Positions 1 to 64,000 of a stretch of 64,000 nucleotides of DNA are shown piece by piece. The notes under the pieces are model-generated. The model was not told where the DNA came from and did not search any database. It saw nothing but the letters and a program-made list of their open reading frames with translations. The translations under genes were made by a program, and so were the position numbers. Each line of letters opens with the position of its first letter. Position 1 is the first letter of the stretch. The DNA comes from Acanthococcus lagerstroemiae. Taxonomy: Eukaryota > Arthropoda > Insecta > Hemiptera > Eriococcidae. The stretch is taken from positions 27,363,312 to 27,427,311 of the forward strand of contig CM063113.1 in the NCBI GenBank assembly GCA_031841125.1. The letters are read 5' to 3'.

Positions 1-1054
1 ATACCGTGTCTACCTTCAATTTCATGTACCAAATGTTGCGTTATTTCAACTATTTACCTCATCAGCGTACCGAAATGAGGTAAGGTTTGAATTGACAAAA
101 AAAACACTGATTCCTACTTGGAACAGATGGATATCAGTTTGAAAATTTTTCTTCCCGAACTGTAAGTATTCATTTTCAAATCCGGCTTCACCCTCGCCTT
201 TTATCTCGATCAATATTATTTCCCTGTACTGGAAGAATTAAACTCACCTCTAAGCGCTGCGACAGAAGAATATTCAACCCAGAGAAACTAATTCGAGCCA
301 ATTAATGAACAACGAACGAAATGTTTGTTTGATGGAAGTTTGACGATCAATTTTATACATCGAGTATTTCTTCTCATTCGCACTAATAAGTTATTACAGA
401 GTTTCCGGGGTCACTGGTTCGGTCGAGCACTTTCGCTAGTCAGAGCCGACGATGATATGTTTCACTGCAAACGACCTCTGAGAAAACGATTTCAACGCAA
501 GTCGGGCGCATTAATTAAATTCGCCGAAAGTATCTAACACCGGACGAGTTTTTCGCTGCGAAAAATAATTTCGTTCTTCTCTATTTTATTTCTATCTTCT
601 TTCCTTCTTCACTTCGGCGACTTGCTGTTAGTCGCCGAAACTTCGGCAGTAAAGCGGCGCAAAAAATATAAAACTTTTCCAAGTTTATAAAAAATAACCG
701 ACTGTTGAATTTCTGTCGCCGAACTAATTACAATAATTGATATAACTTCTCGCCATTCTTTTTTTGGAAACAGAAGACAAATGAAAGGCGGGCAGAAAAT
801 AATGGCGACGTTACTAAAACTAATCATACCTTGAATAAAACAGGGGGGAAGGACTAAAGAGGTTTATATACTTCAGAAGAAGAAAAAATACAAGACAAAT
901 GTTGCAATAAGGTGTTTCGAAAAGATGTTCACTGCCATTTGAGGCGTGTACAAAAGTGGGCATTAAGTTTTGAGTCACCCGTGTAGACGAGAATTTCGAA
1001 CGTATTCATAAACCGAGTCATCCAACGGCGTTCTTCTTTTACCTGAATATTTCA
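1..1054. other. unassigned AT-rich DNA
   Basis: No gene or repeat recognised. Short open frames here lack codon bias or recognisable motifs and are treated as chance frames. Confidence 0.5.
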
Positions 1055-1385
1055 CGTAGATCTAGTCGATGAACGCGTAGAACGTAGAAAGCATTACATG
1101 CCTTAATTCTACGTCTATTTTACATGAGTATAACGCCTATTTTACGCGTAGAATAAGCAAAATATGTGGAACGTTTTTGATTGACTGTTTGTTCTACACA
1201 TTTTATGGATTCTACTTCTACAGGAGTAGAATGCATACTTTACAAGTAGTTTGTAAATTACCTAGGATTAACTGATCAATGAGAAAACATTCTATGTACT
1301 CTACATTCTACATACATTTCACTCATCTAACATAAATTCTACAAGTAACACGTAGAATTCTCTATTATACGTGTAGAATATCATC
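1055..1385. repeat. cluster of TTCTAC / GTAGAA hexamers
   Basis: About a dozen copies of GTAGAA or its complement TTCTAC lie within 330 bp, often as cgtagaa or ttctacg, in both orientations and without a strict period. The density is far above chance for flanking DNA. It could be the body of a decayed MITE or a minisatellite; no terminal repeats or target-site duplication were found. Confidence 0.5.
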
Positions 1386-3655
1386 CCTGCTTCTAAATTC
1401 TCTGAGCTAGACCATCTTGAGATCTGAGACTTTAAAATAATGGAGCAAAGGAGAAACACATTTTTTGGAAACGAAAGTTGATGTACAGGATTTCGGGGTC
1501 TCCGAGCTCCGATTTTAAGGGTGATTTTTGGATTAAACTATTGGATGTCACAAAAGAGGATTCAGTTGGAAGAAAAGTTGTTATTTGAAGACGATATCTA
1601 TTTTGTAAATTTTATTTTTGAATCCAACCCACCTACACTCCCTCAACTCTGAGGTACCGCTAAAAAGAGTTGAAACTAAAGAGTCAAAGTACAGATTTTT
1701 TTTGTTTGAAACTGTTTCATTCGAGTTAAGATTTTCACTGGAACCATAATTAGTTCCAGAGACAGCCTCTGAGCATGCCTTTTACAGTCATTGTGTTGTA
1801 ATGCGGTTGGTTTTAGTTTCATGTACGTCAGAGAACCGGCGACAGCTGATTAATGATCTGAGCTGTCAATATGCTTTCAAAACTCGTCCATTTTCTTTGA
1901 CTTGACTACATTTACAGTAGAAATTTTACACCCGACTAATCAACAGAAATTGACAAGATTAGAAGAAATTCGCAACAGATATTATAATAATGCACTTGAG
2001 GGATAGTTCATTTTTATAAGTGGTAAACCCCTACATTATATGTATATGAAGAATCTTTTCAGAAAATTGACTCTCTATGTAATTCAACTTTAACTTCAAA
2101 TACTCCTTAAAACATGCTTCAGAACGAAGGGAAACGTAGACTCTGATCCAAAAATAATTTTAAGAATTGACACCAAAGGCCTTACAAGCCAACAAATTGG
2201 ACATTATCTCGAAATAACAAGTAATTTTTAGTCTGAACCCTCTTCGGCGGGAACCTATGTGGTTCCAGATTCAAGAATACCCGCAAACTCGAAATAAACA
2301 ACCTCGTAAACTAATGAATCGTTTCCGTTTCAAATTTTACTTTTTTACCTCCTTCCTCCATTTTGGGGCCACAATATCAGTGAGTGGGAAGTGACACTTA
2401 TGCACTGTCTTGATAAGCGATTCTTTTCTTGCAATAGTTCTGAATGAAAATGGTATGGCCAAGTGGTTTTTTCATCTTTTCAATATTCAATATTTACTGA
2501 GGCAATCCAAAATCGTTTCATAAATTTCACGGGACACTTCACCTCTCTTGGGAGTCGCGTTAAAATTGTTCTAGGTATGACCTCACAATTTGTCACACAT
2601 CTTCTGTCATAGGATACCACTTTAGAGGGTGTCGCAAGAGAAATTGGACTTGGCCAAAATAAAGACTGCATTAGTATCCATATGAAACTTCGAACTGAAT
2701 CGTGCTTGTTATACAGAAACGTAGACACCAGGTGTATCATATTTAGGCGGCTTCCAGCAAAAATTGTCTCTTCAGGTTCTAAAACATACTGCAATTTGTT
2801 ATCAGTAACGGATCCAGTAAGAAATCCTGGAAGTGACAAGTCAGAATGTCTAAAATTCATACCCCTCCTGAGTATCTGGGTCAGTTTTTCTTTAGGATTA
2901 TAAAACATTGCAATATGGTACCAGTGGCGGATCCAAGAAGAAACACTGAATGAGGCAATACAAAATTACTAAGAATTTGACAGTTTTTTACTCCTTCAGA
3001 TAATAATCGAGGGAGTAGATAAAAGAAAGTTGTACTAGGAGTTCTGAACAATTTATACTCTGCATTTCCTTATGGATGTAGAAAATGACTCTCTATGAAG
3101 CAAGGGCGCCGAAGTTCATAAATCAACATTTTTGATACTGATATCGTACTTTTTCGTAAAAGTAGTAAAAATTTTCGACAAACATCTACTTCTTTTACTT
3201 TGGATAGTTTCATCCATCCATTTTTTGAAAAAATTTTATTAAAATGAAAGAAAGCGATGTTGCCAAAAAGCACTTTCCCAGCTGTTTCACGAAATTTCGA
3301 CCACACCAGCAGATCCGCGATACTTCAATACCCCATAATCCATTTAAAAAAAACAGAAATGACAAAAGTGGACTTGACCCCTTTTAGTTCTAACCGATTC
3401 AATTTTTGATTTTTCATCTACCATTTTCAAGTTTTTATGTTTTTGTTTTTGTGTTTGAGATTTATTTGTGAAGTAACAAATAAAGACAGAAATTTGCGGT
3501 TTGTACAAATATCAATAAAAAGAGCGTCTTTTTCTCAATGAAAGTCGTCAAAAAAGTGATAATTGATTTTCCTGATGATAAGTCTTTTTTCGTAGTCCTA
3601 ATCACAATATTTTCCCGAAGGATGAGCAGCCCTTACTAAAATTTTTCTATTTTCA
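1386..3655. other. unassigned DNA
   Basis: No recognised gene. The longest frame (minus, 2480-2908, 142 codons) has no motif I know. Two imperfect direct repeats of about 50 bp containing ggatcca (near 2775-2830 and 2895-2945) suggest an old duplicated repeat. Confidence 0.4.
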
Positions 3656-4911
3656 ATGCTCATGCAAGTATCTCTTAGGTTCTCCCAAACTTGTTTAAAA
3701 TTCCTTTAAGGATTTTCTAAACTTGCTTCAAACTTACTAAGACTGATCAAAACTCATTTACAACTTTTTATATAACAATTTTGAGCTATTTGTAGTTATT
3801 CGAAACTTAATCAAGACTTTTTGGAATTCTTGAGGCTTTTTAAGACTTGCATAAGACTCCGAAACTCTTTAAAACAAACTAAAACTCACTAATACTCATG
3901 TGTAAAACCCTTCCAGACTCTTTCAAGTCTCTGTAAGGCTCTTGTTTACGATTCAATGATTGTTCAAGACCCGTGTAAGACTTTTTACAACATTTTTAGA
4001 CCTGTCATATTCTCGCTGAGATCCGCTGCATATGCGTAGTCGATACGGCAAGCAGCTGAGTATGCGATCGTTATCCTAATTAATATAATGAAATTCATAT
4101 CGAAGTAGGTAAGCTCGAAGTGTACTCCGGAGCAAACTCTAGATGCATTGCTCGTCCACTGCACTTCAATCACTGTACGAATACGATACGAGAGTCTGCA
4201 ATGTGTCGAAAATGCACAAGATCCGGGTGTCCCTGAGTTCCTGCGTGGCGGAACCATATGCAGATTTAGTGCAGCTAGCCGTTTTGCACCATTGGGGATG
4301 AGAGAGGATTACCTGTCTGCGGTACGAGCTACGAAGACTTCGCTGCAGCGAATGTGCAGTGATTCTAATGAAGCATGATCTCAATTAGGAACTAATTTTC
4401 CATTCTTTAGACTTATAGATCTTTGAGGTTCATCAACTTACAGTTTTTCATGTAGTTAGTGCTATAGACGCCTTCAGTTATCTATAAGTTGCTAGACAGT
4501 CAAGTTAGGACTTTTTAGCTTTCTGACTTGCTAAAGACAATTTAGAATTATTCTAGACTTGAATTGAGGAGCTTACTTCCATAGTGATCCAAGTCCGAAA
4601 CAGCAAAGGTTGGTAAAATGAGAGAAATTATATCCTATAGCATGATGGAGGCGATAAAAAGTGTCACCTCTCAACCGGTAGCGACAGTTAAAGTGTTCTG
4701 CTAGAGAATGCAGGTATTGTGGGGTGTCCAGAGAGAGAGAGAGGGAGAGAGAGAGTAGATTGAGTAACAAATTTGACAACTTCTGGATTTAGAAAATTGA
4801 ACTTAAGCCGCTACAGAAGTGAGCTTCTTAATTCATCATTGGTCTTGATGTGTAAGTAGAAGGTTACTTACCAACAGTTCTGGAAGTTAAACCAATTTTA
4901 TTTGGAAACTG

Positions 4912-5226
4912 CTTATTTTTAGCAGAACGTTTTCGAGTGTTATCCAGTCATCAGTGATCTACCTACAGAACCAAATTTTTGTCTGTTACACACCACATTG
5001 GTTAAGGTAGGGCCCTATTGTGAACTGCCTTAACATGTCCTGCGTTCTGATTGGTTGCTGGTAAAGGTCTGATGGGCCATTACCCACTATCAGTGAGAAC
5101 ACAGGACATGAAAACACAGTTCACCATACGGTATTATCTTAACCAACATACTGTGTGGTAGGCCTCTTTCAGTAGCTAAATCATTGATGACTGGATGACA
5201 CCCGGAAACGTTCTGACAAAAATACG
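4912..5226. mobile_element. hairpin (foldback) MITE-like element
   Basis: The two halves are inverted copies of each other over about 310 bp. The left arm reads tatttttagcagaacg inward and the right arm ends cgttctgacaaaaata. Further inward, catccagtcatcagtgat is mirrored by atcattgatgactggatg, and gttcac/gtgaac and aggacatg/catgtcct lie near the centre. No coding potential. This looks like a fully palindromic non-autonomous DNA element or the inverted ends of a retroelement. No clear TSD was seen. Confidence 0.7.
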
Positions 5227-5334
5227 CTCCTTTCACGTAAAAGTGGTCCAACTTCAGGGACTGCAGGTTTCTTAGACTTACTCAAGACTTTCTAAGACAT
5301 CTTACATACTCTTTAGCGTAGTATTTTGTTTTTA

Positions 5335-6905
5335 GAGTGTGCCAATTCACTTTTTGTTGCTGTTGTCCATAGCTCTTTCGGCTGTTAGGTCATCTTCAGT
5401 GGAGTTCCCTACCATTTCTTTTTGTTGTTCCTGTGTATTATATAGTAATCTGTAGTACCATAATATGGCAAACCTATTGGTTGTATGTGGTCGTGTCCTC
5501 TGTCCAATCAGGGAGTGATATGTTATTAATTTGAATAGGTTCTCGCTTTGTAAGTCATTAGTTATTGTGCTTATTAGGTTGTTTTATTTAGTTTTTGCCT
5601 TCATTATCTCTAGTTGATCTTTTAATTTTCTTTTCCTTAAGTTGTCCTCTAGTATGTGTAGGATTTTGTAATTTTCTGTCAGTTTGTGGTCGTCGTGTCC
5701 CTGGTCGTTGCAGTGTTTTCCAAAAAGTGATTTGTCGTCCTTTAGCTTCTGTGACTTTTTATGTTCTTTTATTCTGGTTGTGAATTTTCTGCCTGTTTCT
5801 CTTGTGTTTGTACATACGCCATGTCACAACATTCGCAATCCCGTCTGTATACTCCGTTGCTGTTGTTCATGTCCTCTGTTTCAATTTTGTCGTGGCTTAT
5901 TTGTTTGATCAGGGGTGCGCTGTTTCTGATTTCTAGTCTTATGTTGTATTTGTAGGAGATTTTTCTGCATTTTGTATGTGTGCGTGTCCCTGTGAATGTT
6001 ATTGCTCCTACGTATTTATCTATTTCTGTGGTTATGTTGGTTCAGTGTCTGTACTTTTTTGTTGCATTCATTTGTTAATTATTTTGTCTACTGCTTGCCG
6101 GTTGGTATTTGTTGTTAATGGCTATTTGTTTGATTTTGTTAATTTCTATTGTTCTATGATCACTGTTGTTTAATATGTTGATTGCTCTATGGCAGTAGTT
6201 GTGTAGTGCTGCCATTTTGTGTGTGTCATTGAATATTATTGCATCAGTGGGTGCGGTTTCTGTGAATGTTGTACTGTATCTTGCTGTCTTTTATTTATAT
6301 TATTAGATCGAGGCAGTTCATGGTCGTATTGCCCTTTTCCACTGTGAACTTTAGGTTGTTGTTTATGTTATTTGTCTCCATGAGGAATTGGTCTAGTGTT
6401 GTCTCTCTGTTCTTGTCCAGATGATTAATACGTCGTGTACATATTTTGTCCATAGCTTTATAGTTTTCTTGTGTTTGCTGTTGTTTAGTAGGTCATTTTC
6501 AGCTAGAATGGGTGACGGTGGTAACCCCATTACTATTAAGCCTTCTACTTGTTCGTAATATTCGTTCTTAAACTGGCAGTTGGTTTATATCTTCTTATGT
6601 GATGTTAACGTATACAGTTCCTTCTGTGTTATTTTTGTAGTTGTTGTTCGTCAGTATTGTTGTTAGTTCTTGTTTTGGTATGTTCCCAATGTTTGTTACG
6701 TCCAATGATATTAGTTTGTCATTGTTGTTTAATGTTATTTTATACAGTTTGCTTTTTAGTTGTACTTTGTTCTTAATGCTGTGATCTGTTCTGAAATTGT
6801 AGTATTCTCTATGAATTTGGCTCTCGTTTTTGCTAGTCTGTAGCTTGGTGACTGTATGTTATTGATTAGTGGTCTTCTTGGACTGTCTAGTTTCTGAAGT
6901 TGGAA
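5335..6905 (-). pseudogene. Penelope-like retroelement: reverse transcriptase plus GIY-YIG endonuclease, decayed
   Basis: Reading the minus strand in shifted frames gives the hallmarks of a Penelope-like element (PLE). The N-terminal part has a LISLDVTNIGNIPKQEL-like segment (around 6660-6720), matching the LDV...NIP core of PLE reverse transcriptases. A GLPPSPILAEN block (6494-6527) corresponds to the usual GxPLSP...AN motif. It is followed by YVHDVLIIW (6418-6447), where the first catalytic Asp of YVDD is replaced by His. Near the C-terminus, GVYRRDCECC and MAYVQT (about 5805-5856) resemble the GIY-YIG endonuclease core with its Cys cluster, and after one frameshift a TGRKFTTRIKEH segment continues it. 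The frame ends near 5597. Several stops and shifts make it non-functional. The 5' end is missing or unrecognisable upstream of 6905. PLEs move by target-primed reverse transcription. Confidence 0.8.
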
Positions 6906-7190
6906 TTTATTTTATTTTAATTCAATTATTTGAATATTTTTATTTAAATTTTAACTTAAATAATTCAATTTTTTTTTCAAATTTTCATGTTTTAACATTT
7001 AAAAAAAAAAAATAATAAATAATTTTTATTATTATATCTTACTATCTGTATTTTAATAATATAATTAAAACTATAATAATATGTTGATATTGACATTTTA
7101 TTTGCGTCCTTTAATTGTGGTGCCATAGGGTCAATTTCTCCTAGTTTCTTAGGATACTAATCTTTAGTTTAGGTTTTCTTTCTTCTTTCT
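6906..7190. other. very AT-rich low-complexity tract
   Basis: Runs of A, T and AATTATT words (6905-7090) lie between the PLE remnant and the resumption of the GACT array. It may be the decayed 5' part of the PLE insertion. No gene seen. Confidence 0.4.
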
Positions 7191-7375
7191 TCTTTTAAAC
7201 TTATCTAAGACTCGTAAAAACTTGCTAAAGACGTTGTAATACTGTGCTAGATTTGATTAAAACTCGCTAACTTTTCAGAACTCGTTAACAGCTTTCCAAA
7301 TTTTTTCACGATTCCTTGAAAATCTGTGAATCTCTAGAAGGACTTGATAAGACTTCGCCGTTTTTGAAACATTTT

Positions 7376-8599
7376 CAATTTCAATTTATTTCCCTGGAAG
7401 GGGAAACTGTCGCATCAAGTTAGTATCAATCAGTACCCCGACAGCATTAATTCAAATTTACGTGACCCATGTTCACGACCTCTTTTACATCGTCAATGGT
7501 TGCGCAGATGCTCCTGATAGCTAATACAACCATGTTCCGAACATAATGCTCGATTTTTCGTCTTCGCATTTTACGTCAACATTATTCTGTTCACAATACC
7601 AGGAAAAAGAAATTTAGCTTTCTCTACCGAACAACGAATTCCCGAAAAACTCGTTACCCGACCTACATTCAATTTTTTTCTTGTATGTAACCCTTTTTTT
7701 CAGAAAATGCGCCGACGAAAAATGAGCCGTTTTCAAAAGAAGACTTCTACTACGGATGACAAAATACAGCGTGAAATTAATTTTCCGTTTCATGGATGTT
7801 TGCTGGAAAATTCCAATTTCATTTTATTTCCATCGAAGAGAAGTAATTACATCGTAAAAATGTGTATTTCCGACAATGCGTTTCGAGGAGACCGCTGACG
7901 CCGTGCATTCGACTTCTTCGAGCCAATATTTATTTATTTATTTATTTTTCTGGCTTTTATCTTTTCAAATACCAGGGTCGTTAACTTCTTCCTTGCGCAA
8001 ACTGCACTCGCTGTCATGCCATGTGCACGTTCTAAATTTCTGGACGAGGCTATGGGGAACTGTAAATCAAAACTCCTAGATCACAGTCCAAGAGATGTAC
8101 ATGGATGTACACGCACAGACACAGGTCGTTTTCTTATTTTCCACATTTTTCTTTCGCAATATGAGCTAGTCAGATATAGGAGGATCGCCGTAATTTATTA
8201 GAGTGTAAATAGTCTGGAATACGTCCTTCGATACGTACACACTGCCATTAAGGCGGGCAAGTAAACTCTCTAAATGTCTCGCATTTTGCATTTCATAATT
8301 CGTATACTTCAGCTGAGTTCTTATTAGTATACTAAGGATCTGAACCTCCTCTATGAGTGCCTCCTTGGAATAGCGAGGGAGCTTAAAGGAGAACTAAGGG
8401 CACATAGGAGAAGGAAACTACATTATATATTCTTCCTTGGTGATGCGACTCCACCACCACAGCAATTATGAAGTCAACTCACAAAGTAAATAACAATTTC
8501 GGACGTAAAAATTCACCCGTTCAGATGGGCGAGCGGAGACTAGCTAGTGGGAAACTATCAGAATTGAAAAGATCGGCACAGGAGAGAGCAAAGGAACTT
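7376..8599. other. unassigned DNA
   Basis: No gene recognised. The first 50 bp (ttcaatttcaatttattt, then ctggaagggg) resemble the sequence that follows the second GACT array near 54562, so the repeat family probably extends past the array. A short (ttta)n run lies near 7929-7947. Confidence 0.4.
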
Positions 8600-8757
8600 C
8601 TTTTTCTAATTTGCTCTCATTCCGAGTCCCTGAATCCGCCCTTTCGAGCATTACTTCAGAGACGTCGAGGAGGCTGCTAGAGCTGTCTTAGCCCTCTTCC
8701 CTTCTGGCCGAAAGACCGGCCTAGGTCGAAAATTCTGGCGAGTTGCTGCGTGGGCTA
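8600..8757 (-). repeat. tRNA-derived SINE, copy 1 (tRNA head truncated)
   Basis: On the minus strand this matches the body of the two better copies at 51345-51550 and 53378-53612. Shared blocks are agcaactcgccagaatttt, cgacctaggccggt, ctttcggccagaaggga and gcattactcgaaagggcgga-type sequence, ending in the A-rich aaattagaaaaag tail. The tRNA-like head is lost at about 8756, so this copy cannot be transcribed from its own RNA polymerase III promoter. Confidence 0.8.
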
Positions 8758-8953
8758 GTCGAGAGACTAAGGAATATATATCATCATCAAGGGGCCGATA
8801 CTTTTGCCCAAATGTGACTGGAGAATAATTTCACATATCGACTTAATCAACATAATATTATGATGTGTACTAAAAATGTTAGAGCCTAAGAATAATGCGC
8901 TTTAGAACAATGTGACCAGGAACGACCAAACCAGACCAAAATTAAATGATAAC

Positions 8954-9636
8954 TAAGGCTAGGATTTTTATGTAAATGCATATTTGTTCTCGTAATACTA
9001 GATAGCGAATATCCACATTATCTTTGCGAATCATGAAATTCTGAATCCGTATGCAAAAGTTTATAGTGCATATTTTTGCATATTTAGACCATAAATGCAT
9101 AAAAATGCAGATTTTTGCTGAAAAATAGCCGAATACCGCATTTGCCGCATATTTGAAGTTGTTAGCGCATATTTTCCCCAAAAACCGGCCAAAAATCACT
9201 TCTATTGACAAAATTTCCACAATTTTCACGATTTTCTGGGGGGAAAAAACAAGTAACAGGGTGTTTGCTCTTTGCTGAAAGCTGCTGGAAGAAGGTCGGC
9301 TGAAGAATAGAAAATTAGAGACAAGAAAGAAAACCTATTGGTAGTCACGTTTGAGGTATTTTTTCCCCTACATAAATGCTAATTCAAGGCTTCAAACTGC
9401 GCAGCTGCAAACTGCAATTGCGATTATTTGGAAATGAAAAAACACTTTGTGTTTTTGGTGATTTAATGAAATCTCCGTTAAAACGAATAGCTCTTATTGT
9501 AGTGCTTCGAAAACCCTACATTTCGATACCTATGAGAGTGCGATTTTATAGCGCATATTTTTGCATATTTTTACATTTTTAGCGCATATTTATTGCGCAT
9601 GTTTTCGGTTTTTAGCACATAAAAATCCTAGCCCTA
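8954..9636. mobile_element. non-autonomous hAT element, 683 bp, with 8-bp TSD
   Basis: The ends are imperfect inverted repeats: taaggctaggatttttatgt at the left and, reverse-complemented, tagggctaggatttttatgt at the right. A perfect 8-bp target-site duplication, atgataac, flanks them (8946-8953 and 9637-9644). TSD length and the TA(A/G)GG start are typical of the hAT superfamily. The interior is rich in gcatatttttgcatattt motifs and contains no transposase; the ORFs inside are A/T artefacts. It must have been moved by a transposase supplied elsewhere. Confidence 0.88.
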
Positions 9637-9644
9637 ATGATAAC

Positions 9645-12600
9645 AAACTATAACACGCACGATGAAGAAGGTCCAAAAATCAAATCTAATCAGAAGGACC
9701 AAATCTCGCCGGAATTTATCGAAAAATATCGAGCACAGGCCGAATGACTATACTTGGGTTATCACTATAACATTTTTTCGCGTTTTGGGTAGTGGCACCC
9801 TGATGCGGATGTATGGAACTCTACAAGTAGGTAACCAGTAAAATACCATTTTATCGGCTCTCACAATTTCTCGTCATTTTTCTTGTGTTTTCCTTTTTTA
9901 TAACTGTTTACTACATCAACTCGCCCAGCGTCAAATAATCGTCAATTTTTCAAAGAACTGTTCAATTAACAATCATACCACCGAGTAAAACTGACTATTA
10001 CTGAACTTCGACCCTTGTTCGTGACATTTCAGCTGCTGGATGCAAAAATTACTCTCAATACACAATTCAATGGCCTTGAGAACTTTACTAATTGAACACC
10101 ATCTCGAAATAATGACTATTACTTGATCTCAATCCTCATTTACGGCACCCTAAACGACTAAATCTAAAAGCCACCGTCATCACCGGATTTGATGACCACG
10201 AAATCTTATGAATCAACTTCTACCTCGAATTCTACTTTCTCACCCTTTCAACCCCGTTTCGCAGCCGCACGCCACGAAATACTGATCGTCGGCTTCCTCT
10301 CGGTACCATCACTTTCAACGTTATTCCGATTTAAAAAACTGAGTTTGGAGACCTCGGAATTCCCTGAAATGACATCGATATTGCGTTTCTCAAACCGATC
10401 AATCCATCTATTTGAGTTCCACATATTACCCTCAAATGTCACAATTTTCAAAATTGAGTCAAATTAATGGTTAGAATAATTAAATTCAGCGACTTCGAAA
10501 ACTTATAATTAGATACCCTTAGAGTTAGGGCATTTTGATCATCAACCTCCTCTCTTGTTACCAACTATTTCCAACTGGGGCTCAAACTGACATCAAAATT
10601 AAATGATGCCTGCTCTAATACCCAGCACTTGTTATTTATAATAGCGACTCCAAAGAAAGTCCTTCCTTCAGTCATTGAAATAAAAAATTAATTTTATTAT
10701 CACTGACAACCAGAGGGATGAGCGCAAGGAGACGATAGATTGTCGCGAAGGTGAAAAAGCTCGGTACGTACATAAAAGCTATGCTCCAACTTTTCTTAAA
10801 ATTCTGTGAAATGAGAAAAGAAGTCAGAAAATTGTTATTTTCCCCCAGACTATGTTAATGTGTGGTCACAGCAGGTTATTTTGAACTCTTCCACATTTCA
10901 GATGTTTGGGCATGGATACGAAAAATAAAAATAAAAAATGAAAAATTAGATTCACGGAGAATCTAGTGTACAAGTAGAACAATCTTTACGAACAGCCTCT
11001 CTTTCTCTCTCTCAAAAAAAAAAAAGAAAAAAAAAGTATTCTTATTGCGAGTACTTGGGAGCCCAGAGCCCATTCCTAACAAATTCAAATATAGAAGAGT
11101 AGTTCCCTGCAATTTCTTAATTTGACTGGCCTGAGCAAAAATCTGAATGTAAGTACAACTTTACCCCTTTTGGGGACGAGTCAAGATAGTTCGATGACCG
11201 TAAAACTTTGCACACGCTCTTTTTCGTATATGATACTGAATAATATTCTAAAGGTGGTCCAAAAAATAACTAATTTCACTAACCTACTGAACTCAAAGAA
11301 TGCTATCAGTGCTATACTCATTAGCTTCCCTTCCCGCGTGGATGCCTAGGGTCAGAATATCAAAAACAAATTTCATAATCTTCACAGCCCACAAAAAAAA
11401 AAAAAAAACGGGTATTGTAATAATAGCCAGTAATTTTATCAACTTCAAGCCAAACGAATATAAAAACTTAATTCAGGGACCGTAATAAGAATCTAGGAAA
11501 CGATACTCATATTGTAGTCATTGAAAATGTTGACCCTCCCCCCTCAGCAAGTTCCTCACCATGATCGAAGTTAGCGACTTCGGCAATCTAACAATAGTAC
11601 CTCGATTTCAATTTTTTAATTAATGAGAGCTCAAAAAGCTGCATATAAAAAGTTTTTATAGGACTCAAGTAGACAAAAAAGAAAGTTCAGAGAGGTGGAG
11701 GCAGGGGGCGGAGAAGATTTCCACGGAGAGGAAGATGCATATTTGGAAAGCGAGGCTAGGAGAATTTGGAGTTCTCTCTGTTCATAGACTGCGTGGTACC
11801 AGACGAGGAATGTCCAAAATTCCACATTTCTATGCATACACAGTATGTGTTCATGAACAATAGAATACGGAGTTATTTTGAAACCCCCACCACTCTTGCG
11901 TTCTAGTTGAAGCAAATATAAATAGTGTGGCACGTAAAAAAAAAAATGTTCAGGGCTACATTTGTGCGATTAGTAGAAACATCCGAAAATTATTCCTACA
12001 AATCGGCCAGAAGTTTTTCTTACCTAATCTTCACAATTATCATCTTTTATCACCTTGAGGATACTAAAAATCAAAATACTTGGGGAGGGGGGCTGTTCAG
12101 TTCTGGCGCATTCTAAATAGCCCTTCGGCGATTGCTTCCAACATCCACTATTGTTGGATTTATTTTAACACAGAACCACTCGGTATTTTCACAGTGCAAG
12201 TTACCCTATTTCGTTATTGGGACGCAGTAAAAGTTTATGGTAGTCGAAGAACTTCAACTCTAACCGTAGTATTTAAATAATAAATTCTAATAGGCAACAG
12301 GGATTATCCCTGACCTTGGATCCCATTAAAAGAATCTTAAAACCGAACGTTCAACTTTTTACTGGGGCTGTTAAAAAGTTAGGCTTGTATTCAAGAACAT
12401 AATATTAAAAGTATATAAAATAAAGAAAAAGAAAAGAAGAAAAAAAAAAGGATTACGTGTATCGGCGATTCTCGCGACGAAAACTTTCGATACTTTCCAT
12501 AATTTTTAGTTCGAATTAAAAAACTTTTAATTGCTCGCAAAACTTTGTTCAATATGCTGAATGGCCGCGTTTTACGCTGCTTTTTTCCTTCCATCTTTTT

Positions 12601-12796
12601 TTTATCCGCCATGCTTCCCTCTGCCTTATGCCGTAAAAGCGATAAGTTGTGTAATTAATTCGGAAAATTGGCATCAACTTGTCGCGCCTTTCTTTAAATA
12701 GGTACGCCATTTTTCTCCTTTTGGAATTCGAAGGCAAGGCCACCTCTTGTAGGCCAAGCATGCTTTTAAGGTACGGCAGTGTTCAACATTACACAC
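9645..12796. other. unassigned AT-rich DNA
   Basis: No gene or clear mobile element recognised across this 3.1-kb stretch. It holds homopolymer and simple-sequence runs, for example a (tc)n then A-rich tract near 11000-11036, poly(A) near 11393-11408, and g-rich runs near 12083. Open frames are short and lack recognisable motifs. Confidence 0.4.
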
Positions 12797-12902
12797 CAAG
12801 AGTCAAAAGTGAGTGTTTACATGGCGAGGGAAAGTTTGCAAACGAGCGTAGCGAGTGAGACATTCCCGAGTCATGTAAACTCACTTTTGGCTCTTGTTGT
12901 GG
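12797..12902. repeat. 105-bp imperfect hairpin
   Basis: The left arm accaagagtcaaaagtgagt is mirrored by the right arm actcacttttggctcttgtt, and gtttacatg...gaggga by ttcccgag...catgtaaac. The central part contains the near-palindrome acgagcgtagcgagtgag. It lies directly outside the inverted-repeat element that starts at 12912. Confidence 0.65.
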
Positions 12903-12911
12903 AAGATATTT

Positions 12912-13401
12912 CTTATACTACTTGATCAGAAGCAGCAATGTTTTTCGCTGACATGGTCTGTATTTATTTATTTAGTTAAATTATAGGCAGGTGATTTTCG
13001 TGTGCGTAATTAATCCAAAAATTTAATTTGCTCAGTTAATTACTACAAAGTACAGTATAGCAGTCTTGTCTTCAGATTGTTCACGTGCACAAACAGTAAC
13101 AGCTGGACTACTTCGTGAATATTTAAATGCGTTCTTAAGTCGCGATTTCGTAATTCGCTCTATGGCCGAGTGGTTAAAGACAATCGCGACATTTCAGTCA
13201 AATGTTTCAATGGACGCGAATTCGATTTCTTGATACGAAATTACTGGCCAGCAGTTTTTTCATGTAGAAACACTTTACATTGAGGGACATTTACTTTACA
13301 TGCAGGTTTTGTTAGCACTCGATGCATGGATGATAGGCGCTTCTTGTCGTCTGTAAAACACCAACGTAAACATTGCTTTTCTGATCAAGAAGTATAAAAA
13401 G
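12912..13401. mobile_element. inverted-repeat element with a tRNA-like core
   Basis: Outer arms of about 40 bp are inverted copies: ttatactacttgatcagaag...gcaatgttt at the left against aaacattgcttttctgatca...gtataa at the right. Inside, 13155-13240 reads like a decayed tRNA(Leu/Ser)-type promoter: an A-box-like tggccgagtgg (13164-13174) and a B-box-like gaattcgattt (about 13218-13228). It may be a tRNA-derived SINE caught inside a MITE, or a chance resemblance. No coding sequence. Confidence 0.5.
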
Positions 13402-13455
13402 ATTTTATTTTTATTTTATATTTTATTTAACAGCCGTTCATTTGTCGTACATATA

Positions 13456-14935
13456 TTAAGTATTGGAGTGTGGGGGGGGGGCGTCGTGACGTCGAATGCA
13501 ACTATTTTCGAGCATTGGCATCCATCGCCTTTTTCCACCATAACCTGTCCCTTCGCACTTCTCCCCACAGTATCCCAAATTCCTTTGTAATCTCGTCCCT
13601 CTACCTTGTAGGTGGTCTATCCTTTTTTTCCCCCATTCTCTAGGTGACCATTCTTCTGTCACCTACATCCATTTGTTTATGCCTCTCACCACATGCCCTG
13701 CGAATCCTAATTCTGCCTTTTTTATCCTCTCTCCAGTATCTTTCGAGCCCGTTCTTTCGAATTTATCTTCCTGACTTATTCTATCTTTGATTCGTATTTC
13801 CATAGTACTACGGAGCATCCAAACGTGTGTTACCCTCAAGCTCCCGCATTGTGCCTTAGTCAAAGACCAGGTTTGTGCTCCATAGGTGAGGGTGGGCATC
13901 ACACATTGTTCCAGTATTTTTATTTTTTCCCTTAAGGGTAAGTTACCCTTTAGCACCGCTCCGTGGGCCCAAAAACGTTTCCAATCTCTCGCGGTTCTTA
14001 TTTTCAGCTCCAGTCTCCCTCTATTTTCAAATGCTACCATTTGCCCTACATAATTATACTCCTCCACTTTTTCGATTTCTGTACCGCCACCTTTATTTTT
14101 CCCTCCAGAGTATTTGGCATCAACTTGGCTTTTGTCAAGTTCATGGACAGTCCCACCCTTCTACTTTCGGTACTGAGTTCTTCTGCCATCTCTTGTAACT
14201 CCTCTCTTTCATTACTTGGTAACACAATATCATCTGCGTATCGTAGGTTATTCAGCCATCGACCGTTTATCTTTATCCTTTTTTTCTCCCAGTTCAATCT
14301 CTGAGATATCCCCTTCAGTATAGCAATGAATAGGTTGGGAGACACAGGGTCCCCCTGCTTCACTTCCTTTCTGTATTTCAAATTCTTCTCCCACTATGTT
14401 CAACCTTACGTATGCTGTTGTTTTTCCACACATTTCCCTCAGTACTCTCGCCACATCTCTTTCCATCCCTATTTTTCTATAGCATCTCATATTGCCTTAT
14501 GTTCCACCGAGCCGAATGTTTTATTGAATTCAATAAGCAAGAGACACAGTGGCATATTAGACTCCCTTGTTTTTTCAAAAACTTGATTGAGCGTAAAGAT
14601 AGGGTCGACGGTTGAATAACCTGCTCTAAACCCGGCTTGTTCCACTTGGTTGGTTCCAATCTAAAGTTTTGTATATTTGAGGATAGGCTCGTAGGTCTAT
14701 AATCATCCAGGTCGCTCCTGTCTCTTTTTTTTTTTTTTAATGTAGCAAAATTATTTCTGATTGATGCCATTGTTTGGGTGTGAATTTTGTTTGCACTAAT
14801 TTATTCAATAATTTAGTCATGTAAGGTGTAAGTACATCCGTAAAAAGTTTAATTAGTTCGTTGTCCACCCTGTCTGGTCCATTCACCTTACCTTTCTTCA
14901 ACGTTATTAATATCCTCTAAACCAGGCCTGACCAA
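13456..14935 (-). pseudogene. RTE-clade retrotransposon, decayed reverse transcriptase (copy B)
   Basis: Minus-strand frames 14770-14477, 14381-14046, 14067-13663 and 13662-13456 join, with shifts, into the RT and C-terminal part of an RTE element. Visible in order: a GPD(R)VDNELI-like segment near 14880, DLDDYRPTSLSS (about 14690), EVKQGDPVSPNLF (about 14360), LRYADDIVL with the catalytic YADD (about 14250), then VGQMVAFEN, LTYGAQTWSLTK and AGHVVRG of the C-terminal domain. The endonuclease domain is missing, so this copy is 5'-truncated. At least three frameshifts are needed. It is more diverged from the copy at 44.7-47.8 kb than two recent insertions would be. Confidence 0.88.
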
Positions 14936-15753
14936 GCTACGGCCCGCAGATGTGTGTGCGGAAAAGATAAAGGAATTCGAAAAATGGGGGAAATAGTTTG
15001 CAAAAATCGCGAAAAATCAAAGTGAATGATCGGGTAATCGAATGAAAAGTGTATTACAAGTGATACTTTAACTTATAAAACCAAATTTCACGTTTTTCCA
15101 GTTACTTTTTCTAATCAAACTTTAGCCCGACCCACAGTTGGTACTACCTTTTTTCAGACCCATTATTGGTACTGTGAATTTACTCGACTTTAATGTGTTT
15201 TTAAAATACTTAAAAGTCAAATAAGACGAGTCAACGTGTTTTTAAAATAAATTTGAAATGCTTACTTAAGTAAACTACATCATTTTTCATTTGATTTATT
15301 ATACTTACCAATTGTGGGTATATCAAAAAATTTCGTATCAATTGTGGGTCGTTGCCAATTAATATGGGTCGACCCATAATTGGTATTTTCAAAAGTTGTT
15401 CGGATCGAGAAAATTCCACCTGGAATTTTGAACAACTTAGAAGGCCTCAGAGTGCTTTTTGAATTTCAATAGTTGTCCATGTACAGATTCTGTAGTCCTC
15501 AGTGTCATTTGCGAGGATATTTTATAGTGAATTTTTGGAGAATCAGACAATACCCATAATTGGGAGCTGCACTCAATCTTAGGTTTTGAGAAGTTTTGGG
15601 AAAAAATTCACCAAAAATCCAAAAATGCTTAAAACTCAAAAGTAACTGTCACAAGTAGTAATAAGTTCTTTATGATAGGTAATTTTTATTACTGTTAAAG
15701 CAGGGCGTGACAATGAACAAAAACACCCTCAATACTCCTATTGAGGTCGTAAA
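14936..15753. repeat. unassigned DNA with repeated ACCAATTGTGGGT-type motifs
   Basis: Between about 15125 and 15560 a core of the form cccayaattggta, or its complement, occurs about seven times in both orientations; the clearest are taccaattgtgggta near 15307, atcaattgtgggtcg near 15336 and gacccataattggta near 15371. No period is evident. At 14923-14947 caggcctgacc...acggcccgc resembles a hAT-type terminus but has no partner. No gene. Confidence 0.45.
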
Positions 15754-16200
15754 ATGTACAGGATAATTTGATCACTTCTTATTTTTTAGATAGAGAAGAA
15801 CGGATAATCCGATTTAATTTTCAAAGATTACAAAGCTTACACATTTATGAAAAAACAATTTCATGCTCCAATTTCTTTCATTAAAGAAAATTATCAAAAC
15901 GTATTTTCGTTTCATACTATTGCATATGTTTGGGCAAAAGTACCGCTCAGTACTTCTAATGTACAGGATAATTCGATCGTATCTCATTTTGGAGATAGAG
16001 AAGAATGGGCAATTCTATTTAATTTCCAAAGATTACAAAGCTTATCCATCTTTGGAAAAAAACAATGTCATGTTTCATTTTCTTTATTTTTTTCCAAACG
16101 CCTGTTTTTTTTTTTCTGTATGGGAATTTAAATGTTATTTCGTTTCATATGTACTAGTACATATGTTTGAGCTCGTCCGAAGGACGGGTAATTCAGCTAG
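15754..16200 (+). mobile_element. Helitron-like 3' end with internal 205-bp tandem duplication
   Basis: The sequence ends gtccgaaggac (16175-16185), a short perfect hairpin, then gggtaattcag and CTAG (16197-16200) followed by T. A GC hairpin about 10 bp before a CTRR terminus, inserted before T, is the diagnostic Helitron 3' end. Upstream, a unit beginning atgtacaggataatt is present twice, at 15754 and 15959. A 205-bp direct duplication of this kind is common in non-autonomous Helitrons. The 5' TC end was not located, so the left border is only that of the repeat. The element abuts the RTE remnant that starts at 16201. Confidence 0.65.
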
Positions 16201-16627
16201 TATTAAATATTTGGCTTTTGTGGAAATTACTAAAGTTACCAGGACTTCGACCAGGTTTTGGTTATTCTCGTTTTTATCTCTTTCTCCGTTTTGTTGTCAA
16301 ATGTTATTTGTTGTCCTAGATATGTGGTCGCTTGCACTATTTTAAATTCTGCTGTCTCTATTTTTAATTCCAATTTTGAAGGGGTTGTTTCATCTTTAAT
16401 CATTATCTTCGTATTGCTCGCACTCATTATTAGCCCTGACTGTCTACCGTGTTTATCGAGTTCTTCGATCATCGATTTTAGTTCTTTTTCTGAGTTTGCT
16501 AGTAGGTTTACTCTTCCCAGTTTAGCTCTTTGAACACACCCTCCAGCGCACCGTTGACTATGATCGGGGACAGCGGATCCCCCTGTTTAACCCCTCTCCT
16601 AATTTCCCGGTTTTCTCTGTTTTAATT
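16201..16627 (-). pseudogene. RTE copy A, 3' part (split by the 8.0-kb element)
   Basis: On the minus strand this encodes the continuation of the RT fragment at 24940-24663. After one frameshift it gives RRGVKQGDPLSP (about 16600-16560) and NGALEGVFKELNW, and in the 16472-16236 frame YLGQQITFDNKTEKEI-type sequence of the RTE post-RT region. Removing 16628-24662 and one TSD copy joins GLKARIKT directly to this part, with a 1-nt shift. It ends at the Helitron-like terminus. Confidence 0.88.
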
Positions 16628-16679
16628 AGGTGCATTTCCTCGGCCCCCCCACTTACCCAGATAGACTTGAAACATACGC

Positions 16680-17025
16680 CATTCGTTTGTGCTACGTTTG
16701 TGCTGGTTTGTGCTGAAAACCTCATCGTTTGTGCTGCTCCCCTTCCTGAGATATTCGAGAAAACTTTTTGGGGGGGGGGGCTGTAGAAACGGGAGCCCCC
16801 CACTTTCACCTAGGGGATTGAAAATGGTGTCAATCGTTTGTGCTACATTTGTGCTGGTTTGTGCTGAAAATTCCGTCGTTTGTGCTGCCCCCCTTTCTAA
16901 GTTGTTGAGGTTTATTTTGGGGGGGGGGCTGAAGAAATGGTCTTTGAAAAAGGAGTTAGATAAAGAGTTGAAAGGGGAAAAGTGGATGCAATAGTTTGTG
17001 CTCCGTTTGTGCTGGTTTGTGCTGC
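16680..17025 (+). repeat. TTTGTGCT subrepeats of the left terminus
   Basis: Three clusters, about 150 bp apart, each contain three or four copies of tttgtgct, typically as gtttgtgctacgtttgtgct followed by ggtttgtgctg. About eleven copies in all. Between clusters lie g-rich runs. The mirrored set lies in the right terminus at 24285-24610. They may be transposase-binding sites (inference). Confidence 0.8.
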
Positions 17026-17490
17026 CCTCCATAATCTCCTATACCCCATAGACCCGTCGAGAGGGGGCTCTTTGTCGTACAGTAGGATACAAATCAGGTT
17101 TGCCTGAAAATTAAGGAGTAGGCAAACATATGTAAGCAATAAGGGAATGCGATAGAAAAGTTGTTTCTGTGTTTATTAGCTCAATTATTTTGCCGAAGTT
17201 TGTTTCATACGTACCTAGACCCACTTACTTACATAATTCATTTTTGGACATGAATTTATTAATTATTATTGTCGTTACAGCGCACTGATATTTTCACCAA
17301 AACATTATTATTCAAACGAACGCTAAAATCTAATATGTCTTGATTTTCACCAAAATCAAATCACTTGCTCAATTACTTAATTACTACAAAATTTAGCTTT
17401 TTTTTCTTTTTTTTCTTTTTTCTTTTTTTGGTTGTTAAGGATGAATTTTGAAAATTCATAACAGTGCTACTAGCTGCATTGCGCCTCATT

Positions 17491-17995
17491 TGGGTCTACT
17501 GTCATTACACCCTCTTACAAAATCTGCATTTCCCGCTCCGTGGTCCTTTCATTCTTTTCGGCTCTTACCATCTTTTTGTGCAGTCAACTTAATTGTGCGT
17601 TTTGCGGATTATAAGGTAATGACCACCTGGACCATCTTCCATCTTCGGTCATTTCACCTTCTTTTCAAAACTATATTCTTTCACTGTGGCGTTCTTTTTA
17701 TCGCTTTCGCTTGTGCCACCTTTTTGTGTGGAATCAAATTATTCTTACTTTCGGCGGATTATAAGGTCCATGACTTTCCGGGCCATCTTGGTCTACTGTC
17801 ATTACACCCTCTTACAAAATCTGCATTTCCCGCTCCGTGGTCCTTTCGTTCTTTTTGGCTCTTAAGATCTTTTTGTGTAGTCAAATGAATCTTACGTTTC
17901 GTGGATTATAAGGTTCACGACTTCCTGGACCATCTTCCATTTTTGGTCATTTCTCGCTCTTTCTGAAACTATATATATTCTTTCGCTCTGTCTTT
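17491..17995 (+). repeat. tandem repeat inside the left arm
   Basis: A block beginning ctactgtcattacaccctct occurs at about 17496 and again at about 17792 (period close to 297 bp), and a sub-block with ggattataaggt recurs three times (near 17604, 17756 and 17904). Only the last copy is represented in the right arm, whose matching segment ends at 24282. Confidence 0.75.
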
Positions 17996-18374
17996 GATAC
18001 TGCCTTTTTAGACTATTCTTTCAAAAATGACATTTTCGCCTAAAATTGACGATTTTATATACGTATTGGGACTACGTCGGGTGGAAATTCAATTTTCGAA
18101 ACTATTTCGTCAGTTTCTAATTTTTCAAGAAAAAATTTTTAATTTTTAATTTTTTGAGAAAACCGTTTTTAAAAATCCATTTTACTTGAAAATAAACTTT
18201 GAAAAATTGTACCACCCTTATTATTTGCTGCAATAAAGTACTTATTTTGATGTAAAATTGTTACCTTGCACATAGTTTGGGAGGAATAGAAATATAAAAA
18301 TTAGGTTCAGTTTTCCAAGACCTTTAATTTGATATCATTAAAGCCATAGTTTTTACCGGGACTTTTTGAGACTG

Positions 18375-19160
18375 CAGTAGACTTCCAATTATCCGCCCGA
18401 ATTGGGCCTACAGATTGGGCGGATAACCTGAAAACATGTAATTTTGATAAGAAAAATATTGAGAAAGGGGGGAAAACCATTTTTATTGAATTAGTTACGT
18501 AAGGTAATAAGTTATTTTATACAAAACAAAACTTCAATATTAAAAAAAAAATCGGCAATTTTAGCCTTTTTGATCAGTGGGGGAGGGGGCAACATTGTAA
18601 AAAAACAACTAAAAACAGTCAGTTCATTTTTTTTTTAAATCTGTAGTTTTTCTTTGCTTCTTCATGATATGCCGCTCTTTTCAGCAGCATAATTTCTCTA
18701 CTTTCTTTGTGAATTTCATAATCTGCAGCAGTAATTACTGGCTGTTGTTTAAACACCAGTAACTTTCCCAATGCTGAAAAAGCACTGTCATAATGTGTAT
18801 CAGCCTTGGGCTTATTTACGAGCACAACAAGCGCACCGGATGGGAGCAGCCGATTTTGAGGGGTGGCCGAATTTTGAGAATGAGCTTTTTTCTAAGGTGG
18901 ATGTTGGATAGGAACAGATACGAAAAAAAAAAATTCCGGCTAGGCAGTCGAGGGCCCCGAGTGCTTGTAACCGACCTTCATCATAATCCGGGGCTGATCC
19001 ATATGTACTGATGCGTCTCCTACCCGTTCTTGATCATAATTATTATCAGGTGTGCTAAGGACTGAAGTTGTGATTTTAGTGAGATTTTGGACGGATAAAT
19101 TCGTGGCGAGAACAATCTGGAAGGTGGATAAACCAATGGCGGATTATCGGGAGTCTACTG
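18375..19160 (-). mobile_element. pogo/Tigger-like element, left-arm copy, internally deleted
   Basis: Ends are inverted repeats cagtagacttccaattatcc and, reverse-complemented, cagtagactcccgataatcc, characteristic of pogo/Tigger-type Tc1-mariner elements. The right flank starts with TA as expected; the left flank reads ctg, so the TA duplication is lost on that side. At 786 bp it is far shorter than an autonomous Tigger. It keeps a C-terminal transposase remnant (18619-18825). Present in both arms, so it inserted before the inverted duplication or was copied by gene conversion. Confidence 0.75.
18619..18825 (-). pseudogene. C-terminal remnant of a Tigger/jerky-type transposase
   Basis: A 68-codon frame with SAFSALGKLLVFKQQ and EIMLLKRAAYHEEAKK resembles the tail of Tigger/jerky-like transposases, in which a helix ending in QQ is followed by a basic LL(K/R) helix. 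The DDE catalytic domain and the DNA-binding region are absent. An identical 68-codon frame lies in the right arm at 23267-23473. Not functional on its own. Confidence 0.5.
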
Positions 19161-19261
19161 TATTTATTTATTTATTTTTTTTTTTTGAGACTATTTCATT
19201 TTTATAGGGATTTTTATAGACTCTTTAAGTCTTTTTAGAGACTTTTAATACGACCTTTTTT

Positions 19262-19288
19262 TGAGTTTTTAGCGCCTAAAAATCCGAG
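19262..19288. mobile_element. orphan hAT-like terminus (left arm)
   Basis: The sequence gcgcctaaaaatccgagcct followed by tg resembles the right terminus of the hAT element at 8954-9636 (cataaaaatcctagccc). Its mirror is at about 22800-22826 in the right arm. No matching opposite end or TSD was found, so it is a remnant. Confidence 0.45.
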
Positions 19289-19389
19289 CCTTGATGATAA
19301 TCTTCAAGGATTTAACAACATTAAAACGGTTAACGAGCAAAACTTTTATTGGGTATCTGTAAGAACCGTATCTGTTGTATGTTTGTAAT

Positions 19390-19925
19390 TTAAGCCCATT
19401 TGCCTCTCTTTTTTCCACTGCACGAATTTTTTATTGAAACCTTGAAATTCATTGATTAGTCTTTTCTCCATGAATAGCATAGCAAAGGGCAATAGGCGTT
19501 TCTCTTCCATTGTGTTTCTTATAAAATTTTGATTCTTTCTACATACAAGAAACGTCTTTCAACTTCGTCAGATGACATTAGCATCATTATATAAAATTTT
19601 CAGAGGCTTAATAAATTCATAGAAATAAGTATTCAGAATATCCTTAAGGAAGAAGTACCGTAAATCAGTTGTTTTTACACTTTAGAAATCTTGCCTTTCA
19701 TAGATTATTTTCAGTTCAATCTTCAATTTTTTTTTCATGAAGGATGGAATAGCATGCCACTGTATTCTTCAATAGTTAATTCGCCAGAGATTTTTGTTTT
19801 TTTCAAATTAGAAAAATCAAACAAATTAGCCACAAGCGAATGCCCGGTGTAATTAAATCTGTCAGTAATTTCGCAAATAATGATATCGCATTCACGCGAA
19901 TGTCGGATATCGGAATGATATCATG
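19390..19925 (-). pseudogene. hAT transposase C-terminal remnant (left)
   Basis: Minus-strand frames give, in order, CDIIICEITDRFNYTGHSL-like sequence (19910-19830), KISGELTIEEYSGM, then SSDEVERRFLYVERIKIL (about 19590-19530) and MEEKRLLPFAMLFMEKRL. The S...VERxF core followed by a basic RIK segment and RNxMxEERL is the hAT C-terminal dimerisation domain. Stops and shifts are present. The part from 19390 to 19655 is duplicated in the right arm; the part beyond 19655 belongs to the single-copy centre. Confidence 0.65.
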
Positions 19926-20654
19926 CCGATATCAGTGTCGGTTGAATATCGGACGATGAGCATAAAGATACACGTTTATATTGATGCTTTATGTTTTACA
20001 TTGAAGAATTTTCCAGATTCGTACAAGCGCGAAAAATAATATTGTGATACAACAGACATCAGTAATCATGTTTTCGAAATCACTGAATTCGTTTTTCACC
20101 TGTTAACCCCTAGGTAGAAATTTGGATCCCATCGGGAAAGGGGGCGACAGGCAAAAAATGCATTAAATGTAATATGCGTATCGTTTCGCAGGGTTTTGGC
20201 GCCGTAAAATTCATGTACCGATTTTCAGATTACCGTGAAAATTGAGGGACCTGTAGTGGGGCGAGAGCTGAAAATAAGAATAAATTAACAATTTGGAAGT
20301 GGATTTCATTTTTTATGTTTTCGAGATGATTTTTCGAATTTGAGCTTCAGTCAAGAGGAAGCTTCTTCACATGACCCTGAAAATTATTTTCTTTCTTAAA
20401 TTAGGGTTTTCCCATCTTGGAGATCATTTTCCCCCTTTACCTTCTTCGAACTCCACAGAAAGCTGATTTTCAATTATTTCAATTTTGTTTCAATTTCCAC
20501 GTCATTTATGTCTGAATGAGAGTTTTTTCGGTCCCGCAGTCCATTTTTGAAGTTTTTCCCTCTCCCCCTTATCCGTATGCGTTCATTTTTCAACTAAAAG
20601 CTTTTAAATGAAATATATTTTTAAATAAATTTATGAAATTAATGAACAGTAATT

Positions 20655-21060
20655 TTTAGTATACACAGTGTAAGTATTCAAGAAATTCCGGGATCAATTT
20701 TTTTCAAGAAAGGAAAAAAAAGCTTAGAAAAAACTTTCTATTTAGTTTTTAAAATAATCCTCTCCTCGTTCGATACAAATTTTGCTGTGCTCGTACCAGT
20801 CACTGAAACGATCTGGAGAACTCTTCTTTCGGAATGGCTTTCAGAGCCCTGGTCACATTCCTTTGTATCGCCTCAACATCTTCGAAACGCTCTCCCTTCA
20901 TCGTAATTTTTAATTTAGGAAATAAAAAAGTCTAACTGAGCCATATCTGGTGAGTAGGGCGGATGGTGATTTGTGGTGACTGACTTTTGAGCCATAAATC
21001 GAGTGACGAGTGTCGAGGAATGGGCTGGTGTATTGTCTTTTGTCTCTTGGAAGAAATCCT
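20655..21060 (-). pseudogene. mariner-type transposase remnant, catalytic C-terminal half
   Basis: Minus-strand frames give DNTPAHSSTLV (second catalytic Asp context, about 21035-21005) and PYSPDMAQLDFF (third Asp context, about 20965-20930), then after a shift an LKITMKGERFEDVEAIQ-type segment and a W(Y)E tail. This order is that of mariner (DD34D) transposases. Multiple shifts and a stop after LDFF make it inactive. The N-terminal half is missing. Confidence 0.75.
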
Positions 21061-22189
21061 TATTCAGACATAGAGGAAGCGTATATTAGAATAATTATTG
21101 AAAATCAGCCCTCTGCGGAGCCCAACATGGAAGAAAAGAAAAATACAAGGAGTGGATTTTGTGATCCTGAAAACGTCAGTGTGTGAACGAAAATAACTTC
21201 CAGTCGTATATCAGGAGGTCTACCGATCATATAAGTCATATTTTTTGAAAGAGGTCATTTAAGTCATCTTTTTTTTTTTTTTTTTTTTTTTTGCTTTAGG
21301 TCATCTAAAAAGTTTTTATTCTGTTAAATGGTTTTAAAAACTTCGTGTAAAGGGCTACCACTCTTTGATACACTGACATTTGTACTTTCACAGCATTGGG
21401 GAATCTTTTTATTCGTGAGTGTTCTCAGTCTTCCTCTACTTCGGTTGGCTCATATCCTCAAGTAAATCCTCAGGTTCTGTAAGGCACCTTAAAAATCTCC
21501 AATTTTTAAGGGAAAGCCTCAAGTATGCGGAGCGAACGACTGGGCGGGCCCGCAGCTCGCAAATCATAATCGGCATAATTCGAACATTATCGGAAAAACC
21601 GCTATGGTGTTCGATTAGGGAATTTTCTATGTACTTTCTCGAGATGACTGTTTTGCCCCCTTTCCTACCACCTACATACTAATCAGGCAATTCTTTCACC
21701 CGAGCTGTTGGTGTAGTAAGTAGTTAGAACAGAAAAAATGTGAGCCTCGTAGTCCAAACGGGAAATGAGCTTGGAGTTCCTCAAGAATTATTATGACACT
21801 GAAGTAGCTTATTCAGTATCTTGGAAAATAAATCATAAAACTTTTTGAACCTCAAAACTCTATTTTTTTCTTATTTTTTTCAAATTTGTCGGTAACATTG
21901 CTGCCAACTGCATTAAAATAATAGAAAAGGTTGTAAATTGCCACTACTTAATGTTGTAAAACAGTTCAGGGTAGTAATATTACAATTTGCAATAAAATTG
22001 AAAGAGATGGTAGCCCTGCTATAGAAAATTCTCAAGAAATCAATGAATATAATATATCTTTGAGAATCAAAATATCTGTAAAAATTGTATGAGGCGCAAT
22101 GCAGCTAGTAGCACTGTTATGAATTTTCAAAATTCATTCTTAACAGCCAAAAAAGTATGCGCTCGCTGGAAATTTATCTGCGAGAGGAG
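21061..22189. other. unassigned centre sequence
   Basis: No gene recognised. At 21218-21300 repeated catttaagtcat-type words next to a poly(T) run resemble the sequence near 51955-52030, suggesting a shared small repeat. Confidence 0.4.
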
Positions 22190-22437
22190 CGCCCTTCTTC
22201 TACTTTTTTTCTTCCATTCTCGCGGGAGATTATCCACAATGAATTTGTGCCCTTCCCCGCCGCCAAAAAATAAACGCAGCATCCTACAAAGATGTTATGG
22301 AACGACTTTTGAAGTAGATTCAACGCATGAGACTGGAATTGTACCGCACCGGTGATTTTCTTTCCTCTTGCAAGAGACAAAAGACAATGCGCCAACCCAT
22401 TCCTCGACACTCGTCACTCAATTTATGGCTCAAAAGT
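22190..22437 (+). pseudogene. mariner-type transposase remnant, second piece
   Basis: Plus-strand frames give REIIHNEFVPF (about 22225), matching the (I)VHxEFVP motif upstream of the second catalytic Asp in mariner transposases, and then, after a shift, RQ(C)A..HSST from gacaatgcgccaacccattc (22382-22401). The last 65 bp are an inverted copy of 20998-21062. The fragment ends abruptly where the hAT remnant of the right arm begins (22438). Confidence 0.65.
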
Positions 22438-22715
22438 TCTTCCTTAAGGATGTTCTGAATACTGATTTCTATGAATTTATTAAGCCTCTGAAAATTTTAT
22501 ATAATGATGCTGATGTCATCTGACGAAGTTGAAAGACGTTTCTTGTATGTAGAAAGAATCAAAATTTTATAAGAAACACAATGGAAGAGAAACGCCTATT
22601 ACCCTTTGCTATGCTATTCATGGAGAAAAGACTAATCAATGAATTTCAAGGTTTCAATAAAAAATTCGTGCAGTGGAAAAAAGAGAGGCAAATGGGCTTA
22701 AATTACAAACATACA
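22438..22715 (+). pseudogene. hAT transposase C-terminal remnant (right)
   Basis: Mirror copy of the left remnant: MMLMSSDEVERRFLYVERI from 22504 and MEEKRLLPFAMLFMEKR from 22581, separated by a stop. It corresponds to the hAT C-terminal dimerisation domain. It starts exactly at the end of the mariner piece, so the join is a recombination or insertion junction. Confidence 0.65.
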
Positions 22716-22931
22716 ACAGATACGGTTCTTACAGATACCCAATAAAAGTTTTGCTCGTTAACCGTTTTAATGTTGTTAAATCCTTGAAGATTATCATCAA
22801 GGCTCGGATTTTTAGGCGCTAAAAACTCAAAAAAAGGTCGTATTAAAAGTCTCTAAAAAGACTTAAAGAGTCTATAAAAATCCCTATAAAAATGAAATAG
22901 TCTCAAAAAAAAAAAAAAAAAAAAAAAAATA

Positions 22932-23716
22932 CAGTAGACTCCCGATAATCCGCCATTGGTTTATCCACCTTCCAGATTGTTCTCGCCACGAATTTATCCG
23001 TCCAAAATCTCACTAAAATCACAACTTCAGTCCTTAGCACACCTGATAATAATTATGATCAAGAACGGGTAGGAGACGCATCAGTACATATGGATCAGCC
23101 CCGGATTATGATGAAGGTCGGTTACAAGCACTCGGGGCCCTCGACTGCCTAGCCGGAATTTTTTTTTTTCGTATCTGTTCCTATCCAACATCCACCTTAG
23201 AAAAAAGCTCATTCTCAAAATTCGGCCACCCCTCAAAATCGGCTGCTCCCATCCGGTGCGCTTGTTGTGCTCGTAAATAAGCCCAAGGCTGATACACATT
23301 ATGACAGTGCTTTTTCAGCATTGGGAAAGTTACTGGTGTTTAAACAACAGCCAGTAATTACTGCTGCAGATTATGAAATTCACAAAGAAAGTAGAGAAAT
23401 TATGCTGCTGAAAAGAGCGGCATATCATGAAGAAGCAAAGAAAAACTACAGATTTAAAAAAAAAATGAACTGACTGTTTTTAGTTGTTTTTTTACAATGT
23501 TGCCCCCTCCCCCACTGATCAAAAAGGCTAAAATTGCCGATTTTTTTTTTAATATTGAAGTTTTTTTTGTATAAAATAACTTATTACCTTACGTAACTAA
23601 TTCAATAAAAATGGTTTTCCCCCCTTTCTCAATATTTTTCTTATCAAAATTACATGTTTTCAGGTTATCCGCCCAATCTGTAGGCCCAATTCGGGCGGAT
23701 AATTGGAAGTCTACTG
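22932..23716 (+). mobile_element. pogo/Tigger-like element, right-arm copy
   Basis: Mirror of 18375-19160, with the same inverted ends (cagtagactcccgataatcc at 22932; agtctactg ending at 23716). Preceded by a longer poly(A) run than in the left arm. Contains the identical transposase remnant at 23267-23473. Confidence 0.75.
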
Positions 23717-24662
23717 CAGTCTCAAAAAGTCCCGGTAAAAACTATGGCTTTAATGATATCAAATTAAAGGTCTTGGAAAACTGAACCTAATTTTTATATT
23801 TCTATTCCTCCCAAACTATGTGCAAGGTAACAATTTTACATCAAAATAAGTACTTTATTGCAGCAAATAATAAGGGTGGTACAATTTTTCAAAGTTTATT
23901 TTCAAGTAAAATGGATTTTTAAAAACGGTTTTCTCAAAAAATTAAAAATTAAAAATTTTTTCTTGAAAAATTAGAAACTGACGAAATAGTTTCGAAAATT
24001 GAATTTCCACCCGACGTAGTCCCAATACGTATATAAAATCGTCAATTTTAGGCGAAAATGTCATTTTTGAAAGAATAGTCTAAAAAGGCAGTATCAAAGA
24101 CAGAGCGAAAGAATATATATAGTTTCAGAAAGAGGGAGAAATGACCAAAAATGGAAGATGGTCCAGGAAGTCGTGAACCTTATAATCCACGAAACGTAAG
24201 ATTCATTTGACTACACAAAAAGATTTTAAGAGCCAAAAAGAACGAAAGGACCACGGAGCGGGAAATGCAGATTTTGTAAGAGAAACCAGCACAAACGGAG
24301 CACAAACTATTGCATCCACTTTTCCTCTTTCAACTCTTTATCTAACTCCTTTTTCAAAGACCATTTCTTCAGCCCCCCAAAAATAAACCTCAACAACTTA
24401 GAAAGGGGGGCAGCACAAACGACGGAATTTTCAGCACAAACCAGCACAAACGTAGCACAAACGATTGACACCATTTTCAATCCCCTAGGTGAAAGTGGGG
24501 GCTCCCATTTCTACAGCCCCCCCAGAAGTTTTCCGATATCTCAGGAAGGGGAGCAGCACAAACGATGGGGTTTTCAGCACAAACCAGCACAAACGTAGCA
24601 CAAACGAATGGCGTATGTTTCAAGTCTATCTGGGTAAGTGGGGGGGCCGAGGAAATGCACCT

Positions 24663-24940
24663 GTTTTAATTCGGGCTTTCAGTCCCGTATACATTTCTTT
24701 TATCACGTCTATATAGTTTTTTGGCACTCCTTGGTTTTTCAGTGTTTTTTCGATAAAAGCGTGGTTTAGTGAGTCGAGGAGGGCTTTCGTGTAATCGATC
24801 AGCGCTAGGTATAGGTCGATTTGGTACTCTGAGCATTTTCCCATGATCTGATTCAGGCTGTGTAAATAAATGGCCAACCATCGAGAATGTTTTCCGGAAG
24901 CCTGCTTGTCGAGAGTATAATTTCGACTAACTCCTCGATA
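24663..24940 (-). pseudogene. RTE copy A, 5' part (reverse-transcriptase palm)
   Basis: Minus-strand frame with EYQIDLYLALIDYTKA, NHAFIEKTLKNQGV and MYTGLKARIKT, the RTE segment that contains the first catalytic Asp (IDYTKA; normally IDFTKAFD). Upstream, in another frame, QASGKHS/FRKTFS corresponds to the QAGFRKGYST motif. The reading continues across the 8.0-kb insertion at 16627. The element is 5'-truncated near 24940. Confidence 0.88.
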
Positions 24941-25559
24941 TTACCGTCAGTCTAATTCATAACTGAACGATACGATGACAGACTTGCCGCATCAGACTAA
25001 TTCGACCTAACTTGATGTAGGTAGCAGGTACATAGTACAATACATGTAGATTTCGCTCTCTCGGCTCTTCGGTTTTGAAATATGGACTGATTGCACTGCT
25101 TGCCGCACCATATAGCAGGTGCGGAAAGGTCTACCGGATGCGGCAAACACGTTCGTGGGCCCATATACGTGCACGTATGCGGTTAAAAAGCCGATTATGA
25201 CGAAAGCATACGACAACGCCGAAAAAAAAAAGGAAAAAGAAGGAAAGTAATAAAGCGACGTAAACTGTATATTCGGAAACGAAAGTTGACGGATTATCTG
25301 CTAAGGCTCTTACCCAAGTGTGGGTGCAGATATGTGTGTAGCCGGCGAGAAAACTAGAGCGAAAACGAGGATGAGAAAAAAAAAAAAGAAACAGGATGAT
25401 CCTCACTCGGTTCATGAATTATTCAGCGTATCCTCTCGTTTTACCAATATAATTTAACTATAGCAGAACGATATTTCCCCTTCAGCTGCAACATGCCTAG
25501 CAGAGCCGCGGCTTCTTTCGTCTGCCCTCAGTCAACTATACACACACATATACACGCAT
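24941..25559. other. unassigned DNA
   Basis: No gene recognised. Short A-rich runs at 25224-25250 and 25376-25390. Confidence 0.4.
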
Positions 25560-25955
25560 TTTGCTCTCGTTATACTCTCGCTCGCGACAAATAAGATACA
25601 CCGCGCCGCCCGCAAATTCTTTATAAATATTTATTGCGGAATGTTTTTCGAGTTGACAGATTCGGTTGGTCGCGCTCTGATCGCGCGCCGCGTGTGCGTG
25701 CTCGGCATAATATTCTCGCCATATCGCACCAACCGGCGCGACAATGAGACGCGCGGCGGTGGCAGCGGTAACTGAAGGTATACAATATCAAAATACTATG
25801 CCAATTCTGCCAATACGGCTCCAAACGAAAATATTCTCTCCGAATGCCGCCGATATACATATCAGCGTGATATACGCGCGCGTATTTCGTAAATTAATTT
25901 ATAGCCCGTGCCGCGGCGACGAAATAAACACGAAAAAACAATTTAGAAAAGTTGG
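25560..25955. other. CpG-rich unassigned tract
   Basis: Markedly richer in CG dinucleotides than the rest (cgcgcgccgcgtgtgcg, gcgcgacaatgagacgcgcg, acgcgcgcgtatttcg). Frames on both strands are open over 80-100 codons, but no motif is recognised. It may be non-repetitive host DNA, possibly a promoter-type region (inference). Confidence 0.35.
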
Positions 25956-25977
25956 TCGGGACGCGAAAAAAAAAAAA

Positions 25978-26113
25978 CTGCTTTCGCGAAGCGAAAGCAG
26001 TACCGACTTTTCGGCCTTCGGCCGAAAAGCACTCGGAACTCGCTTCGCTCGTTCCTCGCAGTAGTAGCGAAAAGTACTCGGAACTCGCTTCGCTCGTTCC
26101 TCGCGAAATCAAG
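25978..26113. repeat. two perfect 10-bp hairpins and a 46-bp direct repeat
   Basis: Hairpin 1 has stem ctgctttcgc/gcgaaagcag with loop gaa (25978-26000). Hairpin 2 has stem cttttcggcc/ggccgaaaag with loop ttc (26007-26029). Next, a 46-bp unit with ctcggaactcgcttcgctcg is repeated twice (26022-26067 and 26068-26113). A related hairpin (gctttcgc, loop agca, gcgaaagc) followed by the same accgacttttcg sequence lies at 27185-27220. Confidence 0.8.
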
Positions 26114-26439
26114 ACACTGTCGACACGTTTTAAGTCGTTAACGTTTTAAAAAACGCAAATGTCGACAAGGACTAGTGGTATTCGGCTGAAATGTTTAAGG
26201 CCATTCACGTTTTAAAAAACGCAACTCTCCACAGGGAATAGTATTATAATAAAAAAAAATATAAAACTACCCGGCTATCAAAATTAGAGTTCGTATAAAT
26301 TTGAAATCGATACATTCAAGGCGGAAACGTGTAAGACCGAAACATTTGTATAATACAACAAAACTACGCGGCTATCAAAATTTGATTTCGTATAAATTAA
26401 ATCCCAAACAACATCGAGTACATAAGTCGCCTTGCGCTT

Positions 26440-26910
26440 CTTATGCTGAACTTAAATTGAGGAAACTCGTGAACGACTCAACCGATTGTCATCAAACTTT
26501 CACCAATACAACTTCGAGTACTTCTCTATAATGTACCAAAATTTGGAATCAAATGATTCGATAGTTCCTGAGATTTTTGTGCCACAAATTTTGTCCTCAA
26601 GGAAAACTCACGAACGGCTCGACCGATTGCCTTCAAAAGCTTATTTTAACAACTTCGAGTACTTCTCCATAATATACCAAAATTTGGAATCAATTGATTC
26701 AATAGTTTCTGAGATTTTCTTCCCACAAAATTAAGGTGTACGTATATATATATATATATATATATATAAGGAAACCTGAAATTCAGCCACTATTACAGTC
26801 GTGTTCTAAACACTCTGAAACGCAAAAAAAACATTGCCCCCGCCCCTAACTTCACAACTGTGACGAGTGTAATACCTCCCTTTTCTTCGAAAAGTCGGTA
26901 AAACTACTCA
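26440..26910. repeat. dispersed repeat family with internal (AT)n, copy 1
   Basis: Contains a 139-bp unit twice in tandem (about 26460-26598 and 26599-26738), each with cgaccgattg-type, cttcgagtacttctc and accaaaatttggaatcaa blocks, then (TA)n (26743-26769), then aaggaaacctgaaattcagc and an end with gaaaagtcggtaaaac. A second copy lies at 28925-29310. No coding sequence. The class is unknown; non-autonomous Helitron-type elements often carry such a microsatellite. Confidence 0.75.
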
Positions 26911-27184
26911 ACGTACTTTTAAACCGAAACCGCGCGTTAATGTTCGATCCCATTTTATCGCGCCTTTTTTTCCCACGCAGATTAAGCGTCAACGGCGCAC
27001 GGTGATTCTAAACCTCAAAATTACCCGCAAATAGCGTCACTTTTCGTGATACTGACAGCAAAAATTCTCAACTTTTACCCCAGCATAGCCACAACATTTT
27101 ATAAGGAACTGTATACAACCGGGGAAAGAGGTTGGAGGGGGGGGGGCAAATCAGAATCAGGAGAGAGGAAAGAGAGAAAAAAAA

Positions 27185-27220
27185 GCTTTCGCAGCAGCGA
27201 AAGCAGAACCGACTTTTCGA
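27185..27220. repeat. hairpin related to that at 25978
   Basis: Stem gctttcgc/gcgaaagc with loop agca, followed by agaaccgacttttcg; the corresponding sequence at 26001 is taccgacttttcg. Confidence 0.7.
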
Positions 27221-27340
27221 GCTACTTATCATTTAAGCAAAATATATTCTGACGAATTAATGAAATAATGAAAGTTAAGTACTCTGGATGTAACCCACAT
27301 AACACAAACTTATGAAATCATATATTAATTTCGTTATAAA

Positions 27341-28450
27341 CAAAACGAATGAACACCGGTCTGAAATAAACGAAACGGAAAACCAAACGAAAAATCGCTC
27401 ATGAAAAACCGAAAATGTTGAAAATAACGAAACGATTTAACAAAACGAAAAAAACTGTTTCGTTTGCCATCCTTGCAAAAAAAAAACACAAAAAATTATG
27501 AAATCGTATTAGAAATGAAAAAAACAGCTAAATTAAAATTACGTCAGTTTCTGAAACGCATGAGAATCATTAATCCTTTGAACTAATATCTGTATTGTAC
27601 TCAATGACATGAAAAAATCGAAATGATAACGAAATGGTTTAGTTTTGTTAGAAACGGGGCTGGCAAACGGTAACGAAAACAAAATAACAGAATAACGGAA
27701 AATTTTGGGCAAAAATGAAGAAACGGTAAACGAAAAACGAAACGAAAAAGTCGCGATTATTTCTAGGTTCGACAAATAATAATGAAATGCTGGATTTACA
27801 CCAAAGTTATAAGCATACTTGTTAATTCTACCTTCATATTTTAACTGTAACGTACTTGTCACTAGCATTATGCTTATAACTTTGGTGTAAATCCAGCGTA
27901 ACGGTAACGGAATAACGGAAAATGTTGGGCAAAAATGAAGAAACGGTAAACGAAAAACGAAACGGGGAAAAAAATTGGGATATTGAAAAATCGAAAAATG
28001 AAACGGAAAAAAACATTTGAAGTATCGAAAAACGAAAAACGAAACGAAGAAGCCTAAAAAAAGATTTCGTTTGCCAGCCCAGGTTAGAAACAAAACGAGT
28101 GAATACCGGTCTGAAGTAAACAAAATGGAAAACCAAACGAAAAATCGCAACGGAAAATGTTGGGCAAAAATGAAGAAACGGTAAACGAAAAACGAAACGG
28201 GGAAAAATTGGGATACTGAAAAACCGAAAAATGAAACGGAAAAAAACATTTGAAGTATCGAAAAACGAAACGAAAAAGCCTAAAAAAAGATTTCGTTTGC
28301 CAGCCCTGGTTAGAAACAATACGAGTGAATACCGGTCTGAAGTAAACAAAACGGAAAACCAAACGAAAAATCGCTCATGAAAAACCGAAAATGTTGAAAA
28401 TAACAAAACGAAAAAAAATTGTTTCGTTTGTCATCCCTGCAAAAAATAAA
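27341..28450. repeat. A-rich tandem repeat array
   Basis: A unit of about 235 bp with accggtctgaa, aaccaaacgaaaaatcg, aatgttgggcaaaaatgaag and tttcgtttgccagccc is repeated: the clearest full units run from about 27918 and 28151, with partial units at each end (27341 and 28318). Long minus-strand frames rich in Phe and Ser (27539-28406) are by-products of the repeated AAACG words and are not called as genes. Confidence 0.85.
27789..27897. mobile_element. 109-bp palindromic element inside the array
   Basis: A perfect 28-bp inverted repeat starting gctggatttacaccaaagtt, with a central region of about 53 bp. It interrupts the tandem array. Possibly a tiny MITE; no TSD could be fixed. Confidence 0.7.
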
Positions 28451-28924
28451 ATAAAAAAATTATGAAATCGTATTAGAAATGAAAAAAACAGCTAAACAGG
28501 TTCAAAAAGAACGTCTAAGAATCAAATTAAATACAAAAGGGAAAAATTATTGTGAAATCAAATGAATAATGAAAGCGCTGGAGAAATTTAAAAAAAAAAA
28601 GAGAGTGGATGTAACAATAAAGCAAAACTTATATCTCCCAAAAAGAAATCTTATATAAAAAAAATATAATATCAAAAGAAGTAAACGAGAGAAAAAAAAA
28701 AGAACGAAAAGAAGAAAACAGCTCCTTTTCTTTGTAAAGTCGGTGAAAAGGTGTATCACATTGTACAAAGATAACAAAACAAATGGATAGCAAAACTTGG
28801 TGGAATGTGGTAACACTGACGATTGAGCGACTTATGAGTGACCCTGTAGTATACCTACAGTATCGGGTCCAACTAAACGGAGCGCACCGCGTAGTCAATT
28901 CGGCATCTACGGGCGCTCTTTATT
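28451..28924. other. unassigned A-rich DNA
   Basis: No gene recognised. Contains long A-rich tracts. Confidence 0.4.
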
Positions 28925-29111
28925 CTGACCTTAAATTGAGGAAAACTCATGAACGACTCGACCAATTATCATCAAACTTCAACGGGCACAATTTCAGGTA
29001 CTTCTCCATAATATACCAAACTTTGGAATCAATTGATTCATTACTTTTTGAGATTTTCGTGCTACAAATTTTGTCCGTACATATATACATATATACATAC
29101 ATACATAATAC

Positions 29112-29178
<67 letters not shown>

Positions 29179-29310
29179 AAACCTGAAATTCAGCCACCAT
29201 TACAGTTGCATTCTACACACTCTGAAACGTAAAAAAAATATTGCCCCCACCCCCATATCGACAGCTGTGACGGGTATAATACCTGACTTTTCTGTAGAAA
29301 AGTCGGTAAA
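28925..29310. repeat. dispersed repeat family with internal (AT)n, copy 2
   Basis: Matches copy 1 from ttaaattgaggaaa through the single 139-bp unit, (AT)n (29114-29174), aaggaaacctgaaattcagc and the terminal gaaaagtcggtaaaac. It has one unit where copy 1 has two, and the AT tract is about twice as long. Confidence 0.75.
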
Positions 29311-29417
29311 ACGAAGAGGAGGTTCCAAGAATTCTAGGAAGGGGGGTGGAAGCGGTAATGAATGAAATAAAAACAGGCGAAGTAGGGGAACCGGATCTGA
29401 TCTAAAATAAGCCAATT

Positions 29418-32400
29418 AAAGACTTTATTATAGAATTAGAATTATTTAACCGAAGCATAGAAGAAGAATTGAAAATTAGTAAAAAATCAAAACTACTAAT
29501 TATTCAAGGATATGCACCCAGTCTACAATCTGAAACGGAAGAGGTTGAAGAATTCTATAACCAGATTCATTCAGTGTTAGAAAAAGAAAGGGTGTTTAGA
29601 TCGATGTTCGTATGTACAGTTATATTAAGTCTTATTCTACACCTTATCTGATCATACTCGCTTTGGTCGTCTTATCTAGTCTATTTTTCCTCGTTCATAC
29701 TTGAATTATTGTTATGTTATTACTCGTCGTAGCTAATTTTCGTAGGTTTAAAGTTCTTGTCGGTTGTAACCGTTTTAGTTGAGATTTTGTGGTCATTGAG
29801 TGAACTTCTACGTTTTTACCTATTTCATCTGGTTTATGTTTGCATACCATTTTGCCATGTCTTCTTGTATTTAAACTTTCGCCGTTTTCTGATGATTATA
29901 ATGGCTACGAGATTTTTTGGGTGTTTTTTATTTTGCCTTTTTATTTAGATGAAGCCTTTTACGTCTACAAAGGGAATATTACTGTATTGTAGTAGGCGAT
30001 TTCAACGCACAGATCGGAATAAACGAATCAAAAAATGAATGGAATTGCATTGGCAAATTTTGTTCTGGGAAAACAACTAACTCCAGCGGTGAATGGTTAC
30101 TAAATTTAGCGTTAGATAAAAAACTAAAAATAATGAATAATTTCTACGAAAACAGGAAAAAATATAAATGGACTTGGGCATCCCCAGACGGGGTAACAAA
30201 CAATGAAATCGAGTTTGCATTAGTGAATGAAACAGGACAGTCAAAAGTATCTCGGTTATAAAAAACTTGGAATCTTCTTCCGATCATAAGGCGTTGAAAA
30301 TTCACTATTGTTCCCAAGGAGATATGAAATAAAAAATGCTTTAAAAAGAAGTATATGTAGAAAACAAAAACATCCCGTTGGTAAAATTAAGTGAAGCAAA
30401 AAAAAAGTGTTGAAAGTAAGGCTTGACATATGGCAAAACAAGCGAGATAACAAGATTCAGGAGAAATACAGCAAACTGATAGAAGCGCTGAAGGGAACGG
30501 TTAAGGAAATTGAAGTAATAATCACAGGTAATATAGGAACAAAAGATTTGTCAAGTGAAACGCTCATACTTAGTAAAAAACGTAACAAACTAGCAAAGCT
30601 AGCTAGGAAAACAGCACGCCAAAAAGTTGAGTTAATAGAACTACGAAAACTAGCAAGGAAAATGATAAATCTCCGTAAGGAAGAATGCAGAATAATATCC
30701 AAAATCATGGAAGAAACGAACACAACAAAAAAAGTAAAAAAAAGAACTACAGGATTTCAAAGTCTTCTCCCGTCGATAAAGGACGAGAAAGGCAAGATTA
30801 CAGCGAGTAGAGAAGGCATCGCGGAAGTAACAACCAAATAGTATGCAAAATTATATGAGGAAGAACCAGGCTTTAAAGGCTTTATAAAACCAAATTTTAA
30901 AAACACAGAAGAAGTAACTCCGTTTCAAGAGAGCGAAATTAAACAGGTTCTCAGAGGTCTGAAGGTGGTGAGGGCATTAGGTCCTGACGGGATTGAAAAT
31001 AAATACTTGAAAATGTTTGAAAAGGAACTCACCCCTCCACTAACAAAAATCTTTAACGAAATATTGGATTTGGAAGAGGTCCTCGAACAATGTGGTCTGT
31101 CTGAAATCATTTTGCTTTCTAAGAAAGGAGATCGAAAAGATGTGAATAATTATAGGTCTACAAGCTCAACGTCAAATGTATCAAAAATTTTCGCTGAATT
31201 ACTAAAAAATCGCTTATACGACCAGCTGAACAAATGGCAAAGCCAGGAACAGACTGGGTTTAGAAGAGGAAGGTCGACTATAGACCAAATTTTTATAACA
31301 AATCAAATCATAGAAAAACACAACGAATTCAATATCCCTCTTTTTATACTTTTGATTGACTTCCAAGAAGCTTTCGACTTCGTCCACCTCAACTACTTGT
31401 GGAATGCATTAAATAATCAAGAAATTCAAGATAAATTAATACATAAAAATTTTGATGAAAATGTACGATATTGCGGAGGGGAGGGTTAAATTAGATAAAA
31501 GGGGCACAAAATTTAAAATAAAAAAAGGAATGAAGCAAGGTGACCCTTTCTCTTCAAACTTATTTAACTGTATCTTGGAAAATGTTTTCAGAGAATTAAA
31601 ATGGAGAGAGAAGGGTATCGAGGTGGACGGAAAGAAACTTAACAATTTGGATGACGTGGCCTTAATAGCTAGGAGTGAAAAAGAGTTGCAAGAGATGGCA
31701 GAGGAACTCAGCGTTGCAGGGAAGGAAGCTGGACTGGTAATAAATACGAAGAAAACGGTATTATTAACAAACAGCAATGAGGTAAATCAAATTACTCTTA
31801 ATTGAAGTAAAAATAGACAAGAGGTCACACAATTTCGTTTTCAAGAAGCCTGGACACAGAACTAAAAAGGAGAAAGCTAAAGCTTGGAGAAGTTACTGGA
31901 GTTTAAAAAATATCTTTAGGGAGAAATTCCCTCTAAAATTAAAAAAGAAAATTTTTGAAAGCAATGTTCAATCAGTGCTAACTTATGGAGCCCAAACGTG
32001 GGCGACCACAGCCAGCCAAAGGAACAGCCTGAGGAACACTCAAACTGCTATGGAAAGGTCCATGTTAGGTTTCAAAAGGAAAGACAGGATAAAAAACGAA
32101 GAATTAAAAAAGAAACTGCAGATCACAGAATGTGAGTATAAAATTAGCAAATTAAAGTTTGATTATGCCGGTCACGTAGCCAGAAGAGTAGGGGGAAGAT
32201 GGGAAAGAAGGGTATTAGTTTGGCAACCATGGGGCGGAAAAAGAAGGGTAGGTTGGCCAAAAATGAGGTGGGTGGACGAAATTGTACAAACAGTGGGTAA
32301 AGCTTGGATAAGCAAGGCTATGAACAGGGAACGTTGGGAACGGATAGGGGAGGCCAATGCTCAAAAATGGGCGATTAATTAAGTGAACACAACAAGATTG

Positions 32401-32532
32401 TATTTTTAATTTCAAGTCTAGTTTACTTTTTTTTTAATCAAAATATTATATTACAGATTAATATATAATTATAACAAAAAAATTAATAAAGGCTGGATTT
32501 TATTATTATTGTTATTATTATTATTATTATAG
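29418..32532 (+). pseudogene. RTE-clade retrotransposon, endonuclease plus reverse transcriptase (copy C)
   Basis: Plus-strand frames give most of an RTE polyprotein. The endonuclease part has LLIIQGYAPS (29490), VVGDFNAQIG (29990, GDFN motif), KYKWTWASPDG and, after a shift, SSDHKALKIHY (SDH motif). The RT part has ALGPDGIENKYL (30975), QTGFRRGRSTIDQI (31250), LLIDFQEAFDF (31350), KGMKQGDPFSSNLFN (31525) and LNNLDDVALIA (31640). In the last, the Y/F-A before the catalytic DD is missing. The C-terminal part has LTYGAQTWATT, YAGHVARR and RERWERIGEANAQKW, ending at 32382. It is followed by a 3' UTR with a (TTA)n tail (32500-32532), as in RTE elements. A stop at 30839, at least three shifts and a 370-bp insertion in the endonuclease make it dead. 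Confidence 0.93.
29600..29975. mobile_element. unidentified ~375-bp insertion in RTE copy C endonuclease
   Basis: The endonuclease frame stops after HSVLEKERV and resumes at VVGDFNAQIG; in the family only about ten residues separate these. The intervening T-rich sequence has no RTE similarity. Borders are approximate and no TSD was fixed. Confidence 0.6.
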
Positions 32533-32563
32533 AAGAAGAAGAAGAAGAAGAAGAGGTACCGAA
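32503..32563. repeat. (TTA)n and (GAA)n microsatellites
   Basis: A (TTA)n tail of RTE copy C runs directly into (GAA)n (32533-32555), which marks the start of the next RTE fragment. Confidence 0.85.
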
Positions 32564-32565
32564 GC

Positions 32566-32975
32566 AATGAAAAGTGACGGAAATTATATCGGTATTTTAA
32601 AAAGGGGAGAAAAAATAAATAGGAAATTATAGACCAATTAGTCCCACATCCAACATCTGTAAACTCTTTCCCAACTGTATGAAAGAACGTTTGTATCTCC
32701 AACTAGATTCCGAACAGGCGAGGGAAGAAGCAGGTTTTAGAAAAGATAAATCAACAATCAATCTCACCTTTATAGTAGACTACATAGTAGAAAAATCTAA
32801 CGAATACCAACTAAAAACCTATTTATAAACTTCCACAAAGCCTTTGACTCAATAGAACACCAATGTTCGCGGGAATGTTTGAAGAAACCGGGTATACCCT
32901 CAGAAAATAATTAACATACTAGAAAATATGTACAATGGCTCTAAGGCATATATAAAACTAGATAAAAAAATGATT
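32566..32975 (+). pseudogene. RTE fragment (copy D)
   Basis: Shifted plus-strand frames give NYRPISPTSNICKLF-like (about 32625), AGFRKDKSTINLTF (about 32730), INFHKAFDSIEH (about 32825) and ENMYNGSKAYIKL (about 32925). These correspond to the middle of an RTE reverse transcriptase. Both ends are truncated and almost every segment needs a frameshift. Confidence 0.8.
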
Positions 32976-33589
32976 GACTAATCTAAAATAATGTGTTTGT
33001 AGTAAGTATGGAGTAGAATTCAAAAGCTTGATGAAGTCTCGGAAGTTTTCAATCAAGTCTGGACTGTTTTTTGTTATATTGTTCGAGGGAACGAATTTCT
33101 GGGATTGAAATTCAAGCCCGATTCCTTATAAATGCATATTCAATGCCAAATTGGATTCGGCCATTTCTCTTACGAAAAGGATGGAGCATGTTAATTACCT
33201 GGAATACATGACCCCATTTACGATACATAAAGGGACCAAATGAAGGCTGAGTAATATGAATGAAATCTGGAAGATCCTGAACGAATCTGACGTGAAACAC
33301 TTTTAAATAGATGAAGCTTCAGAAAGCGTTGGTCGAATTTTGAAAAATCATCAAGAAATTTAGAAGGGTAGTTAAAAAGTCAAATATCTTTTCTATACAC
33401 AAGCCAGAGTCTGTTGATGCACATAGGCATAGAGAATCATTCAAACTTATAACATATGTCAAAGACGAATTTCCATGTCTTGATTTTAAAATCGACTTCT
33501 CAGTAATCGATTATCATTGTCACCGACTTCCTCGTGTAATGCAACATTTTAATTTATACGTACTTTCGTACCCTCATGAAAAAAATGTC
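32976..33589. other. unassigned DNA
   Basis: No gene or repeat recognised. Confidence 0.4.
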
Positions 33590-34649
33590 CATGGAAATTT
33601 CTATTAACAACACGGCTACAGACTGTAGTCGCGCAGGGAGCAGCCAAGATCAAGGGCTGGAAGAAAAATAAATTTCCATTGAAATGTTAACCACTGAACT
33701 GAATTGTCATTATGAAGAGCTAAATCATATGGACTGGCTTCGTGTGTGTGTTGCGGGGGGGGGGGGGGGGTAGAAATTTCTATTAACAATACGGCTGCAG
33801 ACTACAACTGCGCAGGGTGCAGCAAATGTCAACCACTGAATTCGTGTCGGGGGAGCATGTTGGGGAGAGCGTTATGGGATTCGCTCAAGTATACCCATGG
33901 CTGGAAGAAAATAGAAATGTCAACCACTGAACTGAATCCCAGCACTAACCTGGAAATTTCAAGTTCCCCACAGCCGGATGCGCTTCCTCTTCACTCACCC
34001 CTCACCTCCTTGTCTTGGTACGTGTGGCGATGCAAAATTCAGTTCTACCTAATCCTACCCTAATAGGAAGAAGAAGAAAAATGGAAATTTCTATTAAATA
34101 CAGAAGATGGCTAGAAGAAATAAAAATTTCCATGGAAATGTGGGCAACTGAACTGAATTAATTATGAACTGACTTATGACTATGAAGAGCTAAATCATAC
34201 GGACTGGCTTCACGCAATACGCATCACTATACTGAACTCTGACCTGAACTGGAAATGAGAAGAGAAGCGAAAACAAGTAACCTCGTTCCTCCAGGAAGGT
34301 CGGAAAAAAAGCACGTACCTTGACTCTCGACAAGAAATAATGAAATTGTTGCTGCGCGGCTGCAGTCTGCAGCGATGTTGTTAATAGCAATGTCCATGGA
34401 AATATCAACCAGTGAACTGAACTGTGACCATGAAGAGCTTAATTCATACTGATAGTAACGCTCAAACAATCTGCAGCCACGTTGTTAATAGAAATTTCCA
34501 TGGAAATTTTTTTTATTAGGGTATGGTCAGGAGAGTAGTCGCGCAGGGCGCAGCAAAGGTCGAGATCAATGAGCACATGGCTGGAGTAACAGTTCTTGCT
34601 CAAGTATACCCATGGCTGGAAGAAAAATAAATTTCTATGAAAATGTCAA
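33590..34649. repeat. local cluster of direct and inverted repeats
   Basis: Modules recur here: ggaaatttctattaa, cggctgcagact with cgcagggtgcagc, tcaaccactgaactgaat, gaagagctaaatcat and tacccatggctggaag. At least four direct occurrences are seen, plus inverted pieces near 34340-34500. The sequence continues at 38529 after the inserted 3.9-kb element. No gene. Confidence 0.75.
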
Positions 34650-35723
34650 CAGGGTGTCCATTCTTGTTCGGAGATGATTTTTCCTGAATTTTCCAGGTTT
34701 TACAGGCCAATTTTTCCAGTTTTCCAGACCCTTCAAATACAAATTACACGTGCAAAGGGGGGGGGGGCAGCAAATTTTTTCGAACATCGTGAGCGGCAAA
34801 TATCGTCAATCATTCCAAAAAAATTTTTTTTACAACCGTGTGCTTATGAAGCTGTGGCAGAGAGGGTGTAACAATTTAATGATGGAAATGAAAACGCGCT
34901 CTATGGGGTGCAGCGTGGTGCGATGTCAATTAACAACTTCATAGATTTTTTTTCGTGTGACTTAATGCCGACCGTGAAGGGGGGGAGGGGTGAATTAATA
35001 AAATTCGAAAATTGGTTTATAGGTTTTGGAGGTCGTTGCATTCGATTTTAGGAGTAATATTTGGGTCCTGTCCCTCCTGGTGCGACCCATGAAGTAGCGA
35101 GTACCCATATGAGGTAGCAAGAGCCTAGGATAAGCAACGGTTGACTCGAAATTCACCCTTTCTAATTAAAGCCACCGAATAGAGTAGAAATACAGTCTTA
35201 TTTACTTAAAATGTTGCTAATAGAAAATAACGTCGTAAATCAACTGGAAAAGCACAGGAGCTTAAATTTGGTCCAGATTAAAAATCGGCAGCGATATTCG
35301 AAATCAGCGACACAAAACCACCCCTATTTCGATACTTTGTGCAATTTTTCGCCGGAGAAGCTGAATTCGTATTACCACAGTGCTCTGGAAGAGGTCGGAT
35401 AAAAATATCTGAGGCGATATTCGAAATCAGTGACTCAGAGCTTGGTTAGCTATCCTGTCCAAAAAATTGACTTTAGAATCTTGTAATGAATTTGGAACTT
35501 GAGGAAAACTAGAGTAACCGGAATTACCTCCTTCCTCGTGGAGCCTGAATGGTTTAGGGGAAGGGGGAAATACCTATAAAAATGAATTCTGGAACCCTGG
35601 TGAAAAAGCTCCAGCATATCTAACGACAAATGCAATGAAAGAAAAAAGGTGGTCAGAATCTGGAAAATTATGGAATTATGGCACCAGGAGAGGCGAAAGA
35701 GGCTTAAATTTAAGAGTATCGAC

Positions 35724-37767
35724 CATGGGCGTAGCTAGAACTTTTTCCGGGGGGGGGGAGAGGTAAGAAGGTAGAATTAAATATACTATATTTGCGGTAT
35801 CAACTGGCAGCCGTATAGATATGATGCAGTCTGGCAGTCCCCATTATAGACCGTGTATATTGTATACAGGAAGAGGTGAAATTGGCGTTAGTACACTTAG
35901 AGTATAAGTTGGAGATATGCAGGTTCCTCAAAGGTACAAATTGGCAGCCTAAATAGTTGCCAGTAACATTCGCTGGTCCAAGCGACGAGGATAAGATGCA
36001 GTCGAGGCCATTGCACTGTCTCACCAGACGGTGATGTTTTTCTTTTCAACAGACTTTAAAAGAGTACATGCGATACAGGATTACAACACAGGTTCACCAC
36101 TGAGTCGGTTTTTATTTATTTTTGCGAATGATACTGACTTTCGCCAGAAATTATAGGTACCAAAATCCCGCAAGATTACTAGGCAGTTTTTTCACTCTCC
36201 TATACTGGCTCATCATGAATTTTTCCTAGTTTCGTATTTTCCCTTTCTTCCCCCGATACACTGATAATTTTCAAGTCATGCACTCATCCGTTTTTCTCCT
36301 TGAATATTTCCACTAACTTTTTCCTTATTTCCAACCAAAACCGAAGTAATATTTTTTATCTCCGAAGTGCACCCAGCCAATATATTGATAACAGCATATT
36401 CCTCTTTTCATCGAATACCACGACTTTATCAGAAATTCCTCTTGTGCTAGAGTGTCAGCAAATTTGTATCCTGGGGTCCAAATCCGGGTTGGACCAAAAA
36501 TCTATACAACACGAAATCAGCGATCGAAAAATCCTCATTCCGGTGCCTTATCCACTTTTTCTGACATAGTTAAAGTGACTCATTCACAGAGAAAAAAATT
36601 GGAAATTGGCATGCCAACACGGGTCATATCGAAATCTAATTGATGTACATGTTATTTGATCTTCCGAGCTACCTAGGTTAATTCTGTCTATTGGAAAACT
36701 GTTCAGAATTTTCCAAATCAGTAATGAAAAAATGCTTACGTGAAACTAGCCTATTTGAAGGGGTTAAATTAGGATTCTGCGGCCTAAATCGAACTTTTCG
36801 AACTCAACGATGGAAGACACCCCTTCCTATAGCTTTTTTACATAATGATCATGTTTTAAAGCCAATTCCGAATGGCATCTTAGACTGGAAAAAAAATTGA
36901 ATTTCGGGGCCAACATTAGGAACTGATGGAAAATCTAACGCTGTACGTGAATCAATGATGTAAAAACTCCAGTTTCTTCGTCCGATTTTTAATGCCAATT
37001 TAGTTTCATCTGATTCGGATCGTCTAAAATTTGGATTTTTGGTTTTAAATCAAGGCTAGACAGAAGGACTGATGCAATCAGTATTCGAATTCAGCGACTA
37101 CTGATACTTTTCTCGGTATACGTACAGAGTCAGACTCAATCAAAAACAAACAGTACTTCATTTTTCATGGTACGCAACATGCAGAATGCCTGTTATTAAG
37201 TCAGCTGAAGCTGCCAAGACACTGAGACTGAGGCCAATGACTAGACCTACTCTACTGCGCTCCGCTGCTCACCGCAAAATCTCACTCAAGATTAAACTCG
37301 TCGGGAAGATATGATATGGACGCTGTTAAGCGTAAGGGAACCAACCAGCAAAATCTGTTTTTTGAGAACACGTGATTCGAAGTTCAAGAGCCATGTAGAA
37401 ACTATATGACACAGTGTTTACTGATAAGCTTTTTTCAACGTGAGTACACATTTTTGAATCGGGGGCCCAATTTTAAAAAACTCTACTTTTTACACTCTTT
37501 CCAACGATACTAATAACTCATTTTATTTACAAATGTTGATTGGTTCCCTTACGTTTAACAGCGTCCACATGTGAACGCGTTTGTGCAGGTGCAAGTCGCT
37601 GCTTTGCTATCAGAGTGGGGCCAGTCACACATTTTCGACATCCTATTTTCTGAGAATTTTATTCAGTTGGCTTTGAATATTCGAAAATAATCATGTGAGC
37701 ACTGGAACATACTCTTTTTCAAAATCCGGAAGGGGGAGTAGTTGCCCCCTTGCCGGCTACGCCCATG
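35724..37767. mobile_element. 2.0-kb hAT-like element nested in the 3.9-kb element
   Basis: Inverted ends catgggcgtagc(t/c) are flanked by an 8-bp duplication with one mismatch, gtatcgac (35716-35723) and atatcgac (37768-37775). Next to each end is a G/C run (gggggggggag at left, gccccct at right). The length of TSD and the GGGCGTAGC-type terminus fit hAT. No transposase motif was seen, so it is non-autonomous or very decayed. Confidence 0.75.
37316..37568. repeat. inverted repeat inside the nested hAT-like element
   Basis: ggacgctgttaagcgtaagg then gaaccaac at the left is mirrored by gattggttcccttacgttta then acagcgtcc at the right, 250 bp apart. This may be a third-level MITE insertion. 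Confidence 0.65.
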
Positions 37768-38639
37768 ATATCGACAGATACATTATAAGGTCATACATTT
37801 GAAAGCACTGGACTCTTCCGTAACGCGATAATAATTATTACGTGGTCTTTAAATTTTTTCAAATTTTTAGATTAGTTACTCTTTCCTCAAAATCTCAGTT
37901 GCGAGGGAGAGGGGAACCGAAGAAAAACCCTGTTCCAGAAGGTGAATTCATTAGTTTTCAAGTTTTCGTTTCATTACGACTTTCTCAAAAACTTTTTTAC
38001 ACTGGAGAGAGGCGCTAAATTGAATATTTTTTCATTTTCGCGTATTTTCGCGCCGATTTTCAGATTCTCGCGAACAAGATCAGATGAAAACACGAAACAG
38101 CTGATATTGGGAGAAATAATGTATAGGGATTGGTTCGTATTGCGTCATATTTTTCGTGAAATGGTCGTGAAAAGTCACGAAATATGAAATACGTTAAGTG
38201 TGTAGCCGCCTGAATAGAAAGATGTAGATGCAAAACGAATACCATGAAAACGATTTCATCACACCAACACACTCTGTATCTACTACTGCGATAGGAGAGG
38301 GGGTTGTATTACCCACGTCCTTTTATTGTGAAAGAAAAAAGATAAGAAAATTGCCCGAGCAAAGCGAAGGAAAATTTTTTTTAATAAGAAATAGGATAAA
38401 ATCTGTTTGAAATACTACAGAATTTCGCAGTCGATTTTTTTACAAAATTTCCTGACTTTTAGGTGAAAAATGCTGAAAATTCCAAAATTCCCTGACATTT
38501 CCAGGTTTTTCAGAGAATGGACACCCTGGTCAACCACTGAATTCGTGTCGAGGAAGCGTCACGAGAGGATCGTTACAAGCGCTAAAATAATGTGTTTTGA
38601 TATATTTTCTATGTGTCAAAGTGAAGACATGAAAATATC

Positions 38640-38790
38640 ACGAACAAGTAGGGTCATTATGGCGAAGGGAAGCGGCTATCCGGACAAAATGGAAAGACGT
38701 CGGAGAGGCCCATGCCCAAAAATGGGGCGAGGCGATACCGGGGAGGGGGACCACCTACCCCTCTGACTCAACCATAATGAATAATAAGAG
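38640..38790 (+). pseudogene. RTE C-terminal tail fragment (copy E)
   Basis: The frame LWRREAAIRTKWKDVGEAH followed by AQKWGEA closely resembles the RERWERIGEANAQKW end of RTE copy C. The upstream part is absent. It is the 3' end of a severely 5'-truncated RTE copy. Confidence 0.7.
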
Positions 38791-39088
38791 CGGAAAAGAA
38801 CTGTATCGTCGACTTATTATAAATAATTATCGGCTGAATTACTGCGCCAGTACCAGAGAATGTGATGAGCATTCGAACTTCAAGAGAGAAGTCAGGGAAA
38901 ACCTTTCATTTAGTACTGCGCATCAATGCACTAATTCAGGTCAGAAACTAAATAAATTCGCGAAAATATGGAAGGGTTTGAAATTCAGTAAGTATGTTTA
39001 CCCTACCTTCTTTTTTGGGGGGGAGGGGGCGGGGGGGCTACGCTACGTAATGTACAGTCTATTGGCTCGAGACGTGGAGACTGTATTG
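38791..39088. other. unassigned DNA
   Basis: No gene recognised. A g-rich run lies near 39017-39037. Confidence 0.4.
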
Positions 39089-39096
39089 GTTATTAC

Positions 39097-39811
39097 TAGA
39101 AACCGGATTTCTCGGCATTTGTCACTTTTGTTCCTGAAGGGGCGGGAGCCTAATTTTTACATATGAGCACAAATCGGAGTGAATGGAGCCCAGGAAAAAA
39201 TTATTATTTTGCCGAAAAATGCCGAAAATGAAAAAAATGCCGGGGAATATGCTGAAAATTGCAGATTTCGCTAATTTCATCACACTTTTCATTAGGAATC
39301 ATCATTGCATCACGCATACAGTCATTGATAGTGAAAAATCAGCTTCTGAAATGTCCTGCCCGTGTTTCGAAGTACTCGGAGATCATGAAATGTGAATTAC
39401 CTCCCGACGTTATTATCACGAGATGGGGCTCATGGGTACGAGCTGCAGTATTTTTCCCCAACAGATTCCCAGCATTTTCCGAGCTCATTTCAGACCTTCC
39501 TGACGACTCGCAAGATATGAGTAAAATAAAGGCGCTGATGACGGATAAGAGTCAAAAATCTCTTCTTAATCGATAAAAGGTTTAATTTGAAGGAAGGGAA
39601 CATCGAGAAGTACCTCACCGTGCTGCATAACGATAAATTTGTCTAAAAATGCATTTTCTTTTATCTATGACTATGAAATAGAATTTCATTGCTTTTTTAC
39701 TTTTTTGTTGCTTTTGAGGGGTTTTTGTAGGTTACTGCCGAATAATGCCAAAAATGAAGTTTTCAATGCCGATTTTTTCACTTTTTCGTGCCGAGGAATC
39801 CGGTCTCTATA
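39097..39811 (+). mobile_element. hAT element, 715 bp, internally deleted, 8-bp TSD
   Basis: A perfect 8-bp duplication gttattac flanks it (39089-39096 and 39812-39819). Inverted ends are tagaaaccggatttctcggc and, reverse-complemented, tagagaccggattcctcggc (with an extra ta at the right edge). TSD length and TA start are those of hAT elements. It retains part of its transposase (39259-39576), so it is a deletion derivative of an autonomous hAT, not a pure MITE. Confidence 0.88.
39259..39576 (+). pseudogene. hAT transposase fragment
   Basis: A 106-codon open frame containing LPPDVIITRWGSWVRAAVFF and, further on, FSELISDLPDDSQDMSKIKAL. hAT transposases have a conserved TRW(G/N)(S/T)W motif followed by an aromatic-rich helix and a D/S-rich stretch. 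The RNase-H-like catalytic part, the zinc finger and the C-terminal dimerisation domain are missing. The first third of the frame before LPP may be out of frame with the original gene. Non-functional. Confidence 0.7.
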
Positions 39812-39819
39812 GTTATTAC

Positions 39820-41600
39820 ATTTTGGAATGGAGGTTTATGCCTTTTAGGAATGAAATGAGTTTAACGTGTCGGGTGTGACTGTCGCAGAGCAGGGATTCT
39901 AGTATTGAGTTTGGGATATGCGTGTTTCGCTGGATTGGAATTTTAGGCTTTGGGTAATTACGTAGTTAATGAAGATAGGAGTATTACATGTATTGCAGGT
40001 TGGTTGGGGTAGTTTGTTTCAGGATATAGCTATGAGTGAGAGTGGAGTGTCTAGTTCTTAGTCTGAGAAGTATTACGTCGTCATGCGAAAATCTCGCCAC
40101 TTCTCTTCCTCCATTCATCGGCTAGTTTTCGATCACACTCGTGTCCAGAAGTGGATGGAACTCGGGCGGGGAAATACGGATACGAAAAACACGCGTGTTT
40201 TTCCACAACAGATATCCAGGTCAACTATACGGAGTTCTGTTGTATACACGTAACTGGCATGCGAACGCTTAATGACCCGGATAATGCAACAGTAAAATCT
40301 CCTGTGAATTTCGCGTTTACAGTCGAATCCGCTCTTCTGTTGACCCAACGAGTGTTTATTTTTCGACTTTGATTCGCGTTCGACCGTCTCCTTTTAACGT
40401 CACGTATTTATACATACGCACACCCACCCACACGCACACAGCCAGAAAAGAAAGCGAAAAACTACTTCGAATTAATCCGGCGCAAAATGTTTCAATCTAC
40501 CCTTAAATCTGTCGCTGCTTCTGCTTACATTTTCTCGCTCGCTGGTCTTCTTTAACGCCGTATGTCTATTTATTCTAGTTTTTTTTGTAGTGTTTTTTAC
40601 CCCCGCCCCCTTCTAACTCCCTTCTCGTATGTTTGAATAGTTCATTTTCTCGCTACTCGTTGTCCGGAAACTGACTGAGCTTTTTCGTGCCTCCAGCTCT
40701 ATACTTTCCGAAAGCCTTTCTTTTTTCGCGTTTCCCGCGTTACCCCTCCCGCCACTCCGATTTCATTTTTCTTTTTGCCCGAGGTGAAAAGAGACTCGCC
40801 CTCTATGCGGCGGGTATCTTTCGCTTTCCTCGTTTTCTATTCATTAGTCGACGCCATCTCGTTTCAAATAATATATTCGGTTTTTGCGACTTTAAATTTC
40901 CGAAAATCAGTCAGCCCGTTCGCTCGGATCCCCGGGCATCTTCCACCCGGCCGTCTACTTCTTCGCTCGCCGCCTCGCGAACTCGTTTTACGTCGAAGCC
41001 GGCAAAGTCCAGCCCGTACTAAGAGCAAACAGTTTTTCTAGTGTTTTGTTTTTCTTTTTTTCGTTTTTTGTTTTTCCTCCACAAGTCGTACGCGGTAAAA
41101 CGGCGCGCACGACGGTTAGCACCGCCGTACACGTAAAGCTGCCACGTCTTGATAAATGACGTTTAAAATTCAACCGCAAAGTATATAATAAATTAACACT
41201 CTTCGCCGGAGAACAAACAACGTGACCGAATACTCCGCCTTTTCCAACTCGACGCTCCGGCAAAGTTTTAACAAAGCGCGAAATGACATTCGAAGTACCC
41301 GAGGAGTGCGAGTCGCTTTACCCGGCGCATTCGTTTGTCGAAGGTCACGTCACACTCGCTCTATCTCCCTCTCGGCTGGGCAAGGATACGAAGGCCAACA
41401 AGGAGGAGACGTCGACGATTTTAGGTTAATTAAGATATTAGAGTCCCAAATATTAACGAGCAGACAGGTAATGTCAAAACTGACGTCTCGTTTAAATATT
41501 TTTTGCTGCGAGGTACTCGAATTGAGTCACACCTTACAGTGACTACATACTTCTACGTGTGACGTTTGCTGACAAAGCCCACTTTAGGGGGAGAATTTTC
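39820..41600. other. unassigned, partly CpG-rich DNA
   Basis: From about 40480 to 41420 the sequence has more CG dinucleotides and higher GC than most of the window, with few repeats. Frames of 80-111 codons are open on both strands (for example 40687-41022 and 41222-41542 plus), but none has a recognised motif. This is the best candidate in the window for unique host DNA, perhaps a promoter or UTR-type region; that is inference. Confidence 0.35.
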
Positions 41601-41825
41601 AAAATCGATTCTTTGAAGGCTGCTCACAGAGAATTTGACAACAAATTCAATGACACAGACCTCAGATTTCTATTTTTGAAACTGGCTAATATGAAGAACC
41701 TTGAAGTTGGAAAATTAAAATTTCTGATATAATCGAGAAAAAAAAGTTCAGAAATGAGTAAGTCTGTAACATAAACTTAGAATCTGAAGACCGATTTTTC
41801 TCAGTCATGGAGGAATGAGGGCGCA

Positions 41826-42015
41826 TGTAAACTGCACACACTGAGTAGTCTGGTAAAGGAAACGACATGTAAATTGCACACACCAAGAAATAAATTTTCA
41901 GATAGAAAAATCGTAAATTGCACACAGCTGCGAAAATCAGATTAAGCATTGAAATTGTAAATTGCACACATAAAGAAATAAAATTTGAGATCGGAAAAAG
42001 TGTGAATTGCACACC
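41826..42015 (+). repeat. 44-bp periodic array with a conserved 15-bp core
   Basis: The core tgtaaattgcacaca begins at 41826, 41868, 41912, 41956 and 42001 (spacings 42, 44, 44 and 45 bp), with one to three changes per copy. Spacers are less conserved; spacers 2 and 4 both contain aagaaataaa and gataga/gatcgg-type words, suggesting an 88-bp higher-order unit. It is not a CRISPR array: spacers are related to each other and the setting is eukaryotic. Confidence 0.8.
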
Positions 42016-42429
42016 CATTTACGAGATCGACGCATTCGTATTTCTGGGAAGAAGGCTTTAAATCTCAAACACTAGAGCCGCAGAACTCTAGCAATACATT
42101 TTGAAATAGTATGTAAACAGATCCATAGTATGCGTTACTTTTCCACGAGAGGAAGGGAGGGATTTCGAGGGAAATTAAATCTCGCAATTCCGCTTAGTTC
42201 TCTATTACTAAACACGCTTACAAAATAAAACTCGTTATTGAACACACATAGCCTATTCACAAGACTGAAGGGACCGTATGTCTTCAAAGTTCAAAAAATA
42301 ACTAACTTTTATGAGGAATCTCATGACTAATTTCAATTTAAAAAATTTTTTTCTTTTTTTTTTTGAAGATAATGCGTAAAACATCAAGAAGAAAAAAATA
42401 AGGCAGCAAAGAAGTAACAAACTGAATTG

Positions 42430-42850
42430 CCTACCTTCAATACGTAAGGGCCTACACCAGTTCTGCAATTCCAGTTATAAAATTTGAGGGTAAGTTCTGA
42501 AGTGTTTAACTTTCAATTTTTATAGCCCCTAAGTTCCAAGCTAAACAACAGGTGGTACTAATAATGTTTTTGTTTCATTTTCAGTGCGCTATCTACTCCT
42601 AACTTTCAAAGCAGGTTGCAAAGGAGTTACCACGAACAATACTCAATTCCAAAATTTAGATAATTTCATAAAATTTAACTAAATTAAAAAATTTTGAAAT
42701 GAAATTTCACCGAGTAAATTATGATTCTTTGTCAAAGATTGCTTTCAATCGCGGCTATTTTACAAGATTATCACTACCTAATGCCTATCCTGAAAATTTG
42801 AGGAGCTACAAAAATCAAAAGTTGTGCACTTCAACAATTTCATTCCAATT
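42430..42850 (+). repeat. dispersed repeat R1, copy 1
   Basis: About 400 bp that recur in inverted orientation at 48950-49320. Shared blocks include taagggcctacaccagttct, aactttcaatttttatag, cacttgt/acaggtgg-type sequence and gattgctttcaatcgcggct. No coding sequence. Related shorter pieces lie at 42290-42380 and 42840-42930. Confidence 0.7.
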
Positions 42851-43393
42851 TTATAAATAGTTTTGTAAAACTGGTAGAGCTCCTTCAATATCGAAGATAG
42901 AAAATTTGGTATGTTACGTTTCTGTTACCTTTTTAATGTGCTATTTAAGTGCCTTCAAAAACAAAAGTCTAAACTAAAATTCTGCAACGAAATTTTGCAA
43001 CCTCCAAATTTTAAAGACTTCAGCCCCTACAAGTTTGAGCATAGATAATCTCACAAACAGATTCAACGAGTTGAGAATTATGCAAACAAATTGTATTCAT
43101 GTTTCTTGATCAGCGGGGGCTGTAATGAAAAAAGTTTACGTCTGCCCAGATTTCAAGCACACGGTATTGACCTCCAGAGAAATTTTCTCACAGAATTCTG
43201 GATAACTACTTACATTTTGCGATAAGCAGTTTCTTCAATTCAACCATCTTTACTTTCTATAGAACTTCTTAAGATTTACGGGTATCACAGCACAAGTGCA
43301 GATTTTTTGTTAGCGAATCTCAAGTGTTGAAGCTTCAACACCGACGGATCACCCAAATATTTTTTGTGATTAAACGTCTAATGGAATGACTTT
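42851..43393. other. unassigned DNA
   Basis: No gene recognised; probably decayed repeats related to the preceding block. Confidence 0.35.
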
Positions 43394-43796
43394 CAGGGTG
43401 TCTACCAGAATGAAATAATGAAAATTCGTGGCTATTTCGTGGTTTTTCGTGACCTTTGAAATATAATTTCGTACCCGCCCCCCTTCCCGCACCCATGAAT
43501 CAGACAGAAAACCTGAAGGTAACAAACATGAGAAACTATGTAAAACTAACAGGAAGTTAGCACAGTTACTTGTAGGTGCCCATAGTAAAAGAATAAAGAA
43601 AGTAGGAGATGCCTTTGTTTGTCCACTGATACAATTGCTTCTGTTATGATAGAAAGATTTCACCGAAAATTTAAAATAGTAACTTTCTCATTATTTTGCG
43701 GGTATTTTGTAAAAATTCGTGACTTTTTCGTGTTTTTCATGACCTATATTAAAAATTGTGACTTTTTTGGAATTTTCGTGGCTGGTAGACACTCTA
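43394..43796. mobile_element. MITE-like element with CAGGGTGTCTACC ends
   Basis: cagggtgtctaccag at the left is mirrored by ctggtagacactcta at the right, and subterminal tggctatttcgtggtttttc-type words recur near both ends. It is about 400 bp, without coding sequence. A clear TSD was not found. The terminus is similar to, but not the same as, that of the 3.9-kb element at 34650, so they may be related families. Confidence 0.7.
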
Positions 43797-44100
43797 GTTT
43801 TACACCAAAAGGAACAATAATTTAGCCTTCACTCTCCAAAATTCAAAAAAAAAAAAACACTTGCATAACTAAGTTGTACCTTTCAGGGCAGTGGGCATCA
43901 ACGATAATAATAAATTCAGTAATTTGAAAAAAATTAGTACATAAGCAAAAAAGCACAAAAAACTTTAGGATCCCCGGTAAACAAATATATTCATGTTATG
44001 TAAACCTAATGTTTTATTTTAAGTTTAGGTTAATGCCCCTGAGCTATAGGCAGTTCCTCGGAATAAAGTATTTTCAAAAAAAAAAAAAAAAAAAAATTTA
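43797..44100 (+). mobile_element. polyadenylated retroposon 3' end
   Basis: The stretch ends cagttcctcggaataaagta then ttttc and a run of about 22 A (44079-44098). An AATAAA signal 10-20 bp before a long A run marks a retroposed RNA 3' end. Upstream sequence is not recognised, and the 5' border is unknown. Confidence 0.55.
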
Positions 44101-44689
44101 AAAGGAGAGGAGCAGACTAACAGAAAGCGCCAAACAGAAACGAACAAGCCAACAAGAGCAGAACGAGTGCTGAGGAGGAGTCCAGTTTGGTCGTAAAAAG
44201 TGGCGGGGGGGGGGGTGAAGTTCCGCAGTTTTACCTATACGTATATGGCACATTATTGGTCAATCTGATCCATTTTTCGACTTCTGAAACATGTACACTG
44301 TAAAGTCTTACTCTATACATATGTAAACTTGAATACAGATAGGGGAGTTGGTCCTTGTGACCCCAAATTTTATTCGCAAGCGCACTTCAAATTATAACGT
44401 AAGCAATTTATCAATTTGATATGCAGTCTCAATATCGATGAATTATGAAAACATTTTCCATACAACTCATACCTCAATACTAAATACAAATTACACCCTG
44501 TATCTTGGTGCTGGTGGTTCACCCTCAGTTTACTGCTCTGCCTCATAATTGAATACGTATTAATTCAATAACGCAACTTCCATTTCGAATTCACGGTAAG
44601 CCTACCTATTTACCAAACCGCTAAATCTTCATTAATTTTGGAATAAACGTAATTGCTGTATTTATTTATAATAATAATATAAGCATTTA
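44101..44689. other. unassigned DNA
   Basis: No gene recognised. A g-rich run near 44204-44215. Confidence 0.4.
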
Positions 44690-44718
44690 TTCGGGGTAGA
44701 ATGTTACATTTAAATTTT

Positions 44719-46392
44719 CTATGATAGGTTTGTTACAAATCTACAAAATCCCTTATTCTGGGTAAATGCCTCCTTCAACCTCTCCCATTTGGTCCGGTCT
44801 GCTGCAACCCTGTGATAGAGACGGTTTCTGATAAAGTTGGTGATATTGTCCGACCACCTAGCCCTCTGCTTCCCCGGTTCTCTCCCTTCTTTTAGAAACC
44901 AAAATGTTGTTTTTATAGTCCATCTGTCATCCTTCATTCTGCACACGTGCCCTGCCCAGTCCCATTTTAACCTTCTAACAAAGTGGATGATATTTTTATT
45001 GGATTTTAGTTTGTTCTTAATTTTTGTCAGATTCACTTTGTCTTTCAGTTTAATGCCAAGCATTGCCCTCTCCATAGAGTTTTGTGCAGTTCGAAGTTTT
45101 TTTCCCAAATGTTTGGTCACAGACCATGTTTGACAGCCATAAGATAATGCCGGGAGGACACAACTATTAAATAATTGACTTTTGAATGAAATAGGATATT
45201 TGTTTTTGAATATAAATTTTAAAGACCAAAATTTGCTCCATGCTAATGTAATTCTTCTGTCAATTTCTTTTTCTGTTTGATTTTTGAATGAAATTAATTG
45301 TCCAAGGTATATTATATCTTCAACTGTATCAATTGTTTTTGTACCAATTTTTATTATATTTGTTTGCCCTGGGTTGCTTAGGATTTTTGTTTTTGCCAAA
45401 TTTATTTCCATCCCTGCGTTTACACTTTCTTTGGTGAGTTCTTCCAGAATTTCCTGGAGCTCGGATGCACTCCCCGCTACTACCACCACGTCATCTGCAA
45501 ACCTTAAATTGTTCAGAAATACCCCGTTAATTTTTAGCTCTTTTTTATCCCAATCCAGGTTTCTGAAAATTTCTTCTAAGGCGCAGTTGAAGAGTAGCGG
45601 TGAAATCGGATCTCCTTCCCTTACTCCCCTTTTAATTTCGAAAATATTTCCCTCTATGTCAGTGACTATTCTTGCTTTTAGCCCCTTGTATGTTTCCTGA
45701 ATTAATTGAATGAAGTCCTTGTTAATCCCCTGGTTTTGAAGAGCTTGAATCATGTAGTTGTGATTAATAAGATCGAAAGCCTTGGTGAAGTCGATGAAGG
45801 GTAGGTGGACGGAAATCTGATATTCGGATGATTTTTGAATGAGTGTATTTACCGTATGGAGGTGGTCAGTCGTGGAGTACCCCTTTCTGAAGCCTGCCTG
45901 GCAAGGCGATTGTATCAGGTCAAGCTTCGCTCTCAAACGATAGTCTAGCATGGAGGAGAAGATTTTGGCTAAGATTGGAATTAGGCTTATCGGTCGGAAG
46001 TTTTTAATGCCGTCTTTTGATCCCTTTTTAAATAATAAAATGATATTTGATAGTTTCCAATCAGCTGGAATGGTTTTTATTTTAAGAATAGTGTTGTACA
46101 TAGCTGTAAGAACTTTTATTAATTTTGGTCCTCCGTGCTTGACATGTTCGTTGTTGATGCCATCATGACCCGCTGCTTTTCCTGGCTTCAGTCTTTCGAC
46201 TGCCCTTTTCACTTCGCATTCCAAAAAGTCCGGTTCGCAATCGTCACTGCTTGATGTTTTAATACTGAGAGGTACGGAATCGTCTGAGTATAGCTCTGCA
46301 TAGAAATCGGTAGCAATTTTATTTATTTGTGTACGATTGTATACTTTTTCGCTTTTTTTGTTTTTTAAACATGTCATAAATGTTTTTCCCAA
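44719..46392 (-). pseudogene. RTE reverse transcriptase ORF, 557 codons
   Basis: An uninterrupted 557-codon frame. By residue: GHDGINNEHV (75-84), QAGFRKGYST (165-174), FIDFTKAFDLINH (199-211, first catalytic Asp), RGVREGDPISPLLFN (255-269), LRFADDVVVV (296-305, the catalytic FADD), YLGQLISF (near 365), CVLPALSYGCQTWSVTK and WAGHVCRM of the C-terminal domain. All residues expected for RT catalysis appear present. The Met start is internal: the reading continues upstream in another frame (KSTKTIKK then a stop, then RILGKTFM), so the true protein began at the endonuclease. Used in target-primed reverse transcription. The broken upstream part makes the copy unlikely to be autonomous. Confidence 0.92.
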
Positions 46393-46589
46393 AATTCTTT
46401 ATTTTTTTATTGTTTTTGTACTTTTTGTAGACTCCATAATTTGATGAATCAGATTATCTAATTTATCTTGTTTAAATTTTCGTAAAAGTTTTCTTACCAG
46501 TTTGCAAGTTAGGTTAAATTCAACTTTGTTTTTTGTTGTTTTCGGCTGTTTTTTTAGAGATTCCCTTTTTTTTTTTTTATTAAATCCAA

Positions 46590-47600
46590 AATTTTTTGAG
46601 GGAGTTTTAGTTCAGACTTCCCTTCCGTGGGAGGATGCCTTCGCTGCCTCTAGAATCATTTTTTGAATTTGCTCCCAGCTAGGTAATTCTCCACAGCTCC
46701 CCACCTCTGGCAAGTTTCTGTCTAAAGTTAATTGATAATCTTCTTGGGTTTCTGAGGAGATTCTGGGAGGTAGTTTTTGAGTATTTGGACGGTATCTTTT
46801 GTTCTTTATGGCTAGTTTGCAAAATATAGGTCTGTGGTCAGAGTGGAATTGAAAGTGAGCTAGGGTATCACAGTTTGTTATATTATTAAAAGTTATTGGG
46901 GGGGGGGCTAGTCTATAGTCGATTTGTGATTTGAACGTTTGATTTGGGGCTAACCAAGTCCATCTCTTGCCTTCTCTCTTCTTGAAAAATGTGTTTAATA
47001 ATTTAAAATTGTTTTCCTGGCAAAAGAGAACCAGTTTAGCTCCCCTTGGATTTCTTTTTCCATAGTTGAATTTTCCTACAGTTTCTTGTTCGTCTGTTTT
47101 TGGATACCTACTTGGCTATTAAAATCGCCTAGTATTAGCAAGTGGTTTTTAATGTTTTGTTTTTGCTTGTTCAGGATCTCCTTCAATTGTGAATAAAATT
47201 CGTCACAAGTTTTTTCTTCAGTAGTGGCTGTTGGTGCATATATTTGGATTATTGTTAATGATTGTTTTTCAAGTTGGAATTTTATTATGGCTATTCTGTC
47301 TGAGATTCCTCTGAATTCAGTGATTTTGTGACTTATATTATTTTTTATTAAGAAGCCTACACCTCTCTGACCACTTTGAGAGCCTATATAGCAAAAAGTA
47401 TTTTTTTCTTTTGTGAGAATCATGCTTTCGCCATTCCTCCTGATTTCCGCAAGGCCTATAATATCCAATTTTGAGTTTCGGAAGGCTCATTATAGTTCGG
47501 CTAAATTTTCATCTTTTATTAAAGTACAAACGTTGAGGGTGGCAATTTGAATTGATTTTGTTTTTTTGGTTGATTTGTTTTGTTGGCGATTTTTTGATTT
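46590..47600 (-). pseudogene. RTE endonuclease domain of copy F
   Basis: The 47468-47076 frame has LDIIGLAEIRR (catalytic Glu), GVGFLIKNNISH, IIQIYAPTA and ILGDFNSQVG (GDFN motif). Upstream in the same phase but beyond stops is IATLNVCTLIKDENL, the usual RTE endonuclease start. After a shift, RWTWLAPNQTFKSQIDY (about 46970-46920) and FHSDHRPIFCKL (about 46850, SDH motif) complete the APE-like domain. So all endonuclease motifs are present but in broken frames. It nicks target DNA to prime reverse transcription. Confidence 0.88.
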
Positions 47601-47760
47601 TTTAAAGTTTTGAGTAGAAGTCAGGTTTTGATTGATTTGAATTTTTTGGATGATAGGGTTACTTTGCTGGAGGGTGTGATTGTGACGAGTGTGTTGAGTG
47701 TAGTTGGGGTTGTGATTTATTTGAGGTTGATGAGTGGGGGGGGGGGTCTTGAAGGCCCTA

Positions 47761-48205
47761 GATGACCAGACTTACCTGGGCCCGAGGCTGTATTTATTTA
47801 CAGGCTCACTAAATACTTAGGCGTGTGATTTTATCCGTAAACTGTCGAGTTCACCTCTTCAAGCTTTTATGTCTAGTTCGATAGTAACGGCGGCGCATTC
47901 CTTGTCGTACTAGAGCGAAAGATTATTTGTCTCCTTGTTCCTATTATGGCAGTTTTTGTTCGCCTATAAATAGTGAACACTGGAACAGGAAGCAGGCTTA
48001 GCTTATATGTTTCTTGAATCCAAAAAAGAACGAGCGATATACGCAGTTCAAATGTCGTGAAAAGAGATTAATAGGTCGTATGAAAAAACAGAAATTCCCT
48101 GAAAAGAGGAACCGATCCGAACGAAAGAAAATATCGTAACACTGTACTGTCGAAGGTGATTTTGAGAACTGAACACTCGCACTCCTGACTCGGCGAGCTT
48201 CCTGT
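47761..48205. other. unassigned DNA
   Basis: No gene recognised. Confidence 0.4.
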
Positions 48206-48210
48206 CAGAT

Positions 48211-48245
<35 letters not shown>

Positions 48246-48295
48246 GTCTCTCTCTCTCTCTCTTTCTCTCTCTCACACACACACACACACACACC
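48206..48295. repeat. (CT)n then (CA)n compound microsatellite
   Basis: About 60 bp of (tc)n with tgtc interruptions, followed by (ac)n from 48273 to 48293. Confidence 0.95.
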
Positions 48296-48949
48296 CTTTT
48301 TCTGTTTGAAGAAGCTTTTGTGGTCATTTACTGGGTTACTCGAACGGTCTTTAGATTGAATCTAGATACTTTTTTGGAAATGAAAAGGAAAAACAGAACG
48401 ACGGGTGTAAATACAGATTGTGATTTATCATCGATATGAAAGAAGCGAAGACTGGAAGAGCAGCGAAAGTTGAAAACGATACAATACCCTACTCTCTTTT
48501 ATACTATTGGCACGCCTTGTTAGTCTCGAAAGTTCCGAATTCAAAAGGTACGCACGAGTACCAGTCGAGGCAAATTGGACTCTAAAAGAAAATTCGGTAA
48601 GAAAACAAGGCCGACGTAACAGGCGGAACCCTACGATAGATCTGCAACCGAAAAAATCCAGTTTCTCGCCCTCTTTCCCTCAAAACAGTCGCCGGATGAT
48701 TCCTGCACAGCCTCAATCACTGATAAGCCAGAAGTGATGAGCTACCTATACATATCTATAATCTAAAAGTGGAGAGGATCTAGGAAGCAATCCTGGAGGG
48801 GGCACTTCGAAATGTATAGAAATTCAATTTATATTGTCTCCGATTCGCCCTCAGGATAGCAACAGAGTGAGTAAAGAAACGTATCTATCCGGAAAGACTT
48901 ATACCTTTTATAAAAGGTCAATAATAAAATTTGAATATAACTATTGAAG
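48296..48949. other. unassigned DNA
   Basis: No gene recognised. A 76-codon plus-strand frame (48507-48737) has no known motif. Confidence 0.4.
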
Positions 48950-49320
48950 CGCACAACTTTCAATTTTTATGGCTCCTTAAATTTTTGAGATAGGCAGTAG
49001 GCAGTGATATTCTAGTAAAATAACCGCGACTGAAAGCAATCTTTGACTTAGAATGACATTTTACACAATGAACTTTCATTTCAAATTTTTTTATTTCGCT
49101 ACATTTTATGAAACTATCTAACTTTTGGAATTGAGTTTTAGGGGTTGGCAATAGATCATATCTACACTGAAAATGAAACAAAAATTGCAAGTACCACTTG
49201 TTTACCTTGAAACTTCGAGGGGCTAGAAAGATTGAAAGTTGTACACTTCAAAACTTATCTTCAAATCTAATAATTGGATTTCCAGAATTGGTGTAAACCC
49301 TTATGTATCGAAGGTCGGCA
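48950..49320 (-). repeat. dispersed repeat R1, copy 2 (inverted relative to 42430-42850)
   Basis: In reverse complement this matches 42430-42850, including taagggtttacaccaattct, aactttcaatctttctagcc and attgctttcagtcgcggtta. The pair flanks the RTE copy F region at a distance of about 6 kb. Confidence 0.7.
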
Positions 49321-50511
49321 ATCATAGCTAACTTTCATGGAAAGTCTTATTACTAATTTAATTCAAACTTTTTTTTTTAAAGATAATGCCTTTTGAACAC
49401 ACGGATCGATTTGCCCTCAGGATAGCAATAGAGTCAGTAGAGAAACATATTTATTCAGACTTATGAGATATTTGACTTATGTACATATTTTCTTTACTTG
49501 AAAATGATATACCTTTCGACAGAGTTGTTGAATATTTTTAACTCCATGAATTTACAACTGCATCACAATTTTTGCAAATTTTTCAACAATTACCACAAAG
49601 TAGGTCAATTTTTCCCTTCGAGAAAAGACGGGGCAGTCTGTAAGGCCAAGACGTTCATGTTAAGGTTCTATTCGACCCTCCCCGACCTATTTACAACACT
49701 GTAAGGCTATTCCAAATTTGATTGGCTAAGACTGTTCGAAACTCAGCAATGACTCTTCATGACTTTTCTGACTTTATTATGCTCTTTCAAGTATGATCAA
49801 GATTGTACATCTCCTACATTTCTCGAGATTCAAGATTCTTATAAGCCTGTAGGACGCTTTAGAGGTAACTTGAAGACATCAATGTTCGTCAATGGCAGGC
49901 CCAGGATTTTAGATTTCAACATTGGGAAAGAGGGAGGGGGATAGAAGGCAAAATTCTTCATACCAGCAAAAAAATAAAATAGCTTTATAAGGCAGACAAA
50001 GGAAATAAGGAAATATCGAACGAGCTTATTTAGGAAATTCGTTTGATTTATTCGCAAATTTCTACAAGTAGAGTACGGTTACTGAAGAGATTTTTCTGAG
50101 TAAATAATACAAAAGAACATAAATTAATGACACAGTAACAATAAATAGGAAAAGTAACTTCAATCAGGAACTATTAAGAACACAAGAATTTTGTGAGCTG
50201 AAAGTCCAAAAGAAGTAATTTTTTGTAGAATAATACCACCACTTCCCCTCGTGACGAACAGCAGCGTACAAGCGAGTTACTCGAACAGAGTGTCTATAAA
50301 AATCGAATTTTGAAAATAAATAACGTTTAAATGATCTTTTTCTCCCAATTTGCTACGAATGCGCTAAAATGAAAATACAATTAAGTTTAATACACTACGA
50401 TAATTTTTATCCAATTTCAAAATTAATGATCTAGGAAAGCATCTACTTAAGAAGTCCAATCTTCTTTTTAATAGATGTACTTGGGAGATGTTGCTCCTTT
50501 GTAATTTCTAG
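49321..50511. other. unassigned DNA
   Basis: No gene recognised. 49320-49400 resembles 42290-42380 in direct orientation, so this repeat family is complex. Confidence 0.4.
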
Positions 50512-50815
50512 ATGATTGAAAAATGTGATGCGGGCAAGAGAAGGGGTATCTCACATGCAAAAGAACATATTTTTCTAAAAACTTTTCTCCTGATTCATTA
50601 ATCATTAAGTCTTTTAAATTTATTTTTGTTTTGTGTTTTTTGAGTCGGGAATTAATTTTTAATATTTTTGAGTAAAGAATTAGAAAAACTCATTTTTCGG
50701 AAAAAATATTGGAAAAGAAGCAGAATTGTGCAAAATATGCGGTAATTGCCAAAATATGCGAAATATGTAAAATGAAGCGCTGCTTATTTGACTCAGAATT
50801 CTGTGATTCGTGAAG
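50512..50815 (+). repeat. inverted repeat pair, left arm
   Basis: About 305 bp that recur inverted at 52062-52369: tgtgatgcgggcaagagaa, ctcacatgcaaaagaacata, aagcagaattg-type and gactcagaattctg blocks. The arms enclose a LINE fragment and a SINE. They may be long termini of one element or two separate insertions of one repeat. Confidence 0.7.
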
Positions 50816-50839
50816 ATCTTTCGAAACGTCAAATTGTAA

Positions 50840-51260
50840 ATAATGATGTTACTTTTGAAGTAGAGAAATCCAAACTAGTCCTATACGCAGATGACATAAA
50901 AATATTTAAAAAGAAACTTCCTTCTTAGACTGTATTGAGTTTCAGACAGATCTGAATTCTATTGTTTCTTAGAGCGATTGGGATCTACTCCCCTTCAATA
51001 AATCCAGGAGATTATAAATAGATTGCCAAGTATTTCGGAAGAGACCTGTGTATACTACTGGATAGCAAATCATCATTTTCCAAACATATACACGTCCATC
51101 ACCTCAAAATGTAAAAGAATAGCCGGTTTTATCAAAAAGACCAGCGTTAATTATGTACACGAAATATGAAACTAAGAAACTATCATTTTTTGCTTCACAG
51201 TAAGATCAATTTGAGAATTTAGCTCAATTATCTGGGCAGGGGCGGAAACAGAGCAAAAAC
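50840..51260 (+). pseudogene. Jockey/CR1-like LINE fragment (RT and thumb region)
   Basis: Shifted frames give KLVLYADDIKIFKK (about 50870, catalytic YADD), a DLCILLDSKSSFSKHI-like piece (about 51045), CKRIAGF-like text (about 51110) and SAQLSG/LNYLGR-type text near 51220. The same order and similar residues are seen in the LINE at 60.6-61.0 kb, so both are one family. Truncated at both ends. Confidence 0.8.
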
Positions 51261-51344
51261 TTCGCCCCCCCCCAAAAAAAAATAGAGAAAAAAAGATTTT
51301 CTTCTTGGTAATACTTTCTTTGTAAGAAAAGAAAAAAAAAGAGG

Positions 51345-51550
51345 GGTGACCTTTTTTCTAATCCTGGAATCCGCCCTTTCGAGCATTACTTCAGACACGT
51401 CGGGGAGGCTGTTAGGGCTGTCTTAGCTCTCTTCCCGTCTGGCCGAAAAACCGGCCTAGGTCGAAAATTCTGGCGAGTTGCTACGTGGGCTCGAACCCGG
51501 GACCTCCGGATTCTGAGACCAACGCGCTATCCACTCGGCCAACCAAACCT
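51345..51550 (-). repeat. tRNA-derived SINE, copy 2
   Basis: On the minus strand it begins with a tRNA-like head: A box tggccgagtgg (51531-51541) and B box gggttcgagcc (about 51488-51498), 33 nt apart in the tRNA manner. The anticodon-loop position reads ctcagaa. The head is followed by a body with gacctaggccggtttttcgg and cctaacagcctccccgacg, and an A-rich end gattagaaaaaaggtcaccc. RNA polymerase III SINEs depend on a LINE for mobility. A and B boxes are intact here. Confidence 0.9.
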
Positions 51551-52061
51551 CAACGGGGGGGGGGGTGACCTTGTCCGATGCTTTAGTCGAACGTTATTGA
51601 CCTAGTGAGCTGAAAATATCATGTCGAACTTTCGCAGGCCTAGTTTCGTGCGAGTTTGACTCTTGACTTAGGGCCAGTGGTACTCAAACTGAGTGAAGGT
51701 GGTTCTCTTTAAAAAATTCTGATCACGCGAACAATAAAGCCTATCAAACTTCTGATGACGAAAAGTAAAATTACTTTTTTGACATGTACAAGTTTGATAA
51801 TACCACTCATCTTTATTTTTCATGTGATCAACGTTGATACAAACATTTTTGATTTTTTTTAGGCGTGTGGGACCCAGTCATCATTTATTCAATGAAATTT
51901 TACAGTGCGAACAGCGATATTCTGCGCACATTTGTTCCCTTCGACAGGGTGTCTAACAGTCATTTAAGTCATTGAAAGTCATTTATTTTGAAAGAAGGTC
52001 ACTCAAGTCATTTAAAATTATTTATTTTCAATCTTGGTCATTTAAAAGTTTAAAAATCAGC

Positions 52062-52369
52062 ACTTCATGAATCAGAATTCTGAGTCATGAACAGTACTTC
52101 AGTTTGTATATGTCGCATATTTTGGCATTTACTGTAGATTCTGTACCAATTCTGCTTATTTTTCAATATTTTTTCCAAAAAAGTGATTTTTCTAGTTTTT
52201 TACTCAAAAATACTAAAAATGATTCCCGGACTCGAAAAAAATAAAAAAATAAATAAAAAATTGAAAAGACTCAATGATTAATGAATTAGCAGAAAAGCTG
52301 TTAGAAAAATATGTTCTTTTGCATGTGAGATGCCCTTTCTCTTGCCCGCATCACATTCATCAATCATTT
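52062..52369 (-). repeat. inverted repeat pair, right arm
   Basis: Reverse-complement partner of 50512-50815. Its outer end abuts the (TTTA)n tail of the LINE fragment that starts at 52370. At 51954-52030 just inside lies cagggtgtctaacagtcatt and catttaagtcatt-type words. Confidence 0.7.
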
Positions 52370-53272
52370 ATTTATTTATTTAATACTACTGCCCCCCCCC
52401 CTGGACAAAACTGACCAGATTTAGAGGTGACAAAGTACATTGCATTGCAATTTTTCCACTGTTCATTGAAGAATGGAGGGGGCTGAGAAAATGATGGGAA
52501 ATAATCAGGCTTAAGGGAAGGGTATCCTGAAAATATTGGAAGTAAACTGAACATATAGGGGAAGAAGAACATGACGACGAGGAGCGTTAGAGTGTAGGGA
52601 AAGGGAGAGAGGAAGGAAATCACTGAAACCAAGCTGGCTCGGAGGCCGATAAATGCTTCTGAATGACGTTATTTGCTCTAGCTACCTTATTGTGAAGACA
52701 GAGTATATATGCCGTAGAGGCCGGAGTTACATCCGTCTAAGGCAGCAAAAACAGCATTGGCTTTGCTATTGAACGTTGGGATTCGGAAATTTATAGTACC
52801 TAAAAGTTCACTATCCTTGACTCGTCCATTAATCATGTCCCCCAAAAATAACACAGCTAATAATTTTCGTCTATTACGAGTAATTAGACTGATCACCTCA
52901 AACTCCTGCAATAATTAAGTATATTTGAGGTTGTATGGGTAATATGAAGGGTGGTAAAGAATCAAAATTCAAATTTGCCATTTTACTTCAATGGCGCAAA
53001 TAAGCAAAATATTGTGCACGGGTGAAGGAATATCTTCGCTGCGCCTGTGAACATAGAGTATGCTAATACATATCGCACATTCACAGGCGCAGCAAAGATA
53101 TTCCTGCACCCGTGTACAGTATTTTGCCTATTTGCACCTTTGAAGTAAAATGGCAAATGTGAGTTTTGATTCTTCACCCTTCATATGTAAACAGAGAGCA
53201 TAATATAAATATTTAAAAAATGTTTTTATGGATTTTTTTTCAATTTTACCTTTATCCTGCAGCTCCCAGATA
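52370..53272 (-). pseudogene. Jockey/CR1-like LINE 3' end with (TAAA)n tail
   Basis: Minus-strand frame 52911-52687 has RNRRKLLAVLFLGDMINGRV and LLGTINFRIPTFNSKA, which resemble the C-terminal end of Jockey/CR1-type RT proteins (RR...L..LL.G.I...LL..I.F.VP). It ends at a stop near 52687. A 3' UTR follows, shared with the LINE at 59890-60190, and then ttaaataaataaataaatga (52366-52385 region), a (TAAA)n tail. Upstream of the frame it is interrupted by a 237-bp MITE and is 5'-truncated near 53272. Confidence 0.8.
52946..53182. mobile_element. 237-bp palindromic MITE
   Basis: The two halves are inverted copies: gaagggtg, tttgccattttacttcaa, cacgggtg and ctgcgcctgtgaa on the left are mirrored on the right. 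It is flanked by atat on both sides; because atat is itself palindromic, a TA duplication with TGAAGGGTG termini is equally possible. The paralogous LINE at 60250-60265 reads taatatgtaaac uninterrupted, which is the empty site. No coding sequence. TA would point to a Tc1/mariner-type source. Confidence 0.9.
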
Positions 53273-53377
53273 CAGTGGCGGAAATGGGAGGGGCTAGGGA
53301 GCCCAAGCCTTTCCCCGTTTCATAATTAGCCCCCTTAAATTTTATTTTTAAATTGATCTTAATACAGTAAAACTCGA

Positions 53378-53612
53378 GGTCTGGTTGGCCGAGTGGATAG
53401 CGCGTTGGTCTCAGAATACGGAGGTTCCGGGTTCAAGCCCATGTAGCAACTCGAGCCAGAATTTTCGACCTAGGCCGGGTTTTTCGGCCAGAAGGGAAGA
53501 GGGCTAAGACTGCCCTAACAGCCTCCCCGACGTCTCCGAAGTAATGCTCGAAAGGGCGGATTCCAGGACTCGGGTGGAGAGAAAATTAGAAAAAAAAGGT
53601 CACCCCCTCCCC
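53378..53612 (+). repeat. tRNA-derived SINE, copy 3
   Basis: Plus-strand copy with A box tggccgagtgg (53386-53396) and B box gggttcaagcc (53429-53439), one change from copy 2. The body matches copy 2 through cctaacagcctccccgacg and cgaaagggcggattccagg, then gactcgggtggagag and the A-rich tail with ggtcacccc. Confidence 0.9.
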
Positions 53613-54119
53613 AAAGAAAACTACATTTTGTCCTTTTGTCCCCTTCCTTCCCTCGACATAGGTCCGATCTGGCTCACCTTCAAACTCGACCTTCGTTTTG
53701 TCATCATGGATAATACATCAAAATTTCAGCTGCCTAACTCAATCACAATACAAATCTCAACGGCCTGATTCAGTTACAACTGACAGCAGAATAGTCAAAC
53801 AAAAATCAACCAAAAGGTAAATAAGTAAATAAAAAGTAAATAAACATTGCGACCGCTGCACCAGGTTACACGTTGCTTGCTGAAAAAACCCAACCATCAC
53901 ATAAGATTACAGTACATTGACCCACATAACTCTTTTCGATCAAATTTTAACAATTTTCTGAGATTTTTCGCACCATTTTTCCAACTGGAAGTCAAGAAAA
54001 CCTCTTACCGAACGAAACTGAGATGTAAATGTTACAACAGGTAACTAAGTACAATTATTGATTTTTGAAACTCGAATTGGGTCCAGATGTCAGGACCCCC
54101 ATCCCCCAATACGGCTCTA
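53613..54119. other. unassigned DNA
   Basis: No gene recognised. Confidence 0.4.
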
Positions 54120-54600
54120 TTGAAGACTTGGTAAGGCCTTTGTTCAAGATTCTGACTGTTCAAGAGTCGTTTGAGACCTTTTATGATTCTTCCAGGCATT
54201 TTAATACTTGAGATCGAGACTTATAGAGATTCTTCCATACTGTTTGAAGATTAGCAGACGCTCAAGACTCTTTCAACTCTTCACGAAATTTCAAGACCTT
54301 TGAAAATTCATTTAAAACTCGTTATGACTCTTCTCGAATTAGTTGAAATTCTTCGAGACTTGTTCACTACTTTTTTAGACTTCCTAAGACTTCTCAAAAT
54401 TTTCCAAGACACATTTCAAACTCTCTAGAACTTGTGCAAGAGTGGGACGGGCTTTTCTAGACTCGTCTTAAGACTCAAGACTCACTGTGACTCATCTTAG
54501 GATTTCTCCAGGCTGTTCAAGACTTCATCAGACTTATTTGAGACAGTATAGGACTTTGCATACTATTCAATTTAATTTATTTTCACTGGAGGGGGATGTC
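54120..54600. repeat. degenerate GACT array, second locus
   Basis: About 25 copies of agact, aagactt or gactctt words on one strand within 440 bp, then ttcaatttaatttattttca and ctggaggggg. The same order of array and flank occurs at 7190-7410, so array and flank form one repeat family. A shorter array lies at 56480-56580. Confidence 0.65.
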
Positions 54601-57344
54601 CTGATGTCCTCCTTCGTGTATTCGCGTCTACAACCTGACTTCTTAGCCTTCAGATTGCATATAGCATGGATGTACTCAGTCAGCTCTAAACCACTTCTTT
54701 CTATACTGCAGACACCACCTTCGTCATTCCCTCAATTATTGTTTTTGTCAAACGTTTCGAGCTGGAATTTCCTCTCTACACGTTAGTTATTGAAACATAA
54801 CGCCGATTTCCGTGTTATCTTAGGCGAAATTTGATTTCCACGTTCCAGCGCGACCAGAGGAGAAAAAAGGAAAGAAATTTGGTCTTATCTATGTAAATTC
54901 CATGTCGGCATTGCGTTCCTCGTTTCCGCTGAATTCCGTTGCCGAGAACCGAAAAAAAATGAATAAATAAAAAGGTATACACGTTCAATCCGCAGAAAAA
55001 AATGATGAAAAAAGGAAAGGAAAGCGACCGCATGTTTTTCAAATATTTAATATAACGCGTACGCCGTTGTGTTGGTATCATCGACTGGCGTATACTTTAA
55101 GGCGTTATTTTCCCCATTTTTTCCCCCCGAATATTCAAGAGCGTTGTCGTAAGCTCGCCAGTAGGCAGGCGAAAAAACTGACTGCGAAATACCTGAGGGT
55201 AAAAAAGCGTCCTTCGCTGATTTACCAGCCGTGTTTTCATTCGGGTAGCCAACACGAAATGAAAATATTGTTCTAGGATCAAGATTAACGAGCGTACGAT
55301 GCGCGAGAACATCATTTCATGGTTCATCGTTTAAAGCATTGACGTACTATAAGGTTATTGACAACGAGGGACTGGAAAGTAGTAGCTGGATCGTACACTG
55401 TGGAAACTGAGGGCTGCTTACCGCTCAGCTTTCACCCTTTAAAATCCTGTTCACGTATCTGGTAGTGTTTATAGCTTTTGCTTTCCCAAATTCTTGAAAT
55501 CCTTCTCCTACAAGCAAGGTCAAAAACACCATGCCACACTATGGTAGATTACAAGGCAAAAATTCTTGGAACTCTTTTTCCTTCAGCAAAGCGACAGCCA
55601 CCTTACCATACTTGGATTAGAAAGAAAACATTGTTCAAATCCCTTTCTCCCAAAGTCGGTTAAAAGACACGCTGCTATATCGCATTGAATTACAAGGCCA
55701 AATCAAGGTTCAATGCCCCTGAGAACTGACGGTAGAAATGAGGTTTCAGGAATAGGTTTGACTGTCACATTGCCGTGGTCTAAAGTAAACTATGTAGCAC
55801 TCGTGATCTCCAAATTATCAGAGCATTTTCCGGAGTTTTCGAGTAGGGTTCATGCAGCCCACTTTCTCCCAAAACGTCCAGTCATTCAATTTTCCCATGC
55901 AGATCGATCAATATCCCGAGCAAACTTTCCTCATAAACGATAAACACTCAGGAAAATCTTCGCGTTTCTCCACTTCGCCGTTTGCCTCGGAGCAGCCATT
56001 TCGTTACTTCCGCCCGGAAACTTTGTAAAATACCTAAAAATTCGCTATTGTTTTTTGGTCTTACTGTAGAAAACTCACCAACTTTGTTGTATTCGAATTG
56101 AATCAATATGACGGAACATGAACCGACGCGCAGTAAGAACTTTCTGACTTTATTTGCGATATTCGATAAAAACATTCAACTGTAACTTACCTAAAACACA
56201 GACAAAAAAAGAAAGATAGAATCAAAGTTTTGGGTAGATAAATACAATGAATGAAAAAAAACAAAACACAAAAGTGTATATATATATGTATAATACAGAA
56301 CGGTGAACAAGGAAGGAAGAGAAAGGCAGGTGACCCGGTTTTCAGTACTCCACAAAAACGGGAACTGAATTCGATGATAATACAAAATTTAACATACAGG
56401 AAATACCCGTAGTATAATTGAAAAAAAAATTCTCTACAGCCGCCTTAAGTGAGGTGAGGGTATTACAATTTTTCAGAACTTATTCAATTCTGTTAAGACA
56501 CGTTCTGACCCAAGTTTTTGAAGTTTCATTCGTATTTTGAAGACTTCTTCAGACTCGGTTAAAACTCGTTCACACTAAATCAGACTCTACTTGGGATGTG
56601 GAATGAAATGTACAGAGTACTCGTGATACTATACACATGCACGCATACTAACAAACACATGTAAGGAGGTTGAGTGATCAAAATCGATATTTCGTATCCT
56701 TCAACACAGGGAGCAAAGATCGATCTCATCTCATGAAGATTCCACCAATTAGTTTGTTTCGATGGCTGTTTTAATGTGTAGTCAATATTGTACACAAATG
56801 ATCTCGATAACAATTTACCCTCAAATAACTAAATTTTTCGGAATTCAAAATATCGAATCACTGCACGTTCCTTTCTTAGGAGCGAATGATTTGATAATAG
56901 GGGGAAGGGTCAAGTCGCTATCTGATATAGGCTTCAATTTCAAAACCTACGACTCTTTTTAAATGGCTGAAATCAACTCAGTTTAAAAAATGAGCATAGT
57001 ATCGAAATAGGGGTTTTTCGGAACTCTTCTTTTCTTTAGAGTAATGTGATCAGATTGTTCATTGGGCACCGGTTCGACCACAAAATTCGTTTTGTATCTT
57101 GAAGAGGAGCGGAATATTCCGACTTCAAAAAATGAACGAAGTTCTGAAAAAGAATTATCTTTGGGAAAAGGAATTGTTGTTTTTAATTGTCGTGTTACAG
57201 TTTTCACTTGACCCTCACTGGGGTGCCAAACTTAAAGAGTTACACCAAATACACTACAACTCCAAGGTTTTTAAAGGCAAATACCGGCCAGGATTAGTAT
57301 AAAACTCCAGTTTTAGGAAGTCAAATCGGAGTTGGATGAAAAAT
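54601..57344. other. unassigned DNA with a short GACT array
   Basis: No gene recognised over 2.7 kb. A short GACT array is at 56480-56580, and a (TA)n run at 56277-56288. Open frames up to 88 codons carry no recognised motif. Confidence 0.4.
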
Positions 57345-57775
57345 TTGATGCGATGTTTGAAATCAGCGATCCATTTTTCATTGCAAGTTAATTTTTTCGC
57401 TTCGATGGAGAAAATGTTGAATCTGTGATTCAAATCGAGGGCAGATGATAAACCTGATGAGACATTCAAAATCAACCCCCCTCCCCTATACAAAAAAGAA
57501 GAAAATTTGAATATTTATTTGATTTTGTTCAATTTTAGTCCTTTTTTGGTCCAATATTTGGATTGTTGGGCCCAAATTGGGGCCTGGTAGAAAAACTGAT
57601 ACCGTATTCGAAATCAGTGACCAAAAATAGCCTACTTCGACATTTGGTTTCATTTCTCGAGCCAACTTACTTCCGCCCGTTTTTGGTCGAAAATTCAAAT
57701 TTGTGGTTCCTAACTGGGGTTGAATTAGAAATGTAATGCAATGTTCGAAATCAGCGATCCATTTTTCATTGCAAG
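57345..57775 (+). repeat. duplicated repeat unit, copy 1
   Basis: Contains attcgaaatcagcgatcc (twice), tcgcttcgatggagaaaatg, gtccaatatttggattgttg and cctacttcgacatttggttt. The same order recurs at 58289-58660. Related attcgaaatcagcga words occur at 35290-35420, 36515, 37085 and 59370, so the family is dispersed through the window. Confidence 0.75.
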
Positions 57776-58288
57776 TAGTGATGTCAATCATTTATTCGAT
57801 CAAAAATGATCGATCACGATCATCTCGATAAAACTCGAATCTTTTTCGATCATCGAGCTCAGGGCGATAATTATTATCAATCATGAAGAATAAGAAAAGA
57901 GACCATTGGTAGACGAGTATAAGTTCCTTTCTATTAACGACTTCTCTGAACACAGAAATGAATGCGTTTTTTTAAAGTTGACTTAGAAAAGGACCTGATA
58001 GAGAATGTTTTTAGGTATTTTCTGTTTTTGCTGAACATTACAGTGGAGAAGAGAGTGGCATTGATAATGTTCGGACTGTGCAAACAACAACAACGCCGAA
58101 ACTAAACCCAAATGATAAGCGAACGGTGATGGTTACTTAGACTCTCATAAGAAAAACACACATTTTTGTGATGTAAATGAATATCTGTCTGTTGTATGCC
58201 ACTGGGTACTTGACATTGTAGTTTGTGATCGACCATCAGAAAGATCGATCATGATCGATCATGATTTTTGTACTGAACGACATCACAA
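57776..58288. mobile_element. hAT-type MITE, 513 bp
   Basis: Ends tagtgatgtc and, reverse-complemented, ttgtgatgtc are inverted. Subterminal GATCGATCATGATCGATC-type words lie near both ends. It splits a repeat unit: the neighbouring unit reads cattgcaagttaatttt uninterrupted (57378-57394). The flanks give an 8-bp duplication attgcaag with a 1-nt deletion in the right copy (attgcag, 58289-58295). No coding sequence. Confidence 0.8.
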
Positions 58289-58660
58289 ATTGCAGTTAAA
58301 TTTTCTCGCTTCAATGGAGAAAATGTTGAATTCAAAATCAACAATATCCCCCCCCCCCAATACGAAAAAGAAGAAAATTTGAAAATTTATTTGATTTTTC
58401 GAGTCAGTTTAATTTTAGTCCCTATTTGGTCCAATATTTGGATTACTGGGCCTGGTAGAAAACCTGATGCGATATTCGAAATCAGCGACCAAAAACAGCC
58501 TACTTCGATGTTTGGTTTCATCTCTCAAGCCAACTTAGTTTCGCCCAATTTTAGTCGAAAATTCAAATTTGTGTTTCCTAACTGAGGTTGGATTAAAAAT
58601 TGAATGCGATATTCGAAAACAGCGATCCATGGAACCGTTATTTCGACAATTCATCGGTAC
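58289..58660 (+). repeat. duplicated repeat unit, copy 2
   Basis: Parallel to 57380-57765: tcgcttcaatggagaaaatg, a c-run where copy 1 has cccccctccc, gtccaatatttggattactg, gatattcgaaatcagcgacc, cctacttcgatgtttggttt and gtcgaaaattcaaatttgtg. Confidence 0.75.
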
Positions 58661-59599
58661 TTCTCCATTTAAGAATGCATCCCCAGCCATTTTGAGGGGA
58701 CGAAATTTTTTCACCCGAGAAGAAATTAGACCCATCTCACGTTGATCCGACTTCGGTTCACAGAGAACGATGAGAGATATTTTTTACACTGTGTAAAGTT
58801 CATCACCGTTTGCATGCATACGAAATTGCATACTCAATTCGCCGTAAATACGCCATAGAGCTCAAGGTAAGTAATAATCACTTTACACCAATGACTACTA
58901 GTCAGTGGTCATGATTCCAATATTATTGGCCTGGATTTTGAGTTTTATTTGTTTCCTGGAGTAGCAATGGTCATATTTTATAATGTTTGTGAATTTTTTC
59001 ATGCTTATCGTCTTCAGTTTTTGATTTTGTGATTGTTTTGTTTTTTGTAAGTTTAATCTTTGTCCCGATCCCGTAGAGATCTAATTATTGAAGAAAAAAA
59101 AATAATAATAAGGGAAACTAATTTATGAAACGCCCTGTGTAAGTGAAATCGTCAGGTTAACACCTTGTCTCAGGTTTTCCTAGCTTACGGTGGAATTCGT
59201 CAAGTCAAATTCCCCCCCCCCCCGATGAAATCTGGATTGTGAAGACCTAGATTTGTGACGGTTGTCAATCTTTCAGTGTCGCTAAATTTTGCTCATTTTA
59301 TGAGGAAACTGTTGTATTTGCGGTTCAAAATTATGACCAGATTGAAAATCTCAAAAATCTAACGAGGAATTTTGAAATTAGTGATCCAAGAAACCCTTAT
59401 TCTGATAATTTGCTCCGAATTTTTCTATTCAAGATCTCGAAGTCCAGCAGTGGTACGTTCAAACTCCTCGCGTAGTAGGAAGATTTTTTTTAAAATCAAA
59501 AATGAAACTAGATTTTCGTTCCGTGGAGATTGAATTTTGTGATTAAAAAAGAAAAAGAAAAAAAAAAGAGGGGACCAACGCGTTAAGCACCCTGTATAA
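58661..59599. other. unassigned DNA
   Basis: No gene recognised. Contains a c-run near 59211-59222 and faint matches to the attcgaaatcagcga family near 59370. Confidence 0.4.
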
Positions 59600-59835
59600 A
59601 TAATTCTTCATCCTCTTATTCTCCTCTTCTAGTCGTTTGAAAATTGCTTTTCGTGAGCTATAGAATATGAATGGCAAAAGTGAATCTCTCTGTCGAACCC
59701 CTCTTAATATCAACGCATTGACCCTCTACGTCGGTTACTATTCTGGATTTTAAATCTGGGTACATTTTTTGTATTAAGTGGAAAAAGTTCTTCGCAGGCT
59801 CCAGATTTTTTAACGGGGATATCATGAAATCGTGT
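59600..59835 (-). pseudogene. RTE fragment (copy G)
   Basis: A minus-strand frame reads KNFFHLIQKMYPDLKSRIVT and DVEGQCVDIKRG, then after a shift VRQRDSLLPFIF. This matches the RTE segment ETYKGLKARIVTDIEG...RGVREGDPISPLLF of copy F. Both ends are truncated. Confidence 0.8.
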
Positions 59836-60434
59836 TCTAGCGTATAAAACGTCTACTATAACACTAGACAACAGCATAAAAAACCATGTGATGAGATTAT
59901 ATGATTATAACTGACCAGATGTGGGGGGGGGGGGACAAAGTACAGTGTATTACAATTTTTATACAGGGGGGAGGGTCCGGGAAAATGATGGGAAATAATT
60001 TGGCTGGAGGGCTGAAGGGAGAGGTACCCGGAAAATACAGGAAGCAAATGGATCATGGAGTAGAAGAAGAAAATGAAAATGAGAATGAAAACGAAGAGGA
60101 GCGTTAGAGTGTAGGACAAGGGAGAGAAGGAAGAAGTCATTGAAACCAAGCTGACTCAGAGGCCGATAATTGCTTCTGAATGACGTTGCTAAATGCTTCA
60201 CGATTCATAAAGCAAATATCCACCTCTGCATTCAGTATATTTCAGGTTGTATGGATAATATGTAAACAAATCATAATACAAATATTTCTAAAATGTTTTT
60301 TGGAATTTTCAATTTTTTTTTTCAATTTTACCTTCATCGTATGGATCCCAAATGACTGCGCTAAATTCCTGAATTGATCTTATCAAAGCAAAAAATAATC
60401 CTTTCTTAGTTTCATATTTCTTGTAATTAACGCT

Positions 60435-60645
60435 GTTCTTCTTCTTCTTTTTTTTATATTTAGCGAGACACTCATTGCCCATAGGCCATGGCGTCGGTAG
60501 ATCTTAAGAATAGACATACATTATTTAATACATAATGGGTGCAGTGAACTTGAATGAGATGTGAGAGCTTGTTGTGAGTTATAAAGGTGATAAGGGGGGG
60601 GGGTACATATGTTATCAATGAGTAGGTACTGAATGAGGTGGTTGC
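60435..60645 (-). mobile_element. retroposon fragment inserted in the LINE
   Basis: In the paralogous LINE piece at 51105-51150 the sequence runs directly from aatagccggttttatcaaaa to accagcgttaatta. Here about 200 bp intervene. On the minus strand this insert ends in gctaaatataaaaaaaagaa then gaagaag, an A-rich tail, so it is a 5'-truncated retroposon 3' end. Confidence 0.7.
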
Positions 60646-61949
60646 AGTGATATGTTCCTCTTGATACCAGCTATTCTTTTACATTTTGAGGTGATGAGGT
60701 CTATGAGACTGGAAAATGATAATTTGCTATCAAGTAGTACTCCCAGGTCCCTTACCTCCTGAATACTTGGCAATCTATAATTTCCTATTTTATAAGGGTG
60801 TAGCAAGAGCTACTTTACACGACTGAAAGTAATGCTTTGGCATTTGGATTTATTGAAGGGCAGTAGATTCCAATCACCCCAACAAACAACAGAATTCAGA
60901 TTTGCCTGAAACTCAATACAGTCTGAGAAGGACGTTATCTTTTCAAATATTTTCATGTCATCTGCATTATAGTATTAGCTTGAATTTCTCTACTTTAAAA
61001 GTCACATCATTCAAAAATATGAGAAATAAAAAGGGACCCAAGACTGATCCTTGAGGAACACCTGAAGGACACTAAGCATGAGATCTGCTATCATGATACT
61101 CCACAAACAGCACTCTGCCTTCCAAGCATGCCTGAAATAGTAAGACCAATTCATCAGATAAGCCCAGTATGTCTAGTTTTTAAATGTCAAATGCCTTTGA
61201 AAAGTCCATGTAAACGACATCTAGTTGTTTCCTATCCTGAAAACTATCATAGATAATATTAGTCAAGAAGGTTTGTTTGTACAGATCTACCCTCAGTAAA
61301 CCCTTGTTGAGTAGGGAATAGACTCAATTCCAATGTTTTATTTAATTTTCTATAAAATAATGTCTCAAATATCTTGCACGGTAGTGGTCATAGTGATATT
61401 GATCTATGTTTCTTCGTTTTACTAGAGATTTTTCACATTTTGGTGGGGATCATTTCTGCTATTTTCCATACATTCGGAAAAACACAGGTCTGCAGAAATA
61501 AATTGAATAAAAACGTTAAAAGTGACACCAAAGTATCAGAGCATGCGCGACAGATATACGGGGGGATACAGTTTGGCCCTTACGACTAATTCGGCAAAAG
61601 TTTTTGCAAAACTTGTTCTACACTATAGTTTTCAATTATTTTCAAAGTTATTACTCCAGAATTTTTGTATTGCGAAGAGGCAGTGGAAACAGGCAAAGTT
61701 GGTGGTGTCTTGTGCATATTACAGACACTAGAGGAACAATTCGCGACTGCAGTGGCAATGTCCTGTCCAGTAACACAACATTAGCCATTATATTTTAAGA
61801 TTTTGCCATCATTAATTTTTTCGTTTTACCACTGATGTTATTCCAAAATTCCTTTGGCTGCACCTGTATCCCATCCTCCAGTTTACCTTCAAATTGAATC
61901 ATTGCTTTCCTAATTAGGCACCTTGTTTCCCTCCTTAATTCTTTGAATT

Positions 61950-62519
61950 TCAGATACCTGTCTGAACAACCGGGATTATTCTTCCAAGTCTCATGTGCTC
62001 TAGATTTCTTTTTATTTTGGTTATGATTTCGCTAGTAAACCATGGTGGGTAAGAACTGCCACTCATTTTCTTTTTTAAAGGAAATAAATCTCTGATTATA
62101 TCAAAAACCGATTCTTGATAGTATTTAGCAGCACAATTGCAATCCACAGAATTACATAATTCATTCCAGTCTTTCTCTGCAAACCTTTCGTACAATTGGC
62201 AAGAAATCAGCCTTCGGAAAGTTAAAGTAACAGTGTGATTAGTTTCTCTTTGAGATGTTCTACCTAATACTCCGACAAAGTACATTGTTATTAACAAAGG
62301 GGGATGGTGATTATCCACCTGGTCAACTACTGAGGTATCCCTTATAACCTTAATATCCTCAAAATTTGCGAGAACCAGATCGAGTGTTTTACCAGCTGTA
62401 TCGTTTGCTAATACCCACATGGGAAGCTTGGGAAAAGGGGAGAATGTGTGGTTTTCAGATGCTTCTAAGAATGACCAAGTTGTAAGAATCGGGATCACGA
62501 AAGCAAGAGACGCTGACAA
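61950..62519 (-). pseudogene. LINE inter-domain region, 189-codon open frame
   Basis: Part of the Jockey/CR1-like element. TLDLVLANFEDIKVIRDT lies at the end of the endonuclease domain, VDNHHPPLL replaces the usual SDH-type motif, and PPWFTSEIITKIKRNLEHMR is the conserved linker before the RT. The frame is interrupted upstream by the RNase H LINE and downstream by a shift. Confidence 0.8.
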
Positions 62520-62539
62520 CTATTCAATGGCACTGGTAT

Positions 62540-63395
62540 CCTCCAAGCAGGGGTAATGGTCATCACGGTGACCATTGATAGAAGCCAGCAGAAGGGCCTT
62601 GTTAATAGACAGGTCTATACCTGTACAGATAGTTAACGGCTATTAAGGCACTATCGTCACACCAAAGTACATCCCTGGTGGTGGCGGAGTGTGTTAACGA
62701 ATTATACACCCTTGCTCACGAGGACCGTGTCACCATACTATGGACACCGGGACACTGCCGCGTAAAAGGGAACATGATCGCTGGCAAGCTAGCGAAGGAA
62801 GGCATAAAGATTAAAGAAGGATGAACTGGCAACAACCAGATCGTGTCTTCCTGTAGCATACAGCTTCATGAAATCCAAAATAAAGGCTTAGATAAGTAAG
62901 CAGAGGGAAATGCACTGGCGATTGGCCAGTAGCATGAAAGTCAGCAAAACACTGATAAAGGGCGCACCCAGTAAGTATACCAAGTTCCTATTAGGGCTTG
63001 ACAGGAAACATGCAACACTCATGGTCGGACTACGAACTGGTCATGGGGCCACAAAACACGTATGGTATAAAATAGGAGTGGTGAAAAGCGGCTCCTGTAT
63101 GTACTGTGGAGAAGAGGAAGAAACCTCGACCCACATCATATGTCAATTCCCAGCAATAGCTGGGACAAGACGCGAAGCACTGGGGCTACAATATCCAGCG
63201 CCCAGTGAAGTCAATCGGATAGAGCTCAAGAAAATTCTCACTTTGGCAATAAGAATGAGGCTACTGACCTGATCCTGAACAGCAACTTGAGGAGTAGTGC
63301 AATGGACTACAAAATCTGAGCACTCGGCGCATACAGCACCACCTCACACAAATGAAAAATGAAAGATGAAAAGTATTTTACCTAAAATATTGACT
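62540..63395 (+). pseudogene. 3' end of a second LINE with RNase H domain and zinc knuckle
   Basis: Opposite in strand to the LINE it interrupts. Shifted frames give VYTCTD(S) and AIKALSSHQS (RNase H, about 62620-62670), RVTILWTPGHCRVKGN (about 62725-62775) and AGKLAKEG. The frame 62910-63272 continues with LMVGLRTGHGATKHV and CMYCGEEEETSTHIICQF, a CCHC knuckle typical of the C-terminus of I/LOA/R1-type LINEs. The stop is at 63272, followed by a 3' UTR with agtgcaatggactac and an A-rich end near 63370. The RT and endonuclease are absent (5' truncation). Confidence 0.85.
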
Positions 63396-63401
63396 ACACA
63401 A

Positions 63402-63701
63402 TCAAACGCATGCAACTGATTTATGTACTTCCAGGAATAGCTGCAAGTCAGAATATGTTCTATCAGCATAATATATTAATTTATCATCATTAAAGTAGGG
63501 TAGGTTGAAATCGCCAATTAAAATAACATTTTCATGTATTAAACCTGCCTCCGTTATTTTCTCAGAAATTGCCACGTATTCTTCTCTTGGTAGACAAGGT
63601 GGAAAGTAAAAAGGACTTGTAAGTACAGGTATGCATGCCTCTAAGTATACTCTAATCCATAAATGCTCACAATTGCTCTTTGGTAACTCCAGCTCCACCA
63701 C
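63402..63701 (-). pseudogene. LINE endonuclease domain fragment
   Basis: A 99-codon open frame: LWIRVYLEACIPVL, YFPPCLPREEYVAISEKI and NVILIGDFNLPYFNDD. The GDFN(L/A)P motif and the preceding YxPP...EEY motif are those of the apurinic-type endonuclease of Jockey/CR1-like LINEs. It continues the element whose linker lies at 61950-62519, separated by the RNase H LINE insertion. Confidence 0.85.
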
Positions 63702-63920
63702 CCGCTCTGCCTTACCACCTTACCTCCTCTCAACACCAAGAGCCTCCTGCCTGTCCTTACGAAACACCATTATGTTGCTTATCAAAAAGCTCTCCATTTT
63801 GCATACCACTATGTCACCACGTTTCTGTCAGGGCGTTTAGTACAGGCAAGTGAACTCAATATCCTTTCCCCAATACCAAGCTGATTGATCATATCTACAA
63901 AACGATTTTAGGATTACTAA

Positions 63921-64000
63921 ACGAGGATTTGAAAGGAGTGAGAAAGGGGAAGTGAAAGTAGGCGTAGAGTACTCTATCCACAACCAACGCCAGAAGTAAA
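63921..64000. other. window edge, unassigned
   Basis: Probably further LINE 5' sequence on the minus strand; too short to call. Confidence 0.3.

Follow-up and report, generated by a model that had tools for sequence, protein, structure and literature searches.

Within the 64,000-nucleotide window of Acanthococcus lagerstroemiae contig CM063113.1 that we analyzed, positions 16628-24662 hold an 8,035-bp piece of mobile DNA with long inverted ends, inserted into a decayed RTE element, within its reverse-transcriptase frame (Table 1). The outer 94 bp are identical between the left and right ends, and the outer terminal inverted repeats in full, 391 bp on the left and 380 bp on the right in opposite orientation, are 95.7% alike (6 substitutions and 11 gap columns), which bears out the inverted-repeat termini described in a first-pass annotation. 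Its exact 9-bp target-site duplication (TSD), GTTTTAATT, was likewise recovered: a scan of the whole window for exact 12-bp inverted ends spaced 150-15,000 bp apart and bordered by an exact 9-bp direct flank returned a single pair, that of the element. Exact 16-bp inverted ends lying 1,000-15,000 bp apart form 2,531 pairs in the window, nearly all presumably from the arms of the element, and only the element's own pair is accompanied by a TSD. The combination of ends and TSD occurred in none of 8 Markov-simulated windows, and no further copy of the element was found within the window.

Table 1. Features of the element and its immediate flanks, in window coordinates
Feature	Position	Strand	Remarks
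TSD, left copy, GTTTTAATT	16619..16627	+	exact match to 24663-24671
Element terminus sequence			AGGTGCATTTCCTCGG
Left outer terminal inverted repeat, 391 bp	16628..17018	+	two full tandem units plus part of a third; carries TTTGTGCT boxes
Left-arm-only segment, 790 bp	17019..17808	+	contains most of the 147-bp tandem array
147-bp tandem array, 3.0 copies	17493-17937		most inside the left-only 790 bp
Left inner arm, 1,846 bp	17809..19654	+	99.4% to 22437-24282, inverse orientation
Nested Tigger-like insertion, left arm	18375..19160	+	imperfect ends CAGTAGACT..., 20/23 identical
Spacer between inner arms	19655..22436	.	no gene recognized; no Pfam family at cut-off among open stretches of at least 45 aa
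Decayed mariner-like transposase fragment	20640..21060 (approximate)	-	DDE_3, E 0.0035 and 0.0045, both below cut-off
Second mariner-like fragment	22177..22437	+	ends at start of right inner arm
Right inner arm, 1,846 bp	22437..24282	-	99.4% to left inner arm
Nested Tigger-like insertion, right arm	22932..23716	-	same insertion as 18375..19160
Right outer terminal inverted repeat, 380 bp	24283..24662	-	two complete units, boxes at 0/21/31/42; third unit truncated by the 24282/24283 junction
TSD, right copy, GTTTTAATT	24663..24671	+	exact match to 16619-16627

The flanks, when joined across the insertion point, align to an RTE copy at 44719-46398 and support a clean insertion of the element into the host copy. 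The RTE frame had been said to resume with a 1-nt shift; the alignment does continue across the insertion, but the "shift" corresponds to a 10-nt gap (10 = 1 mod 3) situated 12 nt from the TSD, and its exact size is uncertain because the alignment reaches only 57% identity.

Both outer repeats consist of tandem units spaced 143-158 nt apart, and each of the two complete units per end carries four TTTGTGCT boxes at offsets 0/21/31/42. Box starts number 11 in the left terminal 391 bp, 10 in the right terminal 380 bp and 3 elsewhere in the window, in agreement with the subrepeats annotated earlier in the terminal 400 bp. The 151-bp terminal units show no homology to the 147-bp inner array (best E 1.1), which leaves a shared ancestry of the two repeats unsupported.

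Inward of the outer repeats, the arms had been described as exceeding 2 kb and near-identical. The likeness stands, at 95.7% for the outer and 99.4% for the inner parts, but the arms are composite (391/380 bp plus 1,846 bp), and the left one is interrupted by 790 bp absent from the right, so that outer repeat and inner arm are contiguous on the right and separated by positions 17019-17808 on the left. Because a nested insertion, which we take to be Tigger-like and which shows no clean TA duplication at 18375..19160, is common to both inner arms, these look like an inverted duplication. Substitutions that distinguish the two arms fall in clusters: with 3 microsatellite substitutions left out, P is 1.5e-4 when the inner arms are taken alone and 5e-6 overall, and with those three kept, 117 and 27 of 200,000 draws, respectively, reach the observed gap. 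As the arm-to-arm differences are absent from a stretch of 1.53 kb, the pattern suggests gene conversion between the arms over that stretch. Two other readings of the inner arms were dropped: a 90-aa open frame as a captured gene (no homologue with three shared words, no Pfam family at E 0.1 and a chance-level PDB match, E 0.92) and a hAT-like reading of the translated sequence, for which there was no Pfam match.

The 2.78-kb spacer contains two fragments that are presumably mariner-like, 72 bp of the second (22366-22437) being 93% identical to 20983-21054. A Pfam scan covered all 47 open stretches of at least 45 aa in 17019-22437, five of them with slightly different limits or as the mirror copy from the other arm, and none produced a hit at a family's curated cut-off; apart from DDE_3, the weak matches (e.g., NRG2_N, E 0.0078, and DUF7714, E 0.0055) were attributed to chance. 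Neither a MULE domain nor a PHD-finger transposase was found in the element's tested open stretches of at least 45 aa, and positions 16000-25500 gave no Rfam match at gathering scores. Because no tested open stretch reached a Pfam cut-off, the element is probably non-autonomous.

The element adds a further example to a known class, the Foldback elements, whose features it displays in its long terminal inverted repeats (391/380 bp outer plus 1,846-bp inner arms), its exact 9-bp TSD and the tandem repeats inside the terminal repeats (units 143-158 nt apart, four boxes in the complete ones). The box-bearing units support this reading because tandem units of this kind are the design of Foldback-like ends. 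From the architecture as a whole, we think it likely that the element is a non-autonomous, cut-and-paste transposon of Foldback type, mobilized in trans by a transposase, putatively of the Mutator/Rehavkus group, that would bind the TTTGTGCT box arrays. Of the Foldback/MULE-like label given in the first-pass annotation, the reading as a DNA element of Foldback type, cleanly inserted into RTE with a 9-bp TSD, is supported, and the MULE part is tentative: with no MULE domain in the tested stretches, that assignment rests on end architecture and on TSD length, which is suggestive of a superfamily rather than diagnostic. The 9 bp seen here fall within the 8-11 bp given for the Mutator superfamily, and TSDs of 9 bp are listed for Rehavkus and of 8-10 bp for Phantom (PMC6446971).

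The earlier annotation left the family without a name; judged by published descriptions, it comes nearest, among named kinds, to Rehavkus, Tetris and Tm1/Phantom, and the closest known elements are Rehavkus-1_TC, Tetris and Tm1. Rehavkus-1_TC, from Tribolium castaneum, resembles our element in its arthropod host group and 9-bp TSD, the terminal inverted repeats of Rehavkus being given as 26-400 bp (PMC6446971), and also in the tandem (mini)satellite in or adjoining the termini, which in this 9.5-kb element takes the form of a 164-bp unit repeated in short arrays within the inverted termini (PMC10218199). Rehavkus differs in having its own transposase with a PHD finger, and the likeness is one of published description. 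Tetris of Drosophila virilis is also non-autonomous, with long terminal inverted repeats of tandem units, a variable non-coding middle and 8-9-bp TSDs in three complete copies, and was assigned to Mutator on the same grounds, a TSD of 8-9 bp and units of ~220 bp, in the account of PMC4079207; its unit length is different, the nested Tigger-like insertion in the inner arms belongs to our element, and the two were compared by description. The Mutator elements Tm1/Phantom of Meloidogyne are described as having composite terminal inverted repeats with internal repeats, 9-bp TSDs and non-autonomous members, whereas Tm1 units measure 13-15 bp, Tm1 elements 0.17-2.5 kb, and the published end motifs differ (PMC3169594). 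As a separate observation on the termini, the element starts with AGG, which counts against a MULE assignment given that the first three bases of arthropod MULE termini are reported as conserved G/C in most cases (PMC13359780).

Foldback reads do generate false palindromes in assemblies, but such an artefact is highly improbable at this locus, where the arms enclose a 2.78-kb spacer, differ by substitutions, in a microsatellite, in the lengths of G tracts and by an indel of 790 bp, and are bordered, outside the exact TSD, by different halves of the RTE element. The same kind of element could instead be moved by a transposase from outside the Mutator group, of the P superfamily (as Galileo), Merlin or hAT; we consider this unlikely, even if the lack of any recognized transposase in the tested open stretches is in its favor. 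TSDs are 8 bp in hAT and 8-9 bp in Merlin, and these lengths count against it. Galileo shows that the P superfamily, too, gave rise to elements of Foldback form (PMC3573991); yet the TSD of our element is exactly 9 bp, and the duplications described in Galileo copies, the P-superfamily feature, are 7 bp (PMC3573991).

The inner 1.85-kb palindrome might, furthermore, be unrelated to the transposon and represent a separate inverted duplication within a shorter element with 0.4-kb ends. Although the foreign transposable-element sequence in the inner arms and the unlike arm/end junctions on the left and right agree with this, we find it rather doubtful, as the inner arms lie wholly within the TSD-bounded unit and directly adjoin the terminal repeat on the right. 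Because Galileo is described as recruiting internal sequence into longer terminal repeats (PMC3573991), we regard such a duplication not as a competing explanation but as a way in which the arms grow.

Under the preferred reading of a Foldback-type transposon mobilized in trans, the transposase would be encoded at another genomic locus and most likely belong to the Mutator/Rehavkus group. It would have bound the box arrays of the terminal repeats, its putative binding sites, and brought the ends together, and the element would have entered the RTE copy via a 9-bp staggered cut. In favor of such a role of the boxes, the tandem repeats in the long Foldback-like terminal inverted repeats of Galileo contain binding sites of the transposase domain, the first ~70 bp from the end (PMC3688188), compared with 59 bp from the element end to the start of our first box. 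The inner arms may have arisen by inverted duplication after the Tigger-like insertion; the right arm would later have lost 790 bp, and gene conversion would have homogenized the 1.53-kb stretch of the two arms.

In other sequence collections, the box core had no match in viral or genome contigs, two degenerate box patterns had none in viral contigs, and the box strings had none in literature text. The 16-bp terminus matched 22 loci in viral contigs, which we took as chance because none extends past 18 bp; the 23-bp terminus had no match in genome contigs, and a scan of phage records gave none. Part of the box pattern is also present in four database proteins encoded on other contigs, where it lies in two frames with a spacing of 135-156 nt, including spacings of 145 nt between mixed frames, and one of the four matches is weak (E 0.019); for this reason we read the box array as a wider repeat family. 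Box arrays of other genomes are known as translated fragments alone, without a demonstrated position at transposon ends.

Foldback elements cause inversions and give rise to satellites, and for the majority no transposase is known. We put forward, tentatively and with the balance of probability against it, the idea that a Foldback family still without a name is widespread and has as its hallmark a transposase-binding module of four boxes (TTTGTGCT at 0/21/31/42 in ~145-nt units); in such a family the spacing would be fixed between genomes while the other end sequence diverges, the arms would grow by inverted duplication of transposable elements landing inside, and gene conversion would then keep them alike. 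A box module common to several contigs offers a specific sequence with which the rest of the family, and its transposase, can be sought. Beyond this module and the order of events, the element is an ordinary mobile element; that order, from nested insertion through arm duplication and arm loss to conversion, appears to be recorded in a single copy and indicates how Foldback arms may grow.

As the first-pass annotation proposed, the window contains a real and well-preserved Foldback-type element, and the limits given there are borne out. The outer repeats are 95.7% identical by BLAST, with 6 substituted positions and 11 gapped alignment columns, some of the latter in G tracts, and an exact GTTTTAATT stands on either side of the element; no second exact 12-bp inverted pair with an exact 9-bp duplication outside it was found in the whole window. 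The element is Foldback-type by structure, a new member of an already known class, and is probably non-autonomous. No family reached the Pfam cut-off among 47 open stretches of at least 45 aa in 17019–22437 or in three frames that cross the terminal repeats; a DDE_3 match in the element, below that cut-off, is presumably a decayed mariner fragment.

Window coordinates of the element, its parts and other repeats
Feature	Left or single copy	Right copy	Details
Foldback-type element	16628–24662		
Outer (terminal inverted) repeats	16628–17018	24283–24662	
Inner arms	17809–19654	22437–24282	inverse orientation
66-bp inverted pair	17424–17489	22089–22154	97% alike; left copy outside left inner arm, right copy placed inside right inner arm
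Shared stretch of two mariner-like fragments	20983–21054	22366–22437	72 bp, 93%, inverse orientation
Tandem repeat	27914–28374		226-bp unit, 2.0 copies, 94% matches
RTE copy	44719–47115		minus strand; open frames 559 and 167 aa
Inverted repeats flanking RTE copy	42682–42886	48892–49096	205 nt, 78% alike
Probable TIR element	50509–52370		inverted arms 133, 106 and 60 nt (77–86%) around ~1.3 kb
Palindromic MITE-like element	52953–53178		99-nt arms, 90%, 28 nt apart

The part of the element worth pursuing is the module of short repeated boxes in its terminal repeats. Two complete units per end carry boxes at offsets 0, 21, 31 and 42 (inward, AGCACAAA strand), the first box beginning 59 bp inside the left end. 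A third unit retains three boxes in the left repeat; in the right repeat it retains two, the junction cutting through the box that follows. Unit-to-unit distances are 151 and 158 nt in the left repeat and 143 nt in the right one. With a 138-aa frame through the left repeat, surely not a gene, as the query, 4 database proteins out of 10 candidates matched at E up to 1 (P0121, 1.7e-9; P0122, 1e-7; P0123, 3.1e-5; and P0124, whose 0.019 exceeds the customary limit). The box-core peptide is present 10 times in this set and reads AQTSTNVAQTI in one frame and STNQHKRSTND in the other; P0121 and P0122 contain both frames, P0123 and P0124 a single one. The copies are spaced 135–156 nt (starts in one reading frame were counted one base high, mixed-frame spacings of 144 being 145), and 3 of the 10 have an exact box upstream at −21. 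At the same threshold, database proteins P0001–P0120 gave 0 box matches and 8,000 shuffled versions of the four gave 3. Since the four were chosen by similarity to the query, the box match itself is not independent evidence of recurrence; that comes from the occurrence in two frames and from the recurring spacing. What these sequences conserve is DNA, not protein. The four probably come from other species, because the same database holds only moderately similar relatives of the RTE.

Read from the outside inwards, the right arm consists of a terminal repeat (380 bp), the inner arm (1,846 bp) and a mariner-like fragment, and the left of a terminal repeat (391 bp), 790 bp with no counterpart on the right arm, the inner arm (1,846 bp), 1.3 kb and a mariner-like fragment. 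A 147-bp tandem array lies mostly within the 790 bp and continues into the inner arm. As the right inner arm begins 25 bp inside an array unit, loss from the right arm would be the simpler history. Both inner arms contain a nested segment (786/785 bp) ending in imperfect inverted repeats (20/23 identical), which we take by its ends to be of Tigger type; it shows no clean TA duplication. Its identical position in both arms implies that their duplication or mutual copying postdates its insertion. Of the two mariner-like fragments that overlap by 72 bp, one stops exactly at the start of the right inner arm; the palindrome may originally have extended further.

If a TTTA/poly-T microsatellite is set aside, 6 substitutions separate the inner arms; they all lie close to the arm ends, and the 1,534 bp between them have none. 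Counting substitutions only, a difference-free stretch of this length has P = 1.5e-4 under random placement, and 5e-6 with the 6 outer substitutions added; when the 3 microsatellite differences are included, the stretch shrinks to 1,210 bp, a length reached in 117 and 27 of 200,000 draws for these two sets, respectively. The clustering is consistent with a tract of gene conversion between the two arms, and in this one copy selection or chance could also have produced it.

Rehavkus-1_TC resembles this element most in overall length, in its TSD of 9 bp and in the tandem units of its inverted termini (PMC10218199, PMC6446971), Tetris (PMC4079207) and Tm1 (PMC3169594) ranking after it in these respects. 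The element is a candidate member of Mutator or Rehavkus, membership being defined by the transposase. Most arthropod MULE ends are reported to begin with G/C, whereas this element begins with A, which counts against such membership (PMC13359780).

Once joined, the flanks align to the RTE copy (over 44719–46398) across the site of insertion, so the interruption of an RTE proposed at first pass stands. On the minus strand, GLKARIKT leads into the frame with RRGVKQGDP; the proposed 1-nt shift is seen as a gap of 10 nt lying 12 nt away from the duplication, its size uncertain because the alignment has only 57% identity. The target RTE is also dead elsewhere along its length. The RTE copy is better preserved, with a reverse-transcriptase domain in its larger frame. 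As a query, the 559-aa frame gave 459 protein matches at E 1e-3 or better; among the 120 listed, the best has 52% identity over 97%, and the named relatives are insects (e.g. Plutella, Kerria and Diaphorina) and one rotifer. The host is likely to be an arthropod. At the ends tested of the probable TIR element no duplication was found. The window also holds a short MITE-like palindrome and a tandem repeat.
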